From Rubrivivax sp. (GTDB lineage: Bacteria; Pseudomonadota; Gammaproteobacteria; Burkholderiales; Burkholderiaceae_C): a DNA stretch of 64,000 nt. Of this stretch, positions 1 to 64,000 are shown piece by piece. How positions within the stretch are numbered: the stretch's first letter is position 1; the number at the start of each line of letters is the position of its first letter. A program made the position numbers and the translations under genes. The notes below the pieces were generated by a model, which did not search any database, was not told where the DNA came from, and worked only from the letters and a program-made list of their open reading frames with translations. The DNA is taken from contig JAHBZS010000003.1 in assembly GCA_019635285.1 (NCBI GenBank), forward strand, positions 145,096-209,095, in the 5' to 3' direction.

Positions 1-364
1 GCTTCTTCTCGATGCGGCGCAGTTCCTGCCCCAGGAACTCGGCGCTGGGCAACGTGCGCCCGTCGCCCAGCCGCACCAGATAAGCCTCGCCGGTGGTGGT
101 GGAGCGCGTGCCCACCTCGGCGATGAAGTCCTGCATCGTCGCCACCTTCTCGATGCGCCACTTGAGCTTGCCGCGCAGGAAGTCGCCCGCCTGGACCGCC
201 GTGTATTCCTTGCCGTTGCGGATGAACTTCAGGTCGCCGTGCTGCGCCACCGCATCGATCAGCCGGTTGATGCGGGCCATCTCGGCCGGCGGCGGCTCCG
301 CCCGCGCCCAGGCGGTGCACCCCGCCAGCAGGCCGAGGCAGGCGCGCCGTCCCCGCCGCGGCAA
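1..364 (-). CDS. DUF5329 family exported protein (3' end cut by window)
   Basis: The minus strand encodes an open frame whose C-terminus runs off the left edge. The only plausible start is TTG at 364-362, four bases after the tyrS stop, so the gene is probably translated from the tyrS message. The N-terminus is Arg-rich, then hydrophobic (LGLLAGC), then ARA before EPPPAE. This is either a signal peptide or, because LAGC fits a lipobox, a lipoprotein signal. The mature part (FIRNGKEYTA, FLRGKLKW, a STTTGEAYLV segment) matches my memory of DUF5329, a small periplasmic family of unknown function. The next in-frame ATG lies about 28 codons in and would remove the signal sequence. The family call is moderately sure and the TTG start is inferred. 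Confidence 0.6.
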   Translation of the reverse strand, partial: MPRRGRRACLGLLAGCTAWARAEPPPAEMARINRLIDAVAQHGDLKFIRNGKEYTAVQAGDFLRGKLKWRIEKVATMQDFIAEVGTRSTTTGEAYLVRLGDGRTLPSAEFLGQELRRIEKK

Positions 365-368
365 GGTC

Positions 369-1613
369 TCAGGCGGACAGCGCGACACGGGCAAACCTGC
401 GCTTGCCGACCTGCAGGACGTAGACGCCGGCCGGCAGCTTGAGCCCGCGGTCGGAGATGGTCGTGCCGTCGATGCGCACGCCCCCCTGCTCGACCAGACG
501 CAGCGCCTCGCTGGTGCTGGGCACCAGGCCGGCCTGCTTGAGCAGGCTGCCGACGGCCAGCGGCGCCCCGCCCAGCGCCAGCTCGGGAATGTCGTCCGGC
601 ACGCCGCCGCGCGCGCGCAGCTCGAAATCGGCCTCGGCCGCCTCGGCCGCAGCGGCGCTGTGGAAGCGCGCGGTGATCTCCTTGGCGAGCAACACCTTGG
701 CTTCCTTGGGGTTGCGGCCCTGCGCCACCTCCTGCCGCAGCTGGGCGATCTGCGCTTCGCTGCGGAAGGACAGCAGCGTGTAGTAGCGCCACATCATGTC
801 GTCGCTGATCGACAGCAGCTTGGCGAACATCGAGCTCGGCTCTTCGGTGATGCCCACCGTGTTGCCCTTGCTCTTGGACATCTTCTCCACGCCGTCCAAG
901 CCTTCCAGCAGCGGCATGGTGAGCACACACTGCGGCTCCTGGCCATATTCAGTCTGCAGCGCGCGGCCGACCAGCAGGTTGAATTTCTGGTCGGTGCCGC
1001 CCAGTTCCAGGTCGGACCGCAGCGCCACCGAGTCGTAGCCCTGCATCAGCGGGTAGAGCAGTTCGTGCACGCTGATCGGCGTGCCGGCCTTGTAGCGCTT
1101 GGTGAAGTCGTCGCGCTCCAGCATGCGCGCCACCGTGTAGCGGGACGCCAGCTGGATCATGCCGCGCGCGCCCAGCGCGTCGCTCCACTCGCTGTTGTAG
1201 CGGATCTCGGTGCGCTGCGGGTCCAGCACCAGGCTGGCCTGGGCGTAGTAGGTGGCGGCGTTGGCCTCGATCTGCTCGCGGGTCAGCGGCGGCCGGGTGG
1301 CGTTGCGCCCGGACGGGTCGCCGATCATCGAGGTGAAGTCGCCGATCAGGAAGATCACCGTGTGCCCCAGGTCCTGGAGCTGGCGCATCTTGTTCAGCAC
1401 CACGGTGTGGCCGATGTGGATGTCCGGCGCCGTCGGGTCCAACCCCAATTTGATGCGCAGCGGCGTGCCGGTGGCCTCGGCGCGCTGCAGCTTCTTCAGC
1501 CATTCGGCCTGGGGCAGCAGTTCCTCGCAGCCGCGCAGCGAGATGGCCATGGCTTCGCGCACGCGGTCGCTCACCGGCGCTGCTGCTTCGATCGGGGTGA
1601 CAGCTTCTGACAT
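369..1613 (-). CDS. tyrS: Tyrosine--tRNA ligase
   Basis: The product is 414 residues and charges tRNA-Tyr with tyrosine in the cytoplasm. The class I signatures are intact: DIHIGHT around residues 64-70 and KMSKSKGN at about 244-251. Between them lies the tyrosine/tRNA-binding core, including [11 protein letters not shown]. Residues from about 350 to the end form an S4-type RNA-binding domain ([15 protein letters not shown]). The long spacing and the KMSKS form fit the TyrZ-like bacterial type of about 400-430 residues. The gene is divergent from the M23 peptidase gene across a 208-bp gap, and its stop almost touches the start of a DUF5329 gene, suggesting a two-gene transcript. Confidence 0.97.
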
Positions 1614-1662
1614 GACCTGACTTGTCGGTACATTTACGGGGATCGGTCGCGGCGGTGGTTGC

Positions 1663-1706
1663 TATACTCGCGCGACTTTGTAAGTACCCCCCTTGTTCAT
1701 GGGGGT
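1663..1706 (+). promoter_or_regulatory. Candidate -10 box and leader hairpin before the M23 peptidase gene
   Basis: A TATACT hexamer at 1663-1668 is preceded by no convincing -35 at 17 bp. Downstream a short hairpin (CCCCC, loop TTGTTCAT, GGGGG; 1687-1705) would sit in a leader of about 145 bases before the peptidase start at 1822. No known RNA family was recognised. Low confidence. Confidence 0.3.
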
Positions 1707-1821
1707 TCACGACGGCTGGAGCGATTCTAGTTCCAGGGTCATTCCCGAGGCATCGACGGCGGCGGGCCCGCCAGATGATGTGGATTTGCCAGATTGAAGC
1801 GCGGGTCATGCCGACCGAAGA

Positions 1822-3201
1822 ATGCCGAAGCCGTTTGATTCTCTGACCCCCCATCTGGCGCGCATCCGTACCTGGGCGACGCGCCATTCGCGCGCCCTCA
1901 GCGCGAGTTTCATCGCCGTTCTCGGGGGCTTTGCGGCCGCGGCCTTCGGCGTGGCCCCGTTGCTGCCCGATCCGGCCGACCAGCCGCAACGCCTCGTCAC
2001 CGACACGATCGCCCCGGTGGGCCTGCGCGACCAGCTGAACGCGCTGGCCGACCACGACCTGGAACTGTGGCGCACCGACCTGACGCGCGCCAACGACAAC
2101 GTCGACAGCCTGCTGCGCCGGCTGGGCGTCATCGACGCCGAAGCGGCCGGCTTCCTGCGCACCGACCCGCAGGCGAAGCGCCTGATCGACGGGCGCGCCG
2201 GCAAGATGGTGCAGGCGCGCGCCACCACGGGCGGCAAGCTGATCGAACTGGTGGCTCGCTATGGCGCCCCGGACGGCGCGCAGAACGAAGCCCGCTTCAC
2301 GCGCCTGAGCGTGGCGCGCCAGGACGGGCGCTGGAGCAGCCGCACCGAGGTGGCGCCGCTGGTCGGCCAGGTGCGGCTGGCCAGCGGCACCATCCGCACA
2401 TCGCTGTTCGCGGCCACCGACGAAGCCCGCATTCCGGACGCCGTGGCCTCGCAGATGGCCGAGGTCTTTGCCGCCGACATCGACTTCCACCGCGAGCTGT
2501 ACAAGGGCGACACCTTCAGCGTGGTCTACGAAGCGCTCACCGCGGACGGCGAGCCGGTGACCTGGGCGCCGACGACCGGGCGGGTGCTGTCGGCCGAGTT
2601 CGTCAACGGCGGCAAGGCCTATCAAGCCCTGTGGTACACCGACGCCTCCGGCCGCGGGGCGTACTTCGGTTTCGACGGCCGCAGCAAGCGCCGCGTCTTC
2701 CTGGCCAGCCCGATGGAGTTCTCGCGCGTCACCTCGGGCTTCGCGATGCGCTTCCACCCGATCCTGCAGACGCTGCGCGCGCATCGGGGCGTGGACTACG
2801 GGGCGCCCACCGGCACGCCGGTGCGCTCCGTGGCGGATGGCGTGGTCGAGTTCGCCGGCTGGCAGAACGGCTACGGCAACGTCATCAAGGTGCAGCACGG
2901 CAACTCGCGCGAGACGCTGTACGCCCACCTGAGCCGCATCGACGTGCGCAAGGGCCAGGCCGTCGAGCAGGGGCAGAACCTGGGGGCGGTCGGCGCCACG
3001 GGCTGGGCGACCGGGCCGCACCTGCACTTCGAGCTGCTGATCAACGGCCAGTACGTCGATCCGCTGAGCATCGCCAAGGCCGCCGACACCGTGACCATCG
3101 ACGCGTCCTCGCGCTCGAAGTTCGCCGCGCTGTCGAACAGCGCCCGCCTGCAGCTCGAACTGGCCGAGACGCTGGCCGGCAACCGCCCCCAGTCGGAGTA
3201 G
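1822..3201 (+). CDS. M23 family murein endopeptidase, membrane-anchored
   Basis: The product is 459 residues. A single hydrophobic segment at about residues 28-46 follows a basic N-terminus and acts as signal anchor, so the enzyme faces the periplasm. A long middle region resembles the OapA/YebA-type N-domain of septal and lateral-wall hydrolases. The C-terminal LytM domain carries the zinc motifs HRGVDYG (His at about 321, Asp at about 325) and HLHFEL (about 400-405). Such enzymes cleave peptide cross-links in peptidoglycan. The gene lies next to anmK, which recycles cell-wall sugar. The gap to anmK is only 26 bp, so co-transcription is likely. Whether it is a MepM-like endopeptidase or an EnvC-like activator is not settled, but the intact metal ligands favour an active enzyme. 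Confidence 0.9.
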   Translation: MPKPFDSLTPHLARIRTWATRHSRALSASFIAVLGGFAAAAFGVAPLLPDPADQPQRLVTDTIAPVGLRDQLNALADHDLELWRTDLTRANDNVDSLLRRLGVIDAEAAGFLRTDPQAKRLIDGRAGKMVQARATTGGKLIELVARYGAPDGAQNEARFTRLSVARQDGRWSSRTEVAPLVGQVRLASGTIRTSLFAATDEARIPDAVASQMAEVFAADIDFHRELYKGDTFSVVYEALTADGEPVTWAPTTGRVLSAEFVNGGKAYQALWYTDASGRGAYFGFDGRSKRRVFLASPMEFSRVTSGFAMRFHPILQTLRAHRGVDYGAPTGTPVRSVADGVVEFAGWQNGYGNVIKVQHGNSRETLYAHLSRIDVRKGQAVEQGQNLGAVGATGWATGPHLHFELLINGQYVDPLSIAKAADTVTIDASSRSKFAALSNSARLQLELAETLAGNRPQSE

Positions 3202-3227
3202 CTTCTCCGCCGCCTGGCACGGTCCGG

Positions 3228-4355
3228 ATGTCGCTGTTCATCGGGCTGATGTCCGGCACATCGCTGGACGGCGTCGACGGCGTGCTGGCTGACCTGGGCC
3301 CGGAGCCCGCGCAGCGCGGCACGATCCGCGTGCGGGCACATCGGCACCGCGCCTTCGACGACGACCTGCGCAACCGCCTGCTGCGCTTGAACAGCGTGGG
3401 CGACGACGAATTGCACCAGGCCGCGTTGGCCGCCAATGCGCTGATGCGCCACTACGCGGCGGTGGTGGACCAGTTGCTGCGCGACAGCGGCCTGGCGGCG
3501 GCGCAGGTCCGCGCGATCGGTGCCCACGGGCAGACGGTGCGCCACCGGCCGCTGGAGTTCGACGGCACCGGCTACACGCTGCAGTTGATGAATGGTGCAC
3601 TGCTCGCTGAAGCGTGCGGCATCGACGTCGTCTGCGACCTGCGCAGCCGCGACGTGGCGGCAGGCGGCCAGGGCGCCCCGCTGGTGCCCGCCTTGCACGC
3701 AGCATTGTTTGCGTCGCCGGACGAAGACACGGCCGTGCTCAACCTGGGCGGCATCGGCAACCTGACCCTGCTGCCGGCGCAGGGGCCGGTGCGCGGCTTC
3801 GACTGCGGCCCGGGCAACGCGCTGATGGACCTCTGGTGCCGTCGCCACCTGGGCACCGACTACGACGAGGGCGGCCGGTGGGCGGCCTCCGGGCACGTGG
3901 ATCCGTTGCTGCTGCAACGCCTGCTGGACGAGCCGTTCCTGCGACGCTCGCCGCCCAAGAGCACGGGGCGCGATCTGTTCAACGCGGCCTGGTTGGAGCG
4001 GGCGCTGCAGGGCCTGCCGCAGGCCACGGCCCCGTCCGATGTGCAGGCCACCCTTGCCGAGTTCAGCGCCCGCGCCGCGGCCGACGCCTTGCAGGCCCAT
4101 GCGCCCGGCACACGCCGGCTGCTGGTCTGCGGCGGCGGCGCCTTCAATGCGCATCTGATGCAGCGCCTGACGGCGCTGTTGCCGGCGACGAAGGTGCAAA
4201 GCACCTCCGAAGGCGGCGTCCCGCCGGAGCAGGTCGAGGCACTGGCATTCGCCTGGCTGGCTTGGGCCTTCGTCCATCGGCAACCGGGCAATCTGGCCAC
4301 GGTGACCGGCGCCCGCGGGCCGCGGGTCCTGGGCGCGCTGTATCCCGCCGCCTGA
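3228..4355 (+). CDS. anmK: Anhydro-N-acetylmuramic acid kinase
   Basis: The product is 375 residues and phosphorylates and opens 1,6-anhydro-MurNAc to MurNAc-6-phosphate in cell-wall recycling. The N-terminal ATP-binding signature GLMSGTSLDGVD is complete. The sugar/phosphate motifs GQTVRH, NLGGIGNLT, GFDCGPGNALMD and the late VCGGGAFN segment are all present. ATG 3228 was chosen because the family begins with the glycine-rich motif within the first ten residues. The gene follows the M23 peptidase on the same strand, which makes a sensible recycling pair. Confidence 0.95.
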   Translation: MSLFIGLMSGTSLDGVDGVLADLGPEPAQRGTIRVRAHRHRAFDDDLRNRLLRLNSVGDDELHQAALAANALMRHYAAVVDQLLRDSGLAAAQVRAIGAHGQTVRHRPLEFDGTGYTLQLMNGALLAEACGIDVVCDLRSRDVAAGGQGAPLVPALHAALFASPDEDTAVLNLGGIGNLTLLPAQGPVRGFDCGPGNALMDLWCRRHLGTDYDEGGRWAASGHVDPLLLQRLLDEPFLRRSPPKSTGRDLFNAAWLERALQGLPQATAPSDVQATLAEFSARAAADALQAHAPGTRRLLVCGGGAFNAHLMQRLTALLPATKVQSTSEGGVPPEQVEALAFAWLAWAFVHRQPGNLATVTGARGPRVLGALYPAA

Positions 4356-4361
4356 ATGCAC

Positions 4362-4384
4362 AAGGGCTGCACGAGGCAGCCCTT
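4362..4384. terminator. Bidirectional hairpin between anmK and erpA
   Basis: A perfect 9-bp stem (AAGGGCTGC / GCAGCCCTT) with loop ACGAG sits six bases after the anmK stop and about 20 bases from the convergent erpA stop. It has no long T tract on either side. Its placement between two convergent genes suggests a shared terminator. Confidence 0.6.
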
Positions 4385-4405
4385 GGTGTCGACGCGAGCC
4401 GCGAC

Positions 4406-4780
4406 TCAGGCCGAGAAGCTGGACCCGCAGCCGCAGGTGGTGGTGGCGTTCGGGTTCTTGATCACGAACTGCGCGCCCTGCAGATCTTCCTTGTAGTCGA
4501 TCTCGGCGCCGCCCAGGTATTGCAGGCTCATGGCGTCGATCAGCAGCGTGACGCCGTTTTTCGTCATCTGCGTATCGTCTTCGTTGATCACCTCGTCGAA
4601 GGTGAAGCCGTACTGGAAGCCCGAGCACCCGCCACCCTGCACGAACACGCGCAGCTTCAGGTCGGGATTGCCTTCTTCGGCGACCAGGTCCGCCACCTTG
4701 GCAGCCGCGCTGTCGGTGAAGATCAGCGGCGGCGGCATGTCGTCGGCGGCGGGATGGACAGGTTCAGCGATGGCGTTCAT
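4406..4780 (-). CDS. erpA: Iron-sulfur cluster insertion protein ErpA
   Basis: The product is 124 residues, an A-type carrier that delivers Fe-S clusters to apoproteins. The three conserved cysteines are present: one in [11 protein letters not shown] and two in the C-terminal CGCGSSF. The ORF stays open upstream of 4780, but that part is basic and lies across the rpsI terminator. ATG 4780 ([10 protein letters not shown]) gives the usual ErpA length and has a TGGAG-type ribosome site. The gene lies downstream of rplM-rpsI, separated by a terminator-like hairpin. Confidence 0.94.
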
Positions 4781-4820
4781 GGCAGTGCTCCAGGCAATAG
4801 GAAGAGCATAGCTCGAAAGC

Positions 4821-4853
4821 AAAACCCCCACGTCGATCGAGCCAACGCGGGGG
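4821..4853 (-). terminator. Rho-independent terminator after rpsI
   Basis: Read on the minus strand, an 8-bp G/C stem (CCCCCGCG with CGTGGGGG, one G-U pair) is followed directly by TTTTGCTTT. It lies about 65 bases past the rpsI stop and before erpA, so it probably ends the ribosomal-protein transcript. Confidence 0.7.
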
Positions 4854-4874
4854 AACCAGCTTCGCCGAGCCACT

Positions 4875-4914
4875 CCACCTCGAGGGGGAGCGGCGCAGCC
4901 GCTTCGAGGGTGGG
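4875..4914. repeat. Post-stop palindromic repeat, copy 1 (after rpsI)
   Basis: Starting a few bases beyond the rpsI stop, the minus strand reads CCCACCCTCGAAGC, then a hairpin (AGCGGC, GCA, GCCGCT), then CCCCCTCGAGGTGG. The arrangement matches the elements after paaD and paaK: a CCCACCC box, an internal GC hairpin and a CCCCTYRAGG palindrome. It probably acts in RNA 3'-end formation or stability. Confidence 0.5.
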
Positions 4915-4918
4915 CGGG

Positions 4919-5311
4919 TTAGCGCTTGCTGAACTGCTTGCGACGGCGCGCGCCGTGCAGGCCGACCTTCTTGCGCTCCACCTCGCGGGCATCGCGCGTC
5001 ACGAAGCCGGCGCGGCTCAGTTCGCCCTTCAACGCGGCGTCGTAGTCGATCAGCGCACGGGTGATGCCGTGGCGCACCGCGCCGGCCTGGCCGGACTCGC
5101 CGCCGCCGTGCACGTTGACCTTGATGTCGAAGGCCGCGTCGTTGGCCGTCAGCAACAGCGGCTGGCGCGCGATCATGATCGAGGTCTGGCGGCCGAAGTA
5201 CTGCTCGATCGCCTTGCCGTTGACCGTGATCTGGCCGTTGCCCTTCTTGATGAACACCCGTGCCACCGAGGATTTGCGGCGGCCGGTGCCGTAGTTCCAG
5301 TTACCGATCAT
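4919..5311 (-). CDS. rpsI: 30S ribosomal protein S9
   Basis: The product is 130 residues, a small-subunit protein whose C-terminal tail reaches the P-site tRNA. It has the expected N-terminal [12 protein letters not shown] and the family ending RRRKQFSKR. It lies nine bases downstream of rplM, the usual L13-S9 pair, and is followed by a strong terminator. Confidence 0.99.
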
Positions 5312-5320
5312 CGCGATTCC

Positions 5321-5749
5321 TTAGATTTCGAGCGCCTTGGGCTGCTGGGCGGTGTGCGGATGCGTGGCACCGCCATACACCTTGAGCTTCTTGATCATCG
5401 CGTAGCCGAGTGGGCCCTTGGGCAGCATGCCCTTGACGGCCTTCTCGAGAGCGCGCCCCGGGTGGCGCGCCTGCATGTCCTTGAAGGACGTGGCATAGAT
5501 GCCGCCGGGAAAGCCCGAATGCCGGTAGTAGATCTTGTCGTTGGCCTTGTTGCCGGTGACACGGATCTTCTGGGCATTGACGACGACGATGAAATCGCCG
5601 GTATCGACGTGAGGCGTGTAGATGGCCTTGTGCTTGCCGCGCAAACGGAGTGCCACTTCGCTGGCAACACGTCCGAGCACCTTGTCGGTGGCGTCAATCA
5701 CATACCACTCGTGCTTCACTTCGGCCGGCTTGGCGCTGAAGGTCTTCAT
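5321..5749 (-). CDS. rplM: 50S ribosomal protein L13
   Basis: The product is 142 residues, the usual length for this early-assembly large-subunit protein. The hallmark sequences are present: KHEWYVIDA near residue 12, [18 protein letters not shown] and GMLPKGPLG. It is the first gene of the rplM-rpsI operon, with a leader of up to 180 bases upstream. No autoregulatory L13 leader was recognised. Confidence 0.99.
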
Positions 5750-6050
5750 GAGGGACTCGCTGGAGATCGGTGCACACCCGTCCTACGGGTGCGCGCCCTG
5801 CCACGGCTGTTCGGATGCGGCCGGTGCCTTCGGCGCCGCTTGTACAGGCGGCCTCTCGGGACCCTCCGGACTTCTGCACAAGGCCGTCGGCCCCATGCAC
5901 CATCCACCCCGCCGTCAACGGGAAAGCCTGCGAGTATACAACGGGCGGCCGGCTTGCGGCCATGGCCGGCCGGCCTGCGGCCATGGCGCTGGGGAGGCGT
6001 CTCTAGCCGCCTTCGCTAATATAGGGTTAACACTGACTCTTGGAGTCTGC
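5750..6050. other. Divergent control region between rplM and the GNAT gene
   Basis: This 301-bp stretch holds no convincing gene. On the minus strand a TATACT -10-like box lies at 5938-5933, about 180 bases before rplM, without a clear -35. A 21-bp unit (GGCCGGC-TGCGGCCATGG core) is tandemly duplicated at 5947-5985. On the plus strand a TAATAT box at 6017-6022 could serve the GNAT gene. Hairpin-forming GC repeats lie at 5776-5800. Confidence 0.4.
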
Positions 6051-6728
6051 ATGGACACCCTGTTCGATCGAGAGCAGCGACACGCCAAAGTACCTGAACG
6101 GCACGGCGCGGCCCGGCCGGCGAAGCCGGCGTTCGGCTTGCGCTGGATTCCGGTGCGCACGCTCGCCCCCCGGCATCGCCCGCGCCTGCTGAAGCACCTG
6201 CTGGCGCTGGACGATCGCGACCGCTACCTGCGCTTCGGCTATGCCGCCAGCGACGCGCAGATCGAGCGCTACGTCGAACACATCAACTTCGAGCGCGACG
6301 AGGTGTTCGGCGTGTTCGATCGCCGGCTGGCGCTGGTGGCGGTCGCCCACCTGGCGTACCTGGAGGGGCACGCTTCGGGCCGGCCCTGCGCCGAGTTCGG
6401 CGTCTCGGTCGCCAAGGCCTCACGTGGCCGCGGCTATGGCGAGCGGCTGTTCGACCACGCGGCGCTGCACGCCCGCAACCGGGGGGTCGACACGCTGCTG
6501 GTGCATGCGCTGAGCGAGAACACCGCCATGCTGCGCATCGCGCACAACGCGGGCGCCAGCATCGTGCGCGACGGACCGGAATCCGAGGCCCGGGTCCAGC
6601 TGGCACCGGAAAATCTGGCATCGCACATGGAAGAGCTGGTCGAGGGCCACGCTGCCGATCTCGACTACCGGCTGAAGCTGCAGGTGAACCGCGTCGACGA
6701 GCTGCTCTGCGCAAGCGGCCGGGACTGA
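6051..6728 (+). CDS. GNAT family N-acetyltransferase
   Basis: The product is 225 residues. The acetyl-CoA motif A of GNAT proteins is visible as VSVAKASRGRGYGERLFDHA at about residues 120-140, preceded by a beta strand pair (FGVFDRRLALVAVAHLAYL). The C-terminus has the usual NTAMLRIAHNAGASIV helix and strand. Substrate is unknown. It could modify a small molecule or a protein. ATG 6051 has a GGAG site seven bases upstream, whereas the ORF continues further upstream only through the GC repeats, which argues against an earlier start. The gene stands alone. Confidence 0.85.
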   Translation: MDTLFDREQRHAKVPERHGAARPAKPAFGLRWIPVRTLAPRHRPRLLKHLLALDDRDRYLRFGYAASDAQIERYVEHINFERDEVFGVFDRRLALVAVAHLAYLEGHASGRPCAEFGVSVAKASRGRGYGERLFDHAALHARNRGVDTLLVHALSENTAMLRIAHNAGASIVRDGPESEARVQLAPENLASHMEELVEGHAADLDYRLKLQVNRVDELLCASGRD

Positions 6729-6877
6729 TGCACGCGCCCCCGGGTTTCACCTCCCCCGGTTGAGGGGACGGCCCCCAAACGCGGGGAGCGGTGGGGGGCA
6801 TCGGAGCGCTAGCATCGCCTCCGCAGTCATCGCCTGTCCCCCCAGAGGCACAGCGATGCAATCCCTAAATCATCCGC

Positions 6878-7654
6878 ATGCCGCAGATTCTTCCGTGGAC
6901 CATCGCCCTGGCAACGCTGGCCGTGCTCGCCGGCTTGCTGGCTTGGTGGTGGGCGCGATCGCGCACGCCGCGGCCGGCGCCGCTGCCCACCGAATGGAAC
7001 CTCAGCGCGCGGCCTGTCTTCAGCACCGACGAGCGGCGCGTCTATCGCCAGCTGCGTGAGGCGCTGCCGCATCACATCGTGCTGTCGAAGCTGCCGCTGG
7101 TGCGCTTCTCCCAGCCCACCGACCCCGAGCAGGTGCGCTACTGGTACGACCTGCTGGGCGCGATCCACGTGACCTTCGCCATCTGCAGCGCCAACGGTCG
7201 CGTGCTCGCCGCCATCGACCTGGATACCGACCGCGGCAACTCGCGACGCGTGCTGCAGATCAAGCAGTCGGTGCTGGCCGCCTGTCGGGTGCGCTACCTG
7301 CGCTGCCCCGTCGACCACCTGCCGTCGGTGCCGGAACTGCAGCTGCTGGTGCCGCAGAGCACCGCGTCGGCCCGCGGGCCGCAGCCGGCCCCCAGCGTCG
7401 ACACCACGCGCGACGCGATGACCGGCGCCGTGGCCTCGCGGCGCCGCGAGCGCTCCGCGCTGTGGCAGGACTCGGGCTTCTTCCAGGATTCCTTCTTCGG
7501 CGCCGAAAGCCGCTCCGACGCCGGCCCGGCCAGCGAATTCGGCGCCATCGGCAGCATCCTGCGCGGCGGCGTCAGCCAGCGCGACCTGCATGCACCGTCC
7601 ACGGACGACAAGCCCGACGGCGACACCCCGCGCCCGCCTTCTGCCCGCCACTGA
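6878..7654 (+). CDS. DUF2726 domain protein with N-terminal membrane helix
   Basis: The product is 258 residues. Residues about 5-25 are a strongly hydrophobic helix ending in WWWARSR, so the protein is probably anchored in the inner membrane with its bulk in the cytoplasm. Residues about 45-165 (ARPVFSTDERRVYRQL, then VLSKLPLVRF, then a hydrophobic beta-rich core) match DUF2726, a restriction-endonuclease-like fold of unknown function. The classical PD-ExK residues are not clearly intact. The C-terminus is low-complexity. It is followed closely by the SrkA-type kinase gene. Confidence 0.75.
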   Translation: MPQILPWTIALATLAVLAGLLAWWWARSRTPRPAPLPTEWNLSARPVFSTDERRVYRQLREALPHHIVLSKLPLVRFSQPTDPEQVRYWYDLLGAIHVTFAICSANGRVLAAIDLDTDRGNSRRVLQIKQSVLAACRVRYLRCPVDHLPSVPELQLLVPQSTASARGPQPAPSVDTTRDAMTGAVASRRRERSALWQDSGFFQDSFFGAESRSDAGPASEFGAIGSILRGGVSQRDLHAPSTDDKPDGDTPRPPSARH

Positions 7655-7675
7655 CCGGGCGCGTAGCATGGCCGC

Positions 7676-8722
7676 ATGCCTGCGACCGATGCGCCCCCGA
7701 GCTACGCCGACCTGACCCCATCGGAACTGCTGAACGCGCTGGACGCGGCCGGCTTTCGCGGCGATGGGCGCATCCTGCAGCTCAACTCCTACGAGAACCG
7801 CGTCTTCCAGGTGATGCTGGAAGACGGCGAGGCGGTGGTCGCCAAGTTCTACCGCCCCGCGCGCTGGAGCGACGCGCAGATCGTCGAGGAGCATGCGTTC
7901 GCGCTGGAACTGGCCGAGGCCGAGGTGCCGGTGGTGGCGCCGTGCCTCATGGACCACAGGTCCGCCCGTGTGCAGCTGCTGCCTGAGCGCGGCCCGGCCA
8001 CGCTGGCGCTGCGCCCCTGCGCCAGCGGTGTGCACCGCTACGCGCTGTCGCCACGCCGCGCCGGGCGCTCGCCCGAGCTGGAGGACGATGCGGTGCTGGT
8101 GCGCCTGGGCGGCTTCATCGGCCGGCTGCATGCGGTGGGCGCGCGGCGCCCGTTCGCCCATCGGCGCACGCTGCACGCGCCGCGCGACGCGCGCGAGGCC
8201 GTGGCCCTGCTGCAGGCGGGCGGCTTCGTCAGCGACAACCAGCGCGACAGCTGGGCCGCGGCCTGCGCCGAGGCCATCGCCTGCATCGATGCCGCCTTTG
8301 CGGCCTGCGAGCCGAAGTCGATCCGTCTGCACGGCGACTGCCATCCGGGCAACCTGCTTTGGCGCGACGCCGGCGCGCACGTCGTCGACCTGGACGACGC
8401 CTGCATGGGCCCGGCGGTGCAGGACCTGTGGATGCTGCTGTCCGGCGAGCCCGAGGCCATGGCCCGGCAGCTGCAATGCCTGCTGCGCGGCTACGCCCCG
8501 TTCATGGACTTCGATCGGGCCGAACTGCGCCTGATCGAGCCGCTGCGCCTGCTGCGCATGATCCGCCACAACGCCTGGGTGGCGCAGCGCTGGCAGGACC
8601 CGGCCTTCCCGGCCGCGTTCCCCGACTTCGGCAGCTCGGGCTACTGGGGCCAGCAGGCGCTGCAGCTGCGCGAGCAGGTGCGGCTGGCCGCCGAGACGCC
8701 CAGCCTGGCCTCGTTGATGTGA
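7676..8722 (+). CDS. srkA: Stress response kinase A (SrkA/YihE-like)
   Basis: The product is 348 residues, a eukaryotic-like Ser/Thr kinase of the APH fold which in E. coli counters MazEF- and envelope-stress-linked death. The nucleotide-binding NSYENRVFQV strand is at about residues 38-47 with the lysine in VVAKFYRP. The catalytic HGDCHPGN is at about 219-226 and the metal-binding VVDLDDA about 15 residues later. The length matches the family. It is transcribed with the DUF2726 gene (21-bp gap) and converges on htpG. Confidence 0.88.
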   Translation: MPATDAPPSYADLTPSELLNALDAAGFRGDGRILQLNSYENRVFQVMLEDGEAVVAKFYRPARWSDAQIVEEHAFALELAEAEVPVVAPCLMDHRSARVQLLPERGPATLALRPCASGVHRYALSPRRAGRSPELEDDAVLVRLGGFIGRLHAVGARRPFAHRRTLHAPRDAREAVALLQAGGFVSDNQRDSWAAACAEAIACIDAAFAACEPKSIRLHGDCHPGNLLWRDAGAHVVDLDDACMGPAVQDLWMLLSGEPEAMARQLQCLLRGYAPFMDFDRAELRLIEPLRLLRMIRHNAWVAQRWQDPAFPAAFPDFGSSGYWGQQALQLREQVRLAAETPSLASLM

Positions 8723-8732
8723 GCCGGGCGCG

Positions 8733-8748
8733 GCCGCTGCAAAGCGGC
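8733..8748. terminator. Hairpin between srkA and htpG
   Basis: A 6-bp GC stem (GCCGCT / AGCGGC) with a GCAA tetraloop lies ten bases after the srkA stop in the 79-bp convergent gap. A second GC palindrome (GGGCC-TGTGC-GGCCC) follows at about 8778-8792 next to the htpG stop. There is no T tract, so termination activity is inferred from position only. Confidence 0.4.
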
Positions 8749-8801
8749 TTGCGCCGCCGCGGTGGGCCGAGCACGTCGGGCCTGTGCGGCCCGCCCCGTC
8801 C

Positions 8802-10682
8802 TCAGGCCGCCAGCAGCCGGTTGACGCGCTGCACGTAAGCCGCCGGGTCTTCCAGCTGGCCGCCTTCGGCGAGCAGCGCCTGGTCGAAGATGATCTGCGC
8901 CAGGTCGTCGAAGCGCGCGTCGCTTTCCAGCCGCTTGACCAGCGCGTGCTCGGCATTCACCTCCAACGTGGGCAGCGACTTCGGCGCGTCCTGGCCGGCC
9001 TGCTTGAGCAGCCGCGCCAGGTGCCCGCTCATGTCGCCTTCGTCGACGACGATGCAGGCCGGCGATTCGACCAGCCGCGTCGTCACGCGCACGTCCTTGG
9101 CGCGGTCCTTCAGCGCGGCCTTCAGGCGCTCGAGCACCGGCTTGAATTCTTCGGCCGCCTCTTCGGCCTTCTTCTTTTCTTCCTCGTCCTGCAGCTTGCC
9201 CAGGTCGAAGGCGCCCTTGGCCACGCTCTGCAGCATCTTGCCTTCGAACTCGTACAGGTGGCTCAGCATCCATTCGTCGACGCGGTCCGTCAGCAGCAGC
9301 ACCTCGATGCCCTTCTTGCGGAAGATCTCCAGCTGCGGGCTGCTCTTGGCCGTGGCCAGGTTGTCGGCGGTGATGTAGTAGATGGCCTCCTGGCCGTCCT
9401 TCATGCGCTTGACGTAGTCGGCGAAGGACACGCCCGCATCGGCCTGCGTGCTGGCAAAGCGCAGCAGCTTGGCCAGCCGCTCCTGGTTGGCATGGTCCTC
9501 GCCGATGCCTTCTTTCAGCACCGCGCCGAAGTCCTTCCAGAAGGCGGCGTACTTGTCGCGCTCGGCGGCGTCTTCGCTGTCGGCCAGCGACTCCAGCATG
9601 CCCAGCACACGCTTGGTGCTGCCCTCGCGGATGGCCTTGACGTCGCGGCTTTCCTGCAGCAGTTCGCGGCTGACGTTCAGCGGCAGGTCGGCCGAGTCGA
9701 TCACGCCCTTGACGAAGCGCAGGTACACCGGCATCAGCGCCTCGGCGTCGTCCATGATGAACACGCGCTTGACGTACAGCTTGACGCCGCCGCGCTTGTC
9801 GCGGTTCCACAGGTCGAAGGGCGCCTTGCTCGGCACGTACAGCAGCTGCGTGTATTCGCTGCGGCCCTCGACGCGGTTGTGCGTGTAGGCCAGCGGCGGC
9901 GCCTGGTCGTAGCTGATCTGCTTGTAGAACTCCTGGTACTCAGCGTCGGTGATGTCGCTCTTGGGGCGCGTCCACAGCGCCGCGGCCTTGTTCACCGTCT
10001 CCCATTCGTCCGTCAGCAGCTGCTCCTTCTTCTCCTCGTCCCAGCGCTCCTTCTTCATCAGGATGGGCAGCGAGATGTGGTCGGAGTACTTGGCGACGAT
10101 CGACTTGAGCTTCCAGGTGGACAGGAACTCCTCCTCGCCGTCGCGCAGGTGCAGGATGACGTCGGTGCCGCGCTCGGCCTTGTCGACGGCCTCGACCTCG
10201 AACTCGCCGGCGCCCGTGCTGCTCCAGCGCACGCCCTCGGCGGCGGGCAACCCGGCGCGGCGCGAGAGCACGGTGATGCGGTCGGCGACGATGAAGCCGG
10301 AATAGAAGCCGACCCCGAACTGGCCGATCAGGTTGGCGTCCTTCTTCTTGTCGCCTTCCAGCCGCGACAGGAACTCGCGCGTGCCGCTCTTGGCGATGGT
10401 GCCCAGGTGCGCCACCGCTTCCTCGGCGCTCATGCCGATGCCGTTGTCGCGGATGGTCAGCGTCTTGGCGTCCTTGTCGAAGAACACACGCACCTCGAGA
10501 TTGGGCGCGTCTTCCCACAGCGCACTGTTGTCCAGCGCTTCGAAGCGCAGCTTGTCGCAGGCGTCGGACGCGTTGGAGATCAACTCGCGCAGGAAGATCT
10601 CCTTGTTCGAGTACAGCGAGTGCGTCACCAGATGCAGGATCTGCTGCACCTCGGCCTGGAAGGAAAGGGTCTGTTTGCTCAT
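8802..10682 (-). CDS. htpG: Chaperone protein HtpG (Hsp90)
   Basis: The product is 626 residues, the bacterial Hsp90, an ATP-driven dimeric cytosolic chaperone. The GHKL ATPase motifs are intact: [13 protein letters not shown] at about 33-45, DNGIGMS near 80 and [11 protein letters not shown] near 120. The middle domain carries the ATP-contacting arginine region ([15 protein letters not shown]). Its length is that of the family without a eukaryotic linker. A near-perfect sigma-32 promoter lies 38-66 bp upstream. The long plus-strand ORF across the same bases is a shadow. Confidence 0.98.
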
Positions 10683-10719
10683 GGATTCTTGGAGTGATGT
10701 GCCGACGGGAGCCGACTGC

Positions 10720-10748
10720 AGATGGGGTAAGCTTCAAGCACTTTCAAG
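10720..10748 (-). promoter_or_regulatory. Sigma-32 heat-shock promoter of htpG
   Basis: Read on the minus strand, CTTGAAA (10748-10742) is followed after 14 bases by CCCCATCT (10727-10720). This fits the published sigma-32 consensus of CTTGAAA, 13-17 bp and CCCCATNT. The start of htpG is 38 bases further on, leaving a leader of about 30 bases with a TTGGAG-type ribosome site. Confidence 0.88.
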
Positions 10749-10882
10749 AGCGCGGTGTCGGCGCCTGCCGAAGCGCAGCGGGAACTTTCAGACCCGCGCC
10801 GCCATCCGACTGTGCTTGTGCCATCGCCGCAGAGCGGTGCGCGACTGATCCACAGCCGCCAAAAAAAGGGAGGGCACCGCCG

Positions 10883-12145
10883 ATGTCGAACGGCAGCACG
10901 GGCATTTTGCCGCAGGCGCCAGATATTTCCTGGCCCGATCTCCACCAACTCGACCCGGTGCTGGGCCTGGCACTGGTGATGCTCATTGCGGTCGTGGCCG
11001 CGAGCACCTTGCACCGCCTGCTCAGACTGCCGCGGCTGGCGGGCTACATGCTCGTCGGTGCACTGGCCAGCCCGCTGGGCCTGGGCCTGCTGCGCCCGGA
11101 CGACCTGGACAGCTGGAAGCCGATCATCGACCTGGCCATCGCCGTGCTGGTGTTCGAGCTCGGCAGCCGCCTGCGGCCGCGCTGGCTGATCGACAACCCG
11201 TGGCTGGCCGCCAGCTGCGTGCTCGAAGGCCTGTGCGCCGCGCTGGCCGTGGGCGGCATCCTGGTGTGGCTGGGCGCGCCGCTGCCGTCTGCGGTGCTCG
11301 CCGGCACCGTGGCGGCCTCGACCTCGCCGATCATCGTCATGGCCGGCGTGCACGAACTGCGGCCGCGCGGGCAGGTGGGCGAGCGGCTGCTGATGATGTG
11401 CGCCATCAACAGCGTGCTCGCCATGCTGGTGCTCAAGCTCTGGCCGCTGCTGGCCATGACCGGGCAGGCCTCGCTGGCCAGCGACGCGACGACCTGGCTG
11501 GCCAGCGCACTGTTCGTGGTCTGCGGCTCCTTCCTGCTCGGCCTGATCGGCGGCTGGATCCTCGACCGCGCGACGCGCTTCAGCGACCAGCGCTCGGGCA
11601 CGCTGGTGCTGCAGATCGCGCTGGTCATGCTGGCGTCGACGCTGGCCTCGATCTGGGGCCTGTCGCCGCTGCTGACGCTGCTGGTGGCCGGCATGACGGC
11701 GCGCGCCCTGATGGGCCATCGGCTCACTGTCGAGCCTTACCTGGGCAGCGCCGGCGCGGCGCTGACCGTGCTGCTGTTCATCAGTCTGGGCGTGCTGTTC
11801 ACCTTCGACGGCGCGCAGCAGGTCTGGCCCTGGGTGCTGGCGCTGATCGCCGCGCGGCTGATCGGCAAGGGCGTGGGCGTCGCGCTGCTGGCCCGGCCCA
11901 GCGGGCTGGGCTGGCGCCAGGCCCTGGGCCTGACGCTGTCGCTGCAGCCGATGGGCAGCCTGGCCGTGCTGCTGGTGGCCGACAACTTCCGCTGGGGGCA
12001 GCAGCTGCCCGGCCTGGACCCTGCGGTGCTGCAGGCGCTGCTGGTCTGCGCCGCGGCCATGCAGCTGACTGGCCCGCTGTGGTTGAACCTGGGCCTGCGC
12101 CGCGTGGCCGGCGAGTGCCAAGAGGAGGATGCGCATGGCGCTTGA
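10883..12145 (+). CDS. Cation:proton antiporter (CPA2-type)
   Basis: The product is 420 residues with about 12 hydrophobic segments. Examples are [30 protein letters not shown] and [14 protein letters not shown]. The repeated gating-helix composition and the [13 protein letters not shown] strand resemble Na+/H+ exchangers of the CPA2 group. There is no RCK/TrkA domain at the C-terminus, so it is shorter than KefB/KefC. ATG 10883 follows GGGAGGG by eight bases, which fixes this start over upstream in-frame codons. The stop overlaps the start of the YbdK-type ligase gene, implying coupling. The ion is not deducible. Confidence 0.85.
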
Positions 12146-13250
12146 GAACTTCACCGTCTCCGAGCCGTTGACGATGGGCGTCGAGCTCGAGCTGCAGTTG
12201 CTGGACACGCTCGAATTCGACCTCTCGCCACGCGCGCAGGACCTGCTGCGTGCGCTGGACAAGCACCCCGGCGCGTGGGACGTCAAGCCCGAGATCACGC
12301 GCAGCATGATCGAGATCGGCACCTCCATCCAGCGTGAGCACGCGCCGCTGCGCGACGAGCTGCACGACCTGTGCCGCCAGCTGTCGCGCGCCGCGCGCAA
12401 GCTCAACATCGGCATCGCCGGCGGCGGCACGCACCCGTTCCAGCACTGGAGCGAGCAGCAGATCTTCCCCACCGAGCGCTTCCACTACATCAGCGAGCTC
12501 TACGGCTACCTGGCCAAGCAGTTCACCGTCTTCGGCCAGCACGTGCACATCGGCGTGCCGCACGGCGACGAGGCGCTGTGGCTGCTGCATGCGCTGTCGC
12601 GCTACGTACCGCACTTCATCGCGCTGAGCGCCTCGTCGCCCTTCGTGCAGGGCGTGGACACGGGCTTCCATTCGGCGCGGCTGAATTCGGTGTTCGCCTT
12701 TCCGCTGTCGGGGCGCGCCCCCTTCGTGCTCACCTGGGACGCCTTCGGCCAGTTCTTCGAGAAGATGACCAGCACCGGCGTCGTGCAGTCGATGAAGGAC
12801 TTCTACTGGGACATCCGCCCCAAGCCCGAGTTCGGCACCATCGAGCTGCGCGTGTGCGACACGCCGCTCACCGTCGACAAGGCCGCCGCGCTGGCCTGCT
12901 ACCTGCAGAGCCTGTGCCGCTACCTGCGCGAGGAGCGGCCTTTCGAGCCGGCCGAGGACGACTACCTGGTGTATACCTTCAACCGCTTCCAGGCCTGCCG
13001 CTTCGGCCTGGACGGCGAGATCGTCGACCCCAAGACCAAGCAGCGCGAGCGCTTGCGCGACGACATCGTGCGCACGCTGGCGCGCGTGGCCGAGCACGCG
13101 CTGGACCTGCGCTCGCTGGAGGCCAACAACCAGATCCGCGACTCGCTGTTCGAAGGCAACGACGCCACCTGGCTGCGCGCGCAGCGCCAGGTCGGCGTGC
13201 CCATCCCCGCGGTGGCCGAAGCCGCCAGCGCACGCTGGATGATGAAGTGA
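12135..13250 (+). CDS. YbdK-type carboxylate-amine ligase (glutamate-cysteine ligase 2 family)
   Basis: The product is 371 residues. The start of the GCS2 fold ([13 protein letters not shown]) and the [10 protein letters not shown] and [12 protein letters not shown] motifs are all present, typical of YbdK proteins, which show weak gamma-glutamylcysteine ligase activity. Two ATGs compete, at 12129 and 12135. The AGGAGG at 12123-12128 abuts the first and lies six bases before the second, so 12135 is chosen. It overlaps the antiporter stop by about ten bases. In this family the true product is often unknown, so a role in glutathione supply is only inferred. Confidence 0.85.
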
Positions 13251-13302
13251 CGCGGTGGCGCTTGGCGTATCGTGCTAGGCCTCTGACCACGGTGCGCCTC
13301 GC

Positions 13303-14739
13303 ATGAACTACCCGAACACCCGACTCCTCATCGACGGCCAGTGGTGTGACGCCACCGACGGCAAGACCCTCGCGGTGCTGAACCCGGCCAGCGGCCGGGA
13401 AATCGGCCGCGTGGCGCATGCCGGCATCGCCGACCTGGAGCGCGCGCTGGCCGCCGCGCAGCGCGGCTTCGAGCAGTGGCGCGACACGTCCGCGCTGGAG
13501 CGCAGCGCGGTGATGCGCCGCGCCGCCGCGCTGATGCGCGAACGCGCCGCCGACATCGGCGCGCTGATGACCATGGAGCAAGGCAAGCCGCTGGCCGAGG
13601 CCAAGGCCGAAGCCACGATGGCCGCCGAGATCATCGAGTGGTTCGCCGAGGAAGGCCGCCGCGTCTACGGCCGCGTCGTGCCCTCGCGCTCGCTGGCCGT
13701 GCAGCAGACGGTGCTGAAGAGCCCGGTCGGCCCGGTGGCCGCCTTCACGCCCTGGAACTTCCCCATCAACCAGGTGGTGCGCAAGCTGTCGGCGGCGCTG
13801 GCCACCGGCTGCTCGATGATCGTCAAGGCGCCCGAAGAAACCCCGGCCTCGCCGGCGGCGCTGATCCAGGCTTTCGTCGATGCCGGCGTGCCCGCCGGCG
13901 TGGTGGGGCTGGTGTACGGCAACCCGGCCGAGATCTCGTCGTACCTGATCGCGCATCCGGTGATCCGCAAGATCACCTTCACCGGCTCCACGCCGGTGGG
14001 CAAGCAGCTGGCCGCGCTGGCCGGCACGCACATGAAGCGCGCCACCATGGAGCTGGGCGGCCATGCGCCGGTGATCGTGGCCGAGGACGCGCAGATCGAC
14101 CTGGCCATCAAGTGCGCGGGCGCCGCCAAGTTCCGCAACGCCGGCCAGGTGTGCATCTCGCCGACGCGCTTCCTGGTGCACAACAGCATCCGCGCCGAAT
14201 TCGCGGCCAAGCTGGCCAAGCATGCGCAGTCGCTGAAGGTCGGCGACGGCCTGGCCGAAGGCACGGCGATGGGCCCGCTGGCCAACGCCCGCCGGCTGAC
14301 GGCGATGGCGCAGTTCGTCGACGACGCCCGCGCCAAGGGCGCGACGGTGGCCGCCGGCGGCGAGCGCATCGGCTCGGCCGGCAACTTCTTCGCGCCCACG
14401 GTGCTGGACGAGGTGCCGCTGGAAGCCGCAGTGTTCAACCAGGAGCCCTTCGGCCCGCTGGCGGCGATCCGCGGCTTCGACCGGCTGGAAGACGCCATCG
14501 CCGAAGCCAACCGCCTGCCCTACGGCCTGGCCGGTTATGCCTACACCCGCTCGCTGAAGAACGCGCAGCTGCTGTCGCAGCGCCTGGAGCTGGGCATGCT
14601 GTGGATCAACCAGCCGGCACTGCCCTGGGTGGAGATGCCCTTCGGCGGCATCAAGGACTCGGGCTACGGCTCGGAAGGCGGCAGCGAGGCGCTGGAGGCC
14701 TACCTCAACACCAAGGCGGTGTCGATCCTCTGCGCCTGA
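13303..14739 (+). CDS. gabD: NAD(P)-dependent succinate-semialdehyde dehydrogenase
   Basis: The product is 478 residues of the aldehyde dehydrogenase fold. The cofactor segment [10 protein letters not shown], the GFTGS-type [10 protein letters not shown], the general base glutamate in ELGGHAP (about 250) and the nucleophile in NAGQVCIS (about 284) are all intact. Overall resemblance is to the GabD/DavD group that oxidises succinate or glutarate semialdehyde to the acid. Succinic semialdehyde is also the end product of the hpa pathway whose genes lie 6 kb downstream, so a metabolic link is possible. It is followed seven bases later by an exporter gene. Confidence 0.88.
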
Positions 14740-14746
14740 GCGCTCC

Positions 14747-15649
14747 ATGGCGCCGGCCCAGGCCCTGAGCCCCAGGGCTTTCGTCATGCTCTTGCTGCTG
14801 GCCTGCATGTTCGGCGGCAACCACGTGGCCGCGCGCTTCGCGCTCGACCACGGCATGGACGTGGCCAGTGCGGTGGCGGTGCGCAGCCTGGCGACGGCCA
14901 CGGTGGTGGCCGTGATCGTGGGGCTGTACCGCGTGCCGCTGGCCCTGACACCCAGGCACCGCAAGATGATGCCGCTGATTGCGCTGTTGGTGGGCGTGCA
15001 GAGCCTGTGCCTGTATTCGGCGGTGGCGCGCATCCCGGTCGGCCTGGCGCTGCTGGCCTTCAACACCTATCCGCTGTGGACCGCTGCTGCGGTCTGGGCG
15101 ATCTACGGCCACCCGCCCGAACGGGCGGTGTTGATCGCCATGCCGGTGATCCTGCTGGGCCTGGCGCTGGCGCTGGACGTGTCCGGCGCGGCGTCCGGGC
15201 TGGGGCTGCAGGCGCAGTGGCTGCGCATCGGCGGCGGCGTCGGCTTCGCGCTGGTGGCGGCCGCCTGCTTCGGCCTGGTGCTGGCGCTGACGCAGCACGA
15301 GGTGGCCGACCTGGACGGGCGGCTGCGCACCGCCCTCACCATGGGCATCGTCGGCGTGCTGGCCTTGCTGGCCAGCCTGGCGCAGGGCGGGCTGCACTGG
15401 CCCGACGCCGCCGCCGGCTGGTGGGGCCTGGCGCTGCTGACGCTGCTCTACGGCACCGCCTTCACCATCATGTTCACGCTGCTGCCCAAGCTGGGCGTGG
15501 TCGGCAACTCGCCGATCCTGAACGTGGAGCCGGTGGCGGCGCTGGCGCTGGCCTGGCTGCTGCTCGGGCAGTCGGTGTCGATGGTGCAGATGCTGGGCGC
15601 GCTGCTGGTGGTGGGCACGGTGATGGTGCTGGGGTTGCGCAGGCGGTAG
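14747..15649 (+). CDS. EamA/DMT family transporter
   Basis: The product is 300 residues with about ten transmembrane helices arranged as two EamA repeats. The first begins with MLLLLACMFGGNHVAARFALDHG. The second ends in NVEPVAALALAWLLLGQSVS, a hallmark of drug/metabolite exporters. Substrate cannot be read from sequence. It sits seven bases behind gabD and is likely co-transcribed. Confidence 0.88.
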   Translation: MAPAQALSPRAFVMLLLLACMFGGNHVAARFALDHGMDVASAVAVRSLATATVVAVIVGLYRVPLALTPRHRKMMPLIALLVGVQSLCLYSAVARIPVGLALLAFNTYPLWTAAAVWAIYGHPPERAVLIAMPVILLGLALALDVSGAASGLGLQAQWLRIGGGVGFALVAAACFGLVLALTQHEVADLDGRLRTALTMGIVGVLALLASLAQGGLHWPDAAAGWWGLALLTLLYGTAFTIMFTLLPKLGVVGNSPILNVEPVAALALAWLLLGQSVSMVQMLGALLVVGTVMVLGLRRR

Positions 15650-15867
15650 GCTGGGGGTTTACCGGCTTACGCGGCACATGCCGTCAGTCGCAGCATGTGC
15701 TCTGTGCCAGATTTCAATGAGAGAACTTGATGTATGTACCCTCACGCAAGCAGAGGCATCCCAAGAACATGTTGGACGCCAGGCAGTGCGCCCGCAGAGT
15801 TGTGCTGGTCTCCTGGTGGATCAATGGCGAGAGGTAGCGCACTGTTTAGACCGTCTACGTAGCACGA

Positions 15868-15886
15868 TTGCTATACACTGCAGCAA
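15868..15886 (+). promoter_or_regulatory. Inverted repeat over the antitoxin start (candidate autoregulatory operator)
   Basis: TTGCT at 15868-15872 and AGCAA at 15882-15886 form an inverted repeat with a 9-base spacer. The spacer contains a TATACA -10-like hexamer, and the right arm runs into the antitoxin ATG. Antitoxins usually bind such palindromes at their own promoter. The function here is inferred. The preceding bases 15650-15867 hold no supported gene and look less GC-biased than the flanking genes. Confidence 0.45.
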
Positions 15887-16170
15887 TGCGCTCCGCCACC
15901 TTCCCCCCCATCCGCGTCGAACCCAAGGTCAGAGCCGAAGTCGAGGCTGTTCTGCGCGACGGTGAATCGTTGACCCAGTTCATCGAGGAGGCTGTCGTCG
16001 CCGCCGCGGCCTGGCGCCGCGTGCAGGCCGAATTCGTCACCCGGGGCGAGGCGGCCATCGAGCGTTGGAAGCGCGAAGGCGGCGGGCACACGGTCGACGC
16101 CGTCATGGATGGCCTGCAGACGCGCCTGGATGACGCCAAGCGCCGAGTCGCCAAGCGCGCGGGCCGGTGA
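15886..16170 (+). CDS. Antitoxin of a ParE-type toxin-antitoxin pair
   Basis: The product is 94 residues, soluble and highly charged. The N-terminus (TFPPIRVEPKVRAEVEAVL then GESLTQFIEEAVV) has the ribbon-helix-helix look of YlcI/YnfO-like antitoxins. The C-terminal half (AIERWKREGGG to RVAKRAGR) is the likely toxin-wrapping region. ATG 15886 was preferred over an in-frame TTG six codons earlier. Its stop overlaps the toxin GTG start by four bases (GTGA), which is standard for antitoxin-toxin coupling. Confidence 0.75.
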   Translation: MRSATFPPIRVEPKVRAEVEAVLRDGESLTQFIEEAVVAAAAWRRVQAEFVTRGEAAIERWKREGGGHTVDAVMDGLQTRLDDAKRRVAKRAGR

Positions 16171-16493
16171 CGATCCAGTTCACGGTCACGCTGCTGCAGG
16201 AGGCCGCGGAAGACCTGCAGCGTCTGGAGGACTTTGCCATCGAGCGCGAGCTGGCAAGCCAGACGCCCGACTGGTCCACGCCGCAGCGAGCGCTGGACGC
16301 CATCCGCGAGGGCATGCGCCTGCTGTCCTGGTCACCCTATTCGTGTCGCCGGGCGGAGCTGGGCAACGGCCGCTCGCGGGAACTGATCGTGCCCTTCGGT
16401 GCAGCGGGCTACGTCGTTCTGTTCGAGATCGTCAGCGACGTCGTCGTCATCGGCGCCGTGCGGCACCAGCGGGAAGAAGACTACCGGCGCTGA
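16167..16493 (+). CDS. RelE/ParE family toxin
   Basis: The product is 108 residues. The pattern of an N-terminal helix pair (LLQEAAEDLQRLEDFA), a central strand with SPYSCRRAEL, then RELIVPFGAAGYVVLFEI and a final VVVIGAVRHQREEDY is that of ParE toxins. ParE acts on DNA gyrase, whereas RelE relatives cut mRNA, and sequence alone does not decide between them. The GTG start overlaps the antitoxin stop. The pair sits between an exporter gene and a SulP gene. Confidence 0.82.
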   Translation: MTIQFTVTLLQEAAEDLQRLEDFAIERELASQTPDWSTPQRALDAIREGMRLLSWSPYSCRRAELGNGRSRELIVPFGAAGYVVLFEIVSDVVVIGAVRHQREEDYRR

Positions 16494-16504
16494 GCGGCCC
16501 CCAC

Positions 16505-18235
16505 TCAGCGCTCGTCGGCCGGCTGCGCAGACGCCGCCTGGTAAGCCCGAACCGCATCGTCAATCGTGGCAAAGAAGGTCTGCTGCCCGAAGTGGCTGAA
16601 CAGGCCGAAGCGCTTGAGCTTGTCCTTCACCGGGCCCTTCATCTCGGCAAAACACAGCTCGATGCCCTGCTGCTGCAGCGATTCGTCCAGCTCGCGCAGC
16701 ATGTCGGCGGCGGTGATGTCGACGCTGGTCACCGGCTCGGCCGTGACCACCAGCCAGCGCACCGGCGTGGGCGCCGCGGCCAGGGTGTCGCGCACCACGC
16801 GCTCGAACCAGTCGGCATTGGCAAAGAACAGCGGCGCGTCCCAGCGCAGCAGCACCAGTCCGTCGATGCGCTGCGCCTCGGGGTGGCGCCGCACGTCGTG
16901 CCAGCCGTCGACGCCCGGCACCTTGCCCAGCACCGCCGCATGCGGGCGCCAGCCGTCCCACAGGAATTCGACCACCGAGACGACGATCGCCAGCGCGATG
17001 CCCTGGATGGCCCCGAGCAGCAGCACGCCCGCCGCGCAGCCGATGGACAGCCAGAACTCCCAGGCCTGCATGCGCCGGATGCGCTGCAGGTCGCGCCATT
17101 CGATCAAGCCCAGCACCGAGGCGATGACCACCGCCGCCAGCGCGCTATAGGGCAGGCGTTCCAGCAACTGCGGCGCCAGCAGCAGCAGCGCGGTCACGCC
17201 CAGCGCGCCGACCACGCCGGTCATCTGCGAGCGCGCGCCCGCCGCCTCGGCCACCGGCGTGCGTGACGAGCTGCTGCTGATGGGGAAACCCTGGAACAGG
17301 CCCACCACCAGGTTGGTGGCGCCCAGCGCCACCAGCTCCTGGTTGGGGTCCACCGGCTGGCGCTGGCGCTGTGCGTAGGTGCGCGACAGCACGCTGGTGT
17401 CGGCAAAGGCCACCAGCGACACGGCCAATGCGCCGCCCAGTACCGGCATCAGGTCGGACCAGTCGATCCATGGCAGCGCCAGCGACGGCAGCCCCTGCGG
17501 CAACGCGCCCAGCACGCGCACGTCCTGCTGGCGGTCCAGGTCGAAAAGCGCCACCACCAGCGTGGCGGCGGCGATGGCGACGAGCATGCCGGGCACACGC
17601 GGCCAGCGCTTCAGCAGCAGGATCAGCGCCAGCGCCCCGGCGCCCAGACCGAAGGCCGCGGCGTTGAGCTGCCCTTGCCACAGCGCGCGCACGAAGGCCA
17701 GCGCCTGCGCCGGCGGGCCGTCGCCGTCGACGGCGATGCCGCACAGCTTCGGGCATTGGCTGATGATGACCGCCAGCGCGATGCCGTTCATGTAGCCGTA
17801 GCGGATGGGCTTGGACAGCAGCTCGGTGATGAAGCCCAGCTTGGCCAGCCCGGCGGCGATGCAGATCAGGCCCACGGCCAGCGCCATCGCCCCGGCCAGC
17901 GCCACCGCGCGCGCCGGGTCGCCGGCCGCCAGCGGCAGCACCACGGCCAAGATCAGTGCCGCCAGCGACGAATCCGGCCCCATCACCATGATGCGGCTGG
18001 GCCCGAACAGCGCGTAGGCCAGCAGCCCGGCGATGGTGGCGTACAGCCCGTGGATGCCGGGCAGGCCCGAGGCCACCGCATAGGCAATGCCCACCGGCAC
18101 GAGCATCGTCGTCAGCACCAGCCCCGCCGCCACGTCGTGGCGCCACCCGCTCGCCGGGTAGTGGCGCAGCAGCTGCAGCCCGGGCAGCCAGCGCGCGGCA
18201 CCTGAGGCGAGTGGGGGTGTCACCAGCGGATGCAT
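16505..18235 (-). CDS. SulP family inorganic anion transporter with STAS domain
   Basis: The product is 576 residues. The membrane domain (about residues 20-430) begins with the SulP signature region GLVLTTMLVPVGIAYAVASGLPGIHGLYA and has 12-14 hydrophobic segments. The C-terminal STAS domain (about 450-560) includes VTSVDITAADML, where the usual Ser/Thr-Gly phosphorylation-type motif is altered. These proteins take up sulfate, bicarbonate or dicarboxylates, and the substrate is unknown here. A GTG three codons upstream is an alternative start. The gene is divergent from the AsmA gene with about 30 bp between them, so promoters must overlap coding sequence. Confidence 0.9.
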   Translation of the reverse strand: MHPLVTPPLASGAARWLPGLQLLRHYPASGWRHDVAAGLVLTTMLVPVGIAYAVASGLPGIHGLYATIAGLLAYALFGPSRIMVMGPDSSLAALILAVVLPLAAGDPARAVALAGAMALAVGLICIAAGLAKLGFITELLSKPIRYGYMNGIALAVIISQCPKLCGIAVDGDGPPAQALAFVRALWQGQLNAAAFGLGAGALALILLLKRWPRVPGMLVAIAAATLVVALFDLDRQQDVRVLGALPQGLPSLALPWIDWSDLMPVLGGALAVSLVAFADTSVLSRTYAQRQRQPVDPNQELVALGATNLVVGLFQGFPISSSSSRTPVAEAAGARSQMTGVVGALGVTALLLLAPQLLERLPYSALAAVVIASVLGLIEWRDLQRIRRMQAWEFWLSIGCAAGVLLLGAIQGIALAIVVSVVEFLWDGWRPHAAVLGKVPGVDGWHDVRRHPEAQRIDGLVLLRWDAPLFFANADWFERVVRDTLAAAPTPVRWLVVTAEPVTSVDITAADMLRELDESLQQQGIELCFAEMKGPVKDKLKRFGLFSHFGQQTFFATIDDAVRAYQAASAQPADER

Positions 18236-18267
18236 GCGAATCACGCTATCACAGCGAAAATGCGCCG

Positions 18268-20352
18268 ATGGCCCGGCAGACCCCGCCCCTGCGCTGGCCC
18301 AGGCTCCTGCTCGGCATCCTGGCGGGCCTGGTGCTGCTGGCGGGCGTGGCCTATGTCGGCTTGAACCAGGCCTTCCCGCCGGAGCGGCTGGCGGCGATGC
18401 TCGCCGAGCAGGTGCGCAGCCGCACCGGCCGCGATTTCGCGGTGCGCGGGCCGCTGTCCATGCGCCTGCTGCCGCGCATCGGCGTGGCTGCCAGCGACGT
18501 GGTGCTGGGCAATGCGCCCTGGGGCACGCGCAAGGACATGCTGGTGGTGCAGCAGGCGCGCTTCGACATCGCGCTATGGCCGCTGCTGCGCGGCGTGGTG
18601 GACATCGCCCGCGTGTCCTTCGACGGCGTCGACCTGCTGCTGGAGACCGACCGCCACGGCGTCGGCAACTGGGCGATGGGTGGCACCGGCGGCGGCGAGG
18701 CCGGCAGCCCGTCGCCGCCTCCGTCCGGCGGTGACGGCGGTGCGCCGCTGCGCCTGCAGCTGTCCCACCTGAGCCTGAGCCACGCCCAGCTCAGCTACCG
18801 CGACGGGCGCAGCGGCCGCACCCACCAGGTGACGGTGCCCCAGCTGGCGCTCGACACGGTCGACGACGCCCAGGCGCTCGCCGCCACCTTCGAGGCCGGC
18901 GCACAGACCTGGCAGCTGAAGGGCCGCATCGGCCGCGTGTCCTACCTGGCGCTCAACCAGGCGGACTGGCCCTTCGACCTGCAACTGGCCGGCGACGGCG
19001 CCGCGCTGGCCGCCAAGGGCCTGCTGCGCCGCGGCGCGCCACCGCGCACCTTGGAGGCCGACCTCCGCGCCAGCCTGCATAAGGCCGCGGCCCTGGCCCC
19101 CTGGGTGGCGGACGCGGCGCGCGTGCCGCTGCCGGCCGAGCTGAAGGGGCGGCTCAACGTCGCGCCGCAGTCGCTGCGCCTGGACGAGCTGCAGCTGTCG
19201 CTGGCACAGCAGCAGCTCAGCGGCCAGATCAAGGCGCAAGGCGGCGAGCCGTGGCGCATCGACGCGCAGTTGAGTTCGCCGTCCATCGATCTGGCGCGCT
19301 GGCTGCCGCCGCACGCCGCGGGCGGCGGTGGCGCCGCGCCGGGCACCGACCGCCGCGTCTTCGGCAACACCCCGCTGCCCTTGGATGCCCTGCCCGCCTG
19401 GCCGGCGACGCTGACGCTGCGCGTCGACCGCCTGCTGGCCCCCGGCCTGCCGCCGCTGTCCAAGCTGAACCTGCAGCTGCAGGCCCAGCCCGGCCGCTTC
19501 AGGATCGACGCCTTGAGCGCCGAGCTCGCCGACGGCACGCTGCGCGGCAGCCTCAGCATCGGCACCGTCGCCGGCGCGGCGCCGCGCGTGGCGCTGCAGG
19601 CCCAGGCGGACAAGCTGTCGATGGACACGCTGCTCAAGGCCACCGGCCACACGGCCTTCGCCCGCGGCGGGCAGCTGCAACTGCGCGCCGACCTCAACGG
19701 CGCCGGCAACACGGCCCAGGCCCTGGCCGCCAGTGCCAGCGGCGAGCTGATGCTGTCGGTGGCCGACACCACGCTGGGCAGCGGCAGCTCGCCGCTGGGC
19801 GCCGACCTGCTGCGCCGGCTGCTGCAGGCGGTGACCTTGCAGCCGGTGGCGGCCACGTCGTCGCGCGTCGACTGCGCCGTCATCCGCCTGCCGCTGAAGA
19901 ACGGCGTGGCCGCGGTGGACCGCTCGATCGCGCTCGAAACCGATCAGCTGGCGGTGTCGGCCAAGGGCGAGGTGCGGCTGGACAACGAGACGCTGGCGCT
20001 GGCCTTCCGGCCGTCGGCGAAGGCGGGGGTGACCATCAGCCCGGTGAACCTGGCGCAGCTGGTGGTGCTGAAGGGGCCGTGGCAGGACCCGAAGCTGAGC
20101 CTGGATGCGCAGGGCGTGGCCAGCATGGCCGCCTCGGTGGGCCTGGCGGGGCTCACCGGCGGCCTGTCGCTGCTGGCGCAGCAGCTTGTGAAGGCGCCGC
20201 CCGAGAAAGACGTGTGCCGCACCGCGCTGACCGGCGTCGCACCGAGTGCGGCCGCCCCAGCAGGCGCGGACGCGCCGGCGTCTCAGCCCAAGCCGCCGCC
20301 GCTGAAGCTGCCAAAGGAGCTGCCGGGCGTGTTGCGCAACATCTTCAAGTAG
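18268..20352 (+). CDS. AsmA family protein
   Basis: The product is 694 residues. After a single N-terminal helix (LLLGILAGLVLLAGVAYVGL) comes the conserved AsmA start (FPPERLAAMLAEQVRSRTGRDFAVRGPL) and a long beta-rich periplasmic body. The body ends in a typical AsmA C-terminal domain with SSRVDCAVIRLPLKNGVA. AsmA-like proteins are bridge-like lipid-transfer or outer-membrane assembly factors. A Gly/Ser/Pro-rich linker at about 145-165 and a Pro-rich C-terminus are visible. The last eight bases overlap the 3' end of hpaR on the other strand. Confidence 0.88.
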   Translation: MARQTPPLRWPRLLLGILAGLVLLAGVAYVGLNQAFPPERLAAMLAEQVRSRTGRDFAVRGPLSMRLLPRIGVAASDVVLGNAPWGTRKDMLVVQQARFDIALWPLLRGVVDIARVSFDGVDLLLETDRHGVGNWAMGGTGGGEAGSPSPPPSGGDGGAPLRLQLSHLSLSHAQLSYRDGRSGRTHQVTVPQLALDTVDDAQALAATFEAGAQTWQLKGRIGRVSYLALNQADWPFDLQLAGDGAALAAKGLLRRGAPPRTLEADLRASLHKAAALAPWVADAARVPLPAELKGRLNVAPQSLRLDELQLSLAQQQLSGQIKAQGGEPWRIDAQLSSPSIDLARWLPPHAAGGGGAAPGTDRRVFGNTPLPLDALPAWPATLTLRVDRLLAPGLPPLSKLNLQLQAQPGRFRIDALSAELADGTLRGSLSIGTVAGAAPRVALQAQADKLSMDTLLKATGHTAFARGGQLQLRADLNGAGNTAQALAASASGELMLSVADTTLGSGSSPLGADLLRRLLQAVTLQPVAATSSRVDCAVIRLPLKNGVAAVDRSIALETDQLAVSAKGEVRLDNETLALAFRPSAKAGVTISPVNLAQLVVLKGPWQDPKLSLDAQGVASMAASVGLAGLTGGLSLLAQQLVKAPPEKDVCRTALTGVAPSAAAPAGADAPASQPKPPPLKLPKELPGVLRNIFK

Positions 20353-20788
20353 GGTCGGGGGCGTCCAGGCGCTGCAGCAGCTGGTCGAGCGTGCGGTACA
20401 GCTGGGCCAGCAGATCGGCACCGATGCGCTGCTCCAGCTCACGGTACTGCGCCTCGATGCGCGGCACGATGCGCCGCGCCAGGGCCCGGCTCTTGGGCGT
20501 GATCGACACAAGCACGCGGCGCTGGTCCTCGGCCATGCGCTCGCGCTGCACCAGGCCCATCTCCTCCATGCGCGCCAGCACGCCGGTGGCGCTGGCGCTG
20601 AGCAGCTGGCAGCGCTCGCAGATCTGCCGCGGCTCCAGCGGCGAGTCGTCGAGCAGCGCGCGCAGCACGCGCCACTGCTGCTCGGTCAGCCCGTGCTGGT
20701 TGAGGATGGCGCGAAAGTGCGCCATCACGCCTTCGCGCGAGCGCAGCAGCAGCAGCGCCAGGTTGCGGCGGCTCGGGGCGTGGGGCAT
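20345..20788 (-). CDS. hpaR: Homoprotocatechuate operon regulator HpaR (MarR family)
   Basis: The product is 147 residues from ATG 20788; a GTG at 20809 would add seven. The winged-helix core is clear: LTEQQWRVLRAL, then PRQICERCQLLSASATGVLARMEEMGLVQRER, then the beta wing with DQRRVLVSITPKS. Location divergent to hpaG1 and the CQLLSASATG recognition helix support the HpaR subfamily, which represses hpa genes until 4-hydroxyphenylacetate-type effectors bind. It reads away from the operon and converges on the AsmA gene. Confidence 0.88.
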   Translation of the reverse strand: MPHAPSRRNLALLLLRSREGVMAHFRAILNQHGLTEQQWRVLRALLDDSPLEPRQICERCQLLSASATGVLARMEEMGLVQRERMAEDQRRVLVSITPKSRALARRIVPRIEAQYRELEQRIGADLLAQLYRTLDQLLQRLDAPDPT

Positions 20789-20802
20789 GGCTTCGGCCGT
20801 GG

Positions 20803-20831
20803 TTGACACCTCGGAGGGGCGGTGCTGTAAT
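20803..20831 (+). promoter_or_regulatory. Sigma-70 promoter of the hpa operon with overlapping operator
   Basis: TTGACA (20803-20808), a 17-bp spacer and TGTAAT (20826-20831) form a near-consensus promoter pointing into hpaG1. The predicted transcription start falls at about 20837-20839, on the first candidate ATG. An ACATGT palindrome at 20837-20842, inside an A/T-rich patch, is a candidate HpaR site. No such A/T-rich patch occurs elsewhere nearby. Confidence 0.7.
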
Positions 20832-20838
20832 CATACAC

Positions 20839-21606
20839 ATGTTAGTGAATTGCAAGCACCTGCCGAGCATTCGCGATGCCCTGGCCTGCCCGCTGGGCCG
20901 CAGCGCGGCCGAGGACCGGCCGGTGGCGGCCTGGCAGTCGACGCCCGCCTTCGCGCCGCCGCCCATCGCCACCGCCTACGGCACGCTGCTCAACCACCGC
21001 GATGCGCTGGCCGCGCTGGGCGACGCGGTGCACCAGCCGCCGCACAAGGCGCCGCCCAAGGCGCCGGTGCTGTACATCAAGCCGCGCCACTGCCTGGCCG
21101 GGCACGGCAGCGCGGTCGAGGTGCCGGCCGATGCCCAGGCGCTGGAGGTCGGCGCACAGCTCGGCATCGTCATCGGCACCGACGCCTGCCGCGTGCGCGA
21201 AGCCGATGCGCTGGCGCACGTGGCCGGCTACACCATATGCAGCGACCTGAGCGTGCCGCATGCGTCGTACTACCGGCCGTCGCTGCGCTACAAGGCGCGC
21301 GACGGCTTCCTGCCGCTGGGGCCGTGGGTGCTGGCGGCGCAGCACGTGCCGCAGCCCGATGCGCTGGAGGTGGTGGTGCACATCGACGGCCGCGAAGCGC
21401 AGCGTTACACCACCGCCGGCATGCAGCGCAGCGTCGCGCAGCTGATCGCCGAGGTCAGCAGCTTCATGACGCTGGCGCGCGGCGACCTGCTGATGCTCGG
21501 CGCCGGCCCGGCCGCACCGCTGGCCCGCGCCGGGCAGGCGGTGCGCATCAGCATCGCGCCCATCGGCACGCTGGAACATCGCCTGGTGGCGGAGGCCGCC
21601 GCATGA
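20839..21606 (+). CDS. hpaG1: HpaG N-terminal-type subunit (homoprotocatechuate pathway decarboxylase/isomerase)
   Basis: The product is up to 255 residues of the FAH-superfamily fold. It matches the first half of E. coli HpaG in segments such as GTLLNHRDAL, KAPPKAPVLYIKPRH, VGAQLGIVIG and YRPSLRYKARDGF. With HpaG2 it decarboxylates 5-carboxymethyl-2-oxo-hex-3-enedioate and isomerises the product. The start is uncertain. ATG 20839 would make the message leaderless given the promoter, whereas GTG 20923 has a GAGGA site seven bases upstream and still covers the whole conserved domain. Its stop overlaps hpaG2 (ATGA). Confidence 0.85.
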   Translation: MLVNCKHLPSIRDALACPLGRSAAEDRPVAAWQSTPAFAPPPIATAYGTLLNHRDALAALGDAVHQPPHKAPPKAPVLYIKPRHCLAGHGSAVEVPADAQALEVGAQLGIVIGTDACRVREADALAHVAGYTICSDLSVPHASYYRPSLRYKARDGFLPLGPWVLAAQHVPQPDALEVVVHIDGREAQRYTTAGMQRSVAQLIAEVSSFMTLARGDLLMLGAGPAAPLARAGQAVRISIAPIGTLEHRLVAEAAA

Positions 21607-22379
21607 AGCACGCGCGCATCGCCTGGGCCGGTGCGGTGCACCACGCCGTGGCCGACGGCGGCGGCCTGCGCCTGGCCGACGGCACCTGCCTGGCGGAAGA
21701 CGAAGTGGTCTGGCTGCCGCCGGTGCAGCCGGGCACCGTCATCGCGCTGGGCATCAACTACGCCGACCACAAGAAAGAGTTGGCCAAGGAGCTGACGCTA
21801 AGCGCCAAGGACGAGCCGCTGGCCTTCCTGAAGGGCCCCAACGCGCTGGTCGGCCACCGCGGCCGCACGCGCCGGCCTGCGGACGCCGCGTTCATGCACT
21901 ACGAGTGCGAACTGGCGGTGGTCATCGGCCGGCATGCGAAGCGCGTCAAGCGCGCCGACGCGCTGAGCTGCGTCGCCGGCTACACCATCGCCAACGACTA
22001 TGCGGTACGCGACTACCTGGAAAACTGGTACCGCCCCAACCTGCGCGTGAAGAACCGCGACGGCGCCACCGCGCTGGGCCCGTGGCTGGTCGACGCCGCC
22101 GACGTGCCCGACCCGCACGCGCTGGCGCTGCGCACCTTCGTCAACGGCCAGCTCAAGCAGCACGGCAACACCCGCGACCTGATCGACGACGTGCCCGCGC
22201 TGATCGAATACCTGAGCAGCTTCATGACGCTGGCGCCCGGCGACCTGATCCTCACCGGCACGCCCGAAGGCGTGGTCAACGTCAACCCCGGCGACGAGGT
22301 GGTGTGCGAGATCGACGGCCTGGGCCGGCTGCTCAATACGCTGGTGGCCGACGATGGGGAGCGCGCATGTACTTCGTGA
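21603..22379 (+). CDS. hpaG2: HpaG C-terminal-type subunit (2-hydroxyhepta-2,4-diene-1,7-dioate isomerase/decarboxylase)
   Basis: The product is 258 residues of the FAH family. VIALGINYADHKKEL, the metal-binding acidic triad region MHYECELAVVIG and the conserved GDLILTGTPEGV are intact. In enterobacteria HpaG1 and HpaG2 are one fused, internally duplicated protein. Here they are separate, overlapping genes. The enzyme takes the ring-cleavage product after oxidation to the dienoate that HpaH hydrates. The 3' end overlaps the next gene by 13 bases. Confidence 0.9.
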   Translation: MKHARIAWAGAVHHAVADGGGLRLADGTCLAEDEVVWLPPVQPGTVIALGINYADHKKELAKELTLSAKDEPLAFLKGPNALVGHRGRTRRPADAAFMHYECELAVVIGRHAKRVKRADALSCVAGYTIANDYAVRDYLENWYRPNLRVKNRDGATALGPWLVDAADVPDPHALALRTFVNGQLKQHGNTRDLIDDVPALIEYLSSFMTLAPGDLILTGTPEGVVNVNPGDEVVCEIDGLGRLLNTLVADDGERACTS

Positions 22380-22819
22380 TGGTCTCGCTGCTGATGCTGG
22401 TGCTGCCGCTGGCCTCCATCGTCCACGAGGCTGGCCTGCGCCCCGACCTGTCGGTCGTCGCCAAGTGGTGCGTCTTCTGGATGGTGGGTGCGCGGCTGTT
22501 CGCCGCCGGGCTGCGGCAGATCCTGCAGCCGCGCTACACGGCCAGGAGCATCCTGGCCATCGACGGCGACGCCAATCTGGTGGTCGTGCGCGAGCTGGGC
22601 TTCGCCAACCTGGCGCTGGGCGTCGGCGGCATCACCACGCTGGCCGCGCCGTCGTGGACGCCGCCGATGGCGCTGGTCGGCGGCATCTTCTATGCGGCCG
22701 CCGGCATCCAGCATGCGCTGCACGGCGGGCGCAACCGCATGCAGAGCTTCGCCATGGTCACCGACCTGTTCGCCGCGGCGGTGCTGCTCGGCTTTTTTGT
22801 CTGGACGCTGCGTTTCTGA
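22367..22819 (+). CDS. Small membrane protein in the hpa operon (DUF6790-like)
   Basis: The product is 150 residues with four hydrophobic segments: MVSLLMLVLPLASIV, a middle WCVFWMVGARLFAAG, LALGVGGITTLAA and VTDLFAAAVLLGFFVW. It therefore lies in the inner membrane. I do not know its function. The family resemblance to DUF6790 is from memory. It overlaps hpaG2 and is followed by hpaE with eight bases between, so it is part of the operon and could aid substrate entry or membrane placement. That role is inference only. Confidence 0.7.
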   Translation: MYFVMVSLLMLVLPLASIVHEAGLRPDLSVVAKWCVFWMVGARLFAAGLRQILQPRYTARSILAIDGDANLVVVRELGFANLALGVGGITTLAAPSWTPPMALVGGIFYAAAGIQHALHGGRNRMQSFAMVTDLFAAAVLLGFFVWTLRF

Positions 22820-22827
22820 GGCAAGAC

Positions 22828-24285
22828 ATGCGCATTCCCCATCTGATCGACGGCCAGGCCGTCGAAGGCCGCGACTATTTCGAGACCCTCGACCCCGCCA
22901 ACCAGCAGGTGCTGGCCGAGGTGGCGGCCGGCGGCGAAGCCGAGATCCATGCCGCGGTGGCCGCCGCCAAGGCCGCGTTCCCCAAGTGGGCGGCGACACC
23001 CGCCGCCGAGCGCGCGAAGATGATGCACAAGCTGGGCGAGCTGATCACCCAGCACGTGGCCGAGATCTCGGCCGTGGAGACCCGCGACACCGGCCAGACC
23101 ATCAGCCAGACCGGCAAGCAGCTGGTGCCGCGCGCGGCCGACAACTTCCACTACTTCGCCGAGATGTGCACGCGCGTCGACGGCCACACCTACCCGACGC
23201 CCACGCACCTGAACTACACGCTGTTCCATCCGGTGGGCGTGTGCGCGCTGATCAGCCCATGGAACGTGCCCTTCATGACCGGCACCTGGAAGATCGCGCC
23301 CTGCCTGGCCTTCGGCAACACCGCGGTGCTGAAGATGAGCGAGCTGTCGCCGCTGAGCATCAGCCGCTTCGGCCAGCTGGCCACCGAGGCCGGGCTGCCC
23401 AAGGGCGTGCTGAACATCGTGCACGGCACCGGCCGCGAGGCCGGCGAACCGCTGTGCGCGCACCCCGACGTGCGCGCGATCTCCTTCACCGGCTCCACCG
23501 CCACCGGCCAGCGCATCGTGAAGAGCGCGGGGCTGAAGAAGTTCAGCATGGAGCTCGGCGGCAAGAGCCCCTTCGTGGTCTTCGACGACGCCGACTTCGA
23601 GCGCGCGCTGGATGCCGCGGTGTTCATGATCTTCAGCAACAACGGCGAGCGCTGCACCGCGGGCAGCCGCATCCTGGTGCAGAAGAGCCTCTACCCGCGC
23701 TTCGTCGAACGCTTTGCCGAACGCGCCGCGCGCATCGCGGTGGGCGACCCGATGGACGACCAGACGATCATCGGCCCGATGATCAGCCCGCAGCATCTGG
23801 CCAAGGTGCGCAGCTACATCGAGATGGGGCCGCAGGAAGGCGCGACGCTGCTCACCGGCGGGCTGGACGCGCCCGCGCTGCCGGCCGCCTTGGCCCGCGG
23901 CAACTTCGTGCGGCCCACGGTGTTTGCCGACGTGAGCAACTCGATGCGCATCGCGCAGGAAGAGATCTTCGGCCCGGTGGCCTGCCTGATCCCCTTCACC
24001 GACGAGGCCGACGCCATTGCGCAGGCCAACGACATCCAGTATGGGTTGTCGAGCTACGTCTGGAGCCAGGACATCGGCCGCGCGCACCGCGTGGCCGCGG
24101 CCATCGAAGCCGGCATGTGCTTCGTCAACAGCCAGAACGTGCGCGACCTGCGCCAGCCCTTCGGCGGCACCAAGGCCAGCGGCACCGGGCGCGAAGGCGG
24201 CACCTGGAGCTACGAGGTGTTTCTGGAGCCGAAGAACGTCGCGGTGTCCTTGGGCAACCACCACATTCCGCATTGGGGTGCTTGA
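22828..24285 (+). CDS. hpaE: 5-carboxymethyl-2-hydroxymuconate semialdehyde dehydrogenase
   Basis: The product is 485 residues, an NAD-dependent aldehyde dehydrogenase that oxidises the ring-fission semialdehyde made by HpaD. Catalytic elements are intact: ISPWNVPFMTGTWK, ISFTGSTATG, the glutamate in ELGGKSP (about 243) and the cysteine in NNGERCTAGS (about 276). Overall resemblance and position in the cluster support HpaE rather than a betaine-aldehyde enzyme. Confidence 0.94.
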   Translation: MRIPHLIDGQAVEGRDYFETLDPANQQVLAEVAAGGEAEIHAAVAAAKAAFPKWAATPAAERAKMMHKLGELITQHVAEISAVETRDTGQTISQTGKQLVPRAADNFHYFAEMCTRVDGHTYPTPTHLNYTLFHPVGVCALISPWNVPFMTGTWKIAPCLAFGNTAVLKMSELSPLSISRFGQLATEAGLPKGVLNIVHGTGREAGEPLCAHPDVRAISFTGSTATGQRIVKSAGLKKFSMELGGKSPFVVFDDADFERALDAAVFMIFSNNGERCTAGSRILVQKSLYPRFVERFAERAARIAVGDPMDDQTIIGPMISPQHLAKVRSYIEMGPQEGATLLTGGLDAPALPAALARGNFVRPTVFADVSNSMRIAQEEIFGPVACLIPFTDEADAIAQANDIQYGLSSYVWSQDIGRAHRVAAAIEAGMCFVNSQNVRDLRQPFGGTKASGTGREGGTWSYEVFLEPKNVAVSLGNHHIPHWGA

Positions 24286-24299
24286 CGCCACGCCTGCCG

Positions 24300-25082
24300 A
24301 TGTCCGCCGACCCCAGCATCTACGGCAGTGCGCGCTTGGCCGAGGCCTATGCGCGCCACCGGCCTGCGGTTCATCCGGCGGTCGCGGAGCGCCTGCGTCG
24401 CGCCCTGGTCGGAACCGAAGGTTTCGACTCGGTGCTGGACGCAGGTTGCGGTGCGGGTGCTTCGACGGCGGCCATGCTGCCGCACGCTCGCCGCGTCGTC
24501 GGCCTGGACCCCTTCCCCGCGATGCTGAGCTATGCCGCGGCGATGATGCCCGGCGCGTCCTTCGTGCAGGGACGGATCGAGTCGCTGCCGTTCGGTTCGG
24601 GAACCTTCCAGCTCGTCACCTCCGCAGGCGCCATCAACTATGTCGATCCCGACGCGGCTCTGAAGGAGCTGTCACGGGTGCTGCGACCCGGGGGCTGGCT
24701 CGCGCTGTACGACTTTGGTGCCGGCTGCCGGTTGACCCATGAGTCGACGCTGCCGCAGCGCTTTGCCCAGCTGAGTGCCAGCTACCCGCCGCCTGGCGGC
24801 TACGCGCTGGATCTCCAGGCGTTGCCTTTCGCCGGTTCGGCCCTGTCGCCGATCTCCCACCAGGCGTTTGAATTCGCGATACCGCTGACGGCCCCGAAGT
24901 ATGTCGACTACATCATGAGCGAGACCGGCATCGAAGCCGCCATCGCCGCAGGTGCCTGCTCGGCCGGGATTCGACAAACAATCGAGCAGCTCTTCACGCC
25001 GGTGTTTGCGGGCGGCGTGGCGGAGGTCGTCTTTGACACGGTGCTGGTGATCGCCCAGCGGATGCCCTCGATGGCTTCATGA
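24300..25082 (+). CDS. Class I SAM-dependent methyltransferase inside the hpa operon
   Basis: The product is 260 residues with a Rossmann-like SAM fold. The glycine-rich motif I VLDAGCGAGAST is at about residues 45-56, the acidic loop VVGLDPFP follows, and post-I YVDPDAALKELSRVLRPGGWLALYDFGAG is the usual motif II-III stretch. It is not a known member of hpa pathways. The third-position G/C bias looks weaker than in the flanking hpaE and hpaD, which hints at separate acquisition. It lies 14 bases after hpaE and 55 before hpaD. The substrate is unknown; an aromatic hydroxyl or a carboxylate is possible. Confidence 0.8.
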   Translation: MSADPSIYGSARLAEAYARHRPAVHPAVAERLRRALVGTEGFDSVLDAGCGAGASTAAMLPHARRVVGLDPFPAMLSYAAAMMPGASFVQGRIESLPFGSGTFQLVTSAGAINYVDPDAALKELSRVLRPGGWLALYDFGAGCRLTHESTLPQRFAQLSASYPPPGGYALDLQALPFAGSALSPISHQAFEFAIPLTAPKYVDYIMSETGIEAAIAAGACSAGIRQTIEQLFTPVFAGGVAEVVFDTVLVIAQRMPSMAS

Positions 25083-25137
25083 ATTTGGCGACATTGCAGC
25101 GGACGATCAGCAACACTCGGACCAAGGAAACAGACAT

Positions 25138-26064
25138 ATGGGCAAGGTCGCACTCGCCGCCAAGATCACCCACGTGCCGAGCATGTACCTGAGCGAGCTA
25201 CCGGGCCCGCGCCACGGCACGCGGCAGGACGCCATCGACGGCCATGCCGAGATCGGCCGGCGCTGCCGCGCGCTGGGCGTGGACACCATCGTCGTCTTCG
25301 ACACGCACTGGCTGGTCAATGCCAACTACCACCTGAACTGCGCGCCGCACTTCAAGGGGCTGTACACCAGCAACGAACTGCCGCACTTCATCAGCAACCT
25401 GGCCTTCGAGTTCCCCGGCAACCCCAGCCTGGGCCAGCTGCTGGCGAAGGCCGCCAACGACATGGGCGTGGAGACGCTGGCGCACGACCGCACCACGCTG
25501 GGCCCCGAATACGGCACCCTGGTGCCGATGCGCTACATGAACACCGACCAGCACTTCAAGGTGGTGTCGGTGTCGGCGCTGTGCATGGCGCACTACCTGA
25601 ACGACAGCGCGCGCCTGGGCTGGGCCTTCCGGCGTGCGGTGGAAGAGCACTACGACGGCACGGTGGCCTTCTTCGCCAGCGGCTCGCTGAGCCACCGCTT
25701 CGCGCAGAACGGGCTGGCGCCGGAATACGGCTTCAAGATCTGGAGCCCCTTCCTCGAGCACCTGGACCGCGAGGTCATCCGCATGTGGCAGGCCGGCGAA
25801 TGGCCGGCCTTCTGCGAGATGCTGCCCGAGTACGCCGCCAAGGGCCACGGCGAAGGCTTCATGCACGACACCGCCATGCTGCTGGGCCTGCTCGGCTGGA
25901 GCGCCTACGACGCCCAGGCCGAGATCGTCACGCCGTACTTCGGCGCCAGCGGCACCGGGCAGATCAACGTCGTGTTCCCCGTCACGCCGCAGGACGGGCG
26001 GGCGATCCCCAAAGCCGTGGCCTCGGCGGCCGACGGCTACACCCACGTCGCGACAAGGCTCTGA
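25138..26064 (+). CDS. hpaD: 3,4-dihydroxyphenylacetate 2,3-dioxygenase
   Basis: The product is 308 residues, a class III (LigB-type) Fe(II) extradiol dioxygenase that opens the homoprotocatechuate ring next to the hydroxyls. The early [12 protein letters not shown] and VVFDTHWLV segments hold the conserved metal histidines (about 12 and 57), and [13 protein letters not shown] is the LigB-fold active-site loop. Length and sequence agree with enterobacterial and pseudomonad HpaD. AAGGAAAC precedes the ATG. Confidence 0.95.
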
Positions 26065-26066
26065 CC

Positions 26067-26474
26067 ATGCCCCACCTGGTGATGCTCTACACCCCGCAGC
26101 TGGATGCGCAAGCCGACCTGTCGCGGCTGTGCCGCAAGCTGGCCGACGCGATGCTGTCGGTGCGCGACGAAAACGGCGCGCAGGTCTTCCCCACCGGCGG
26201 CACGCGCGTGCTGGCCTATCCGGCGGCGCACTACGCGGTGGCCGACGGCAGCGGCGACCATGCGTTCATGTACTTCAACGTGCGCATGGCCAAGGGCCGC
26301 AGCGCCGCGGTGCACAAGGCCGTGGGCGACACGCTGGCCGCGGTGGTGCGCGAAGAGCTTGCGCCGCTGCTGGCCGCCCGGCCGGTCGGCCTGACCTTGC
26401 AGGTGGACGAAGGCCACGAAGTCTTCGACGCCAAGCTCGGCAACCTGCACCCCCTTTTCGCGAAGAAGCCATGA
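26067..26474 (+). CDS. hpaF: 5-carboxymethyl-2-hydroxymuconate Delta-isomerase
   Basis: The product is 135 residues, a small CHMI-type member of the tautomerase superfamily. The N-terminal proline after Met ([10 protein letters not shown]) is the catalytic base of the family. [18 protein letters not shown] matches the central region of CHMI. It isomerises the dienol acid made by HpaE. The stop overlaps the hpaH start (ATGA). Confidence 0.92.
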
Positions 26475-27283
26475 CCACCACCCTAGCCCCGCAGACCATC
26501 GCCGCGCTGGCGCGGCAGCTCTACGACGCACGCAAGTCGCGCACGCAACTGCGCCACCTGTCGGCGCAGCACCCGGGCATGACCATCGAGGACGGCTATG
26601 CGGTGCAGCGCGCCTGGGTGGCACTGGAGCTGGCCGACGGCCGTGTCATCAAGGGCCGCAAGATCGGCTTGACCTCGCGCGCGATGCAGCAGTCCAGCCA
26701 GATCGACGAGCCCGACTTCGCGCCGCTGATGGACGACATGTTCTTCGCCAACGGCGGCGACATCCCCATCAGCCGCTTCATCGCACCGCGCATCGAGGTC
26801 GAGCTGGCCTTCATCCTGGGCAAGCCGCTGAAGGGCCCGGGCGTGACGCTGTTCGACGTGCTGTCGGCCACCGAATGGGTGAGCCCGGCCATCGAGATCA
26901 TCGACGCGCGCATCGAGCAGTTCGACCGCGACACCAAGGCGCCGCGCAAGGTCTTCGACACCATCAGCGACTTCGCCGCCAACGCCGGCATCGTGCTCGG
27001 CGGCCGGCCGGTGCGGCCGCACGATATGGATCTGCGCTGGGTGGGCGCGATGCTGTTCAAGAACGGCGTCATCGAAGAAACGGGCCTGGCCGCCGCGGTG
27101 CTCAATCACCCGGCCAACGGCGTCGCCTGGCTGGCCAACAAGATCGCGCCCTACGACGAGCAGTTGCATGCCGGCGAAGTGATCCTCGGCGGTTCGTTCA
27201 CCCGGCCGACCACCGCTGTGGCCGGCGACACGCTGCATGCCGACTACGGGCCGCTGGGGGCGGTGAGCTTCCGCTTCGTCTGA
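26471..27283 (+). CDS. hpaH: 2-oxo-hept-4-ene-1,7-dioate hydratase
   Basis: The product is 270 residues of the hydratase/decarboxylase group, which adds water to the dienoate to give 2,4-dihydroxyhept-2-ene-dioate. The motifs [13 protein letters not shown], the metal-binding EVELAFILG and the late [13 protein letters not shown] are present. In the standard pathway HpaI then splits the product to pyruvate and succinic semialdehyde, but no hpaI follows here and the operon ends in a gap with palindromic repeats. Confidence 0.94.
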
Positions 27284-27344
27284 CGGCAGGATTGCTGGCC
27301 GCGCGTTGCCGTCCTTGTACGCTTGCCTGCCAAGGTCTGCGCGG

Positions 27345-27449
27345 GCCGAGGAGGACGGGCAAGCGCATCCGCTCATGTCCCCCGATCGCGCCGTGCACGG
27401 CGCGCTCTCCTCCTTAACTTCCCGGATGCGCTTGCCCGCCATCCTCGGC
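27345..27449 (+). repeat. 105-bp palindromic element, copy 1
   Basis: Two 27-nt arms (27345-27371 and 27423-27449) are inverted repeats with 25 of 27 positions matching. They begin and end with GCCGAGGA / TCCTCGGC and reach GCGCATCCG / CGGATGCGC at the inner side. The 51-nt loop has its own GCGCC / GGCGC hairpin. The whole unit returns in inverted orientation 114 bp further on. There is no coding potential and it could be a REP-like or MITE-like element. Confidence 0.8.
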
Positions 27450-27563
27450 AGGCACCTGCCGAGTCTTCGCAGCGACCAGAAACAGCCCGTGCTGCGCCTC
27501 GCGGCAGTGCTCTCAGGAAGGGGTTGTTGTCTTTGCGTCCTCGGCGTGATCTGGCGGTGCCAA

Positions 27564-27668
27564 GCCGAGGCTGGTGGGTGAGCGCATCCGGGAAGTAAAG
27601 GAGGAGAGCGCGCCATTCATGGCGCGGTCGGGGGACATGAGCGGATGCGTTCGCCCACCAGCCTCGGC
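27564..27668 (-). repeat. 105-bp palindromic element, copy 2 (inverted)
   Basis: The architecture is the same as copy 1, on the opposite strand: 27-nt arms at 27564-27590 and 27642-27668 (25 of 27 paired) around a 51-nt loop. The loop is nearly identical to the reverse complement of the copy 1 loop. Where the arms differ from copy 1, both sides change together, so the pairing is kept. It lies about 90 bp before fumC. Confidence 0.8.
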
Positions 27669-27759
27669 CCCCGCGCGGTCCAAACGCTCGAAAAGCACGC
27701 AGGCCCATCGCTATGATCCAACGCCTATCTCTGGAGCACAGGTCAGGGAGCCGCAGACC

Positions 27760-29190
27760 ATGAAGATGAGAACGGAGACCGACAGCCTCGGCCCGATCGA
27801 CGTGCCGGCCGACAAGCTGTGGGGCGCGCAGACGCAGCGCTCGCTGGAATTCTTCAGCATCGGCCGCGACCTGATGCCGCGCGAGATGATCGGCGCCTAT
27901 GCGGTCCTGAAGAAGGCCGCGGCCATCGCCAACCACGACGGCGGCCGCCTGGCCGACGAACCCTTCAGGCTGATCGTCGCCGCGTGCGACGAGATCCTGG
28001 CCGGCCGGCACGACGACATGTTCCCGCTGCACGTGTGGATGACCGGCAGCGGCACGCAGTTCAACATGAACGTCAACGAGGTCATCTCCAACCGCTGCTG
28101 CCAGCTGGCCGGCACGCCGCTGGGCAGCCAGACGCCGGTGCACCCGAACGACGACGTCAACATGGCGCAGTCGACCAACGACAACTTCCCGTCGGCCATG
28201 TACATCGCCACCGCGATGGGCGCCAAGCAGCGGCTGCTGCCCGCGGTGCAGCAACTGCACGACGCGCTGGCGGACAAGGCCGAAGCCTGGCGCGACATCG
28301 TCAAGATCGGGCGCACGCACCTGCAGGACGCCACGCCGCTGACGCTGGGCCAGGAATGGTCGGGCTACGTGGGGCTGCTGGCCGACGGCCTGGTGCGGAT
28401 CGAAGCGGCGCTGCAGGACGTTTACAAGCTGGCGCTGGGCGGCACGGCGGTGGGCACCGGCATCAACTCGGCGCCCGGCTTTGCCGAGGCCGCGGCGGCG
28501 CAGATCGCGCAGCTCACCGGCCTGCCCTTCGTCACCGCGCCCAACAAGTTCACGGTGCAGGGCAGCCACGACGCGCTGGTGCAGTTCTCGGCGACGCTGC
28601 GCACGCTGGCCGTGTCGCTGTACAAGATCGGCAACGACATCCGCCTGCTGTCGTGCGGCCCGCGCGCCGGCCTGGCCGAGCTGAACCTGCCGGAGAACGA
28701 ACCGGGCTCGTCGATCATGCCGGGCAAGGTCAACCCGACGCAGGCTGAGGCGCTGACCATGGTGGCGGTGCAGGTGATGGCCAACGACGTGGCGGTGGCT
28801 TTCGGCGGCGCCGGCGGGCACCTGGAGATGAACGTCTACAAGCCGCTGTTGATCCACAACATCACGCATTCGATCACGCTGCTGACGGACGGCTGCACCA
28901 ACTTCCGCAGGTTCCTGGTCGAAGGCACCACGCCCAACCGCAAGAAGATCGCCGAATACGTGGAGCGCTCGCTGATGCTGGTGACCGCGTTGTCGCCGGT
29001 CATCGGCTATGCCAAGGCCTCGCAGATCGCCCACTACGCGACGGACCACGACCTGACGCTGAAGGCCGCGGCGCTGCAGCTCGGCTTTGTCAGCGAAGCC
29101 GAATTCGACCGCATCGTCGACCCGGCCAAGATGGTGCAGCCCTATGTGGCGGCGCCGGCCACGAAGCCCACCCCACCCGCCAAGCGCTGA
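27760..29190 (+). CDS. fumC: Class II fumarate hydratase
   Basis: The product is 476 residues, oxygen-stable and iron-free, converting fumarate to malate in the TCA cycle. The fumarase/aspartase signature [13 protein letters not shown] is at about residue 317, and the other active-site segments are present ([39 protein letters not shown]). ATG 27760 was chosen because the homologous start is METDSLG-like. The ORF upstream is repeat DNA. A short Pro/Lys tail is added at the C-terminus. It is followed four bases later by an iron alcohol dehydrogenase. Confidence 0.97.
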
Positions 29191-29194
29191 CACC

Positions 29195-30334
29195 ATGCCC
29201 CTGATCACCTACCTCACGCAGATCCAGATCGAAGCCGGCGCCCGCAAGCTGCTGGCCGGCGAATGCGAACGCACGGGCATGCGCAAGCCGCTCATCGTCA
29301 CCGACGCCGGCGTGCGCACGGCCGGCGTGCTGCAGCAGGTGCTGGATGCGCTGCCCGCCGGTCTGCGCGGCGCGGTCTACGACGGCACGCCGCCCAACCC
29401 GAACGAGCGCGCGGTGCGCGAGGCCGTAGCCATGTTCCAGCAACACGGGTGCGACGGGCTCATCGCCGTGGGCGGCGGCTCGTCGATCGACTGCGCCAAG
29501 GGCGCGGCCATTGCCGCACGCCACCCCGGCCCGCTGAAGACCTACGCCACCATCGAAGGCGGCGCGGCACTGATCACCGACGCCTGCGTGCCGCTGATCG
29601 CCGTGCCCACCACGGCCGGCACCGGCAGCGAGGTGGCGCGAGGCGCCATCGTCATCCTGGACGACGGGCGCAAGGTGGGCTTCCATTCCTGGCACCTGCT
29701 TCCCAAGGCGGCCATCTGCGACCCCGAGCTGACGCTGGGCCTGCCACCGCTTCTGACCGCGGCCACCGGCATGGACGCCATCGCGCACTGCATGGAAACC
29801 TTCATGGCGCCGCCCTTCAATCCGCCGGCCGACGGCATCGCGCTCGACGGGCTGGCGCGCGGCTGGGCGCACATCGAGCGCGCCACGCGCGACGGCGCCG
29901 ACCTGGATGCACGCCTGCAGATGATGAGCACGTCGGCACAGGGCGCGCTGGCCTTCCAGAAGGGCCTGGGCTGTGTGCATTCGCTGAGCCATTCGCTGGG
30001 CGGCGTCAACCCGAAGCTGCACCACGGCACCTTGAACGCGATGTTCCTGCCGGCGGTGATCCGCTTCAATGCCGAGGCGGAGTCGATGCGCAAGGAACGG
30101 CGCCTGGAACGCATGGCCCAGGCCATCGGCGCGAACGGCGGCGACGCCGTGCCCGACGCCATCCGCGCCCTCAACCAGCGCCTGGGCCTGCCCACCGGCC
30201 TGGCGGCGATGGGCGTGCAGCGCGATGAGTTCGACCGCATCATCGCCGGCGCGCTGGCCGACCATTGCCACAAGACCAACCCGCGCATCGCGACGGCGGA
30301 CGACTACCGCGCGATGCTGGAAGCGTCGATGTAG
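29195..30334 (+). CDS. Iron-containing (group III) alcohol dehydrogenase
   Basis: The product is 379 residues. The nucleotide-binding [17 protein letters not shown] is at about 88-104, and [16 protein letters not shown] follows. The metal-ligand region includes [11 protein letters not shown] and [11 protein letters not shown]. The substrate cannot be read. Relatives reduce aldehydes, maleylacetate or lactaldehyde. It is tightly coupled to fumC (four-base gap), which is unusual and may only reflect shared transcription. Confidence 0.87.
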
Positions 30335-30335
30335 C

Positions 30336-30881
30336 TCAGGCCGGGAAGCGCGCCGCGTCGGCCTCCAGCGGCAGGCACAGCGCGTTGGTCAGGTAGCTCA
30401 CGCTGCGGTAGAAGCCGGCCAGCATCAGCAGCTCCAGCATCGCTTCTTCGCTGAAGTCGGAGCGCAGTGCCTGCCACAGCGCATCGTCGAGCGAGCAGTC
30501 ACGGTGCAACGCCTCGCAGAACTCCAGCAGCATCCGCTCCTGCGGCGTCCAGCAGGCATCGGCCGATCCGCCTCGGGCCAGCGATTCGACCTGCTCCGGC
30601 GTGAAGCCGGCGCGCGCGCCGAAGGCCGCGATGTGCACGCCCCATTCGTATTCCGAGCGACACAGCGCCGTGGTGCGGTCGATGACGATCTCGCGCTGGC
30701 GCAGCGTCAGGTGGCCGCGCTCCAGCAGCCCGGCGGAAAAGAACTTGCCGCACAGCCGCGGGTCGCGAGCCAGCGTGGTGAACAGCCGCAGCGGCGCCTT
30801 GCCGGGCGGCATGGTGCGGTCGAACCACGACTGGATGTCGGCGGGGAACGGCGGCTGGGCAGGGGCGATGCGTGCGGACAT
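30336..30881 (-). CDS. Carboxymuconolactone decarboxylase (CMD/AhpD-like) family protein
   Basis: The product is 181 residues, all-helical. The CMD core helix with RTTALCRSEYEWGVHIAAFG is visible, but only one of the two AhpD cysteines remains, so peroxidase-type redox chemistry through CxxC is unlikely. Similar proteins with the EYEWGVH motif occur beside aromatic or lactone catabolism genes. It is divergent from an HxlR regulator with a shared palindromic control region, so it is probably the target of that regulator. Substrate unknown. Confidence 0.8.
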   Translation of the reverse strand: MSARIAPAQPPFPADIQSWFDRTMPPGKAPLRLFTTLARDPRLCGKFFSAGLLERGHLTLRQREIVIDRTTALCRSEYEWGVHIAAFGARAGFTPEQVESLARGGSADACWTPQERMLLEFCEALHRDCSLDDALWQALRSDFSEEAMLELLMLAGFYRSVSYLTNALCLPLEADAARFPA

Positions 30882-30887
30882 GGTTGA

Positions 30888-30932
30888 CGAATGCTATATT
30901 TTCTGTAGCAACAAGCATAGATCGAATGCTAT
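30888..30932. promoter_or_regulatory. Repeated ATGCT operator-like sites between CMD gene and hxlR-type gene
   Basis: The 63-bp divergent gap is A/T-rich. It holds a direct repeat of CGAATGCTAT (30888-30897 and 30923-30932) and an inverted repeat AGCAT-N7-ATGCT (30914-30930). Dyads of this size are typical targets for the dimeric HxlR regulator encoded to the right. A TATATT patch at 30895-30900 could be a -10 for either gene. Confidence 0.55.
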
Positions 30933-30944
30933 GAAAAGTAAAGC

Positions 30945-31289
30945 ATGAGTGCGCCGCGCGTGGGCCAACCCGTGCGCGGCTCGAAGACCGGGCGGCCGAT
31001 CATGGTCGCGCTGGACCTGCTGGGCCGCCGCGGCAGCCTGCGCATCCTGTGGGAGTTGCGCGAGGGCCAGGCGCTGACCTTCCGCGCGCTGCAGGATGCC
31101 GCACAGACCAACCCGAGCCTGCTGAACACGCGACTGAAGGACCTGCGCGAAGCCGGTCTGGTGGAGCACCTGGGCGATGGCTACCAGCTCACGGCCAGCG
31201 GCATGGAGTTGCTGACCGCGATGCAGCCGCTGTCTGCCTGGGCGCAGCGCTGGGCGGCAAAGCGGGCGCGCAGCGCAGGCGAAGGCTGA
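30945..31289 (+). CDS. HxlR family transcriptional regulator
   Basis: The product is 114 residues, a winged-helix DNA-binding protein. The HxlR pattern is clear: LLGRRGSLRILWELREG, TFRALQDAAQTNPSLLNTRLKDLREAGLVEHL, then YQLTASGMELL. These regulators often sense reactive electrophiles or disulfide stress, though no conserved N-terminal cysteine is seen here. It probably controls the divergent CMD-family gene and itself. Confidence 0.88.
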   Translation: MSAPRVGQPVRGSKTGRPIMVALDLLGRRGSLRILWELREGQALTFRALQDAAQTNPSLLNTRLKDLREAGLVEHLGDGYQLTASGMELLTAMQPLSAWAQRWAAKRARSAGEG

Positions 31290-32004
31290 TACAGCGCGAA
31301 GTTGCTCGCATCGAGCCGGGTTTCAGCGATCGGCGCATTGCGGTCGGAGGCAACAGCCACCCCTTCGAGAGTTCAGCGCATCGCGCCAGGCGGCACCTGT
31401 CAGGCGCTCATGCTGCGGCGGTCGCCGCTTCGCGACGACTGCGCTGTGGTGCTCGCCCCGGGGTCGCGCCGATAACTCACTTCGCGCCTTGGCAGGCGCT
31501 ACGTTCAAACAGTATCGGCGAGTCAGATCACGAAGCGCGCTGCGCGCGCCGACCCCGGCGCTGCGCTCCTCGTCGCCGCAGAAATCGCCCCTGCCAGGTG
31601 CCGCCTGACGCGAGGTCGTGGCCGTGGTGGTGTTCTGTCCGAACACCACGAGCGCCGGCCCAGGCCGCGGGCGGATCGCCGGCAGGGCGCCTATGCGACG
31701 CCGAGAAGCGCAGCGCCCATGGCCAGCGCGCGCAGCGCGCCTCAACCTCTGACTTCGTCGCGACTGTTTGAACGGAGCGAACGCAGTTCGCGCAGTGAGT
31801 TGGCGACGAGGCCATGGGCGCGAGCATCGCAGGGGACCCCGCCCACGGGCGGGGCGTCGCATCGAAGCCCTGACGGCGATCCGCCCGCGGCCTCGCGCCA
31901 CGACTGGCACGCACGAAGTCAACGAGCGACCGGAATGCGCCGGAACCTGCCCTCCGAACAGCGAGTCCATATAAGCTAGCCATTCGCCGTCGGAGGATCA
32001 CGTC
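31290..32004. other. Gene-free gap with a giant imperfect palindrome
   Basis: This 715-bp gap has open frames on both strands, but they are rich in Arg/Ala, change frame across repeats and lack ribosome sites. I regard none as real. The middle is a 343-bp palindrome (annotated separately). Right of it is a GGGGACCCCGCCCACGGGCGGGG hairpin-like stretch near 31832-31855. The last 30 bases hold a GGAGGATCACGTC ribosome region for the dioxygenase gene. Confidence 0.55.
31467..31809. repeat. 343-bp giant imperfect palindrome (fold-back element)
   Basis: Matching inverted blocks are symmetric about 31638. At the tip is GTGGTGTTC / GAACACCAC (31627-31649, 5-base loop). Further out are GCGCGCTGCGCGCGC (31535-31549) with its complement at 31725-31739, and GTTCAAACAG (31503-31512) with CTGTTTGAAC (31763-31772). 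An AACTCAC / GTGAGTT pair lies at the outer ends. By eye the arms match about 70 percent. There is no transposase or terminal target duplication that I can see. Confidence 0.75.
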
Positions 32005-32844
32005 ATGACCATGACCATCACCCCGCATGCCGCGCCCTGCGGCGCCAGCGTGCAAGGCATCGATCTGCGCGAAGCGCTGGCGCCGGATACCGTGGCTAGC
32101 CTGCGCCAGGCTTGGCTGCAGCACCAGGTGCTGGCCTTCCCCGACCAGGCGCTGTCGCTGGAGGACCTGGAGCGCGTGGCGCTGCATTTCGGCCCCTTCG
32201 GTACCGACCCATACTTCGGCAGCGTCGCCGGGCATCCGCACATTGCTCAGGTGAAGCGCGACGCCGACGAGAAGACGAAGATCTTCGCCGAGACCTGGCA
32301 TTCGGACTGGAGCTTCCTGGCGGCGCCGCCGCAGGCCACGCTTCTTTACGGCAACGTCATTCCGCCGGTGGGCGGCGACACGCTGTTTGCCAACCAGTAC
32401 GCCGCCTGGGACGCGCTGCCGCCGGCGATGCAGACGCGGCTGCAGGGTCTGCAGGGCGTGCATTCGGCGCGCCGCGGCTATGCGCGCGACGGCATGTACG
32501 GCGAGCGCGACAAGGGCCGCTCGATGGCCATCCGCTACGACGACAGCGCACTGGCCACGCAGACGCACCCGATCGGGCGCGTGCATCCGGAGACCGGCCG
32601 CCGCGCGCTCTACGTCAGCCCGGGCTACACCATCGGTATCGAAGGCATGGACGATGCCGAAGCGCAGCCGCTGCTGATGGAGCTGTTCCGCCACCAGGTG
32701 CGCGACGACTTCATCTACCGCCACCGCTGGCAGCCCGGCATGCTGATGATGTGGGACAACCGCTGCGTCATCCATGCCGCCACCGGCGGCTACGACGGCC
32801 ACGCGCGGCTGCTGCACCGGATTACTATCGCCTCTGCGCTATGA
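32005..32844 (+). CDS. TauD/TfdA family Fe(II)/2-oxoglutarate dioxygenase
   Basis: The product is 279 residues. The metal triad is complete: HxD in ETWHSDWSF (His 99, Asp 101) and the distal His in NRCVIHAATG (about 257). The 2-oxoglutarate-binding arginine lies in the last segment (ARLLHRITIA). Such enzymes hydroxylate taurine, alkyl sulfates or phenoxyacetates, and the substrate is not deducible. ATG 32005 has GGAGG upstream. The stop overlaps the ATG of a TIR-domain gene, so the two are translated together. Confidence 0.88.
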   Translation: MTMTITPHAAPCGASVQGIDLREALAPDTVASLRQAWLQHQVLAFPDQALSLEDLERVALHFGPFGTDPYFGSVAGHPHIAQVKRDADEKTKIFAETWHSDWSFLAAPPQATLLYGNVIPPVGGDTLFANQYAAWDALPPAMQTRLQGLQGVHSARRGYARDGMYGERDKGRSMAIRYDDSALATQTHPIGRVHPETGRRALYVSPGYTIGIEGMDDAEAQPLLMELFRHQVRDDFIYRHRWQPGMLMMWDNRCVIHAATGGYDGHARLLHRITIASAL

Positions 32845-33482
32845 GCAATATCTTCCTTAGCTATGCCCAAGCAGACTACTTCTTCGCCGAGATGCTGGCG
32901 CTCAAGCTTCAACCTGAAGGCTTCAGCCTGTGGCGCGACATGGGGTCGATTCGGGCTGGCGACGATTGGCGCCAGAGCATTGAAGACGGCGTAAAGAAAA
33001 GCCTCGCCGTTGTCGTTGCCTTGAGCGCGCAAGCCGCTGAGTCGCGGTACGTGACCTACGAATGGGCCTATGCGCTCGGCATGGGCAAGACCGTCGTTCC
33101 GGTCATACTTTCCGCCTGCTGCATCCATCCACGGCTGGAGCTGACACAGCACATCGACTTTTCGTACCCGCGGTCGCTGCCATGGTCTGAGCTGATCGAC
33201 CGCTTGCGCCAGATCGAAACGGAGCTCGAGCCAGACGGCCCTGCCCCAGCCTCTGTTGCCGGCCCCACGCAAGCGTCATCGATCGACGACACCGCCAATG
33301 CCGTGCTGGCGTACCTCAATTCGCACGGCTACACGATGGCGAGCTTCGATCGGCTGCGTGAGAAGCTCGATCCGCCGCACAGCGCCGCCGACTTCGACGC
33401 GGTGATCGCATCCCGGCCCACCGTCTTTCGCACCGCCACGATAAAGGGCGGCAAGCCCGGACTCGCCAAGCGCGTGCCCTGA
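32841..33482 (+). CDS. TIR-domain protein
   Basis: The product is 213 residues. Residues 1-130 form a TIR domain: box 1 NIFLSYAQAD, the loop RAGDDWRQSIEDGVKKS, strand LAVVVALS, and YVTYEWAYALGMGKTVVPVIL. In the last, Glu 74 sits where the catalytic glutamate of NAD-cleaving prokaryotic TIRs is found. Residues about 145-213 form a small basic domain with a possible winged-helix pattern (AVLAYLNSHGYTMASFDRLREKL). Codon use is visibly less GC-biased than in its neighbours, suggesting import. It is coupled (ATGA) to the dioxygenase gene. Defence or NAD-signalling roles are inferred. Confidence 0.78.
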   Translation: MSNIFLSYAQADYFFAEMLALKLQPEGFSLWRDMGSIRAGDDWRQSIEDGVKKSLAVVVALSAQAAESRYVTYEWAYALGMGKTVVPVILSACCIHPRLELTQHIDFSYPRSLPWSELIDRLRQIETELEPDGPAPASVAGPTQASSIDDTANAVLAYLNSHGYTMASFDRLREKLDPPHSAADFDAVIASRPTVFRTATIKGGKPGLAKRVP

Positions 33483-33511
33483 CCCCGGCGCGCTCGCGGA
33501 GGCCGCTGAGG

Positions 33512-35080
33512 CTACAGCGGCGGCGCGGGCAGCGCGCCGAGCAGCGATTCAACCGCCATGCCGATGGCGATCAGCCGCGTGTCGCTGCCCAGCGGGCCGT
33601 CCAGTTCCAGCCCCACCGGCAGGCCGCCCGCGGTCAGCCCCGCGGGCAGCGACAGCCCCGGAATGCCGGCGTTGCTGCCGGGGTCGGTGTTGCGGATGAA
33701 GGTGCCGAAGGTGTCGACCAGCGGCCCGCCGTTGATCGACACCTTGCCCGAGCCGGCGGCCAGGTCGATGGGCACCGCCGGCAGGATGGTCGTGGGGAAG
33801 AGCATCGCGTCCAGCCGGTGGCTGGCGAAGTAGTCGGCATACAGCGCCTGCAGCTTGGGCCGGTGCACGCGCAGCGCGGCGTCGTAGTCCTTGCCGAAGG
33901 CGTCGGCCAGGATCGCGCCGAAAGCGCCCTTCACGTCCGGGCTGGACACCTTGGCGGCGATGTCGGCCAGCGTGATGCCGCTCACGCCGGTGGCCGCCAG
34001 GTAGGCAGGGATGTCGGCGATGGGCTCGTGCAGCGCCAGCTGGAAGGACACGCTGTTGTTCAGCGCCTGCAGGCCGGCCAGGTCGACGTCGACGAAGGCC
34101 ACGCCGGCATCCGCCAGTCGGCGGCGCGCCTGGCCCAGCACCGCGGCGACCTGTGCATCCAGGCCTTCCCAGAACGATGCCGGCGTGCCGATGCGCAGCC
34201 CGCGCAGCGACGCCGCGGTGGCCGGCGCGCCGCCGGTGATCACCGCGTCGAGCAGCGCGATATCGGCCACCGTGCGCGCCATCGGCCCGACGGTGTCGCG
34301 CGTGTGGCTGATCGGCACCACCGCATTTGTATCGTCGTAGCGACGCTGCGCGCCGCCGTTGCCGACGGACGGCCGCAGCCCGACGATGCCGCACAGCGCC
34401 GCCGGAATGCGCGTGGAGCCGCCGGTGTCGGTGCCCAGGCCGGCGGGCGCGATGCGTGCGGCGATGGCTGCCGCGGTGCCGCCCGACGAGCCGCCGGCGA
34501 TGCGCGTGCGGTCGTAGGGGTTCTTCACCGCGCCGGCAAAGGGCGTCAGGTTGGTGCTGGTGATGCCGAAGGCCAGCTCGTGCAGGTTGGCCTTGCCGAG
34601 GACGATGGCGCCGGCATCCAGCAGCTTCTGCAGCGACGGCGCGTTGCGCCTGGGCACCACGTCGCGCAGCGCGGCCGTGCCGCCGGTGGTGGGCAGACCC
34701 GCGGTGTTGATGTTGTCCTTGACGACGATCGGCAGCCCCGCCAGATGCGGCAGCGGGATGCCGGCGTCGCGCATGGCGTCGATGCGCCGCGCGGACTCCA
34801 GCGCGCGGGCCGAGTCCAGCAGGATCAAAGCATTGAGATCCTTCAGCGCGTCGGCACGCGCGGTCAGCGTGCGCATGTAGTCCTGCGCCGGCAGGCGGCC
34901 GCTGCGCATGGCCTGCACCGCCTGCACCGCGCTGAGCTGCAGCTGCTCGGCCGGGCTCAGCGGCGGCGGCGGGAAGCTGGGGGCGGCGGCGCAGCCGGCC
35001 AGGCCGGCGCCGAGCAGCGGGCCGGCGGACAGCGCGCCGGTGGTCTTCAGGAACGCACGACGCGAAGCACGCTTGGACAT
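33512..35080 (-). CDS. Exported amidase (amidase signature family)
   Basis: The product is 522 residues. The N-terminus has a twin-arginine motif (RRAFLKT) followed by a hydrophobic stretch ending in LAGC, so it is a Tat substrate that may become a lipoprotein. The Ser-cisSer-Lys triad is intact: Lys 121 in VVKDN, Ser 198 in GGSSGGT, and Ser 222 in DTGGSTRIPA. The enzyme hydrolyses amides in the periplasm, and natural substrate is unknown. It lies downstream of the coiled-coil response regulator gene's 3' end on the other side of a 74-bp gap, convergent with the TIR gene. Confidence 0.9.
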   Translation of the reverse strand: MSKRASRRAFLKTTGALSAGPLLGAGLAGCAAAPSFPPPPLSPAEQLQLSAVQAVQAMRSGRLPAQDYMRTLTARADALKDLNALILLDSARALESARRIDAMRDAGIPLPHLAGLPIVVKDNINTAGLPTTGGTAALRDVVPRRNAPSLQKLLDAGAIVLGKANLHELAFGITSTNLTPFAGAVKNPYDRTRIAGGSSGGTAAAIAARIAPAGLGTDTGGSTRIPAALCGIVGLRPSVGNGGAQRRYDDTNAVVPISHTRDTVGPMARTVADIALLDAVITGGAPATAASLRGLRIGTPASFWEGLDAQVAAVLGQARRRLADAGVAFVDVDLAGLQALNNSVSFQLALHEPIADIPAYLAATGVSGITLADIAAKVSSPDVKGAFGAILADAFGKDYDAALRVHRPKLQALYADYFASHRLDAMLFPTTILPAVPIDLAAGSGKVSINGGPLVDTFGTFIRNTDPGSNAGIPGLSLPAGLTAGGLPVGLELDGPLGSDTRLIAIGMAVESLLGALPAPPL

Positions 35081-35154
35081 GGCATCTCCTGCTCAGGGGC
35101 GGCGGATGCGCGACCGCGTCGCGCCGCCCGATTATCAGGATCTGCCGGCCGATG

Positions 35155-36552
35155 TCAGGCCAGCGCCTCCTGCAGGCTGGGCTCGTCCTGGCCCAGTGCC
35201 TGGCGGATGTGCGCGATCAGCTGGTCCTCGGGATAGGGCTTGCCCAGCAGCACGCTCACGCCGCAGGCGTCGGCCTGCTCGCGGTGGCGGTCGTCGGCGG
35301 CGGTGATCATGATCACCGGCAGCTGCGCGGTGCGCGGGTCGGCGCGGATGTGCCGCGTCAGCTCGAAGCCGTCCATGCCCGGCATCTCCACGTCGGTGAT
35401 GACCAGGTCCGGCAGGCCGTCCTGCAGCTGCTGCGCGGCGTCCAGGCCGTCGCCGGCGTAGCTGACCTGGTACTGGTGCTGCGCCAGTAGCCGGCCGGTC
35501 TTGATGCGCACCACCTTGGAGTCGTCGACCACCAGCACGCGCGTCTGCGCCGGGCTCTTGGCCGCGAGCTGACGCTCCAGCACCAGGCGCGCGGCCTCTT
35601 CCTCCTCGAGGCGTTGCGCTTCGGCACGCTGCGCAGCATCGCGCTCGGCCTGCAGGCGCCGGCGTTCGGCTTCGGCCTGGGCCGCGGCAAGGCGCTGCGC
35701 TTCCTGGCGCGCGGCTTCGGCACGTGCGGCGGCTTCTACGCGTTCGGCCTCTGCTCGTTCGGCCTCGGCGCGCTCCGCTTCTGCCCGTTCGGCAGCTTCC
35801 ACCCGCTCGGCCTCGGCACGTTCTTCTTCCAGGCGTGCGGCTTCGATGCGTGCGGCCTCCGCGCGTTCGGCTTCCACCCGTGCCGCCGCTTCGCGCTCGG
35901 CTTGGGCGCGGGCCGCGGCAGCCTGTGCCTCTTCGTGGCGCGCGGCTGCGGCGCGTTCAGCCTCGGCACGCTCAGCTTCGGCACGTTCAGCCTCCGCCCG
36001 CGCCGCGGCTTCGCGCTCGGCTTGCAGGCGCTGCTGTTCCGCTTGGGCGTGTGCCGCCGCGGCGCGTTCTTCTTCGAGACGCGCGGCTGCGGCGCGCTCG
36101 GCTTCGGCCCGCTCGGCTTCGGCGCGCTCCGCGCTCTCGCGCTCTGCCTCGGCCTCGGCCTCCGCCTGGGCCGCGTCGGCACGCTCTGCCTCCAGGCGCG
36201 CGGCGTCGGCGCCTTCGGCTTCAGCCTGTTGCGCCGCCTCGAACTCGGCCAGCAGGCGTTGCTGCTCGGCTTGCCACGCCGCCTCGCGCTCGGCCTCGGC
36301 ACGCGCCGCCTCGGCGCGCTGCGCTTCCAGGCGCTCGGCCTGCGCGCGCTCGGCGGCGGCGGCGTGTTCGGCCGCCACGCGGGCTTCGTCGACCTGCAGG
36401 TCCGGCCCCCGGGACACCGGGGCGGCCGTGGCCGGCCCGGTCGGCATGGCCTCCTGTTCTTCGCGCCGGCGGGCGCGGCGCCGCCGCAGCGCCTGCCAAC
36501 CGGACGCGCCTATGGCCGTGAGGGCCAGCAACCAAGGTAACAGATCACCCAT
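35155..36552 (-). CDS. Membrane-anchored coiled-coil response regulator
   Basis: The product is 465 residues. Residues about 4-20 are one transmembrane helix (LLPWLLALTAIGASGW), then a basic RRRRARRREE stop-transfer. Residues about 60-335 are an almost pure Ala/Glu/Arg heptad-like coiled coil built from repeats such as AEAERAEAERAA. Residues about 340-460 are a complete receiver domain with VLVVDDSK, phospho-acceptor Asp near 387 in ITDVEMPGMDGFEL, and the conserved Lys in GKPYPEDQ. There is no output domain. ATG 36552 is preferred to an upstream start because it directly precedes the helix. No partner kinase is encoded nearby. The opposite-strand Gly/Phe/Leu ORFs are shadows of the repeat. 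Confidence 0.85.
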   Translation of the reverse strand: MGDLLPWLLALTAIGASGWQALRRRRARRREEQEAMPTGPATAAPVSRGPDLQVDEARVAAEHAAAAERAQAERLEAQRAEAARAEAEREAAWQAEQQRLLAEFEAAQQAEAEGADAARLEAERADAAQAEAEAEAERESAERAEAERAEAERAAAARLEEERAAAAHAQAEQQRLQAEREAAARAEAERAEAERAEAERAAAARHEEAQAAAARAQAEREAAARVEAERAEAARIEAARLEEERAEAERVEAAERAEAERAEAERAEAERVEAAARAEAARQEAQRLAAAQAEAERRRLQAERDAAQRAEAQRLEEEEAARLVLERQLAAKSPAQTRVLVVDDSKVVRIKTGRLLAQHQYQVSYAGDGLDAAQQLQDGLPDLVITDVEMPGMDGFELTRHIRADPRTAQLPVIMITAADDRHREQADACGVSVLLGKPYPEDQLIAHIRQALGQDEPSLQEALA

Positions 36553-36768
36553 GAGCGGAATTCCGGCGCCAAACCAAGGGCCAGCATAGGCGCGAAGCCG
36601 CCTGGGCGGCCGCACGGCGGCGGCGCCAAGCGCTCAAATTCCTCGAAGTCGGCGACTGCGTGGCGGCTCGGACGCCCCCCAAGGTGCCACCGCGACGTGA
36701 CGCGCCGTTCATGCAGAATGCGCACGCACCGCGGCCCCGCGCCCCGAAAACACCGACGGAGACATCGC

Positions 36769-38073
36769 GTGATCCTGGATCTCATCCCCGAATCGACCCG
36801 GGCCGCCGGCCTGGAAGTGCTGATGAAGGGCGCCGGCAAGCTGACGCGCTTCATTCCCATTCCACAGCCCACGCTGCTCGTCGGCCCCGGCGCCAGCGCC
36901 CGGCTGGGGCAGGCGATCGCCGGCTTCGGCCACGCCAGGATCCTCATCGTCACCGACGCGGTGATCGCCAAGCTCGGCCTGCTCAAGCCGCTGACCGACG
37001 CGCTGACGGCCGGCGGCGCACAGCACGTGGTGTTCGACGAGATCACGCCGGATGCGCCGATCCCGCTGGTCGAGCGCGGCGTGGACTTCTACCGCCAGCA
37101 CGACTGCGACGCCATCGTCGCCTTCGGCGGCGGCTCGTCGATGGATGCGTCCAAGGCCATCGCCGCGGCCATCGCCAACCCGAACAAGACCTTGCGCGAA
37201 CTGGCCGGCTACCTGAAGTCGCGGCTCAACAACCCGGTGCGCATCTATGCGGTGCCCACCACCGCCGGCACCGGCTCCGAGGTGACGGTGGCAGCGGTCA
37301 TCGCCGATCCCGAGCAGCAGGCCAAGCTGGTGATCATCGACCCGCGCCTGGTGCCGAAGATGGCGGCGCTGGACCCGTCGCTGATGACCGGGCTGCCGCC
37401 GCACATCACCGCGGCCACCGGCATCGACGCGCTGACGCATGCCATCGAATCCTTCGTCGGCCGCTGGACCACGCCCTATTCCGACGGCATGGCGCTGTCG
37501 GCGGTGGGCCTGATCTTCGAGAACCTGCCCATCGCCTACCGCGACGGCAAGAACCTGGCGGCGCGCGAGAAGATGTCGCTGGCCTCCACCTACGCGGGCT
37601 TCGCCTTCACGCGCGCCAACGTCGGCTACGTGCATGCCATCGCCCACCAGTTCGGCGGCCGCTACCACACGCCGCACGGCCTGGCCAACGCCATCCTGCT
37701 GCCGCACGTGCTGCGCTATTCGCTGTCGGCCATCACCGACCGGCTGGCGCTGCTGGCGGTGCGTGCGCGCGTCGGCCACGAAGGCGAAAGCGAGGACGTG
37801 CTGGCGCAGAAGTTCGTCGATGCGGTGCAGCAGCTGAACGACGACCTGGGCATCCCGCGCTACCTGGACGCGCTGCGCGAGCAGGACATTCCCGCGCTGG
37901 CCAAGGCCGCCTGCGCCGAAGGCAACACCTATCCGGTGCCACGCTACATGACGCAGAGCGCCTGCGAGGAGCTGATCCGCCAGGTGCTTGCGCCCACTCA
38001 GCCCGCCAAGTCCGCCCGCCCCGCCCGGCCCGCCGCGCGCAAGCCGCGCGCCGCCCGCAAGTCCAAGGCATGA
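36769..38073 (+). CDS. Iron-containing alcohol dehydrogenase with basic C-terminal tail
   Basis: The product is 434 residues. Classic Fe-ADH features are present: [34 protein letters not shown], and metal ligands in IDALTHAIESF and HAIAHQFGGRYHTPHG. The last 25 or so residues (from AKSARPAR to ARKSKA) are Lys/Arg/Ala/Pro-rich, unlike usual family members, and resemble the tail of the next protein. The start is GTG 36769 after a CGGAGA site. The upstream ORF extension is Arg-rich and probably untranslated. It is followed 23 bases later by the acyl-ACP-reductase-like gene, so the pair may make and reduce an aldehyde. Confidence 0.87.
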   Translation: MILDLIPESTRAAGLEVLMKGAGKLTRFIPIPQPTLLVGPGASARLGQAIAGFGHARILIVTDAVIAKLGLLKPLTDALTAGGAQHVVFDEITPDAPIPLVERGVDFYRQHDCDAIVAFGGGSSMDASKAIAAAIANPNKTLRELAGYLKSRLNNPVRIYAVPTTAGTGSEVTVAAVIADPEQQAKLVIIDPRLVPKMAALDPSLMTGLPPHITAATGIDALTHAIESFVGRWTTPYSDGMALSAVGLIFENLPIAYRDGKNLAAREKMSLASTYAGFAFTRANVGYVHAIAHQFGGRYHTPHGLANAILLPHVLRYSLSAITDRLALLAVRARVGHEGESEDVLAQKFVDAVQQLNDDLGIPRYLDALREQDIPALAKAACAEGNTYPVPRYMTQSACEELIRQVLAPTQPAKSARPARPAARKPRAARKSKA

Positions 38074-38096
38074 CGCCACACCAGGGAGACAAGTCG

Positions 38097-40397
38097 ATGA
38101 AGAAGGTCGTGACGGTGACGCTGGGTGCGTCGAAACAGGATTTCGAGTTCCAGACCGACTTCCTCGGGGAGCGCTTTTCGGTCAAGCGCCTCGGCGCCGA
38201 CGGCGACCACCGCAGGGCCTGGGAGATGCTGCGCCGCCAGCAGGCCCATGCCGACGCCATCGGCCTGGGCGAGACCTCCGACCACTACCAGGTGGGCCTG
38301 CGCACCATCGTCAACCGCGAGACCGAGAAGCTCACCAAGGTGGTGACGCGCGTGCCGGTGACCACCGGCGCCACCTTGCGCCGGCTGCTGCAGGTGCGCG
38401 CGGTGCGCCATGTGCAGAAGGAGCTGGGCAGCTACTTCAACAACAACCGCGTGCTGTTCCTGTCGGGCATGCGCAACTACGACATCGCGGTGGCGCTGTC
38501 GGACTACACCAAGAACCTGAGCTTCGCCGACCCGGTGTTCCAGGCCGGCTCGCCGGTGCTGCTGACCTCGCTGGCGCAGCTGGAGATGTATGCGCGCGGC
38601 AACGAGCTGGTGGCCGGGCAGAAACCGTTCCGGCTGCTGGAGAAGTCGCTGGCCGGGCTGAAGAACATGCGCGTGGCCAACGCCATGACCAAGGCGCACC
38701 TGATCGTCGGCACCTTCAACGAGATCAAGGCCGTCGGCACGGTGGCCAACCTGGAGGGCAAGACGGTCATCACCTCGGCGGTGCACGACGACCAGCTGGC
38801 CTTCTACAAGCAGTGCAAGGTCAACCTGGTGATCGACGTGTCGCCCAACCTGTTCGGCCGCGTGGTCGGCGTGGCCACGCTGGAGGCGATGATCCTGGCC
38901 CACCTGGGGCGCAACGCCAACGAGCTGGCCGACGACGAGTTCGAGGAGATCATCACCGAACTCGACATCACACCCAGGCTTCTGCACCCGACCGGCCAGT
39001 TCCGCAACATCCGGCGCTTTGCCTTCGTGGTGCACCCCTTGAGCCAGGAGTTCATCAAGAAGGGCTTCCCCATCCCCAAGGCCACGCCCAAGCTGGTGAT
39101 GGACAAGGTGGAGCAGCTGGCGGCGTACATCCCGCCGCAGGTGTACTGCAAGATGGAGAACATCGTCTCGCCCACCGGCGCCGAGGCCGAGGGCTGGCTG
39201 ATCTTCGTCGGCGGCACGCCCAAGGAGATGCTGTCGCACAGCCCCGAGTTCACCTACCGCCGGCTGCTCGCCGCGGCGGCGATGGCCGAGAAGATGGGCG
39301 CGCAGCTGATGGGGCTGGGCGCCTTCACCAAGGTGGTCGGCGATGCCGGCGTCACCGTGGCGCGGCGCGCCACGTTGCCCATCACCACCGGCAACAGCTA
39401 TTCGGCGTCGGGCGCGCTGTGGGCCGCCGCCGACGCGATGAAGCGCATGGGCCTGGTGCCGGTGCCGCCCAAGGGCCAGCGCATCGCCGCCAAGACCATG
39501 GTCATCGGCGCGTCGGGCTCGATCGGCTCGGTGAGCGCGCGGCTGCTGGCGATGGCCTTCGACGAGGTGGTCATCGCCGGGCGCGACATGAAGAAGCTCG
39601 ACGAGCTGAAGAAGTCGATCCTGCAGGACACGCCCGACGCCAACGTGGTGTGCTCCACCGACTACGACAGCCTGCTCGGCGACATGGACATGATCGTCAC
39701 CAGCACCTCGGGCGCGGGCAAGAAGATCCTGGACATCACCAAGGTCAAGCCCGGCTGCGTCATCACCGACGTGGCGCGCCCGCTGGACCTGCCGCCCGAA
39801 GAGGTGGCCAAGCGGCCGGACGTGCTGGTCATCGAATCGGGCGAGATCGAGTTGCCGACGCCCGTCAAGGGCATGAAGAGCATCGGCCTGCCGAAGAATG
39901 TGATCTACGCCTGCCTGGCCGAGACCATCGTGCTGGCGCTGGAAGGCCGCTTCGAGGTCTTCACCATCGGTCGCGACACCGAATGGGAGAAGGTCAAGGA
40001 GATCTACAAGCTGGGCCTGAAACACGGCATGAAGCTGTCGGCCATCTCCGGCGTCAAGGGCGTCTACAGCGACGAGGACATCGCCAAGGTGGTGGCGCTG
40101 GCGAAGAAGGCGCGGCTCACCTGGAAGGGCGGCACGGCCGCCGCCAAGCCGGCCCGCGCGCCGGCCCGCAAGCGCGCCGCGGCGCCGACCACGAAGCCCA
40201 CCGCGGCGAAACCCACGGCCACGAAGGCCGCCCCGAAGGCCGCCACGAAGAAGGCCGCGGTGAAGAAGACGCCGGCCAAGACGCCGGCCAAAGCACCGGC
40301 CAAAGCACCGGCCAAAGCGCCCGCCAAGACGCCCGCCCGAAAGGTCGCACCGAGCAAGGCCGCACCTCGCAAGGCCGCGGCGCGCGCGGCGGCCTGA
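38097..40397 (+). CDS. Acyl-ACP-reductase-like dehydrogenase with extra N-domain and H1-like tail
   Basis: The product is 766 residues. Residues about 305-675 resemble cyanobacterial acyl-ACP reductase: a PPQVYCKMENIVSPTG strand region, MGAQLMGLGAFTKVVG, the dinucleotide site MVIGASGSIGSVSARLL (about 466-482), and VIYACLAETIVLALEG. In the last, Cys at about 606 lines up with the acyl-accepting cysteine of those enzymes. Residues 1-300 are an additional domain I do not recognise. From about 680 the protein is a Lys/Ala/Pro tail with PAKAPAK repeats, as in bacterial histone-H1-like proteins and some phasins. It probably reduces an acyl thioester to an aldehyde with the adjacent Fe-ADH taking it further. 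This is inferred from sequence memory, not a search. Confidence 0.75.
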   Translation: MKKVVTVTLGASKQDFEFQTDFLGERFSVKRLGADGDHRRAWEMLRRQQAHADAIGLGETSDHYQVGLRTIVNRETEKLTKVVTRVPVTTGATLRRLLQVRAVRHVQKELGSYFNNNRVLFLSGMRNYDIAVALSDYTKNLSFADPVFQAGSPVLLTSLAQLEMYARGNELVAGQKPFRLLEKSLAGLKNMRVANAMTKAHLIVGTFNEIKAVGTVANLEGKTVITSAVHDDQLAFYKQCKVNLVIDVSPNLFGRVVGVATLEAMILAHLGRNANELADDEFEEIITELDITPRLLHPTGQFRNIRRFAFVVHPLSQEFIKKGFPIPKATPKLVMDKVEQLAAYIPPQVYCKMENIVSPTGAEAEGWLIFVGGTPKEMLSHSPEFTYRRLLAAAAMAEKMGAQLMGLGAFTKVVGDAGVTVARRATLPITTGNSYSASGALWAAADAMKRMGLVPVPPKGQRIAAKTMVIGASGSIGSVSARLLAMAFDEVVIAGRDMKKLDELKKSILQDTPDANVVCSTDYDSLLGDMDMIVTSTSGAGKKILDITKVKPGCVITDVARPLDLPPEEVAKRPDVLVIESGEIELPTPVKGMKSIGLPKNVIYACLAETIVLALEGRFEVFTIGRDTEWEKVKEIYKLGLKHGMKLSAISGVKGVYSDEDIAKVVALAKKARLTWKGGTAAAKPARAPARKRAAAPTTKPTAAKPTATKAAPKAATKKAAVKKTPAKTPAKAPAKAPAKAPAKTPARKVAPSKAAPRKAAARAAA

Positions 40398-40428
40398 GGC
40401 CTGGCGCGAGCGACCGGGCCCGCGCCGC

Positions 40429-40980
40429 ATGCCACCGATGCCTGCGCGGGTCGTCGCCGTTCACTGCAAGGGCAGCCACGCGTTCTCCAAGGACAGCGCG
40501 CGCCGCATCCAGCTGCTGGCCGGCCAGGGCGTGGCCGGTGACGCGCACTGCGGCGTCACCGTCAAGCACCGCTCGCGCGTTGCCAGAGACCCCACCCAGC
40601 CGAACCTGCGGCAGGTGCACCTGATGCACAGCGAACTGTTCGCCGAGCTGGCGCGCAAGGGCCTGCAGGTCCTTCCCGGCCAGCTGGGCGAGAACATCAC
40701 CACGGCGGGTCTGCCGGTGCTCGACCTGGCGCAGGGCACCGTGCTGCGCATCGGCACGCAGGCCTTGGTGCGCGTCACCGGCTTGCGCAACCCCTGCGCG
40801 CAGATCGAAGCCTTCATGCCCGGCCTGCTGGCTGCCGTGCTCGACCGCACGCCCCAGGGCCAGCGGGTGCGCAAGGCCGGCATCATGGGCATCGTGCTCG
40901 AGTCCGGCACCGTGGACCCGGGCGACGCCATCACCATCGAGCACATCCCTCACCCCGCTGCGCCCTTGCAGCCGGTGTAG
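40429..40980 (+). CDS. MOSC domain protein
   Basis: The product is 183 residues. It shows the MOSC core: a GVAGDAHCG loop, LRQVHLMHSELFAEL, LPGQLGENITTAGL and the conserved cysteine in GLRNPCAQIEAF. MOSC domains carry sulfur or bind the molybdenum cofactor in reductive detoxification. Stand-alone forms are often of unknown substrate (YiiM-like). ATG 40429 and ATG 40438 are both possible. It follows the reductase gene on the same strand with a 31-bp gap. Confidence 0.88.
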   Translation: MPPMPARVVAVHCKGSHAFSKDSARRIQLLAGQGVAGDAHCGVTVKHRSRVARDPTQPNLRQVHLMHSELFAELARKGLQVLPGQLGENITTAGLPVLDLAQGTVLRIGTQALVRVTGLRNPCAQIEAFMPGLLAAVLDRTPQGQRVRKAGIMGIVLESGTVDPGDAITIEHIPHPAAPLQPV

Positions 40981-41110
40981 GCCTTCGGCGACGGGTCGGC
41001 GTACCAGCGCGCGACGCAGCCCACGCGATGGCAGTCGCAACCATGCGCGCTCCGCTCCCCTAGACTGCAGCACGCTGCGAAGACGGCATGCACAACACAG
41101 GGAGACACCG

Positions 41111-41704
41111 ATGGCGTGGATGACGTGGGTGGCCTGGCTGGCCGCCGTGCTGGTGTTTGCGACCTTCTTCATGAAGACCATCGTGCCGCTGCGCACGATG
41201 GCCATCATCAGCAACGTGGCCTTCATCGTCTATGGCCTGCTCGGCCTGGGCATGGACATCTTCGCCAAGGTGGCGCCGATCCTGGTGCTGCATTGCTCGC
41301 TGCTGCCGCTGAACGTGCTGCGGCTGCTGGAGGTGCAGCGGTCGATCCGCGCGGTGCGCTCGATGCAGGGAGAGCAAGGCACCGCGAACTTCCTGACGCC
41401 GTACATGACACGCAGCCGCCACCGCGCAGGCTCGGTGCTGTTCTCGCGTGGCGACCCGGCCGACCGCGTCTACGTGCTGGGCAGCGGCACGGTGCGCATC
41501 GTCGAGTTCGACCGCAAGCTTGCGGCCGGCGACCTGTTCGGCGAGATCGGCGTGTTCAACGACCAGGCCATGCGCACCGGCACCGCCGTGTGCGACGACG
41601 ACTGCGAGCTGTTCAGCGTGCCCAGCGCCAAGATCCTGGAGCTGTTCTACCAGGACCGCCGCTTCGCCTTCCAGATCGCACGAAGCCTGTCGCGCTATGC
41701 CTGA
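41111..41704 (+). CDS. Membrane protein with cyclic-nucleotide-binding domain
   Basis: The product is 197 residues. Three hydrophobic segments (about 7-22, 31-50, 55-72) are followed by a short linker. A cNMP-binding beta-barrel runs from about residue 95 to the end (GSVLFSRGDPADRVYVLGSGTVRIVEF, then AAGDLFGEIGVFN, the phosphate-binding-cassette position). There is no DNA-binding domain, so it is not a Crp-type regulator. It may be a membrane sensor or channel-like regulator. It stands alone, converging on the GGDEF-EAL gene. Confidence 0.8.
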   Translation: MAWMTWVAWLAAVLVFATFFMKTIVPLRTMAIISNVAFIVYGLLGLGMDIFAKVAPILVLHCSLLPLNVLRLLEVQRSIRAVRSMQGEQGTANFLTPYMTRSRHRAGSVLFSRGDPADRVYVLGSGTVRIVEFDRKLAAGDLFGEIGVFNDQAMRTGTAVCDDDCELFSVPSAKILELFYQDRRFAFQIARSLSRYA

Positions 41705-41705
41705 T

Positions 41706-41727
41706 GCCGGCGGCGCATGCCGCCGGC
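41706..41727. terminator. Perfect GC palindrome between convergent genes
   Basis: A 9-bp stem (GCCGGCGGC / GCCGCCGGC) with a GCAT loop lies immediately after the stop of the cNMP-domain gene, about 90 bp from the convergent GGDEF-EAL stop. It is a likely shared transcription barrier, without a T tract. Confidence 0.5.
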
Positions 41728-41816
41728 GGCTCGCGCCGAGACAGGCGAACGCCGCAGTGCGCGGGAAGTGCCGTGCAATGGCTCGCCTGCACGGCGGCCT
41801 GGCGCTTGGCGTGCCG

Positions 41817-43847
41817 CTACAGCGGCATCGGCTGGGTCACCAGGTCCTGCAGCGCCGACGGCCGCGGCGCCGGCCGCTCGGGCGGGGCCTGCACCGCGCC
41901 GCGGTGGTGCAGCGTCTCGGCCGGCGCGGGTCGACCGAGCAGGAAGCCCTGCAGTTCGTCGCAGCCGTAGCGCTGCAGCGCACCCATCTGTGCCGAGGTC
42001 TCCACGCCCTCGGCGTTGACGCGGATCTCCATCGAATGCGCCAGCGTGACGATCGAGCGCACGATCAGCGCCACCTTCGGGTCGCTGCCCAGGCCCTGTG
42101 TGAAGCTGCGGTCGATCTTCACCTTGTCGAAGGGGAAGCGCCACAGGTAGGCCAGGCTCGAGTAGCCGGTGCCGAAGTCGTCCATGGCGATGCGCACGCC
42201 CATGGCCGACAGCGCATGCAGCGTGCGCAGCACCCGCTCGGTGTTGCTCATCAGCAGCGACTCGGTGATCTCCAGCTCCAGGCGCTGCGCCGGCAGGCCG
42301 GATTCATCCAGCGCCGCGGCCACGGTGTTCATCAGCTCGTCGCTGCGGAACTGCGCCGCCGACAAGTTGACCGACACGGCCAGCGCCTGGGGCCAGCCGG
42401 CGGCCTCGCGGCAGGCGCGCTTCAGCACCCAGGCCCCCAGCGGCTCGATCAGGCCGCTCGTCTCGGCCACGCCGATGAAGTCCCCCGGCGGCACGTTGCC
42501 GCGCGTCGGGTGCTTCCAGCGCAGCAGCGCCTCGTAGCCGACCAGCGAAGCGCCATCGGCGTCGTACTGCGGCTGGTAGTGCAGGTCCAGCGTCTCCTGG
42601 GCGATGGCCTCGCGCAGGTCGCGCACCAGGTCGCGCTGCGACTGCAGTTGCTGGTCCAGCGCGGCGTCGTAGAAGCTGAAGCCGCCACGGCCTTCGCTCT
42701 TGGCGCGGTACAGCGCCAGGTCGGCCTTGTGCAGCAGGTCGGGCACCGTGTGGGCGTCGCTGCCGAAGACCGCCGCGCCGACGCTGGCCGCGCAGAGCAC
42801 GCTGCGGCCATGGATCTCGTGCGGCTCGGCCAGCACCTCGACGACACGCTGCGCCAGCCGCGACACGTCGGCCGGGCCGGTGACGGCATCCTGCAGCACC
42901 GCGAACTCGTCGCCCCCCAGCCGGGCGATCGCATCGCCATGGCGCAGCACGCCGCGCAGCCGCTCGGTGACGCGGCGCAGCACGTCGTCGCCGGCGGCAT
43001 GGCCGAAGGCGTCGTTGACCTCCTTGAAGCCGTCCAGGTCGATGCACAGCACGGCGAAGGCGCCGCCGGAGCGGGCATGGCGCCGCACGGCCTGCTCCAG
43101 CGCCTCGCCGAAGCTGGCGCGGTTGAGCGCGCCGCTCAGGATGTCGTGCTGCGCCAGGTAGTGCACACGCGCCTCCACGTGGCGCTGCTCGCGCAGGTGG
43201 CGGATGCCGCGCCAGCCGGCCACCGCCGCCAGCAGCAGCATCAGCACCGCGACAGTCAGCGCCACGCGGCGATAGTCGGCGTGGATGCCGGCCTCGGCGC
43301 GCGTCTGGTCGACGTAGACCTCGATGACGCCGATGACGCGGCCATCGCGCAGCACCGGCACGTAGGCCTCGCTGTACCACGGCGGGCGGTCGGCCTTGCC
43401 GGCGCCGCTCTTCAGCTCGATGAAGTTGCGCCCGCCGAGCACGATGTCCTGCACGTTCTGGTTGCGCGCCCCCTGGTGCTCGGCGATCGACGGGCCCGCC
43501 GCCGCCACGGGGGCGGCACGGTCCAGGTCGTCGGAGACCAGCACCTGGCGCCCGTCGCGGTCGAAGAGCTTGAAGCGGAAGATCTCGCCCACGCGGCGCA
43601 GCCGCCGCAGCTGGTCCAGCGTCTCGCCCTGCGGCGCCTGCCCGCCGAACACGGCCTGCAGCTCGGGCACGGTGGCCGCCACCACCTCGGCGTAGCGCAG
43701 CGCCGTGGCTTCGGCGTCGCCGCGCAGGTGTCGCTCGGCCAGCTGGCTGGTGACTGCGCCGAGCGCCGCCAACGCGGCCAGCAGGCCCAGCAACCACAAC
43801 AGCGCGACGGGCGCTTCGCGGCGCCAGAAGGAGCGTTCGGGATTCAT
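41817..43847 (-). CDS. GGDEF-EAL cyclic-di-GMP protein with periplasmic sensor region
   Basis: The product is 676 residues. A helix at about 15-35 and a second at about 200-220 bracket a periplasmic region of about 165 residues. That region includes PWYSEAYVPVLRDGRVIGVIEVYVDQT, a dCache-like pattern. The GGDEF domain (about 240-395) has an intact LGGDEFAV. The EAL domain (about 405-650) has YEALLRW, the DDFGTGYSSL loop, KIDRSF and NAEGVET, so both synthesis and breakdown of cyclic di-GMP are possible on paper. ATG 43847 is chosen over an in-frame TTG two codons earlier. Confidence 0.93.
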   Translation of the reverse strand: MNPERSFWRREAPVALLWLLGLLAALAALGAVTSQLAERHLRGDAEATALRYAEVVAATVPELQAVFGGQAPQGETLDQLRRLRRVGEIFRFKLFDRDGRQVLVSDDLDRAAPVAAAGPSIAEHQGARNQNVQDIVLGGRNFIELKSGAGKADRPPWYSEAYVPVLRDGRVIGVIEVYVDQTRAEAGIHADYRRVALTVAVLMLLLAAVAGWRGIRHLREQRHVEARVHYLAQHDILSGALNRASFGEALEQAVRRHARSGGAFAVLCIDLDGFKEVNDAFGHAAGDDVLRRVTERLRGVLRHGDAIARLGGDEFAVLQDAVTGPADVSRLAQRVVEVLAEPHEIHGRSVLCAASVGAAVFGSDAHTVPDLLHKADLALYRAKSEGRGGFSFYDAALDQQLQSQRDLVRDLREAIAQETLDLHYQPQYDADGASLVGYEALLRWKHPTRGNVPPGDFIGVAETSGLIEPLGAWVLKRACREAAGWPQALAVSVNLSAAQFRSDELMNTVAAALDESGLPAQRLELEITESLLMSNTERVLRTLHALSAMGVRIAMDDFGTGYSSLAYLWRFPFDKVKIDRSFTQGLGSDPKVALIVRSIVTLAHSMEIRVNAEGVETSAQMGALQRYGCDELQGFLLGRPAPAETLHHRGAVQAPPERPAPRPSALQDLVTQPMPL

Positions 43848-43922
43848 CGGCAACGGTCGGATCGCACGGCAGGGACACCGTTGCGCGGTCTTTCGGCCCG
43901 TGCGCGGACGGCTTGAGCGGGA

Positions 43923-44543
43923 TCAGCCGGCCATTTCGGCAGCTTGTGGCAAAGGCACGGCCGGCAGGCCGCCGAGGAACAGCTCGACGACCAGCGGCGC
44001 CAGCCGGTGGTAGTCGAGGCCGCGCTGCGGCTTCACCCAGGTGAACATCCAGTTGATCATGCCGAACAGCAGCATCGTCAGCGGCTTGTCCAGCGCGGCG
44101 TCGCTGAGTTCCGGCCGCAGCGCGGCCACGGCCGCGGCGAAGCGCGCCACCACATGCCGCTCGCGGTCGAGGATGCGCGCGCGGTCGGGCGGCGGCAGGA
44201 ACTTCACGTCCTCGGTGAGCACGCGGTGCGCATGCTGGGCGTCGGCATATTCGACGACGATGCGCCGGATCATCTCGCGCAGCCGCGCCTCGGGCGGCAG
44301 CTGCCGCGCGTCGACCTCGTCGACCAGCGCCACCAGCCGGCTGACGTGGCCTTCGGCGATCTGCACCAGCATCGCGTCCTTGTCGCGGTAGTAGTGGTAC
44401 AGCGTGGCCTTGGACAGCGCGCAGGCCTCGGCCACCTGGTTCATCGACGTGGCGTGATAGCCCTGGCGCGCGAACAACGCCGCGGCATGCGCCAGGATCA
44501 GCTCGCGCTGCTCGTCGTAGCCTGCCGCGCGGCCGCGTGCCAT
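43923..44543 (-). CDS. paaR: TetR family regulator, probably PaaR
   Basis: The product is 206 residues. The N-terminal helix-turn-helix (AAALFARQGYHATSMNQVAEACALSKATLYHYYRDKDAML) is textbook TetR. It follows paaE by six bases, the arrangement seen in betaproteobacterial paa clusters where this repressor responds to phenylacetyl-CoA. A matching GC-rich palindrome lies upstream of paaI. The regulator assignment is from context and family knowledge. Confidence 0.82.
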   Translation of the reverse strand: MARGRAAGYDEQRELILAHAAALFARQGYHATSMNQVAEACALSKATLYHYYRDKDAMLVQIAEGHVSRLVALVDEVDARQLPPEARLREMIRRIVVEYADAQHAHRVLTEDVKFLPPPDRARILDRERHVVARFAAAVAALRPELSDAALDKPLTMLLFGMINWMFTWVKPQRGLDYHRLAPLVVELFLGGLPAVPLPQAAEMAG

Positions 44544-44549
44544 CGGCGT

Positions 44550-45638
44550 TCAGCGCTCGTCGAAGGACAGCACCACCCGCTCGGTCAGCGGATGCGCCTG
44601 GCAGCACAGCACGAAGCCCGCGGCGACCTCGGCCTTGTCGAGCGCGAAGTTGCGCTCCATGCGAACCTCGCCCTCGATCAGCTTGGCGCGGCAGGTGCCG
44701 CAGACGCCGCTGGTGCAGGAGAACGGCACCTCCAGGCCGGCGGCGGAGGCGGCATCGAGGATGCTCGGCTGGTCCTTGCGGAACTCGATCTCGCGGCGCA
44801 TGCCGTCGCGGATGATCGTGATGCGCGCCTGTTCGGCGTCGCCCGGCTGCGCCTCGTGCAGCACCGCGCCCACCGGCTGGCCGCTGGGTGTGGCCACGCC
44901 GAAGCGTTCGATGTGGATGCGGTCTTCGGCCACGCCGGCGGCCAGCAGCGCCGCCTCGGCCTCGTCGTTCATCTGGAACGGGCCGCAGACGTAGACCTGG
45001 TCGATGCTCTGCGCCGGCAGCACGCCGGCCAGGAATTCGGCGATCTTGTTGCGGTCCATCAGCCCCATGTTCAGGGGAGCGTCCGTGGGGTCATCGCTGA
45101 ACACGTGGTGCAGCGTGAGCCGCGTCATGTACTTGTTCTTCAGGTCGTCCAGCTCTTCCTTGAACATGGTCGAGCGCAGCATGCGGTTGCCGTAGACCAG
45201 CGTGAAGCGGCTGAAGGGTTCGCGGCCCAGCACCGTCTTCATGATCGACAGGATCGGCGTGATGCCGCTGCCGCCGGCGATGCCCACATGGTGACGCCGT
45301 GCCTGCGGCTCGATGGGCACGAAGAAACGGCCCTGCGGCGCCATCACGCTGATCGTGTCGCCGGGCTTCAGCCGTTCGTTGATCCAGTGCGAGAACACGC
45401 CGCCCTTGACCTTGCGCACGCCGACGCGCAACTCGCCGTCGTCGACGCCGGCGCAGATGCTGTAGCTGCGGCGCAGGTCCTGGCCGTCGATGGTGGTGCG
45501 CAAGGTCAGGTACTGGCCCTGGGTGAAGCCGAACACCTCGCGCAGCTCGGGCGGCACGTCGAAGCTGACGATCGAGGCCTCGGCCGTGTCCGGCTCGATG
45601 CGGCGCACGCGCAGGTCGTGGAACAGCGGTGAACTCAT
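44550..45638 (-). CDS. paaE: Phenylacetyl-CoA epoxidase reductase subunit
   Basis: The product is 362 residues. The FAD domain (LRRSYSICAG), the NAD domain (GIAGGSGITPILSIMKTVL, CGPFQMND) and a C-terminal plant-type 2Fe-2S domain (CTSGVCGTCRAKL then LCCQAHP) are in the order of class IA-type reductases. It passes electrons from NADPH to the PaaAC epoxidase. A 277-bp repeat-bearing gap separates it from paaD, wider than the other joints of the operon. Confidence 0.95.
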   Translation of the reverse strand: MSSPLFHDLRVRRIEPDTAEASIVSFDVPPELREVFGFTQGQYLTLRTTIDGQDLRRSYSICAGVDDGELRVGVRKVKGGVFSHWINERLKPGDTISVMAPQGRFFVPIEPQARRHHVGIAGGSGITPILSIMKTVLGREPFSRFTLVYGNRMLRSTMFKEELDDLKNKYMTRLTLHHVFSDDPTDAPLNMGLMDRNKIAEFLAGVLPAQSIDQVYVCGPFQMNDEAEAALLAAGVAEDRIHIERFGVATPSGQPVGAVLHEAQPGDAEQARITIIRDGMRREIEFRKDQPSILDAASAAGLEVPFSCTSGVCGTCRAKLIEGEVRMERNFALDKAEVAAGFVLCCQAHPLTERVVLSFDER

Positions 45639-45802
45639 TGCGGGCCTCGAACGCGCCGCAAGCAGCGCATGAAACAGGTGCGTCGCGCGACCGCCGTGGA
45701 TCCGGCTCCGCCGGTCCGCGGGCGGTGCCGAGCGCCTTGCATGGCGCTCGGCGCTCGACAGCCACTCACAAGCGCGCAGGCGCTTGCTCGGTGCAGTCTC
45801 GC

Positions 45803-45917
45803 CCCCCTTGAGGGGGCCGAGCCACGATGAGGAACAGTCCCTGCGGACTGCTCCTCGCTTGCGAGGGCCACCCAGCATGCTGGCTGGCTGGCGCGCGAAG
45901 CGCGTAGGGGGTGGGTC
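45803..45917. repeat. Post-stop palindromic repeat, copy 2, expanded (after paaD)
   Basis: On the minus strand the paaD stop is followed at once by CCCACCCCCTACGCGCTTCGCGCG, and a CCCCCTTGAGGGGG palindrome lies at 45803-45816. Between them about 70 bases are inserted, including a hairpin at about 45831-45854 (GGAACAGTCC with GGACTGCTCC). The ends match the compact copy after paaK. The rest of the paaD-paaE gap (45639-45802) holds no gene, only further GC hairpins. Confidence 0.6.
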
Positions 45918-46434
45918 ATATCGGCTTGAAATGTTCGAAGGGTTCGCGGCAGGCGAGGCAGCGGTACAGCGCCTTGCAGGCGGTGGAGCCGAAGGCCGAG
46001 AGCCGCTCGGTGCGCGGGCTGCCGCAGCGCGGGCAGGCGACGGCGTCGGCGCGGCGGCCGACGATGCGCACCGGCACGGCGCCGTCCGCAGCCACCGGGC
46101 CGGGCGGGGCGATGCCGTAGTCGCGCAGCTTGCGCCGGCCGTCCTCGCTGATCCAGTCGGTGGTCCAGGCCGGTGCGCGCTGCAGCCGCACGCGCGCCGG
46201 GCCCAGGCCCGCCGCGTCCACCGCGTCGAGCACGCTGCGCTCGATGACCTCCGTGGCCGGGCAGCCGCTGTAGGTGGGCGTGAGCACGATCTCCAGCGCA
46301 TCGCCATGGTCGACCACGTCGCGCACGATGCCCAGATCGCGCACCGACAACGCCGGCACCTCGGGGTCGGGCACCTCGGCCAGCGTGGCCCAGGCGCGCT
46401 CGGTGCGGCTCACGGCCAGGGCACTGGTCACCAC
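45916..46434 (-). CDS. paaD: Phenylacetyl-CoA epoxidase subunit PaaD
   Basis: The product is 172 residues. The N-terminal MIP18/DUF59-like domain (VPDPEVPALSVRDLGIVRDV, LTPTYSGCPAT) and the C-terminal zinc-ribbon-like CPRCGS-x-CKALYRCLACREPFEHFK are typical of PaaD, thought to mature iron centres of the epoxidase. It starts with tandem GTG codons overlapping the paaC stop, so translation is coupled. Confidence 0.94.
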   Translation of the reverse strand: MVTSALAVSRTERAWATLAEVPDPEVPALSVRDLGIVRDVVDHGDALEIVLTPTYSGCPATEVIERSVLDAVDAAGLGPARVRLQRAPAWTTDWISEDGRRKLRDYGIAPPGPVAADGAVPVRIVGRRADAVACPRCGSPRTERLSAFGSTACKALYRCLACREPFEHFKPI

Positions 46435-47201
46435 GCGCCCCCGGGATAGGCACGCTGCAGGTATTGCATCTCGGCCAGGATGTAGCCCATGTGCTCGCTG
46501 TGCACGCCGCGGCGGCCGCTGCTGCGGAACGCGCTGTCACCCGGCAGTGCCAGATGCACCTCGCCGAAGATGGCTTCGATCTCCGCCAGCCAGGCTTCGC
46601 GCAGTTCGGACCCCGCCGGCCCCAGGCCGCTGGCCGCGGCCGCGGCATCCACCGCGTCGTCCTCGAACAGCTCGGCGGTGTAGGGCCACAGCGTGGCCAG
46701 CGCGGCCTCGACACGGCGCCGCGACTCTTCGGTGCCATCGCCCAGGCGCACCAGCCAGTCGGCCGCGTGTTGCTGGTGGTAGCGCGCCTCTTTCAGCGCC
46801 TTGGCGGCGATGGCGGCCAGTTCGGTGTCGCTCGAATCCTGCAGCCGCTGCCACAGCAACTTCAGGAACGTGGACAGCAAGGTGTTGCGCAGCACGGTGA
46901 AGGCGAAGTCGCCGCGCGGCAGTTCGGCGATCGTCGGGTTGCGGTAGTCGCGCTCGTCGCGCAGGAAGGCCAGCTGGTCCTCGTCATAGCCCTGCGGGCA
47001 CTGCTGGCCGGCCAGCGTGAGCACGCCGCGCGCCTGCCCGATGAGGTCCAGCGCCATGTTGGCCAGCGCGATGTCTTCTTCCAGGATCGGCGCATGGCCG
47101 CACCATTCGCCCAGGCGCTGGCCGAGGATCAGGCAGGTGTCGCCCAGGCGCAGCAGGTATTGCAGCTTCGGGTCGGCGGGAACTTGGATGGACGGCTGCA
47201 T
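46428..47201 (-). CDS. paaC: Phenylacetyl-CoA epoxidase structural subunit PaaC
   Basis: The product is 257 residues, all-helical. It has the family segments YLLRLGDTCLILGQRLGEWCGHAP, EEDIALANMALDLIGQAR and KALKEARYHQQHA. It pairs with PaaA in the core and is not itself metal-active. ATG 47201 was chosen because the longer ORF upstream is the shadow of paaB. The 3' end overlaps paaD. Confidence 0.95.
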   Translation of the reverse strand: MQPSIQVPADPKLQYLLRLGDTCLILGQRLGEWCGHAPILEEDIALANMALDLIGQARGVLTLAGQQCPQGYDEDQLAFLRDERDYRNPTIAELPRGDFAFTVLRNTLLSTFLKLLWQRLQDSSDTELAAIAAKALKEARYHQQHAADWLVRLGDGTEESRRRVEAALATLWPYTAELFEDDAVDAAAAASGLGPAGSELREAWLAEIEAIFGEVHLALPGDSAFRSSGRRGVHSEHMGYILAEMQYLQRAYPGGAW

Positions 47202-47208
47202 CACGGCC

Positions 47209-47529
47209 TCACATGTGGTCCACCGCGTCGGGCAGCTTGTAGAAGGTGGGGTGGCGGTAGACCTTGTCCTCGGCCGGGTCGAAGAGCATGCCCTTGTCGC
47301 CGGGGTCGCTGGCGACGATCTGGTCGCTGCGCACCACCCAGACGCTGCAGCCTTCCTGGCGCCGCGTGTAGACGTCGCGCGCCATCTGCAGCGCCATCTT
47401 CGGGTCGGCGGCATGCAGGCTGCCGCAGTGCTTGTGGTCCAAGCCGGCCTTGGTGCGCACGAAGACTTCCCAAAGCGGCCACTCGTTCGCCGCGCCTTCT
47501 GCCTTCGGCCGTTCGTCGTTCGTGTTCAT
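47209..47529 (-). CDS. paaB: Phenylacetyl-CoA epoxidase subunit PaaB
   Basis: The product is 106 residues. The core [24 protein letters not shown] and [17 protein letters not shown] match PaaB, a small structural subunit. The N-terminal 15 residues are an extension compared with short family members. It overlaps the paaA stop by four bases (ATGA) and precedes paaC by seven. Confidence 0.95.
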
Positions 47530-48533
47530 GCGGCCTCCTTCATCGCCTGCTTGTTGGCATGGGCCAGCGCGGCCTCGCGCACCCACGCGCCGTCGTCCCA
47601 GGCCTTGACGCGCGCCGCCAGGCGTTCGCGGTTGCAGGGCCCTTCGCCGCCGACCACGCGCCAGAACTCGTCCCAGTCGATGGCGCCGAAGTCCCAGTGC
47701 TGGCGCGCTTCGTTCCACTTCAAGTCGGGGTCGGGCAAGGTCACACCCAGCACCTGCGCCTGCTGCACGCAGGCATCGACGAACTTCTGGCGCAGCGTGT
47801 CGTTGGACACGCGCTTGATGCCCCAGCGCATGCCCTGCGCGCTGTTGGGCGACTGGTCGTCGGGCGGGCCGAACATCATCAGGCACGGCCACCACCAGCG
47901 GTTGACGGCGTCCTGCACCATGGCCCTTTGTGCGTCGGTGCCGTCGCGCATCATCACCAGCAGGCTGTCGTAGCCCTGGCGCTGGTGGAAGCTCTCTTCG
48001 CGGCAGATGCGGATCATCGCGCGCGCATAAGGCGCATAGCTGCAGCGGCAGATAGGCACCTGGTTCATGATCGCCGCGCCGTCGACCAGCCAGCCGATGG
48101 TGCCGACGTCGGCCCAGCTCAGCGTCGGGTAGTTGAAGATGCTGCTGTACTTGGCCTTGCCCGAATGCAGCGCATCGAGCATCTGGTCGCGGCTGGTGCC
48201 CAGTGTCTCGGCCGCGGCGTACAGGTACAGGCCGTGGCCGCCTTCGTCCTGCACCTTGGCCAGCAGGATCGCCTTGCGCTTCAGCGTCGGCGCGCGGGAG
48301 ATCCAGTTCCCCTCGGGCAGCATGCCGACGATCTCCGAGTGCGCATGTTGGCTGATCTGGCGCAGCAGCGTCTTGCGGTAGTTGTCGGGCATCCAGTCCT
48401 TGGCCTCGACGAAGTCGCCGGCGTCGATGCGCGCATCGAAGCGGCCCTGCAGCGCCTGTTCGTCGGCGCTCAGCACCTTCTCCAGCCTGGCGCCGCCTTC
48501 ACGCGCCATCGTGTCCATTGCCTGGGTATACAC
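47526..48533 (-). CDS. paaA: Phenylacetyl-CoA epoxidase catalytic subunit PaaA
   Basis: The product is 335 residues from GTG 48533. Di-iron ligands are visible as DEGGHG and [10 protein letters not shown] pairs within a four-helix fold. The enzyme adds one oxygen atom to phenylacetyl-CoA to form the ring 1,2-epoxide. The start is set by AGGAGG four bases before the GTG, giving MYTQAMDT. The nearby ATG is 18 bases downstream, and an upstream TTG lies before the ribosome site. Confidence 0.96.
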
Positions 48534-48602
48534 AGAGCCTCCTAACAACGAGCATTTGCAAGCGGCCGCCGCGGAACCGGCTCTGCCGGGCCGCTGGCGG
48601 CG

Positions 48603-48642
48603 CCCCCTTGAGGGGGAGCGCCGAAGGCGCTACGGGGGTGGG
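48603..48642. repeat. Post-stop palindromic repeat, copy 3, compact (after paaK)
   Basis: On the minus strand the paaK stop is followed directly by CCCACCCCCGTAGC, a GCGCC-TTC-GGCGC hairpin and CCCCCTCAAGGGGG. The same three parts, in the same order, follow rpsI and paaD. Here the element lies between paaK and paaA in a 109-bp joint. Confidence 0.65.
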
Positions 48643-49950
48643 TCATTTCGGCCGCTTGTCGATCACCCGGCGCGCCTTGCCGACCAGCGTGCGCTCGATC
48701 GAATCCGGCGCGCCCACGCTGACCGTCGTGCTGACGCCGATGTAGGTCTTGATGCCATGCTGCAGCTGCTGCGCGATGGCGTCGCGCTCGGCCTCGGAAT
48801 GCTGGGGCAGCAGCTCCACCAGCACCTGCATCTCGTCCAGCGCGCCGGAGCGCGTGACCACCAGCTGGTACTGCCCCGACAGCGCGCCGTGCCGCAGCAC
48901 CAGTTCTTCGATCTGCGTGGGGAAGACGTTGACGCCGCGGATGATCAGCATGTCGTCGCTGCGGCCGACGATCTTGCCCATGCGCCGCATGCTGCGCGCC
49001 GTGGGCGGCAGCAGGCGCGTCAGGTCGCGCGTGCGGTAGCGGATCACCGGCAGCGCTTCCTTGGTCAGCGTGGTGAAGACCAGTTCGCCCTCTTCGCCGT
49101 CGGGCAGCACCGCGCCGGTCTCGGGGTCGATGATCTCGGGATAGAAATGGTCCTCCCAGATCACCGGGCCATCCTTGGTCTCGATGCATTCGCTGGCCAC
49201 GCCCGGGCCCATCACCTCGCTGAGGCCGTAGATGTCCACCGCGTCCAGCCCGGCGCGCACCTCGATGTCGTGGCGCATCGCCTCGGTCCACGGCTCGGCG
49301 CCGAAGATGCCCACCTTCAGCGAGCTGGCGCGCGGGTCCAGCCCCTGGCGCTGCATCTCCTCGACGATGACCTGCATGTAGCTCGGCGTGACCATGATGA
49401 TGTCCGGCCGGAAATCGGTGATCAGCTGCACCTGCTTCTCGGTGTTGCCGCCGCTCATCGGGATCACCGTGCAGCCCAGGCGCTCGCCACCGTAGTGCGC
49501 GCCCAGCCCGCCGGTGAACAGGCCGTAGCCGTAGGCCACGTGCACGATGTCGCCGGGGCGGCCGCCGGCGGCGCGGATCGAGCGCGCCACCAGGTCGGCC
49601 CAGGTGTCGATGTCCTGCTTCGTGTAGCCCACCACCGTGGGCTTGCCGGTGGTGCCGCTGCTGGCGTGCACGCGCACCACCTGCTCGCGCGGCACCGCGA
49701 ACATGCCGAAGGGGTAGTGGTCGCGCAGGTCCTTCTTCGTCGTGAACGGGAACTTCGCCAGGTCGGCCAGCGACTGGCAGTCCGACGGATGCACACCCGC
49801 CGCGTCGAAGGCGCGCCGGTAGTGCGGCACGTGGGCATAGGCCTGCTGCAGCGTGTGCTGCAGGCGCTGCAGCTGCAGCGATTGCAGCTCGTCGCGGCTG
49901 GCGCGCTCGATGGGGTCCAGGTCGCCGGGGGCGGGTTGCTTGACGGGCAT
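48643..49950 (-). CDS. paaK: Phenylacetate--CoA ligase
   Basis: The product is 435 residues of the adenylate-forming family. It activates phenylacetate to its CoA thioester with ATP. The phosphate loop VHASSGTTGKPTVVGY, the YGLSEVMGPGVA motif and the hinge region GRSDDMLIIRGVNVFP are intact. It follows paaI by 14 bases and precedes paaA through a repeat-bearing gap. Confidence 0.96.
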   Translation of the reverse strand: MPVKQPAPGDLDPIERASRDELQSLQLQRLQHTLQQAYAHVPHYRRAFDAAGVHPSDCQSLADLAKFPFTTKKDLRDHYPFGMFAVPREQVVRVHASSGTTGKPTVVGYTKQDIDTWADLVARSIRAAGGRPGDIVHVAYGYGLFTGGLGAHYGGERLGCTVIPMSGGNTEKQVQLITDFRPDIIMVTPSYMQVIVEEMQRQGLDPRASSLKVGIFGAEPWTEAMRHDIEVRAGLDAVDIYGLSEVMGPGVASECIETKDGPVIWEDHFYPEIIDPETGAVLPDGEEGELVFTTLTKEALPVIRYRTRDLTRLLPPTARSMRRMGKIVGRSDDMLIIRGVNVFPTQIEELVLRHGALSGQYQLVVTRSGALDEMQVLVELLPQHSEAERDAIAQQLQHGIKTYIGVSTTVSVGAPDSIERTLVGKARRVIDKRPK

Positions 49951-49964
49951 GGGAGCTCTCCGGT

Positions 49965-50411
49965 TCAGCCGGCCACCGCCGGCTTGCCCTTGATGGTGTA
50001 CGAACGGCCGCGGAACACCGCGATGCGCTGTGCGTGCTGGTTCACCACCTCGCAGTCGTAGACGCCGGTACGCCCGGCCTTCGACACCTCACGGCAGGTG
50101 GCGGTGAGCACGTCGCCCAGCCGGCCGGGCGCGAGCAGGTCGACGCCGAAGCCCGAGGCCACGGTGAACTCGTCGTAGGAGTTGCAGGCAAAGGCGAAGG
50201 CCGAATCGGCCAGCGTGGTGATCAGCCCGCCGTGGCAGATGTCGTGGCTGTTGAGCATCTCGTCGCGCACCGTCATCTGCAGCACCGCCTGGCCCGGCGC
50301 GACCTGCAGGATCTGCATGCCCAGCCACTTGGACGCGCGGTCGTTGCGGAACATGCCCTCGCGCACGCGATCGGCGACCTGCTGCGGCGTCGGCGCCTCG
50401 GCGTCTGGCAT
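49965..50411 (-). CDS. paaI: Hydroxyphenylacetyl-CoA thioesterase PaaI
   Basis: The product is 148 residues, a hot-dog thioesterase with the motif NSHDICHGGLITTLADSAFAFACNS. It clears dead-end CoA esters during phenylacetate breakdown. It is the first gene of the minus-strand paa operon. GAGGAGACG precedes the ATG, and the palindrome at 50435-50448 lies in its promoter region. Confidence 0.94.
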   Translation of the reverse strand: MPDAEAPTPQQVADRVREGMFRNDRASKWLGMQILQVAPGQAVLQMTVRDEMLNSHDICHGGLITTLADSAFAFACNSYDEFTVASGFGVDLLAPGRLGDVLTATCREVSKAGRTGVYDCEVVNQHAQRIAVFRGRSYTIKGKPAVAG

Positions 50412-50434
50412 CTCGTCTCCTCAAAACAAAATCA

Positions 50435-50448
50435 ACCGACCGGTCGGT
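50435..50448. promoter_or_regulatory. PaaR-type operator (perfect 14-bp palindrome)
   Basis: ACCGACCGGTCGGT is a perfect palindrome 24 bases before paaI, set in an A/T-rich patch. It agrees with what I recall of the TetR-type PaaR sites in Betaproteobacteria. It also lies about 85 bases before the divergent MtfA-type gene and could influence both. An AT-rich GATAAACT stretch to its right may be a rightward -10. Confidence 0.75.
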
Positions 50449-50532
50449 AAATGATAAACTTGAGCCAACGCAAACCTCTGGGGGATAACCCTGGCGCCTT
50501 GAAGCGCCGCGTCCGGCCCCAAGCTGCGACCG

Positions 50533-51375
50533 ATGCTTGGCGATCCCCCGCTGGCCGCGTTGGTGGCCCTGCTGTTGCTGTCCGCCGCGGCCTTGCTGGC
50601 CCAGCCGTGGTGGGTGCGGCGCCGTCGCGCGAAGCTGCTGCGCGGCCCTTTCCCGCCGGCGTGGCGGCGCATCCTGCAGCGCCGCGTGCCGCTGGCGGCG
50701 CGCCTGCCGGCGCCGCTGCAAGCCCGGCTGCAGCAACTGGTGCGCATCTTCATCGCCGAAAAGCCCTTCATCGGCTGCAACGGCCAGGTCATCGACGACG
50801 AGGTGCGCGTGAGCATCGCGGCGCACGCCTGCCTGCTGCTGCTGGGCGACGGTGCCGACGGCGTCTACCCGCGGCTGCGGCAGGTGCTGGTCTATCCCGA
50901 GCCCTTCGTCGTGCCGCGCCGGCAGTGGCTGCCCGGCGGCGTGCTGCAGGAGCAGCCCCAGGCGCTGTCCGGCGAGTCCTGGGGCCAGGGCCAGGTGCTC
51001 CTGGCCTGGTCGGAGCTGCAGGCGCACGACGGGCGCAACGTGGTGCTGCACGAATTCGCCCACCAGATCGACCAGGACGGCGGCGAGGCCGACGGCCGCC
51101 CCTGGCGCGCCGACCCGGCGGCGGCGCAGCGCTTCGCCGACGTGATGGGCGCCGCCTTCGAGCGGCTGCAGCACGAGGCTTCGAGCGCGCTGGACCCTTA
51201 CGGCGCCAGCGCGCCGGCCGAGTACTTCGCGGTGGCCACCGAGGCCTTCTTCGAGCGGCCGCAGGCGCTGGCGGCGGAAGCGCCGCAGGTCTACGACGAA
51301 CTCGCCCGGCTGTACCGGCTGGACCCGGCCGCCTGGCACGACGCGGGCGCCGCCGGCGCCGCGACGCCGGCATGA
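50533..51375 (+). CDS. mtfA: MtfA-type zinc peptidase (M90)
   Basis: The product is 280 residues. The zinc motif HEFAHQID is at about residues 172-179, with the glutamate ligand further on in VATEAFFE. IFIAEKPFIGCNG is the conserved N-terminal family segment. In E. coli MtfA binds the Mlc repressor and controls glucose uptake. A first hydrophobic helix (LAALVALLLLSAAALLA) suggests membrane attachment here. The stop overlaps the following esterase gene. Confidence 0.88.
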   Translation: MLGDPPLAALVALLLLSAAALLAQPWWVRRRRAKLLRGPFPPAWRRILQRRVPLAARLPAPLQARLQQLVRIFIAEKPFIGCNGQVIDDEVRVSIAAHACLLLLGDGADGVYPRLRQVLVYPEPFVVPRRQWLPGGVLQEQPQALSGESWGQGQVLLAWSELQAHDGRNVVLHEFAHQIDQDGGEADGRPWRADPAAAQRFADVMGAAFERLQHEASSALDPYGASAPAEYFAVATEAFFERPQALAAEAPQVYDELARLYRLDPAAWHDAGAAGAATPA

Positions 51376-52238
51376 GCCGCTGGCTGGCGATGCTGGCCTT
51401 GGCCGCGCTGCCGGCGCTGGCGTGGGCAGCGGACACCGTGCCGCTGGCGCAGGGCGGTGTGCCGCGCAGCTACCAGGTGCACCTGCCGCCACAGCAGGCC
51501 GGCGACGCCGCGCTGCCGCTGCTCATCGCGCTGCACGGCACGTCGATGCGCGCCGGCGACATGTTCGAGTACACCGACCTGCCGCAGGTCGCGGACCGCG
51601 CGGGCTTCGTGCTGGTCAGTCCGGCCGCGCTGGGCGCGGCCTTCAACGATGGCATGGCGCCGCCGGGCAGCGAGGCCGCGGCGGTGGACGACGTGGGCTT
51701 CATCGAAGCGGTGGCCCGCGACGCGCAGCGGCGCTTCGGCGTGCGCGCCGATGCGGTGTACGTGGTCGGCTTCTCCAGCGGCGGCTCGATGGTGCAGCGC
51801 CTGGCCATCGAGAGCCGCTACCCCTTCGCCGGTTTCGCGGCGGTGGCCAGCGCGCCGCGCGTGCCGGCGGCAAGCATCGCGCGGCCCGCGCCGCTGCTGC
51901 TGGTGTTCGGCGATGCCGATCCGCTGAACCCGGTCGACGGCGGCTGGGTGTGGATACCGGTGCTGCACAAGAAGGCCGCGCAGGCGGCGACCGTGCGGCA
52001 ATGGGCGCAGTGGCTGCACTGCCAAGGCGATGCCGAACGGCCGGCGCCGGTCGACGGCGTCACGACGCGGCTTTGGCCGCACTGCGCGGACGGCGCGCGC
52101 CTGGCGTGGGTGTCGATCGAGGGCCTGGGCCACCAGTGGGCCGGCGCCAGGCCGATGCCCTTCCCGTCCTTCGTGCTCGGGCCGCAGCGGGCCACGCCAT
52201 CGCTGGGCGAGCTGGTCTGGCGCTTCCTGGCGCCGTAG
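51372..52238 (+). CDS. Secreted poly(3-hydroxybutyrate) depolymerase/feruloyl-esterase-like hydrolase
   Basis: The product is 288 residues. A Sec signal peptide (LAMLALAALPALAWA) is followed by an alpha/beta-hydrolase of the LpqC type: oxyanion LIALHGTSMRAGDM, nucleophile Ser in VVGFSSGGSM, acid in VFGDADPLNP, and His in EGLGHQWAG. Members of this group cleave polyester or feruloyl esters, and the substrate is not deducible. It is coupled to the MtfA gene (ATGA). Confidence 0.83.
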   Translation: MSRWLAMLALAALPALAWAADTVPLAQGGVPRSYQVHLPPQQAGDAALPLLIALHGTSMRAGDMFEYTDLPQVADRAGFVLVSPAALGAAFNDGMAPPGSEAAAVDDVGFIEAVARDAQRRFGVRADAVYVVGFSSGGSMVQRLAIESRYPFAGFAAVASAPRVPAASIARPAPLLLVFGDADPLNPVDGGWVWIPVLHKKAAQAATVRQWAQWLHCQGDAERPAPVDGVTTRLWPHCADGARLAWVSIEGLGHQWAGARPMPFPSFVLGPQRATPSLGELVWRFLAP

Positions 52239-52559
52239 TCAGCGCGGCCCCTGCGCCACCTGCAGCGCCCGTTGCAGGCGGGCGATCTCGTCGAGCAGAT
52301 CGACCGCCAGGGCCGCGCCGGGCAGGTTCAGCTCCAGGTCGTGCAGCAGGCGCAGCGCCACGCGCGTGCGCCGCAGGCTGGCGCCGGCAAAGACCCAGGC
52401 CTGCGGCGTGCTGCCCTGCGGCTCGAGCACGCCGTGCTCGACCAGCTGCTGCACCAGCTCGCGGTCGGCGTCGCAGGCCCGGCACAGCTCGGTCAGCGAC
52501 ATCTGCACTTCTTCTTCCACCACCTGGTAGTGCACCAGGCTGACGTTCGTCCGCGTCAT
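52239..52559 (-). CDS. cbpM: Chaperone modulator CbpM
   Basis: The product is 106 residues with a MerR-like helical fold ([28 protein letters not shown] then a helix ending [13 protein letters not shown]). CbpM binds the J-domain of CbpA and blocks it. The gene overlaps cbpA by four bases (ATGA), as in E. coli, which supports the assignment. Confidence 0.9.
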
Positions 52560-53509
52560 GTTCCCCCCAGATCGGCACGTGGGTCGAAGCCGGCGTGCGC
52601 GCGCGCCAGCGCCTGCCAGGCCTGGCGCTGCGCGTCGTTGGCCGCCGGCGGCATGGCGATCTGCAGCACCACGTACAGGTCGCCGGGCGTCTTGCCGGGA
52701 ATGCCCTTGCCCTTGAGACGCAGCTTGCGGCCCTGCGTCGAGCCCGCCGGCACCGTCAATTGCACGCTGCCGTCGGGCAGCGGCGCCTCGACCGTGGCGC
52801 CGAGCGCGGCCTCCCACGGCGCCACCGGCAGGTCCAGGTACACGTCGCGGCCGTCGACGCGGAAGCGCGGGTGCGGCCGGAAGTTGATCTCCAGGTACAG
52901 GTCGCCCGCCGGCGCGCCGTCGAAGCCGGGGCCGCCCTGGCCGGCCAGCCGCAGGTGCTGGCCCTCGCGCACACCGGGCGGAATGGTCACGTCCAGCGTG
53001 CGCTCGCCCAGCACCACATGGCCCTGTGCGTCCAGGGTCGGCATCTGCAGGCGGATGCCGCGGCTGGCGCCGCGGTAGGCGTCGGCCAGGTCGATCGTCA
53101 CCTTGGCATGGTGGTCCTGCGCGCGCGGCGGCGGCTGGCTGCGCGCCTGCCTGCCGCGCCGGCCGAACAGGGCCTCGAAGAAGTCGCTGTGGTCGCCGGC
53201 GCCGAAGCCGCCCGCACCGCCGAAGGCTTCTTCGCCGCCGCGGAATTCGTAGCCGCTGTCCCAGCCCGGCGGCGGCTGCTCGTCACCCGCCTGCCAGCGC
53301 TTGCCGACATCGTCGTAGGCCGCGCGCTTTTCCGGATCCTTCAGGACTTCGTAGGCCTCGCCCACTTCCTTGAAGCGCGCCTCGGCCTCCGGTTCCTTGT
53401 TCAGGTCCGGATGGAACTTGCGTGCCAGCCGACGGTAGGCATGTTTGATGTCGTCGGCGCTGGCGTCGCGCGCCACGCCGAGGGTTTCGTAGTAGTCCTT
53501 GAACTGCAT
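52556..53509 (-). CDS. cbpA: Curved DNA-binding protein / DnaJ-type co-chaperone CbpA
   Basis: The product is 317 residues. The J-domain (1-70) has the HPD triad in RKFHPDLN. A Gly-rich linker (about 95-115) and two beta-barrel peptide-binding domains ([34 protein letters not shown]) follow. There are no zinc fingers, as in CbpA. It helps DnaK and binds curved DNA. The longer ORF upstream of 53509 is a shadow. Confidence 0.94.
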
Positions 53510-53591
53510 TTCTGCCCATCCACCCTGAGTCGGCGGCATCTTAGCGCCGCGCCCAACCGGGCCGGGCCGGCGGGCGTGGCGCGCGGCAGCG

Positions 53592-54431
53592 TCAGCGGCA
53601 GGCCAGCGCCAGCGTCCCGGCGGCGGTGTTGGAGATCGGGATGTGGTAGTTGCGATGCACTTGCCGCACGTGCTCACCCAGCGCGCCACGCGCGGCCAGC
53701 CACATCAGCAGTTCCACGCCCTGCGTGCCGGTCAGCTCCACCAGGTCGGTGATCGAGTACTTGGTGGCCCAGGTCGGGTCACTGAGCAGGCTGTCCATGA
53801 ACTTCAGGTCGAAGTCCTTGTTGATGAAGCCGGCGCGCTCGCCGTCCAGCTGGTGCGACAGCCCGCCGGTGCCGACGACCAGCACGCGCTGGTCCGCATC
53901 CCAGCTGCGGATGGCGCGGCCGATGGCTTGGCCCAGCTTGTAGACGCGCGCCGCCGACGGCAGCGGGTACTGCACGGTGTTGATGCACACCGGCACCACC
54001 TTCACCGGCCAGGCCGCGCTGCCCGGCCACAGCAGCGCCATCGGCAAGGTGAAGGCATGGTCGACCAGCATCTCCTGGCAGGTGGTCAGGTCGAAGTCCT
54101 CGCCGGCCAGCGCCTCGATCAGATGCCAGCTCAAGGACTGCTCGCCCTGGAAGGGCGGCATCACCGGGATGCCCCAGCCTTCGTCGGCATTGCGGTACTC
54201 GGGCGCCGCGCCCACCGCGAAGGTGGGCATCTTGTCGAGGAAGAAGTTCAGCCCGTGGTCGTTGTAGAGGACCACCGCCACGTCCGGCTTGGCGGTGGCC
54301 AGCCAGTCGTGGATCGGCGGGAAGCCGTCGAAGAAGGGCTTGAAGTAGGCGTCGCCCTGCAGGTTGCGGGCGATGGCGCGGCCGATGGCCGGCACGTGCG
54401 AGGTGGTGATGCCGCCGATGAGCGTGGCCAT
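53592..54431 (-). CDS. ligB: Protocatechuate 4,5-dioxygenase beta subunit
   Basis: The product is 279 residues, the catalytic class III extradiol subunit with Fe(II). The conserved metal histidines lie in [12 protein letters not shown] and [12 protein letters not shown], and [11 protein letters not shown] is the LigB active-site loop. It cleaves protocatechuate (or a related acid such as gallate) at the 4,5 bond. It is one base downstream of ligA. The later genes of the 4,5 pathway are not in the window. Confidence 0.92.
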
Positions 54432-54432
54432 G

Positions 54433-54780
54433 TCAGTTCCTCCCCGCGGCCAGCAGCTTGGCCTTGAATTCGTCCTTGCTCAGGCCGGTCTGCTGCGCGC
54501 CCAGGTCCTGCACGTCCAGGCCGAAGATGCCGGCGAACTTGGCCAGGTAGTAGACGTTGCCGCCGGCGGCGATGAGCTTGAGCACGTTGCGCTCGCGGAT
54601 CGCCTGGCGCTGCTCGTCGTTGAGCCCGAAGCGCAGGCAGTAGCCGACCTCGTCGCTCTTGAAGAGCTCGCGGTTGGCGGCGTCGTTGAACGAGAAGCAC
54701 ATCTTGTTCAGCGCATAGCCCTTGCGCGCCTGGGCACCATCGAAGAGCGTGGTGCCCGGAATCTGTCGGCCTGCGGCCAT
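54433..54780 (-). CDS. ligA: Protocatechuate 4,5-dioxygenase alpha subunit
   Basis: The product is 115 residues. KGYALNKMCFSFNDAANRELFK and GGNVYYLAKFAGIFGLDVQDLGA are typical of LigA, the small subunit that lids the LigB active site. ATG 54780 has a GGAGAC site. It is divergent from a LysR gene, with 86 bases between them. Confidence 0.92.
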   Translation of the reverse strand: MAAGRQIPGTTLFDGAQARKGYALNKMCFSFNDAANRELFKSDEVGYCLRFGLNDEQRQAIRERNVLKLIAAGGNVYYLAKFAGIFGLDVQDLGAQQTGLSKDEFKAKLLAAGRN

Positions 54781-54866
54781 GTCTTGTCTCCGGTCAAGTG
54801 ATTGCGATGGCCGGCAGTGTGCGGCGCGGCACGTGGCGAATAAATGGGCCGATACTGATGCCACCC

Positions 54867-55805
54867 ATGAGCGCGATCGATCATTCGGACATCGACGGCC
54901 GGCTGCTGCAGATGCTGCTGGCGGTGACCGAAGAGCGCTCGGTGACGCGGGCCGCGGCGCGGCTGGACGTCACGCAGTCGGCGGTGAGCCACCAGCTGGA
55001 CCGGCTGCGCGCCATCACCGGCGACCCGCTGTTCGTCAAATCGGGCCGCGGCATCGTGCCCACCGCGCGCGCCGAGGCGCTGGCCGAACGCGCGCGCCGG
55101 CTGCTCGACGACCTGCGCGCCTTCGCACAGGGCGGCAGCTTCGACCCCGCGAGCTTCGAGGGCACGGTGACCATCGCCGCCAACGACCTGCAGCGCGACC
55201 TGCTGCTGCCGCTGCTGCTGCGCCACGCGCGCATCCGCGCGCCGAAGCTGGCGCTGCGCGTGGTGCCTTCCGGCGTGCCCCACGCCGAGATGCTGCGCGA
55301 CGGCAGCTGCGCGCTGGCCCTCACGCCGCGCCTGCCCGACGCCGCCGACCTGCTGCACCGCCGCCTGTTCGACGACGGCTACCTCGTCTACTACGACGCC
55401 GCGACGCGCCCGCCGCCGCGCGGACTGGACGACTACCTGCAGGCCGAGCACCTGCTGGTGCATCACGACACGCGCGGCCGGCTCGACATCGACCGCTTCA
55501 TCGACGAGCGGGGCCTGCGACGCCGTGTCGCGGTGACGGTGGCCGGCTTCTCCGGCGTCGCCCCCTTCCTGCGCGACAGCGAGCGCCTGGCCACGCTGCC
55601 GGGCCTGCTGCGCGCCAACCTGCTGAGCGGCTTCGCCGCCGTCGCGCCGCCGATGCCGACACCGCCGATGCCGATGTTCATGGTCTGGCACCAGCGCCAC
55701 CGCAGCGATGCGATGCACGGCTGGCTGCGCGAGGAACTGCTGGCCATCGTCGCCCCGGCGCTGGCGGCGGCGCCGCTGTCGGGGAAAGGGGGGGCCCATG
55801 GCTGA
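54867..55805 (+). CDS. LysR family regulator of ligAB
   Basis: The product is 312 residues. The N-terminal winged helix-turn-helix (LLQMLLAVTEERSVTRAAARLDVTQSAVSHQLDRLRAITGDPLFVKSGRG) and a periplasmic-binding-protein-like effector domain are clear. Divergence from ligA suggests it activates that operon in response to protocatechuate or an intermediate. ATG 54858 is an alternative start. It overlaps the following hydrolase gene by eight bases. Confidence 0.88.
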   Translation: MSAIDHSDIDGRLLQMLLAVTEERSVTRAAARLDVTQSAVSHQLDRLRAITGDPLFVKSGRGIVPTARAEALAERARRLLDDLRAFAQGGSFDPASFEGTVTIAANDLQRDLLLPLLLRHARIRAPKLALRVVPSGVPHAEMLRDGSCALALTPRLPDAADLLHRRLFDDGYLVYYDAATRPPPRGLDDYLQAEHLLVHHDTRGRLDIDRFIDERGLRRRVAVTVAGFSGVAPFLRDSERLATLPGLLRANLLSGFAAVAPPMPTPPMPMFMVWHQRHRSDAMHGWLREELLAIVAPALAAAPLSGKGGAHG

Positions 55806-56907
55806 AGCGCCGGCACTGCCGCTGCCCGCCGGCCTGCGCGCGCGCTTCGTCGACGGCGTCAACGGCCTGCGCATGCACCTGCTGGAAGCCGGCGAGCCCG
55901 GCCGCCCGGTGCTGCTGCTGTTGCACGGCTTCCCGGAGCTCGCCTACAGCTGGCGCAAGCTGATGCCGCCGCTGGCCGCCGCGGGCTGGCATGTGCTCGC
56001 CCCCGACCAGCGCGGCTATGGCCGCAGCAGCGGCTTCGACACCGCCTACGACACCGACCTGCAGCCCTACGGCATGCGCAACCTGGTGCGCGATGCGGTG
56101 GCGCTGCTGGACGCGCTGGACATCGGCCGCGCGGCCGCGGTGGTCGGCCACGATTTCGGCTCGCTGGTGGCGGCCTGGTGCGCGCTGCTGCACCCCGAGC
56201 GCTTTGCGTCGGTGGTGCTGATGAGCGCGCCCTTCGGCGGCCCGCCCGCCGCCGCGGCCGCAGGCAGTGGCGACCTCCACGCCGCGCTGGCCGCGCTGCC
56301 GCGACCGCGCAAGCACTACCAGCGCCACTACGCCACGCGCGAGGCCAACGCGGAGATGTGGCATGCCCCGCAAGGCGTGCACGCCTTCCTGCGCGCCTAC
56401 TACCACATGAAGAGCGCCGACTGGCCCGGCAACCGGCCGCACGAGCTGCCCGGCTGGCAGGCGCAGGCGCTGGCGCAGATGCCCACCTACTACGTGATGG
56501 ACCTGGACCAAGGCATGGCGCAGACGGTGGCGCCGCATCTGCCCACGCCCGAGCAGGTGGCGGCCTGCGCCTGGCTCACCGAAGCCGAGCTGGCGGTCTA
56601 CGCCGCCGAATTCGGCCGCACCGGCTTCCAGGGCGGGCTGCAGTGGTACCGCTGCAGCACGCACCCGCCCTGCGTCGCCGAGTTGCAGGCGCAGGCCGGG
56701 CGCCGCATCGACGTGCCGGCTTGCTTCATCGCCGGCGCCAGCGACTGGGGCATGTTCCAGAAGCCCGGCGAGCTGCAGCGCATGCGCAGCGCCTGCACCC
56801 AGCTGTGCGGCATCCATGCCGTGCCCGGCGCCGGCCACTGGGTGCAGCAGGAGCAGCCCCAGGCGACGCTGCGCCTGTTGCAGGACTTCCTCGCCGGGTC
56901 GACGTGA
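55798..56907 (+). CDS. Epoxide-hydrolase-like alpha/beta-hydrolase
   Basis: The product is 369 residues. The epoxide-hydrolase pattern is visible: oxyanion HGFPELAYSWR (about 44-54), DQRGYGRSS, nucleophile Asp in VVGHDFGSLVA, and a late GAGHWVQQEQP with the catalytic His. A long cap domain contains tyrosines, such as QWYRCS, which could polarise the epoxide. Position behind the LysR gene raises the possibility of an aromatic epoxide substrate, but this is not established. Confidence 0.85.
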   Translation: MAEAPALPLPAGLRARFVDGVNGLRMHLLEAGEPGRPVLLLLHGFPELAYSWRKLMPPLAAAGWHVLAPDQRGYGRSSGFDTAYDTDLQPYGMRNLVRDAVALLDALDIGRAAAVVGHDFGSLVAAWCALLHPERFASVVLMSAPFGGPPAAAAAGSGDLHAALAALPRPRKHYQRHYATREANAEMWHAPQGVHAFLRAYYHMKSADWPGNRPHELPGWQAQALAQMPTYYVMDLDQGMAQTVAPHLPTPEQVAACAWLTEAELAVYAAEFGRTGFQGGLQWYRCSTHPPCVAELQAQAGRRIDVPACFIAGASDWGMFQKPGELQRMRSACTQLCGIHAVPGAGHWVQQEQPQATLRLLQDFLAGST

Positions 56908-57560
56908 GCCCGTGGCCCGCGCTGCTGGCGCTGGCCGCCGCGGTGCTGGCCGCGCCCTTCAGGCCGTGGCAGGCGCTGCGTCGCCGAGAGCTGCGCCACC
57001 CCTGGCTCGCCAGCCTGGTGCTGCTGCCGTGGCTGTGGAGCACCGCTGCCCACCTGCCCGGCGGCCTGCCGCTGCAGCTGTCGATGGCCTCGCTGACAGT
57101 GCTGATGCTCGGCTGGCCGCTGGCCTGCTGGAGCTGGCTGCTCGCGGCGCTGGCCGCCGCCTGGCTGGCCCAGCCCGCGGTGGCCGCCGACCCGGGCGCC
57201 TGGGCCAGCCTGGCCGGCACGCTGGCCTGGTGGAACGGCGTGCTGCCGGGCACGCTGGCGCTGGGCCTGGGGCTGGCGACGCGGCGCTGGCTGCCCGCGC
57301 ATCCGATGGTCTACATCCTGGCGCGGGGCTTTGCCGCCACGCTGGCGGCGATGGCCGTCACCGGCGTGCTGTGGGTGGCAACGCAGCCGCTGCCGCCGGG
57401 CGCGGAGGCCGGCTCGCTGATGCTCGGCCGCTGGTTGATCGCCTGGGGCGACGCGGTGGCCACCGGCATGCTGACGGCGATCTTCGTCGCCTACCGGCCC
57501 GCCTGGCTGCTCACCTGGTCGGACCGGCGCTACCTGCCGCCGCGCCCACCGCCGGGTTAG
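56904..57560 (+). CDS. Energy-coupling-factor permease-like (CbiM-like) membrane protein
   Basis: The product is 218 residues with six to seven hydrophobic segments. Segments like LSMASLTVLMLGWPLACWSWLLAAL and WNGVLPGTLALGLGLATRR resemble the CbiM-like group that imports cobalt or nickel in ECF systems. No CbiQ/CbiO partner genes lie nearby. GTG 56904 overlaps the previous stop (GTGA). Confidence 0.68.
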   Translation: MSPWPALLALAAAVLAAPFRPWQALRRRELRHPWLASLVLLPWLWSTAAHLPGGLPLQLSMASLTVLMLGWPLACWSWLLAALAAAWLAQPAVAADPGAWASLAGTLAWWNGVLPGTLALGLGLATRRWLPAHPMVYILARGFAATLAAMAVTGVLWVATQPLPPGAEAGSLMLGRWLIAWGDAVATGMLTAIFVAYRPAWLLTWSDRRYLPPRPPPG

Positions 57561-57587
57561 CATGCCCCGTCACCCGAGGAGGTCGCA

Positions 57588-58379
57588 GTGATCGTCGAAC
57601 GCATCTGGACCGGCAACGCCTACCGCAACTTCAACTACCTGGTCGCCTGCCCCGAGACCGGCGAGGCGCTGGCCATCGACCCGCTGGATCACGAGAAATG
57701 CCTGCACCGCGCCAAGGTGCGCGGCTGGCAGATCACGCAGGTGCTGAACACGCACGAGCACCACGACCATACCGGCGGCAACGACGCGGTCATCGCCGCC
57801 ACCGGCGCCAAGCTGCTGGCGCACCACAAGTCCGGCGCCAAGATCGCCGGCGTCGACCGCGGCCTGAAGGCCGGCGACATCGTCAAGGTGGGCAAGACCG
57901 TCGAGCTGGAATGCCTGGACACGCCCGGGCACACCATGTGCCACATCTGCCTGCGCTCGCACACCGACACGCCGGCGCTGTTCTCCGGCGACACGCTGTT
58001 CAATGCCGGCGCCGGCAACTGCCACAACGGCGGCGATCCGGTGGCGCTGTACGCCACCTTCGTCGAGCAGCTGGCGAAGCTGCCGGAACACACGCAGGTC
58101 TATCCCGGCCACGACTACATCGAGAACAACCTGAAGTTCACGCTGGCGCGCGAGCCGGACAACGTGGCGGCGCAGACGCTGCTGCCGCGCGTGGCCGGGC
58201 ACGATCCGGAGGCGTCGATCGTCACCACCCTGTCCGACGAGCGGCGCTTCAACACCTTCTTCCGCCTGGACAGCCCGAGCCTGATCGCGCGGCTGCGCGA
58301 AGCCTTCCCCGAGCTGCCCGAGCGGCCCGACGCGCAGACGGTGTTCGTCAAGCTGCGCGAGCTGCGCAACACCTGGTGA
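57588..58379 (+). CDS. gloB: Hydroxyacylglutathione hydrolase-like metallo-beta-lactamase-fold enzyme
   Basis: The product is 263 residues. The metal motif THEHHDHTGGN is intact, with PGHTMCH, SGDTLFNAGAGNC and YPGHDYIENNLKF following, and a GloB-type C-terminal helical domain that binds glutathione. The GDTLF-GCGR-x-FEG stretch common in GloB is here NAGAGNCHNGG, an unusual variant. It would complete methylglyoxal detoxification by releasing lactate. The start is GTG after GAGGAGG. Confidence 0.87.
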   Translation: MIVERIWTGNAYRNFNYLVACPETGEALAIDPLDHEKCLHRAKVRGWQITQVLNTHEHHDHTGGNDAVIAATGAKLLAHHKSGAKIAGVDRGLKAGDIVKVGKTVELECLDTPGHTMCHICLRSHTDTPALFSGDTLFNAGAGNCHNGGDPVALYATFVEQLAKLPEHTQVYPGHDYIENNLKFTLAREPDNVAAQTLLPRVAGHDPEASIVTTLSDERRFNTFFRLDSPSLIARLREAFPELPERPDAQTVFVKLRELRNTW

Positions 58380-58394
58380 GCCGGCCGCCGCGCC

Positions 58395-59054
58395 ATGCTG
58401 CGTGACGAGGCGCTGCGCCAGCGCATCCTCGGGCATCTGCGCGGTTTCGAGGTGCAGGCGGCCGACGCGGCCGGGCTGCGCGCCGCAGCGGTGGCGGTGG
58501 CCATCGCCGACGAAGGCAGCGGCGCCCAGCTGGCCGGCATCCCCCGACCCGAGGGCTGGAGCCCCGCGGCCGCGCTGCTGCTGACCAAGCGCGCCGGCGA
58601 GCTGCGCAACCATGCCGGCCAGTGGGCGCTGCCGGGCGGCCGCATCGACGTCGGCGAGACGCCGGAGCGGGCCGCGCTGCGCGAGCTGCACGAAGAGGTG
58701 GGCCTGCGCCTGGGCGAAGACAGCCTGCTGGGCCGCCTGGACGACTTCGTCACCCGCTCCGGTTATGTCATCACGCCGGTGCTGGTGTGGGCCGGCGCAG
58801 CGCGCGACCTGCAGCCCAACCCGCAGGAGGTGCGCAGCATCCACCGCATTCCGGCGACCGAATTCCTGCGCGCCGATGCGCCGATGCTGGAGAACCGCCG
58901 CGACAGCGAGCACCCGGTGCTGCGCATGCCGGTCGGCGACACCTGGATCGCCGCGCCGACGGCCGCGGTGCTGTACCAGTTCCGCGAGCTGTGCCTGTGC
59001 GGCCGGGCGACGCGCGTGGCGCACTTCGAACAGCCGCGCTTCGCCTGGAAGTGA
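58395..59054 (+). CDS. Nudix hydrolase (CoA pyrophosphatase-like)
   Basis: The product is 219 residues. The Nudix box GGRIDVGETPERAALRELHEEVGL fits G-x5-E-x7-REUXEEXGU. The preceding LRNHAGQWALPGGR resembles the NudL/YeaB class, which trims coenzyme A. The 15-bp gap behind gloB suggests one transcript. Confidence 0.87.
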   Translation: MLRDEALRQRILGHLRGFEVQAADAAGLRAAAVAVAIADEGSGAQLAGIPRPEGWSPAAALLLTKRAGELRNHAGQWALPGGRIDVGETPERAALRELHEEVGLRLGEDSLLGRLDDFVTRSGYVITPVLVWAGAARDLQPNPQEVRSIHRIPATEFLRADAPMLENRRDSEHPVLRMPVGDTWIAAPTAAVLYQFRELCLCGRATRVAHFEQPRFAWK

Positions 59055-59172
59055 GCCGGCGGCTCAGCTTCGTAGCAACCGCTTACGCCCTGCAACCCAA
59101 GTTCACGGTTCCCCGTGCACGACAGGGCCGTTGTGTGCGTTGATAGGCCATGTCCCACGCACCCTGTTTCGC

Positions 59173-59574
59173 ATGAAGAAGCTCTGCATGTGGCTGGCCC
59201 TGGCCGGCTGCAGCCTCTCCGCCGTGGCCGGCACCAATGTCGGCGTGTCGATCGGGGTCAGCCAGCCCGGCTTCTACGGCCGCATCGACCTCGGCGGCGT
59301 CGCCGCGCCACCGGTGCTGATCTACCCGCAGCCGGTGATCGTCACGCCGCCGCCGCGCGTGGTCGTGCAGCGGCAGCCGATCTACCTGCACGTGCCGCCC
59401 GGACACGCAAAGCACTGGAGCAAGCACTGCGGCGCCTACGGTGCCTGCGGCCAGCCGGTGTACTTCGTGCAGGAAGACTGGTACCGCCGGTACTACGGCG
59501 GGCCGCCGCAACGCGGCCGGGGCCACGGCCACGGCCACGGCCACGGCCACGGCCACGACCACGACCACGACTGA
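59173..59574 (+). CDS. Small exported protein with Gly-His/Asp-His tail
   Basis: The product is 133 residues. A signal peptide (MWLALAGCSLSAVAG) leads into a Pro/Val/Tyr-rich region (VLIYPQPVIVTPPPRVVVQRQPIY), known from many small betaproteobacterial envelope proteins. The protein ends in about eight GH or DH pairs encoded by a GGCCAC tandem repeat at 59521-59556. The tail could bind Ni, Zn or Cu. Its length may vary by slippage. No assigned family; function unknown. Confidence 0.7.
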   Translation: MKKLCMWLALAGCSLSAVAGTNVGVSIGVSQPGFYGRIDLGGVAAPPVLIYPQPVIVTPPPRVVVQRQPIYLHVPPGHAKHWSKHCGAYGACGQPVYFVQEDWYRRYYGGPPQRGRGHGHGHGHGHGHDHDHD

Positions 59575-59595
59575 CGAGGCGACGGTCCGCGCGGC

Positions 59596-60237
59596 TCAGC
59601 CGCGCACCACCCCGGGCGGTGCCGCCGCAGCCGCGTCCCACGCCGCGCCGTCGAACCACGGGTCGCCCTGCAACGCGGCGCGCACCATCGGCAGCGCGTC
59701 CAGCCCCCAGAAGAGCCGACCGTCGAGTTCGACCGTGGGCACGCCGAACAGGCCGCGCGCGATGGCCGCGTCGGTATGCGCGCGCAACTCGGCCTTCACC
59801 GGCCCGCTGTTCGGGTCGCGCTGCGGCGCCACCGCCTCGCGCAGGGCCTGCAGGCGGCCGGCGTCGTTGGCATCGGCCCCGCCGCGCCAGACGTGGCGCA
59901 TCACCCGTTCGACCACGCGCCGGTTCGGCAGGCCGCCCGCCGGCGCACTGGCCAGCGCCAGGCGCAGCAGCGCCAGCGGGTTGAACGGATGCTGCGCGGG
60001 TGTGGCCATGTCGATGCCCAGCCGATGGGCCTGCCAGGCCACCTGCCTAAACGTCCAGGCGCGTTTCGGCGCGATCTCGGCCGGGCCCAGCTGCCCCCAG
60101 TGGCCCAGCAGACCGGCGAACAGCACCGGCCGGTAGTCGACGACATAGGAGCAGCCCTCCAGCGCCTGCGGCAGGTGCTCGAAGGCCAGGTAGGCGTAGG
60201 GCGAGATCGGGTCGAACCAGAAGCTCAGCGTCTTCAT
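59596..60237 (-). CDS. 2-hydroxychromene-2-carboxylate isomerase family protein (DsbA fold)
   Basis: The product is 213 residues. WFDPISPYAYLAFEHL is the GST-kappa/HCCA isomerase start (the Ser replaces the DsbA cysteine), and IARGLFGVPTVELDGRLFWGLDAL is the family C-terminal motif. Relatives isomerise a naphthalene-degradation intermediate using glutathione, but many, like this, have no known substrate. It is the last gene of a five-gene operon. A paralogue is encoded at the right edge. Confidence 0.85.
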   Translation of the reverse strand: MKTLSFWFDPISPYAYLAFEHLPQALEGCSYVVDYRPVLFAGLLGHWGQLGPAEIAPKRAWTFRQVAWQAHRLGIDMATPAQHPFNPLALLRLALASAPAGGLPNRRVVERVMRHVWRGGADANDAGRLQALREAVAPQRDPNSGPVKAELRAHTDAAIARGLFGVPTVELDGRLFWGLDALPMVRAALQGDPWFDGAAWDAAAAAPPGVVRG

Positions 60238-60458
60238 GCGGCCTCTCCTCGGTGCGCCGCCCGCGCGGCGACCTCGGCGCGGCGCTGCGCCAGCGCCTGC
60301 CAGACCGCGAGTTTCTGCGCATCGCTCAGGCCGCTCCAGGTGGCGATTTCGTCCAGCGTGCGCAGGCAGCCCTCGCACCAGCCGGTGGCCGCGTCCATGC
60401 GGCACACGTTGATGCACGGGCTGGGCACCGTGGCGGGCTGCGCGGCCTTCGTGCTCAC
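60234..60458 (-). CDS. DUF1289 domain protein
   Basis: The product is 74 residues. It carries the four-cysteine DUF1289 pattern: SPCINVCRMDAATGWCEGCLRTLDEIATW. The cysteines probably bind a metal, and function is unknown. It overlaps its neighbours at both ends (four bases with each), so it is embedded in the operon. Confidence 0.88.
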   Translation of the reverse strand: MSTKAAQPATVPSPCINVCRMDAATGWCEGCLRTLDEIATWSGLSDAQKLAVWQALAQRRAEVAARAAHRGEAA

Positions 60459-60937
60459 GTCAGGTCGGCCCAGGGCGCGCCGGTCAGGCGCTGCAGGTCC
60501 TGCGGCGTCAGGCGGAACACGCCGTTCGGATGGCCGGCCGCCGCCCAGACCTCGTCGAAGCGCTGCAGTTCGCGGTCGAGCAGCAGCGTCGGCTGGCCCA
60601 GCAGCCCCACCGGCGACACGCCCCCGATGGCAAAGCCGGTGCGCGCCTTGACGTATTGCGCATCGGCCCGGCCCACCGGGCCGACCGCGGCGGCCAGGCG
60701 TTTTTCATCCACGCGCCGGTCGCCCGAGGCGATGACCAGCACCGCCGCGTCGTCGGCGCGGCGCCGGAAGACCACGCTCTTGGCGATCTGCCCCAGCGCC
60801 ACGCCCAGCGCGTCGGCCGCCTCCTGCGACGTGCGCGCCGCCACCTCCAGCCACACGGGCGGCGGTGTGTGGCCAAGCTGCAGCAAGGCCGCACTGACCC
60901 GCTGGAAGCCTTCGGCGGCAGCCGACGCGGACGCCAT
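60455..60937 (-). CDS. YbaK/EbsC family aminoacyl-tRNA deacylase
   Basis: The product is 160 residues. AKSVVFRRRADDAAVLVIASGDRRVDEKRL and RTGFAIGGVSPVGL are the YbaK/ProX family hallmarks, the Gly-Gly segment forming the editing pocket. Such proteins clear mischarged tRNA in trans. The ORF upstream of 60937 overlaps the DUF4126 gene and is a shadow. Confidence 0.9.
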   Translation of the reverse strand: MASASAAAEGFQRVSAALLQLGHTPPPVWLEVAARTSQEAADALGVALGQIAKSVVFRRRADDAAVLVIASGDRRVDEKRLAAAVGPVGRADAQYVKARTGFAIGGVSPVGLLGQPTLLLDRELQRFDEVWAAAGHPNGVFRLTPQDLQRLTGAPWADLT

Positions 60938-61554
60938 CACACCGAGCGCGGCTGCGACCTGTGGCCGCGCAGCCGGCTGTAGACACCGCGCACGAACTTC
61001 GCCGTGAGCACGATCAGCAGCACCATCAGCACCAGCACCACGGCCAGCACCACGAAGAACGCCACCGGGTGGGCCCAGGACAGCCACAGCATGCCCGGCA
61101 CCGCGGCGTCGTCCAGCAGCGACAGCCCGAGGTTGGAGAAGGGTTCGGGCGAGGTGTTGGCCGCGGCCCGCGTGCCGGCCTTGGCGGCATGGCTGGTGGC
61201 GGCCAGCGTGCCGCCCATCAGCGCCGCGATCAGCGCCCAGCTGCCCTGGTCGCCGCCGAACACGCCGGCCGCCAGCAGCGCGCCCGCGGGGATGCGGATG
61301 ACCGTGTGCACCATGTCCCACAGCGAGTCCAGGCCCGGCACCTTGTCGGCGAAGAATTCCGCGCCGAGCATCAGCCCGCTGGCGCCCAGCATCAGCGGCT
61401 GCTGCAGCAGGTGCAGGCCCTGCGGCAAGGTCACCCAGCCCAGCCAGCCGGCCAGGCCGGTGAGGAACACCACCGCGTACAGGCGCAGGCCGCTGGCCCA
61501 GCCCAGCGCCGCCGCGATGGCGAACAGCTGCGTGGTGTCCATCTGCGCGGGCAT
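60937..61554 (-). CDS. DUF4126 membrane protein
   Basis: The product is 205 residues with about five hydrophobic segments. ASGLRLYAVVFLTGLAGWLG and GAEFFADKVPGLDSLWDMVHTVIRIPAG match DUF4126, a membrane family of unknown function. It lies three bases after the DinB gene and touches the YbaK gene. An internal ATG at 61542 is an alternative start. Confidence 0.87.
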   Translation of the reverse strand: MPAQMDTTQLFAIAAALGWASGLRLYAVVFLTGLAGWLGWVTLPQGLHLLQQPLMLGASGLMLGAEFFADKVPGLDSLWDMVHTVIRIPAGALLAAGVFGGDQGSWALIAALMGGTLAATSHAAKAGTRAAANTSPEPFSNLGLSLLDDAAVPGMLWLSWAHPVAFFVVLAVVLVLMVLLIVLTAKFVRGVYSRLRGHRSQPRSV

Positions 61555-61557
61555 GCC

Positions 61558-62118
61558 TCAGGCCCTGGCGTAGACGTGGGCTTCGTCCCAGCCCAGCGCG
61601 CGCATCTCGGCGCTGCGCAGGTGGGCTTCGCTGGGCATCATGAATTCGTCCAGCTGGGGCGGCGCCACGTCGGTGGCGGACAGCATGGCATGGGCCTGAC
61701 CACGGTGGTGCGTCTGGTGGTTGAACAGATGCGCCAGCACATGGGCCACGCGGTCGCGCTGCACATGGTCGCGGCGCGGCAGATCGACCCAGGCATCGGC
61801 GCGGCCCGCGTCGAGCGCGTCGCAGAAGGCCACCAGCCGCCGGTCGCTGGCCTGCTGCCGCGGCTGCCAGGCGGCCGCGGTGGCGGCGGGCGCAAAGGCG
61901 TCGTAGGCCTCGACCAGGCCGGCATCGCCATGCAGCGCGCCGATGTAGTAGCCGTCGATCGCCAGGATGTGGTTCAGGGTGCGCGCCAGGCTCGGGAAGA
62001 AGCCGGTGCGCGGTGCGTGCCAGTCGGCGTCGGGCAGCGCCGCCAGCGCGGCGCCGAGCCGGTGGTTCGACAGCGCATTGGCGTGCGCCTGGATGCGCAG
62101 GTAGCCGCTCAGGTCCAT
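61558..62118 (-). CDS. DinB family protein
   Basis: The product is 186 residues, a four-helix bundle. The metal-binding histidines are visible in LNHILAIDGYY, then in VLAHLFNHQTHHRGQAHAML. DinB proteins are thiol-transferase-like metal proteins often induced by damage, and here the substrate is unknown. It is the first gene of the five-gene minus-strand operon and divergent from a DUF4124 gene. Confidence 0.88.
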   Translation of the reverse strand: MDLSGYLRIQAHANALSNHRLGAALAALPDADWHAPRTGFFPSLARTLNHILAIDGYYIGALHGDAGLVEAYDAFAPAATAAAWQPRQQASDRRLVAFCDALDAGRADAWVDLPRRDHVQRDRVAHVLAHLFNHQTHHRGQAHAMLSATDVAPPQLDEFMMPSEAHLRSAEMRALGWDEAHVYARA

Positions 62119-62242
62119 GACAGGCGGATTCTGGCGCAAGCGCCGTCGCGCGGTGTGACCGGCATCACAAGCCAGCGGCCCCATCGAGCCGGCACGCTGG
62201 AACAATGCCGGTGGCACCTCGCCACGCCTGCCGCCGATCGCC

Positions 62243-62779
62243 ATGAAGACACGCTGCCTCCTCGCCGTCCTGCTGGCCCTGCACGGCATAGCGCCGGCGC
62301 AGACCGTCTATGAATCGAAGGACAAGGCGGGCGCGGTGTTCTCCGACCGGCCCTCCCCCGGTGCCACCGCGGTGGACGCCACGCCGCGCAACGTGGTCAG
62401 CCCGCCGAAGGTCGAGCCGGCCCCGCCGCCGCCACCTTCGGCGGCACCGACCTATAGACGCCTGGTCATCGTGCGTCCGGCCGCGCAGGACATGGTGCAC
62501 AGCAATACCGGCGCCTTCGGCATCTCCGCCAGCCTGTCGCCGCCGTTGCGGCGGGACGACCGCATCCGCGTGCTCATCGACGGCAACCTGGTGCCGACAG
62601 TCTTCAGCAGCCCGCAGCTGCGCATCAGCGAGCAGGACTGGCGTGCCACGGCCGTCGGCAGCGACGGCGAGCACACGCTGCAGCTGGCCGTGGTCGATGC
62701 CGACGGCAAGCCCTGGATCGAGAGCGAGCCGCAGCGCTTCTACCTGCGCCGCACGGCGGTGGGCGGCCGGGGCCGCTGA
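62243..62779 (+). CDS. DUF4124 domain exported protein
   Basis: The product is 178 residues. A signal peptide (LLAVLLALHGIAPAQ) is followed by the DUF4124 pattern TVYESKDKAGAVFSDRPSPGA, a Pro-rich linker, and an Ig-like C-terminal domain (RIRVLIDGNLVPT, EHTLQLAVVDADGKPW). It acts in the envelope with unknown role. The stop is six bases before the 274-bp inverted-repeat element. Confidence 0.85.
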   Translation: MKTRCLLAVLLALHGIAPAQTVYESKDKAGAVFSDRPSPGATAVDATPRNVVSPPKVEPAPPPPPSAAPTYRRLVIVRPAAQDMVHSNTGAFGISASLSPPLRRDDRIRVLIDGNLVPTVFSSPQLRISEQDWRATAVGSDGEHTLQLAVVDADGKPWIESEPQRFYLRRTAVGGRGR

Positions 62780-62785
62780 CGGCGG

Positions 62786-63059
62786 CTAGGAGCCTGGGCG
62801 GCAGAGATCGGCACCCGCACCGAGGTGGCCAAGGCCGCTGGCGTAGGCGCGTCGCGCAGCGCGGGCTCGCCGCCCGCGCAAGCGGCGCAACACCCGCCAG
62901 CGGCCTTGGGTACCTCGGCCATTCGGGTTGGGGCTGGTTCGGGCGCATGCAGCGTTGCAGCGCTGGCCCGGGCGGCGAGCCCGCGCTGCGCACTGCGCCT
63001 TGCCTGCATCCCGAATCAGCCCCAACGCGGGTGCCGATCTCTGCCGCCCAGGCTCCTAG
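62786..63059. repeat. 274-bp element with perfect 33-bp terminal inverted repeats
   Basis: The arms 62786-62818 and 63027-63059 are perfect reverse complements over 33 bases, beginning CTAGGAGCC and ending GGCTCCTAG. Inside are two further stem-loops. Loop A, 62820-62918, has a perfect 15-bp core CCAAGGCCGCTGGCG / CGCCAGCGGCCTTGG. Loop B, about 62928-63026, has its outer 17 positions paired with one G-T. The result is a three-way junction. There is no coding frame worth calling, and the right arm supplies the TAG stop of the rhodanese gene. Confidence 0.85.
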
Positions 63060-63448
63060 GTCTTCGGCTTCGCGGCCACCGGCGCGCCGGAGGCCTTCCA
63101 GGCGCCGAAGCCGCCGTCGATGTGCGCGACGCGCTGCAGCCCCATGTCCTGCAGCGTCTTCGTGGCCAGCGCCGAACGCCAGCCGGCGGCGCAGAACAGC
63201 ACCAGCTGCTTGTCCTGCGCGAAGACCGGCTTGTGGTACGGGCTGTCGGGGTCGACCCAGAATTCGAGCATGCCGCGCGGCGCGTGGAAGGCGCCCGGGA
63301 TGACGCCCTCGCGCTCGAGCTCGCGCACGTCGCGGATGTCGATGAACTGCACGTCCTCGCGCCCGTGCAGCTCGCGGGCGTCCTCGATGCTGTAGGTGGT
63401 GATGGCGGCGGTGGCCTCGTCGACCATCGATTTCACGGTCTTTCTCAA
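63056..63448 (-). CDS. Rhodanese-like domain protein
   Basis: The product is 130 residues, a single rhodanese domain. VQFIDIRDVRELEREGVIPGAFHAPRG and the active-site loop LFCAAGWRSALAT with the catalytic Cys are intact. It moves sulfane sulfur. The last codon and TAG stop lie in the right arm of the 274-bp palindromic element, so its C-terminus has probably been set by the arrival of that element. It is 19 bases downstream of the isomerase gene at the edge. Confidence 0.9.
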   Translation of the reverse strand: MRKTVKSMVDEATAAITTYSIEDARELHGREDVQFIDIRDVRELEREGVIPGAFHAPRGMLEFWVDPDSPYHKPVFAQDKQLVLFCAAGWRSALATKTLQDMGLQRVAHIDGGFGAWKASGAPVAAKPKT

Positions 63449-63467
63449 CTTGCTCTCCCTGTGGGGT

Positions 63468-64000
63468 TCAGAACGGACCCTGCGTCAGCCAGCGCTCGAT
63501 CTGCGCCTTGCGGTCGTTGCCCCAGAAGGGCTCGCCATCGACGAAGAAGAACGGGCCGCCGAACACGCCCGCGGCAATCGCGTCTTCGTTGGCGCGCTTC
63601 AGCCGCGCCTTCCACTGCGCGTCGTTCCAGGCGGCCTCGGCCGCCGCCGGATCGATGCCGCAGGCGACGGCCAGCGCCTTCAGCACCTCGGGCTGGCTGA
63701 GCAGGTCGCCGCGCGTGAAGTAGGCGCGCAGGCCCGCACGCGCCCAGGCCGTGGCCTCGTCCGCACTGCGGCTTTCGGCGAGCCACCAGAACACCCGCGC
63801 CGCGTTCAGCGTGGAGATCGGAAACTCCCCCGGCTGCACATAGGGCACGCCTTCGAAGCGCGCCGAGCGGCGGAAGTCGCGCAGCGTGTAGTCGCGCTTG
63901 ACGGGGTAGGACACCGGGCTCTTCAGCTCGGCGGCCTGGAAGGTGGCGCCCAGCAGGATGGCATGCCAGCGCACGGTGCGGCCGTGCCGCGCGGCCAGCG
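63468..64000 (-). CDS. 2-hydroxychromene-2-carboxylate isomerase family protein (5' end cut by window)
   Basis: At least 177 residues are present, and the N-terminal part with the SPYAY-like start lies beyond the right edge. The in-frame sequence continues upstream of a GTG at 63974 (HGRTVRWHAILLGATFQ), which shows that GTG is internal. AGVFGGPFFFVDGEPFWGNDR is the family C-terminal motif. It is a paralogue of the gene at 59596-60237. A role with glutathione is expected from the family, and the substrate is unknown. Confidence 0.87.
   Translation of the reverse strand, partial: LAARHGRTVRWHAILLGATFQAAELKSPVSYPVKRDYTLRDFRRSARFEGVPYVQPGEFPISTLNAARVFWWLAESRSADEATAWARAGLRAYFTRGDLLSQPEVLKALAVACGIDPAAAEAAWNDAQWKARLKRANEDAIAAGVFGGPFFFVDGEPFWGNDRKAQIERWLTQGPF

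Follow-up and report, generated by a model that had tools for sequence, protein, structure and literature searches.

Two adjacent genes on the same strand of a Rubrivivax sp. contig encode an Fe-containing alcohol dehydrogenase (Fe-ADH), whose stop codon lies 23 nt upstream of the second gene, and a tandem reductase (Table 1). Coordinates refer to the window, by which we mean the whole 64,000-nt stretch of DNA that was analysed. A preliminary description had proposed these two open reading frames, and the coordinates bear out their positions. The GTG start of the Fe-ADH has GGAGA 8 nt on its 5' side, and the resulting N-terminus has homologous counterparts in two related loci (L019 and L095). 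An alternative start is the ATG at 36823. The Fe-ADH passes the gathering cut-off of Pfam PF00465 (165.6 bits against 31.3) and is also above the cut-off of PF25137 (181.9 bits). Most of the 80 related loci that were kept contain a full-length match to reductase residues 1-666, and a same-strand ADH lies directly upstream of the reductase in the window and in 53 further loci where the reductase end is complete.

Table 1. Features of the Fe-ADH and reductase genes, in window coordinates
Feature	Position	Strand	Detail
Fe-containing alcohol dehydrogenase (Fe-ADH)	36769..38073	+	434 aa from GTG 36769; stop 38071-38073
Basic Lys/Arg/Pro/Ala C-terminal tail of ADH, ~26 residues	37993..38070	+	passes 25-residue tail test
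Tandem reductase	38097..40397	+	766 aa; ATG 38097, stop 40395-40397
Probable degenerate, non-catalytic AAR-fold half, residues 1-306	38097..39014	+	
Catalytic thioester-reductase half, residues 307-666	39015..40094	+	
Dinucleotide loop GASGSIG, residues 471-477	39507..39527	+	G471, G474 and G477 in 95/95 distinct rows
Cys606 codon, predicted acyl-accepting cysteine	39912..39914	+	aligned with AAR Cys294
Histone-like Lys/Ala/Pro/Thr/Arg tail of reductase, ~87 residues (~680-766)	40134..40394	+	

The second half of the reductase had been likened to cyanobacterial acyl-ACP reductase (AAR). Residues 307-666 do match AAR (E 1.6e-18), but the nearest named family is the thioester-reductase domain of PigE, which matches more strongly (E 1e-54). 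The scores stay below the curated equivalog cut-offs of both families, at 67.2 bits against 449.7 for TIGR04058 (AAR) and, through the reductase half only, 186.2 bits against 850 for NF053554 (PigE). Profile searches place residues 305-675 as AAR/PigE-like and in no unrelated dehydrogenase family. The AAR structure 6jzq matches residues ~344-650 (E 1.3e-13) and puts Cys606 on Cys294, the residue replaced in structure 6jzz, which is titled AAR-C294S. The proposed correspondence of Cys606 to the acyl-accepting cysteine of AAR holds up well, as the residue is conserved in 38/38 rows of a first alignment and in 91 of the 95 distinct rows of a larger one (99 rows before identical ones were dropped, with the window entered twice, with and without its tail). 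Gly takes its place in the remaining four rows, all of which are second copies of tandem genes in Desulfobacterota loci. The Pfam matches of the reductase include no aminotransferase domain, and on that ground we gave a low rank to the idea that it is a PigE-type secondary-metabolite enzyme.

The N-terminal part had been described as some 300 unrecognised residues. At the level of sequence profiles this stands, with nothing meaningful found for residues 1-340 in Pfam and PDB searches, but the predicted structure resembles the AAR fold. Structure searches with the whole model were filled by the C-terminal half, so the N-terminal half was folded alone. Foldseek with this model returned sugar-binding proteins first, the carmabin TAD at rank 17 and AAR at rank 29; only re-examination with VIA-align placed AAR and TAD at the top, with the AAR match spanning the whole half. 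Aligned against the catalytic half with hhalign, the N-terminal half gave a probability of 3.6%, and one of 59 column-shuffled controls scored equally high. Because of this weak result we do not claim duplication on sequence grounds. Judged from its model, the region (residues 1-306) is probably a degenerate version of the reductase fold.

Genes surrounding the reductase in the related loci were taken from codon-composition calls, and the caller misses some genes, such as the wax ester synthase (WS/DGAT) beside the reductase of genome G022. After the ADH, the commonest neighbours are WS/DGAT and phasin, a context absent from the preliminary description. WS/DGAT genes occur near the reductase in 27/80 loci, 11 of them downstream on the same strand, 11 downstream on the opposite strand and five, in Desulfobacterota, directly upstream; Pfam confirmed the identity of the two representatives tested. 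The available flanks of the other 53 loci, some of which are short contigs, contain no WS/DGAT. A PhaF/PhaI-type (PF05597-type) phasin cluster is represented in 14/80 loci, in 13 cases downstream of the reductase. In the window itself, neither a WS/DGAT nor a phasin gene lies beside the pair.

The host genome has five WS/DGAT genes, of which one is 77% identical to the reductase-linked type and one sits behind an AMP-binding, acyl-CoA-synthetase-like gene. It also contains a separate NAD_binding_4 reductase candidate and three PHA synthase matches, so the phasin may belong to PHB. Across the genus, 15 of 60 genomes carry the reductase (G056, with PigE-like pieces only, was left out of the count), and all 15 have two to eight WS/DGAT genes. 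WS/DGAT is present in 41 of the 45 genomes without the reductase as well and is thus not dependent on it.

Both proteins of the pair end in basic tails. A 50-residue tail test applied to the 64 gene calls in the window is passed by the reductase alone, and a 25-residue test adds only the ADH. The preliminary description had noted these tails, and they are widespread in orthologues: both proteins are tailed in 53 of the 54 loci with a same-strand upstream ADH (window included), a count from which four of 81 sources were dropped (L004, L061 and L065 for a cut 3' end, L072 for a misplaced start). The ADH tail is missing in 4/4 divergent gammaproteobacterial loci, and 9/19 reductases with no ADH within 2 kb have no tail.

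By family, the 50-residue test is passed by 59/84 reductases, 14/14 phasins, 12/27 WS/DGATs and 19/62 ADHs (36/62 in the 25-residue test), against 5/241 unclustered other genes from the 80 related loci and part of the window, and 1/67 genes from six further clusters of neighbours. In the host genome, tails of this kind occur on all five WS/DGATs and on the phasin but on none of the 53 other gene calls in the same examined stretches. We discount the idea that tails are a general habit of proteins in these genomes, given these low rates in other genes of the related loci and of the examined host stretches. A different reading is that the tails are low-complexity extensions without shared function, neutral features of GC-rich betaproteobacteria that were propagated by expanding repeats. 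The reductase tail DNA indeed contains a short tandem repeat (12 bp, at 40269-40337), tail length and sequence vary widely among relatives, and untailed relatives exist. However, the concentration of tails in functionally linked families, their absence from the other calls in the examined host stretches and the net positive charge that is retained as the sequence drifts all argue against neutrality, which we consider unlikely. The PF05597 phasin domain has no match in the reductase or the ADH, and the tail type alone is what they have in common with a PhaF-type phasin.

The direction of the pathway can also be read in reverse. The pair could be mainly oxidative or part of a salvage loop, in which the Fe-ADH would convert fatty alcohols from waxes or alkanes to aldehydes that pass onward via the reductase and neighbouring dehydrogenases. 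Rhodocyclales-type loci recurrently contain genes for GMC oxidoreductase, aldehyde dehydrogenase, lipase-like and patatin proteins, and the nearest solved relatives of the Fe-ADH, which include methanol dehydrogenases and lactaldehyde reductase, do not fix the direction of reaction. We nevertheless find this quite unlikely, as WS/DGAT linkage occurs in three separate arrangements, most loci outside the Rhodocyclales type have no such oxidation genes in their available flanks, and the closest reductase relatives, PigE and AAR, are reported to work reductively (PMC8341465). Least probable of the alternatives is that the aldehyde serves another product, such as ether or aldehyde lipids or a secondary metabolite, with an incidental link to wax: PigE, the strongest named family, does belong to a secondary-metabolite pathway and the window has no adjacent WS/DGAT, but the reductase has no aminotransferase domain and WS/DGAT and phasin lead the list of neighbours after the ADH.

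We therefore lean, with somewhat more confidence than doubt, towards the pair being the alcohol-forming branch of a wax-ester storage pathway, held at granules or the nucleoid by PhaF-like tails. The pair probably converts fatty acids to fatty alcohols for storage wax, and the route from acyl thioester to aldehyde to alcohol suggested in the preliminary description is supported by homology and by the repeated WS/DGAT linkage. The reductase would accept a long-chain acyl group on Cys606 from either acyl-ACP or acyl-CoA and reduce it with NAD(P)H to the aldehyde, with the N-terminal half, probably degenerate and non-catalytic, likely serving as an in-chain partner that supports the catalytic half. 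The Fe-ADH would then reduce the aldehyde to fatty alcohol for esterification by a WS/DGAT, encoded next door in some relatives and elsewhere in the host genome. The presumably disordered Lys/Ala/Pro tails of the reductase, ADH and WS/DGATs, similar to those of PhaF-type phasins, may bind either the granule coat or a polyanion, for which nucleoid DNA is a candidate and polyphosphate perhaps another, and so gather the pathway enzymes at the forming granule. The idea of a shared anchor gains strength because WS/DGATs and the phasin carry like tails, and tails on both the pair and the host wax-making enzymes suggest a tethering of oil synthesis to granules or DNA. Counting against the favoured reading are the lack of a WS/DGAT or phasin beside the pair in the window, the many loci whose flanks contain no WS/DGAT, the presence of WS/DGAT in genomes without the reductase, the PHA synthase matches and the NAD_binding_4 candidate of the host, the oxidation genes of Rhodocyclales-type loci and the untailed relatives. 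The gene structure, homology, conservation of catalytic residues, tail conservation with its enrichment, and gene linkage are direct results of the analysis, from which activity, substrate, direction, the part played by the N-terminal half and the tail ligand are inferred.

A more far-reaching scenario, which we offer tentatively and would not yet bet on, is a betaproteobacterial wax-ester assembly line in which reductase, ADH, WS/DGAT and phasin each bear a histone-H1-like tail and the enzymes themselves would arrange lipid synthesis at the surface of the nucleoid or granule. The first enzyme would combine an active half with a pseudo-half and, together with Desulfobacterota reductases paired with a Cys-to-Gly tandem gene, would represent a family of active/inactive partnerships. 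Such a system would join Acr1 and FAR enzymes as another type of fatty-alcohol supply. A search of titles and abstract openings in the open-access literature returned no description of the reductase-ADH pair or of such WS/DGAT tails, which does not prove their absence. If the favoured wax-storage reading is correct, it would reveal another way in which bacteria obtain fatty alcohol for wax esters, offer the enzyme pair as a candidate for fatty-alcohol production, and extend histone-like tails to metabolic enzymes, beyond the granule scaffold alone. Tail deletions would make the siting of storage granules and their sharing between daughter cells testable, and the active/inactive partnerships, in one chain or as tandem genes, would offer a clean test of the role of the pseudoenzyme half.

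Among named families, the catalytic half scores best with the N-terminal thioester reductase domain of PigE from the prodigiosin pathway (NF053554; 4ppm). As reported, PigE uses an active-site Cys to convert a thioester to an aldehyde, which is used by a partner (PMC8341465). The PigE domain is fused to an aminotransferase, whereas the window reductase joins its catalytic half to a probable pseudo-half on the N-terminal side and to a basic tail, and its presumed partner, the Fe-ADH, is a separate protein. AAR (TIGR04058; 6jzq, 6jzz) is like the window reductase in fold, dinucleotide loop and cysteine (Cys294/Cys606) but, at ~340 aa, lacks the second half and the tail of the 766-aa protein. MAQU_2507-type reductases, which supply fatty alcohol for wax esters and are reported near Burkholderiales WS/DGATs (PMC10351704), are single, alcohol-forming SDR-type enzymes, in contrast to the AAR/PigE-type reductase with Fe-ADH found here. 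The closest parallels to the tails are the Lys/Ala/Pro C-terminal tails of the storage-granule or lipid-droplet proteins PhaF and AlgP (KPAA) and MLDS (PAKKA), which are reported to bind DNA and site granules (PMC3574117, PMC9239181, PMC5504291). In those accounts the tails are borne by scaffold or coat proteins, whereas here they occur not just on a phasin but also on enzymes of a single pathway.

The 766-residue reductase and the tailed Fe-alcohol dehydrogenase (Fe-ADH) form a closely spaced gene pair in the window (see the table of features). The Fe-ADH exceeds the Pfam Fe-ADH cut-offs and misses all NCBIfam equivalog cut-offs; in the PDB it is closest to chains of NAD-dependent methanol dehydrogenases, 1,3-propanediol oxidoreductase, ADH2 and lactaldehyde reductase. 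The pair is followed by genes for MOSC and cNMP-binding proteins, so the host pair lacks an adjoining wax ester synthase (WS/DGAT). A response-regulator protein encoded nearby has a hydrophobic start and a long Ala/Glu/Arg-rich repeat region before the receiver domain, and its gene contains repeats with a 15- to 63-bp period.

Features of the window and of related genomes
Feature	Location	Strand	Details
Reductase ORF	window 38097 (start, MKKVV) to 40397 (stop 40395-40397)	+	766 aa
Fe-ADH, tailed	window 36769 (GTG start) to 38073 (stop 38071-38073)	+	434 aa; GGAGA before start; alternative ATG 36823; same strand as reductase, 23 nt 5' of it
Second Fe-ADH	window 29195-30331	+	no basic tail; 38% identity to tailed Fe-ADH
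Response-regulator receiver domain protein	window 35155-36615	-	PF00072; opposite strand to pair
Frame matching reductase half only	G056 (host genus) C183:4304-5527		861 aa
Gene beside L019 run	L019:150-845	-	
Gene beside L019 run	L019:2867-3604	+	

The distribution of the reductase family is patchy. The reductase occurs in 15 of 60 host-genus genomes (E < 1e-100; G046 by a partial match only), 40 order-level genomes gave at most one weak Rossmann-type match apiece, and a phylum-wide draw of 398 genomes contained its N-half in 3, the host being one of them. Two subfamilies exist in the host genus, scoring about 1170-1270 bits vs 930-1020 bits. Among nine loci retrieved from the weaker subfamily, five (L099, L101, L102, L105, L106) have a divergent adjoining ADH (60-67% identity), and gene calling gave no ADH in the remaining four (L100, L103, L104, L112). 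The 861-residue frame of G056 is possibly a PigE-type fusion enzyme of the host genus.

Scanning genome contigs with reductase residues 1-666 identified 175 encoding stretches, and the best 80 of 175 were retained. These are chiefly from betaproteobacterial MAGs and a few isolates, followed by Gammaproteobacteria, SAR324 and Desulfobacterota; two of the 80 are MAGs labelled Acidobacteria and Thermoanaerobaculia. Neighbouring genes in the 80 loci and part of the window were called by a custom codon-composition method and clustered. The reductase cluster is present in 81/81 sources and the ADH cluster in 62/81. WS/DGAT is the commonest neighbour after ADH (27/80 loci), and two representatives tested both carry PF03007 and PF06974. 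It lies downstream of the reductase on the same strand in 11 loci and on the opposite strand in 11, ten of these at about 5-6 kb (Rhodocyclales-type loci) and one at 2.3 kb (Variovorax). In all five Desulfobacterota loci (L074, L075, L076, L078, L080) it is immediately 5' of two tandem reductase genes. Within the host genus, G002, G006 and G039 (the latter two on contigs identical to L025 and L040) have WS/DGAT immediately 3' of the reductase, and G022 has it in divergent orientation. A phasin cluster occurs in 14 loci, 3' of the reductase in 13, with PF05597 on the one representative tested. Patatin, TetR, TPR, GMC oxidoreductase, aldehyde dehydrogenase and lipase-like genes also recur, chiefly in the same Rhodocyclales-type loci. 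Next to an ADH-reductase-WS/DGAT run in Comamonas (L019), one gene encodes a phasin-like protein whose ends are basic and another an HTH protein carrying a basic tail.

Basic tails are concentrated on four protein types. By a test of the final 50 residues (K/R ≥ 11, K/R/A/P/T/V/S/G ≥ 38, D/E ≤ 4), tails occur on 59/84 reductases, 19/62 ADHs, 14/14 phasins and 12/27 WS/DGATs, compared with 1/12 patatins, 0/55 members of five other clusters and 5/241 remaining genes, one of the five being a phasin-like L019 protein (76 bits, under its cut-off). A test of the final 25 residues gave 45/84, 36/62, 11/14 and 6/27, respectively, and 4/241 for others. Net-basic extensions beyond the conserved core were counted for 77/81 sources. 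By this count, of the 54 sources (among them the window) whose ADH lies upstream on the same strand, 53 have both tails and the exception, L039, has the reductase tail only, and four divergent gammaproteobacterial loci have the reductase tail in 3/4 and the ADH tail in 0/4. Where no ADH lies within 2 kb (19 sources, some at contig ends), the reductase tail is present in 10 and absent in 9; all five tandem Desulfobacterota loci belong here and have acidic or short reductase ends. Only the reductase and ADH are tailed among 64 gene calls in the window, and five WS/DGATs and one phasin among 59 calls in other host stretches, which are local controls rather than a proteome count because they were picked for WS/DGAT and phasin.

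The host genome encodes five WS/DGATs; a search of 14 control genomes found zero. One (contig C32) has 77% identity to the reductase-linked type, another (C50) is preceded by an AMP-binding acyl-CoA-synthetase-like gene, and a third (C14) is Pfam-positive with the HHxxxDG pattern, present in the other four, unmatched. The host PF05597 phasin gene is immediately 5' of a patatin-like gene, a duo also seen in Rhodocyclales-type reductase loci. There are also three PHA synthase matches spanning the entire N-domain, one separate NAD_binding_4 reductase candidate and two more Fe-ADHs at 35-38% identity, of which one is interrupted by an internal stop. Across the genus, WS/DGATs occur in 15/15 reductase carriers (2-8 genes) vs 41/45 non-carriers, with means of 3.9 vs 2.2 (one-sided Mann-Whitney p = 6e-4, uncorrected for relatedness or completeness).

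Cys606, the predicted acyl-accepting residue, is invariant in a first alignment (38 rows, including the window), and a larger one (95 distinct rows, the window twice) has Cys in 91/95 and Gly in 4/95. All four Gly rows are second gene copies of tandem Desulfobacterota loci. In the five such loci, copy 1 reads YACLAET and copy 2 YAGLAET, including the shorter second copy of L078, the fifth of its kind. The family has therefore, at least once, set a putatively active copy and a copy lacking this Cys side by side.

The excerpted parts of a metagenome survey of WS/DGAT contexts describe MAQU_2507-like reductases and a single phasin in the vicinity of Burkholderiales WS/DGATs, and make no mention of the reductase-ADH pair (PMC10351704). 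Among the papers listed by our searches of an open-access library, none described this pair or a tailed WS/DGAT. The catalytic folds and the tail type are known, in what seems to be an unreported combination, to which a probable active/inactive pairing of reductases is added.

So, what might the tailed proteins do together? As expected for these enzyme families, an acyl group would be transferred to Cys606 of the reductase, hydride from NAD(P)H would reduce the bound acyl group, the aldehyde would pass to the Fe-ADH, and WS/DGAT would then perform esterification. KPAA or PAKKA tails are reported to bind DNA in PhaF, AlgP and MLDS and are shown or thought to link granules or droplets to DNA (PMC3574117, PMC9239181, PMC5504291). 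Here the pathway's putative catalysts and the phasin share this tail type, which suggests that the tailed enzymes and phasin meet at a granule (possibly wax, TAG or PHB) near the nucleoid, with DNA as a possible tail ligand.
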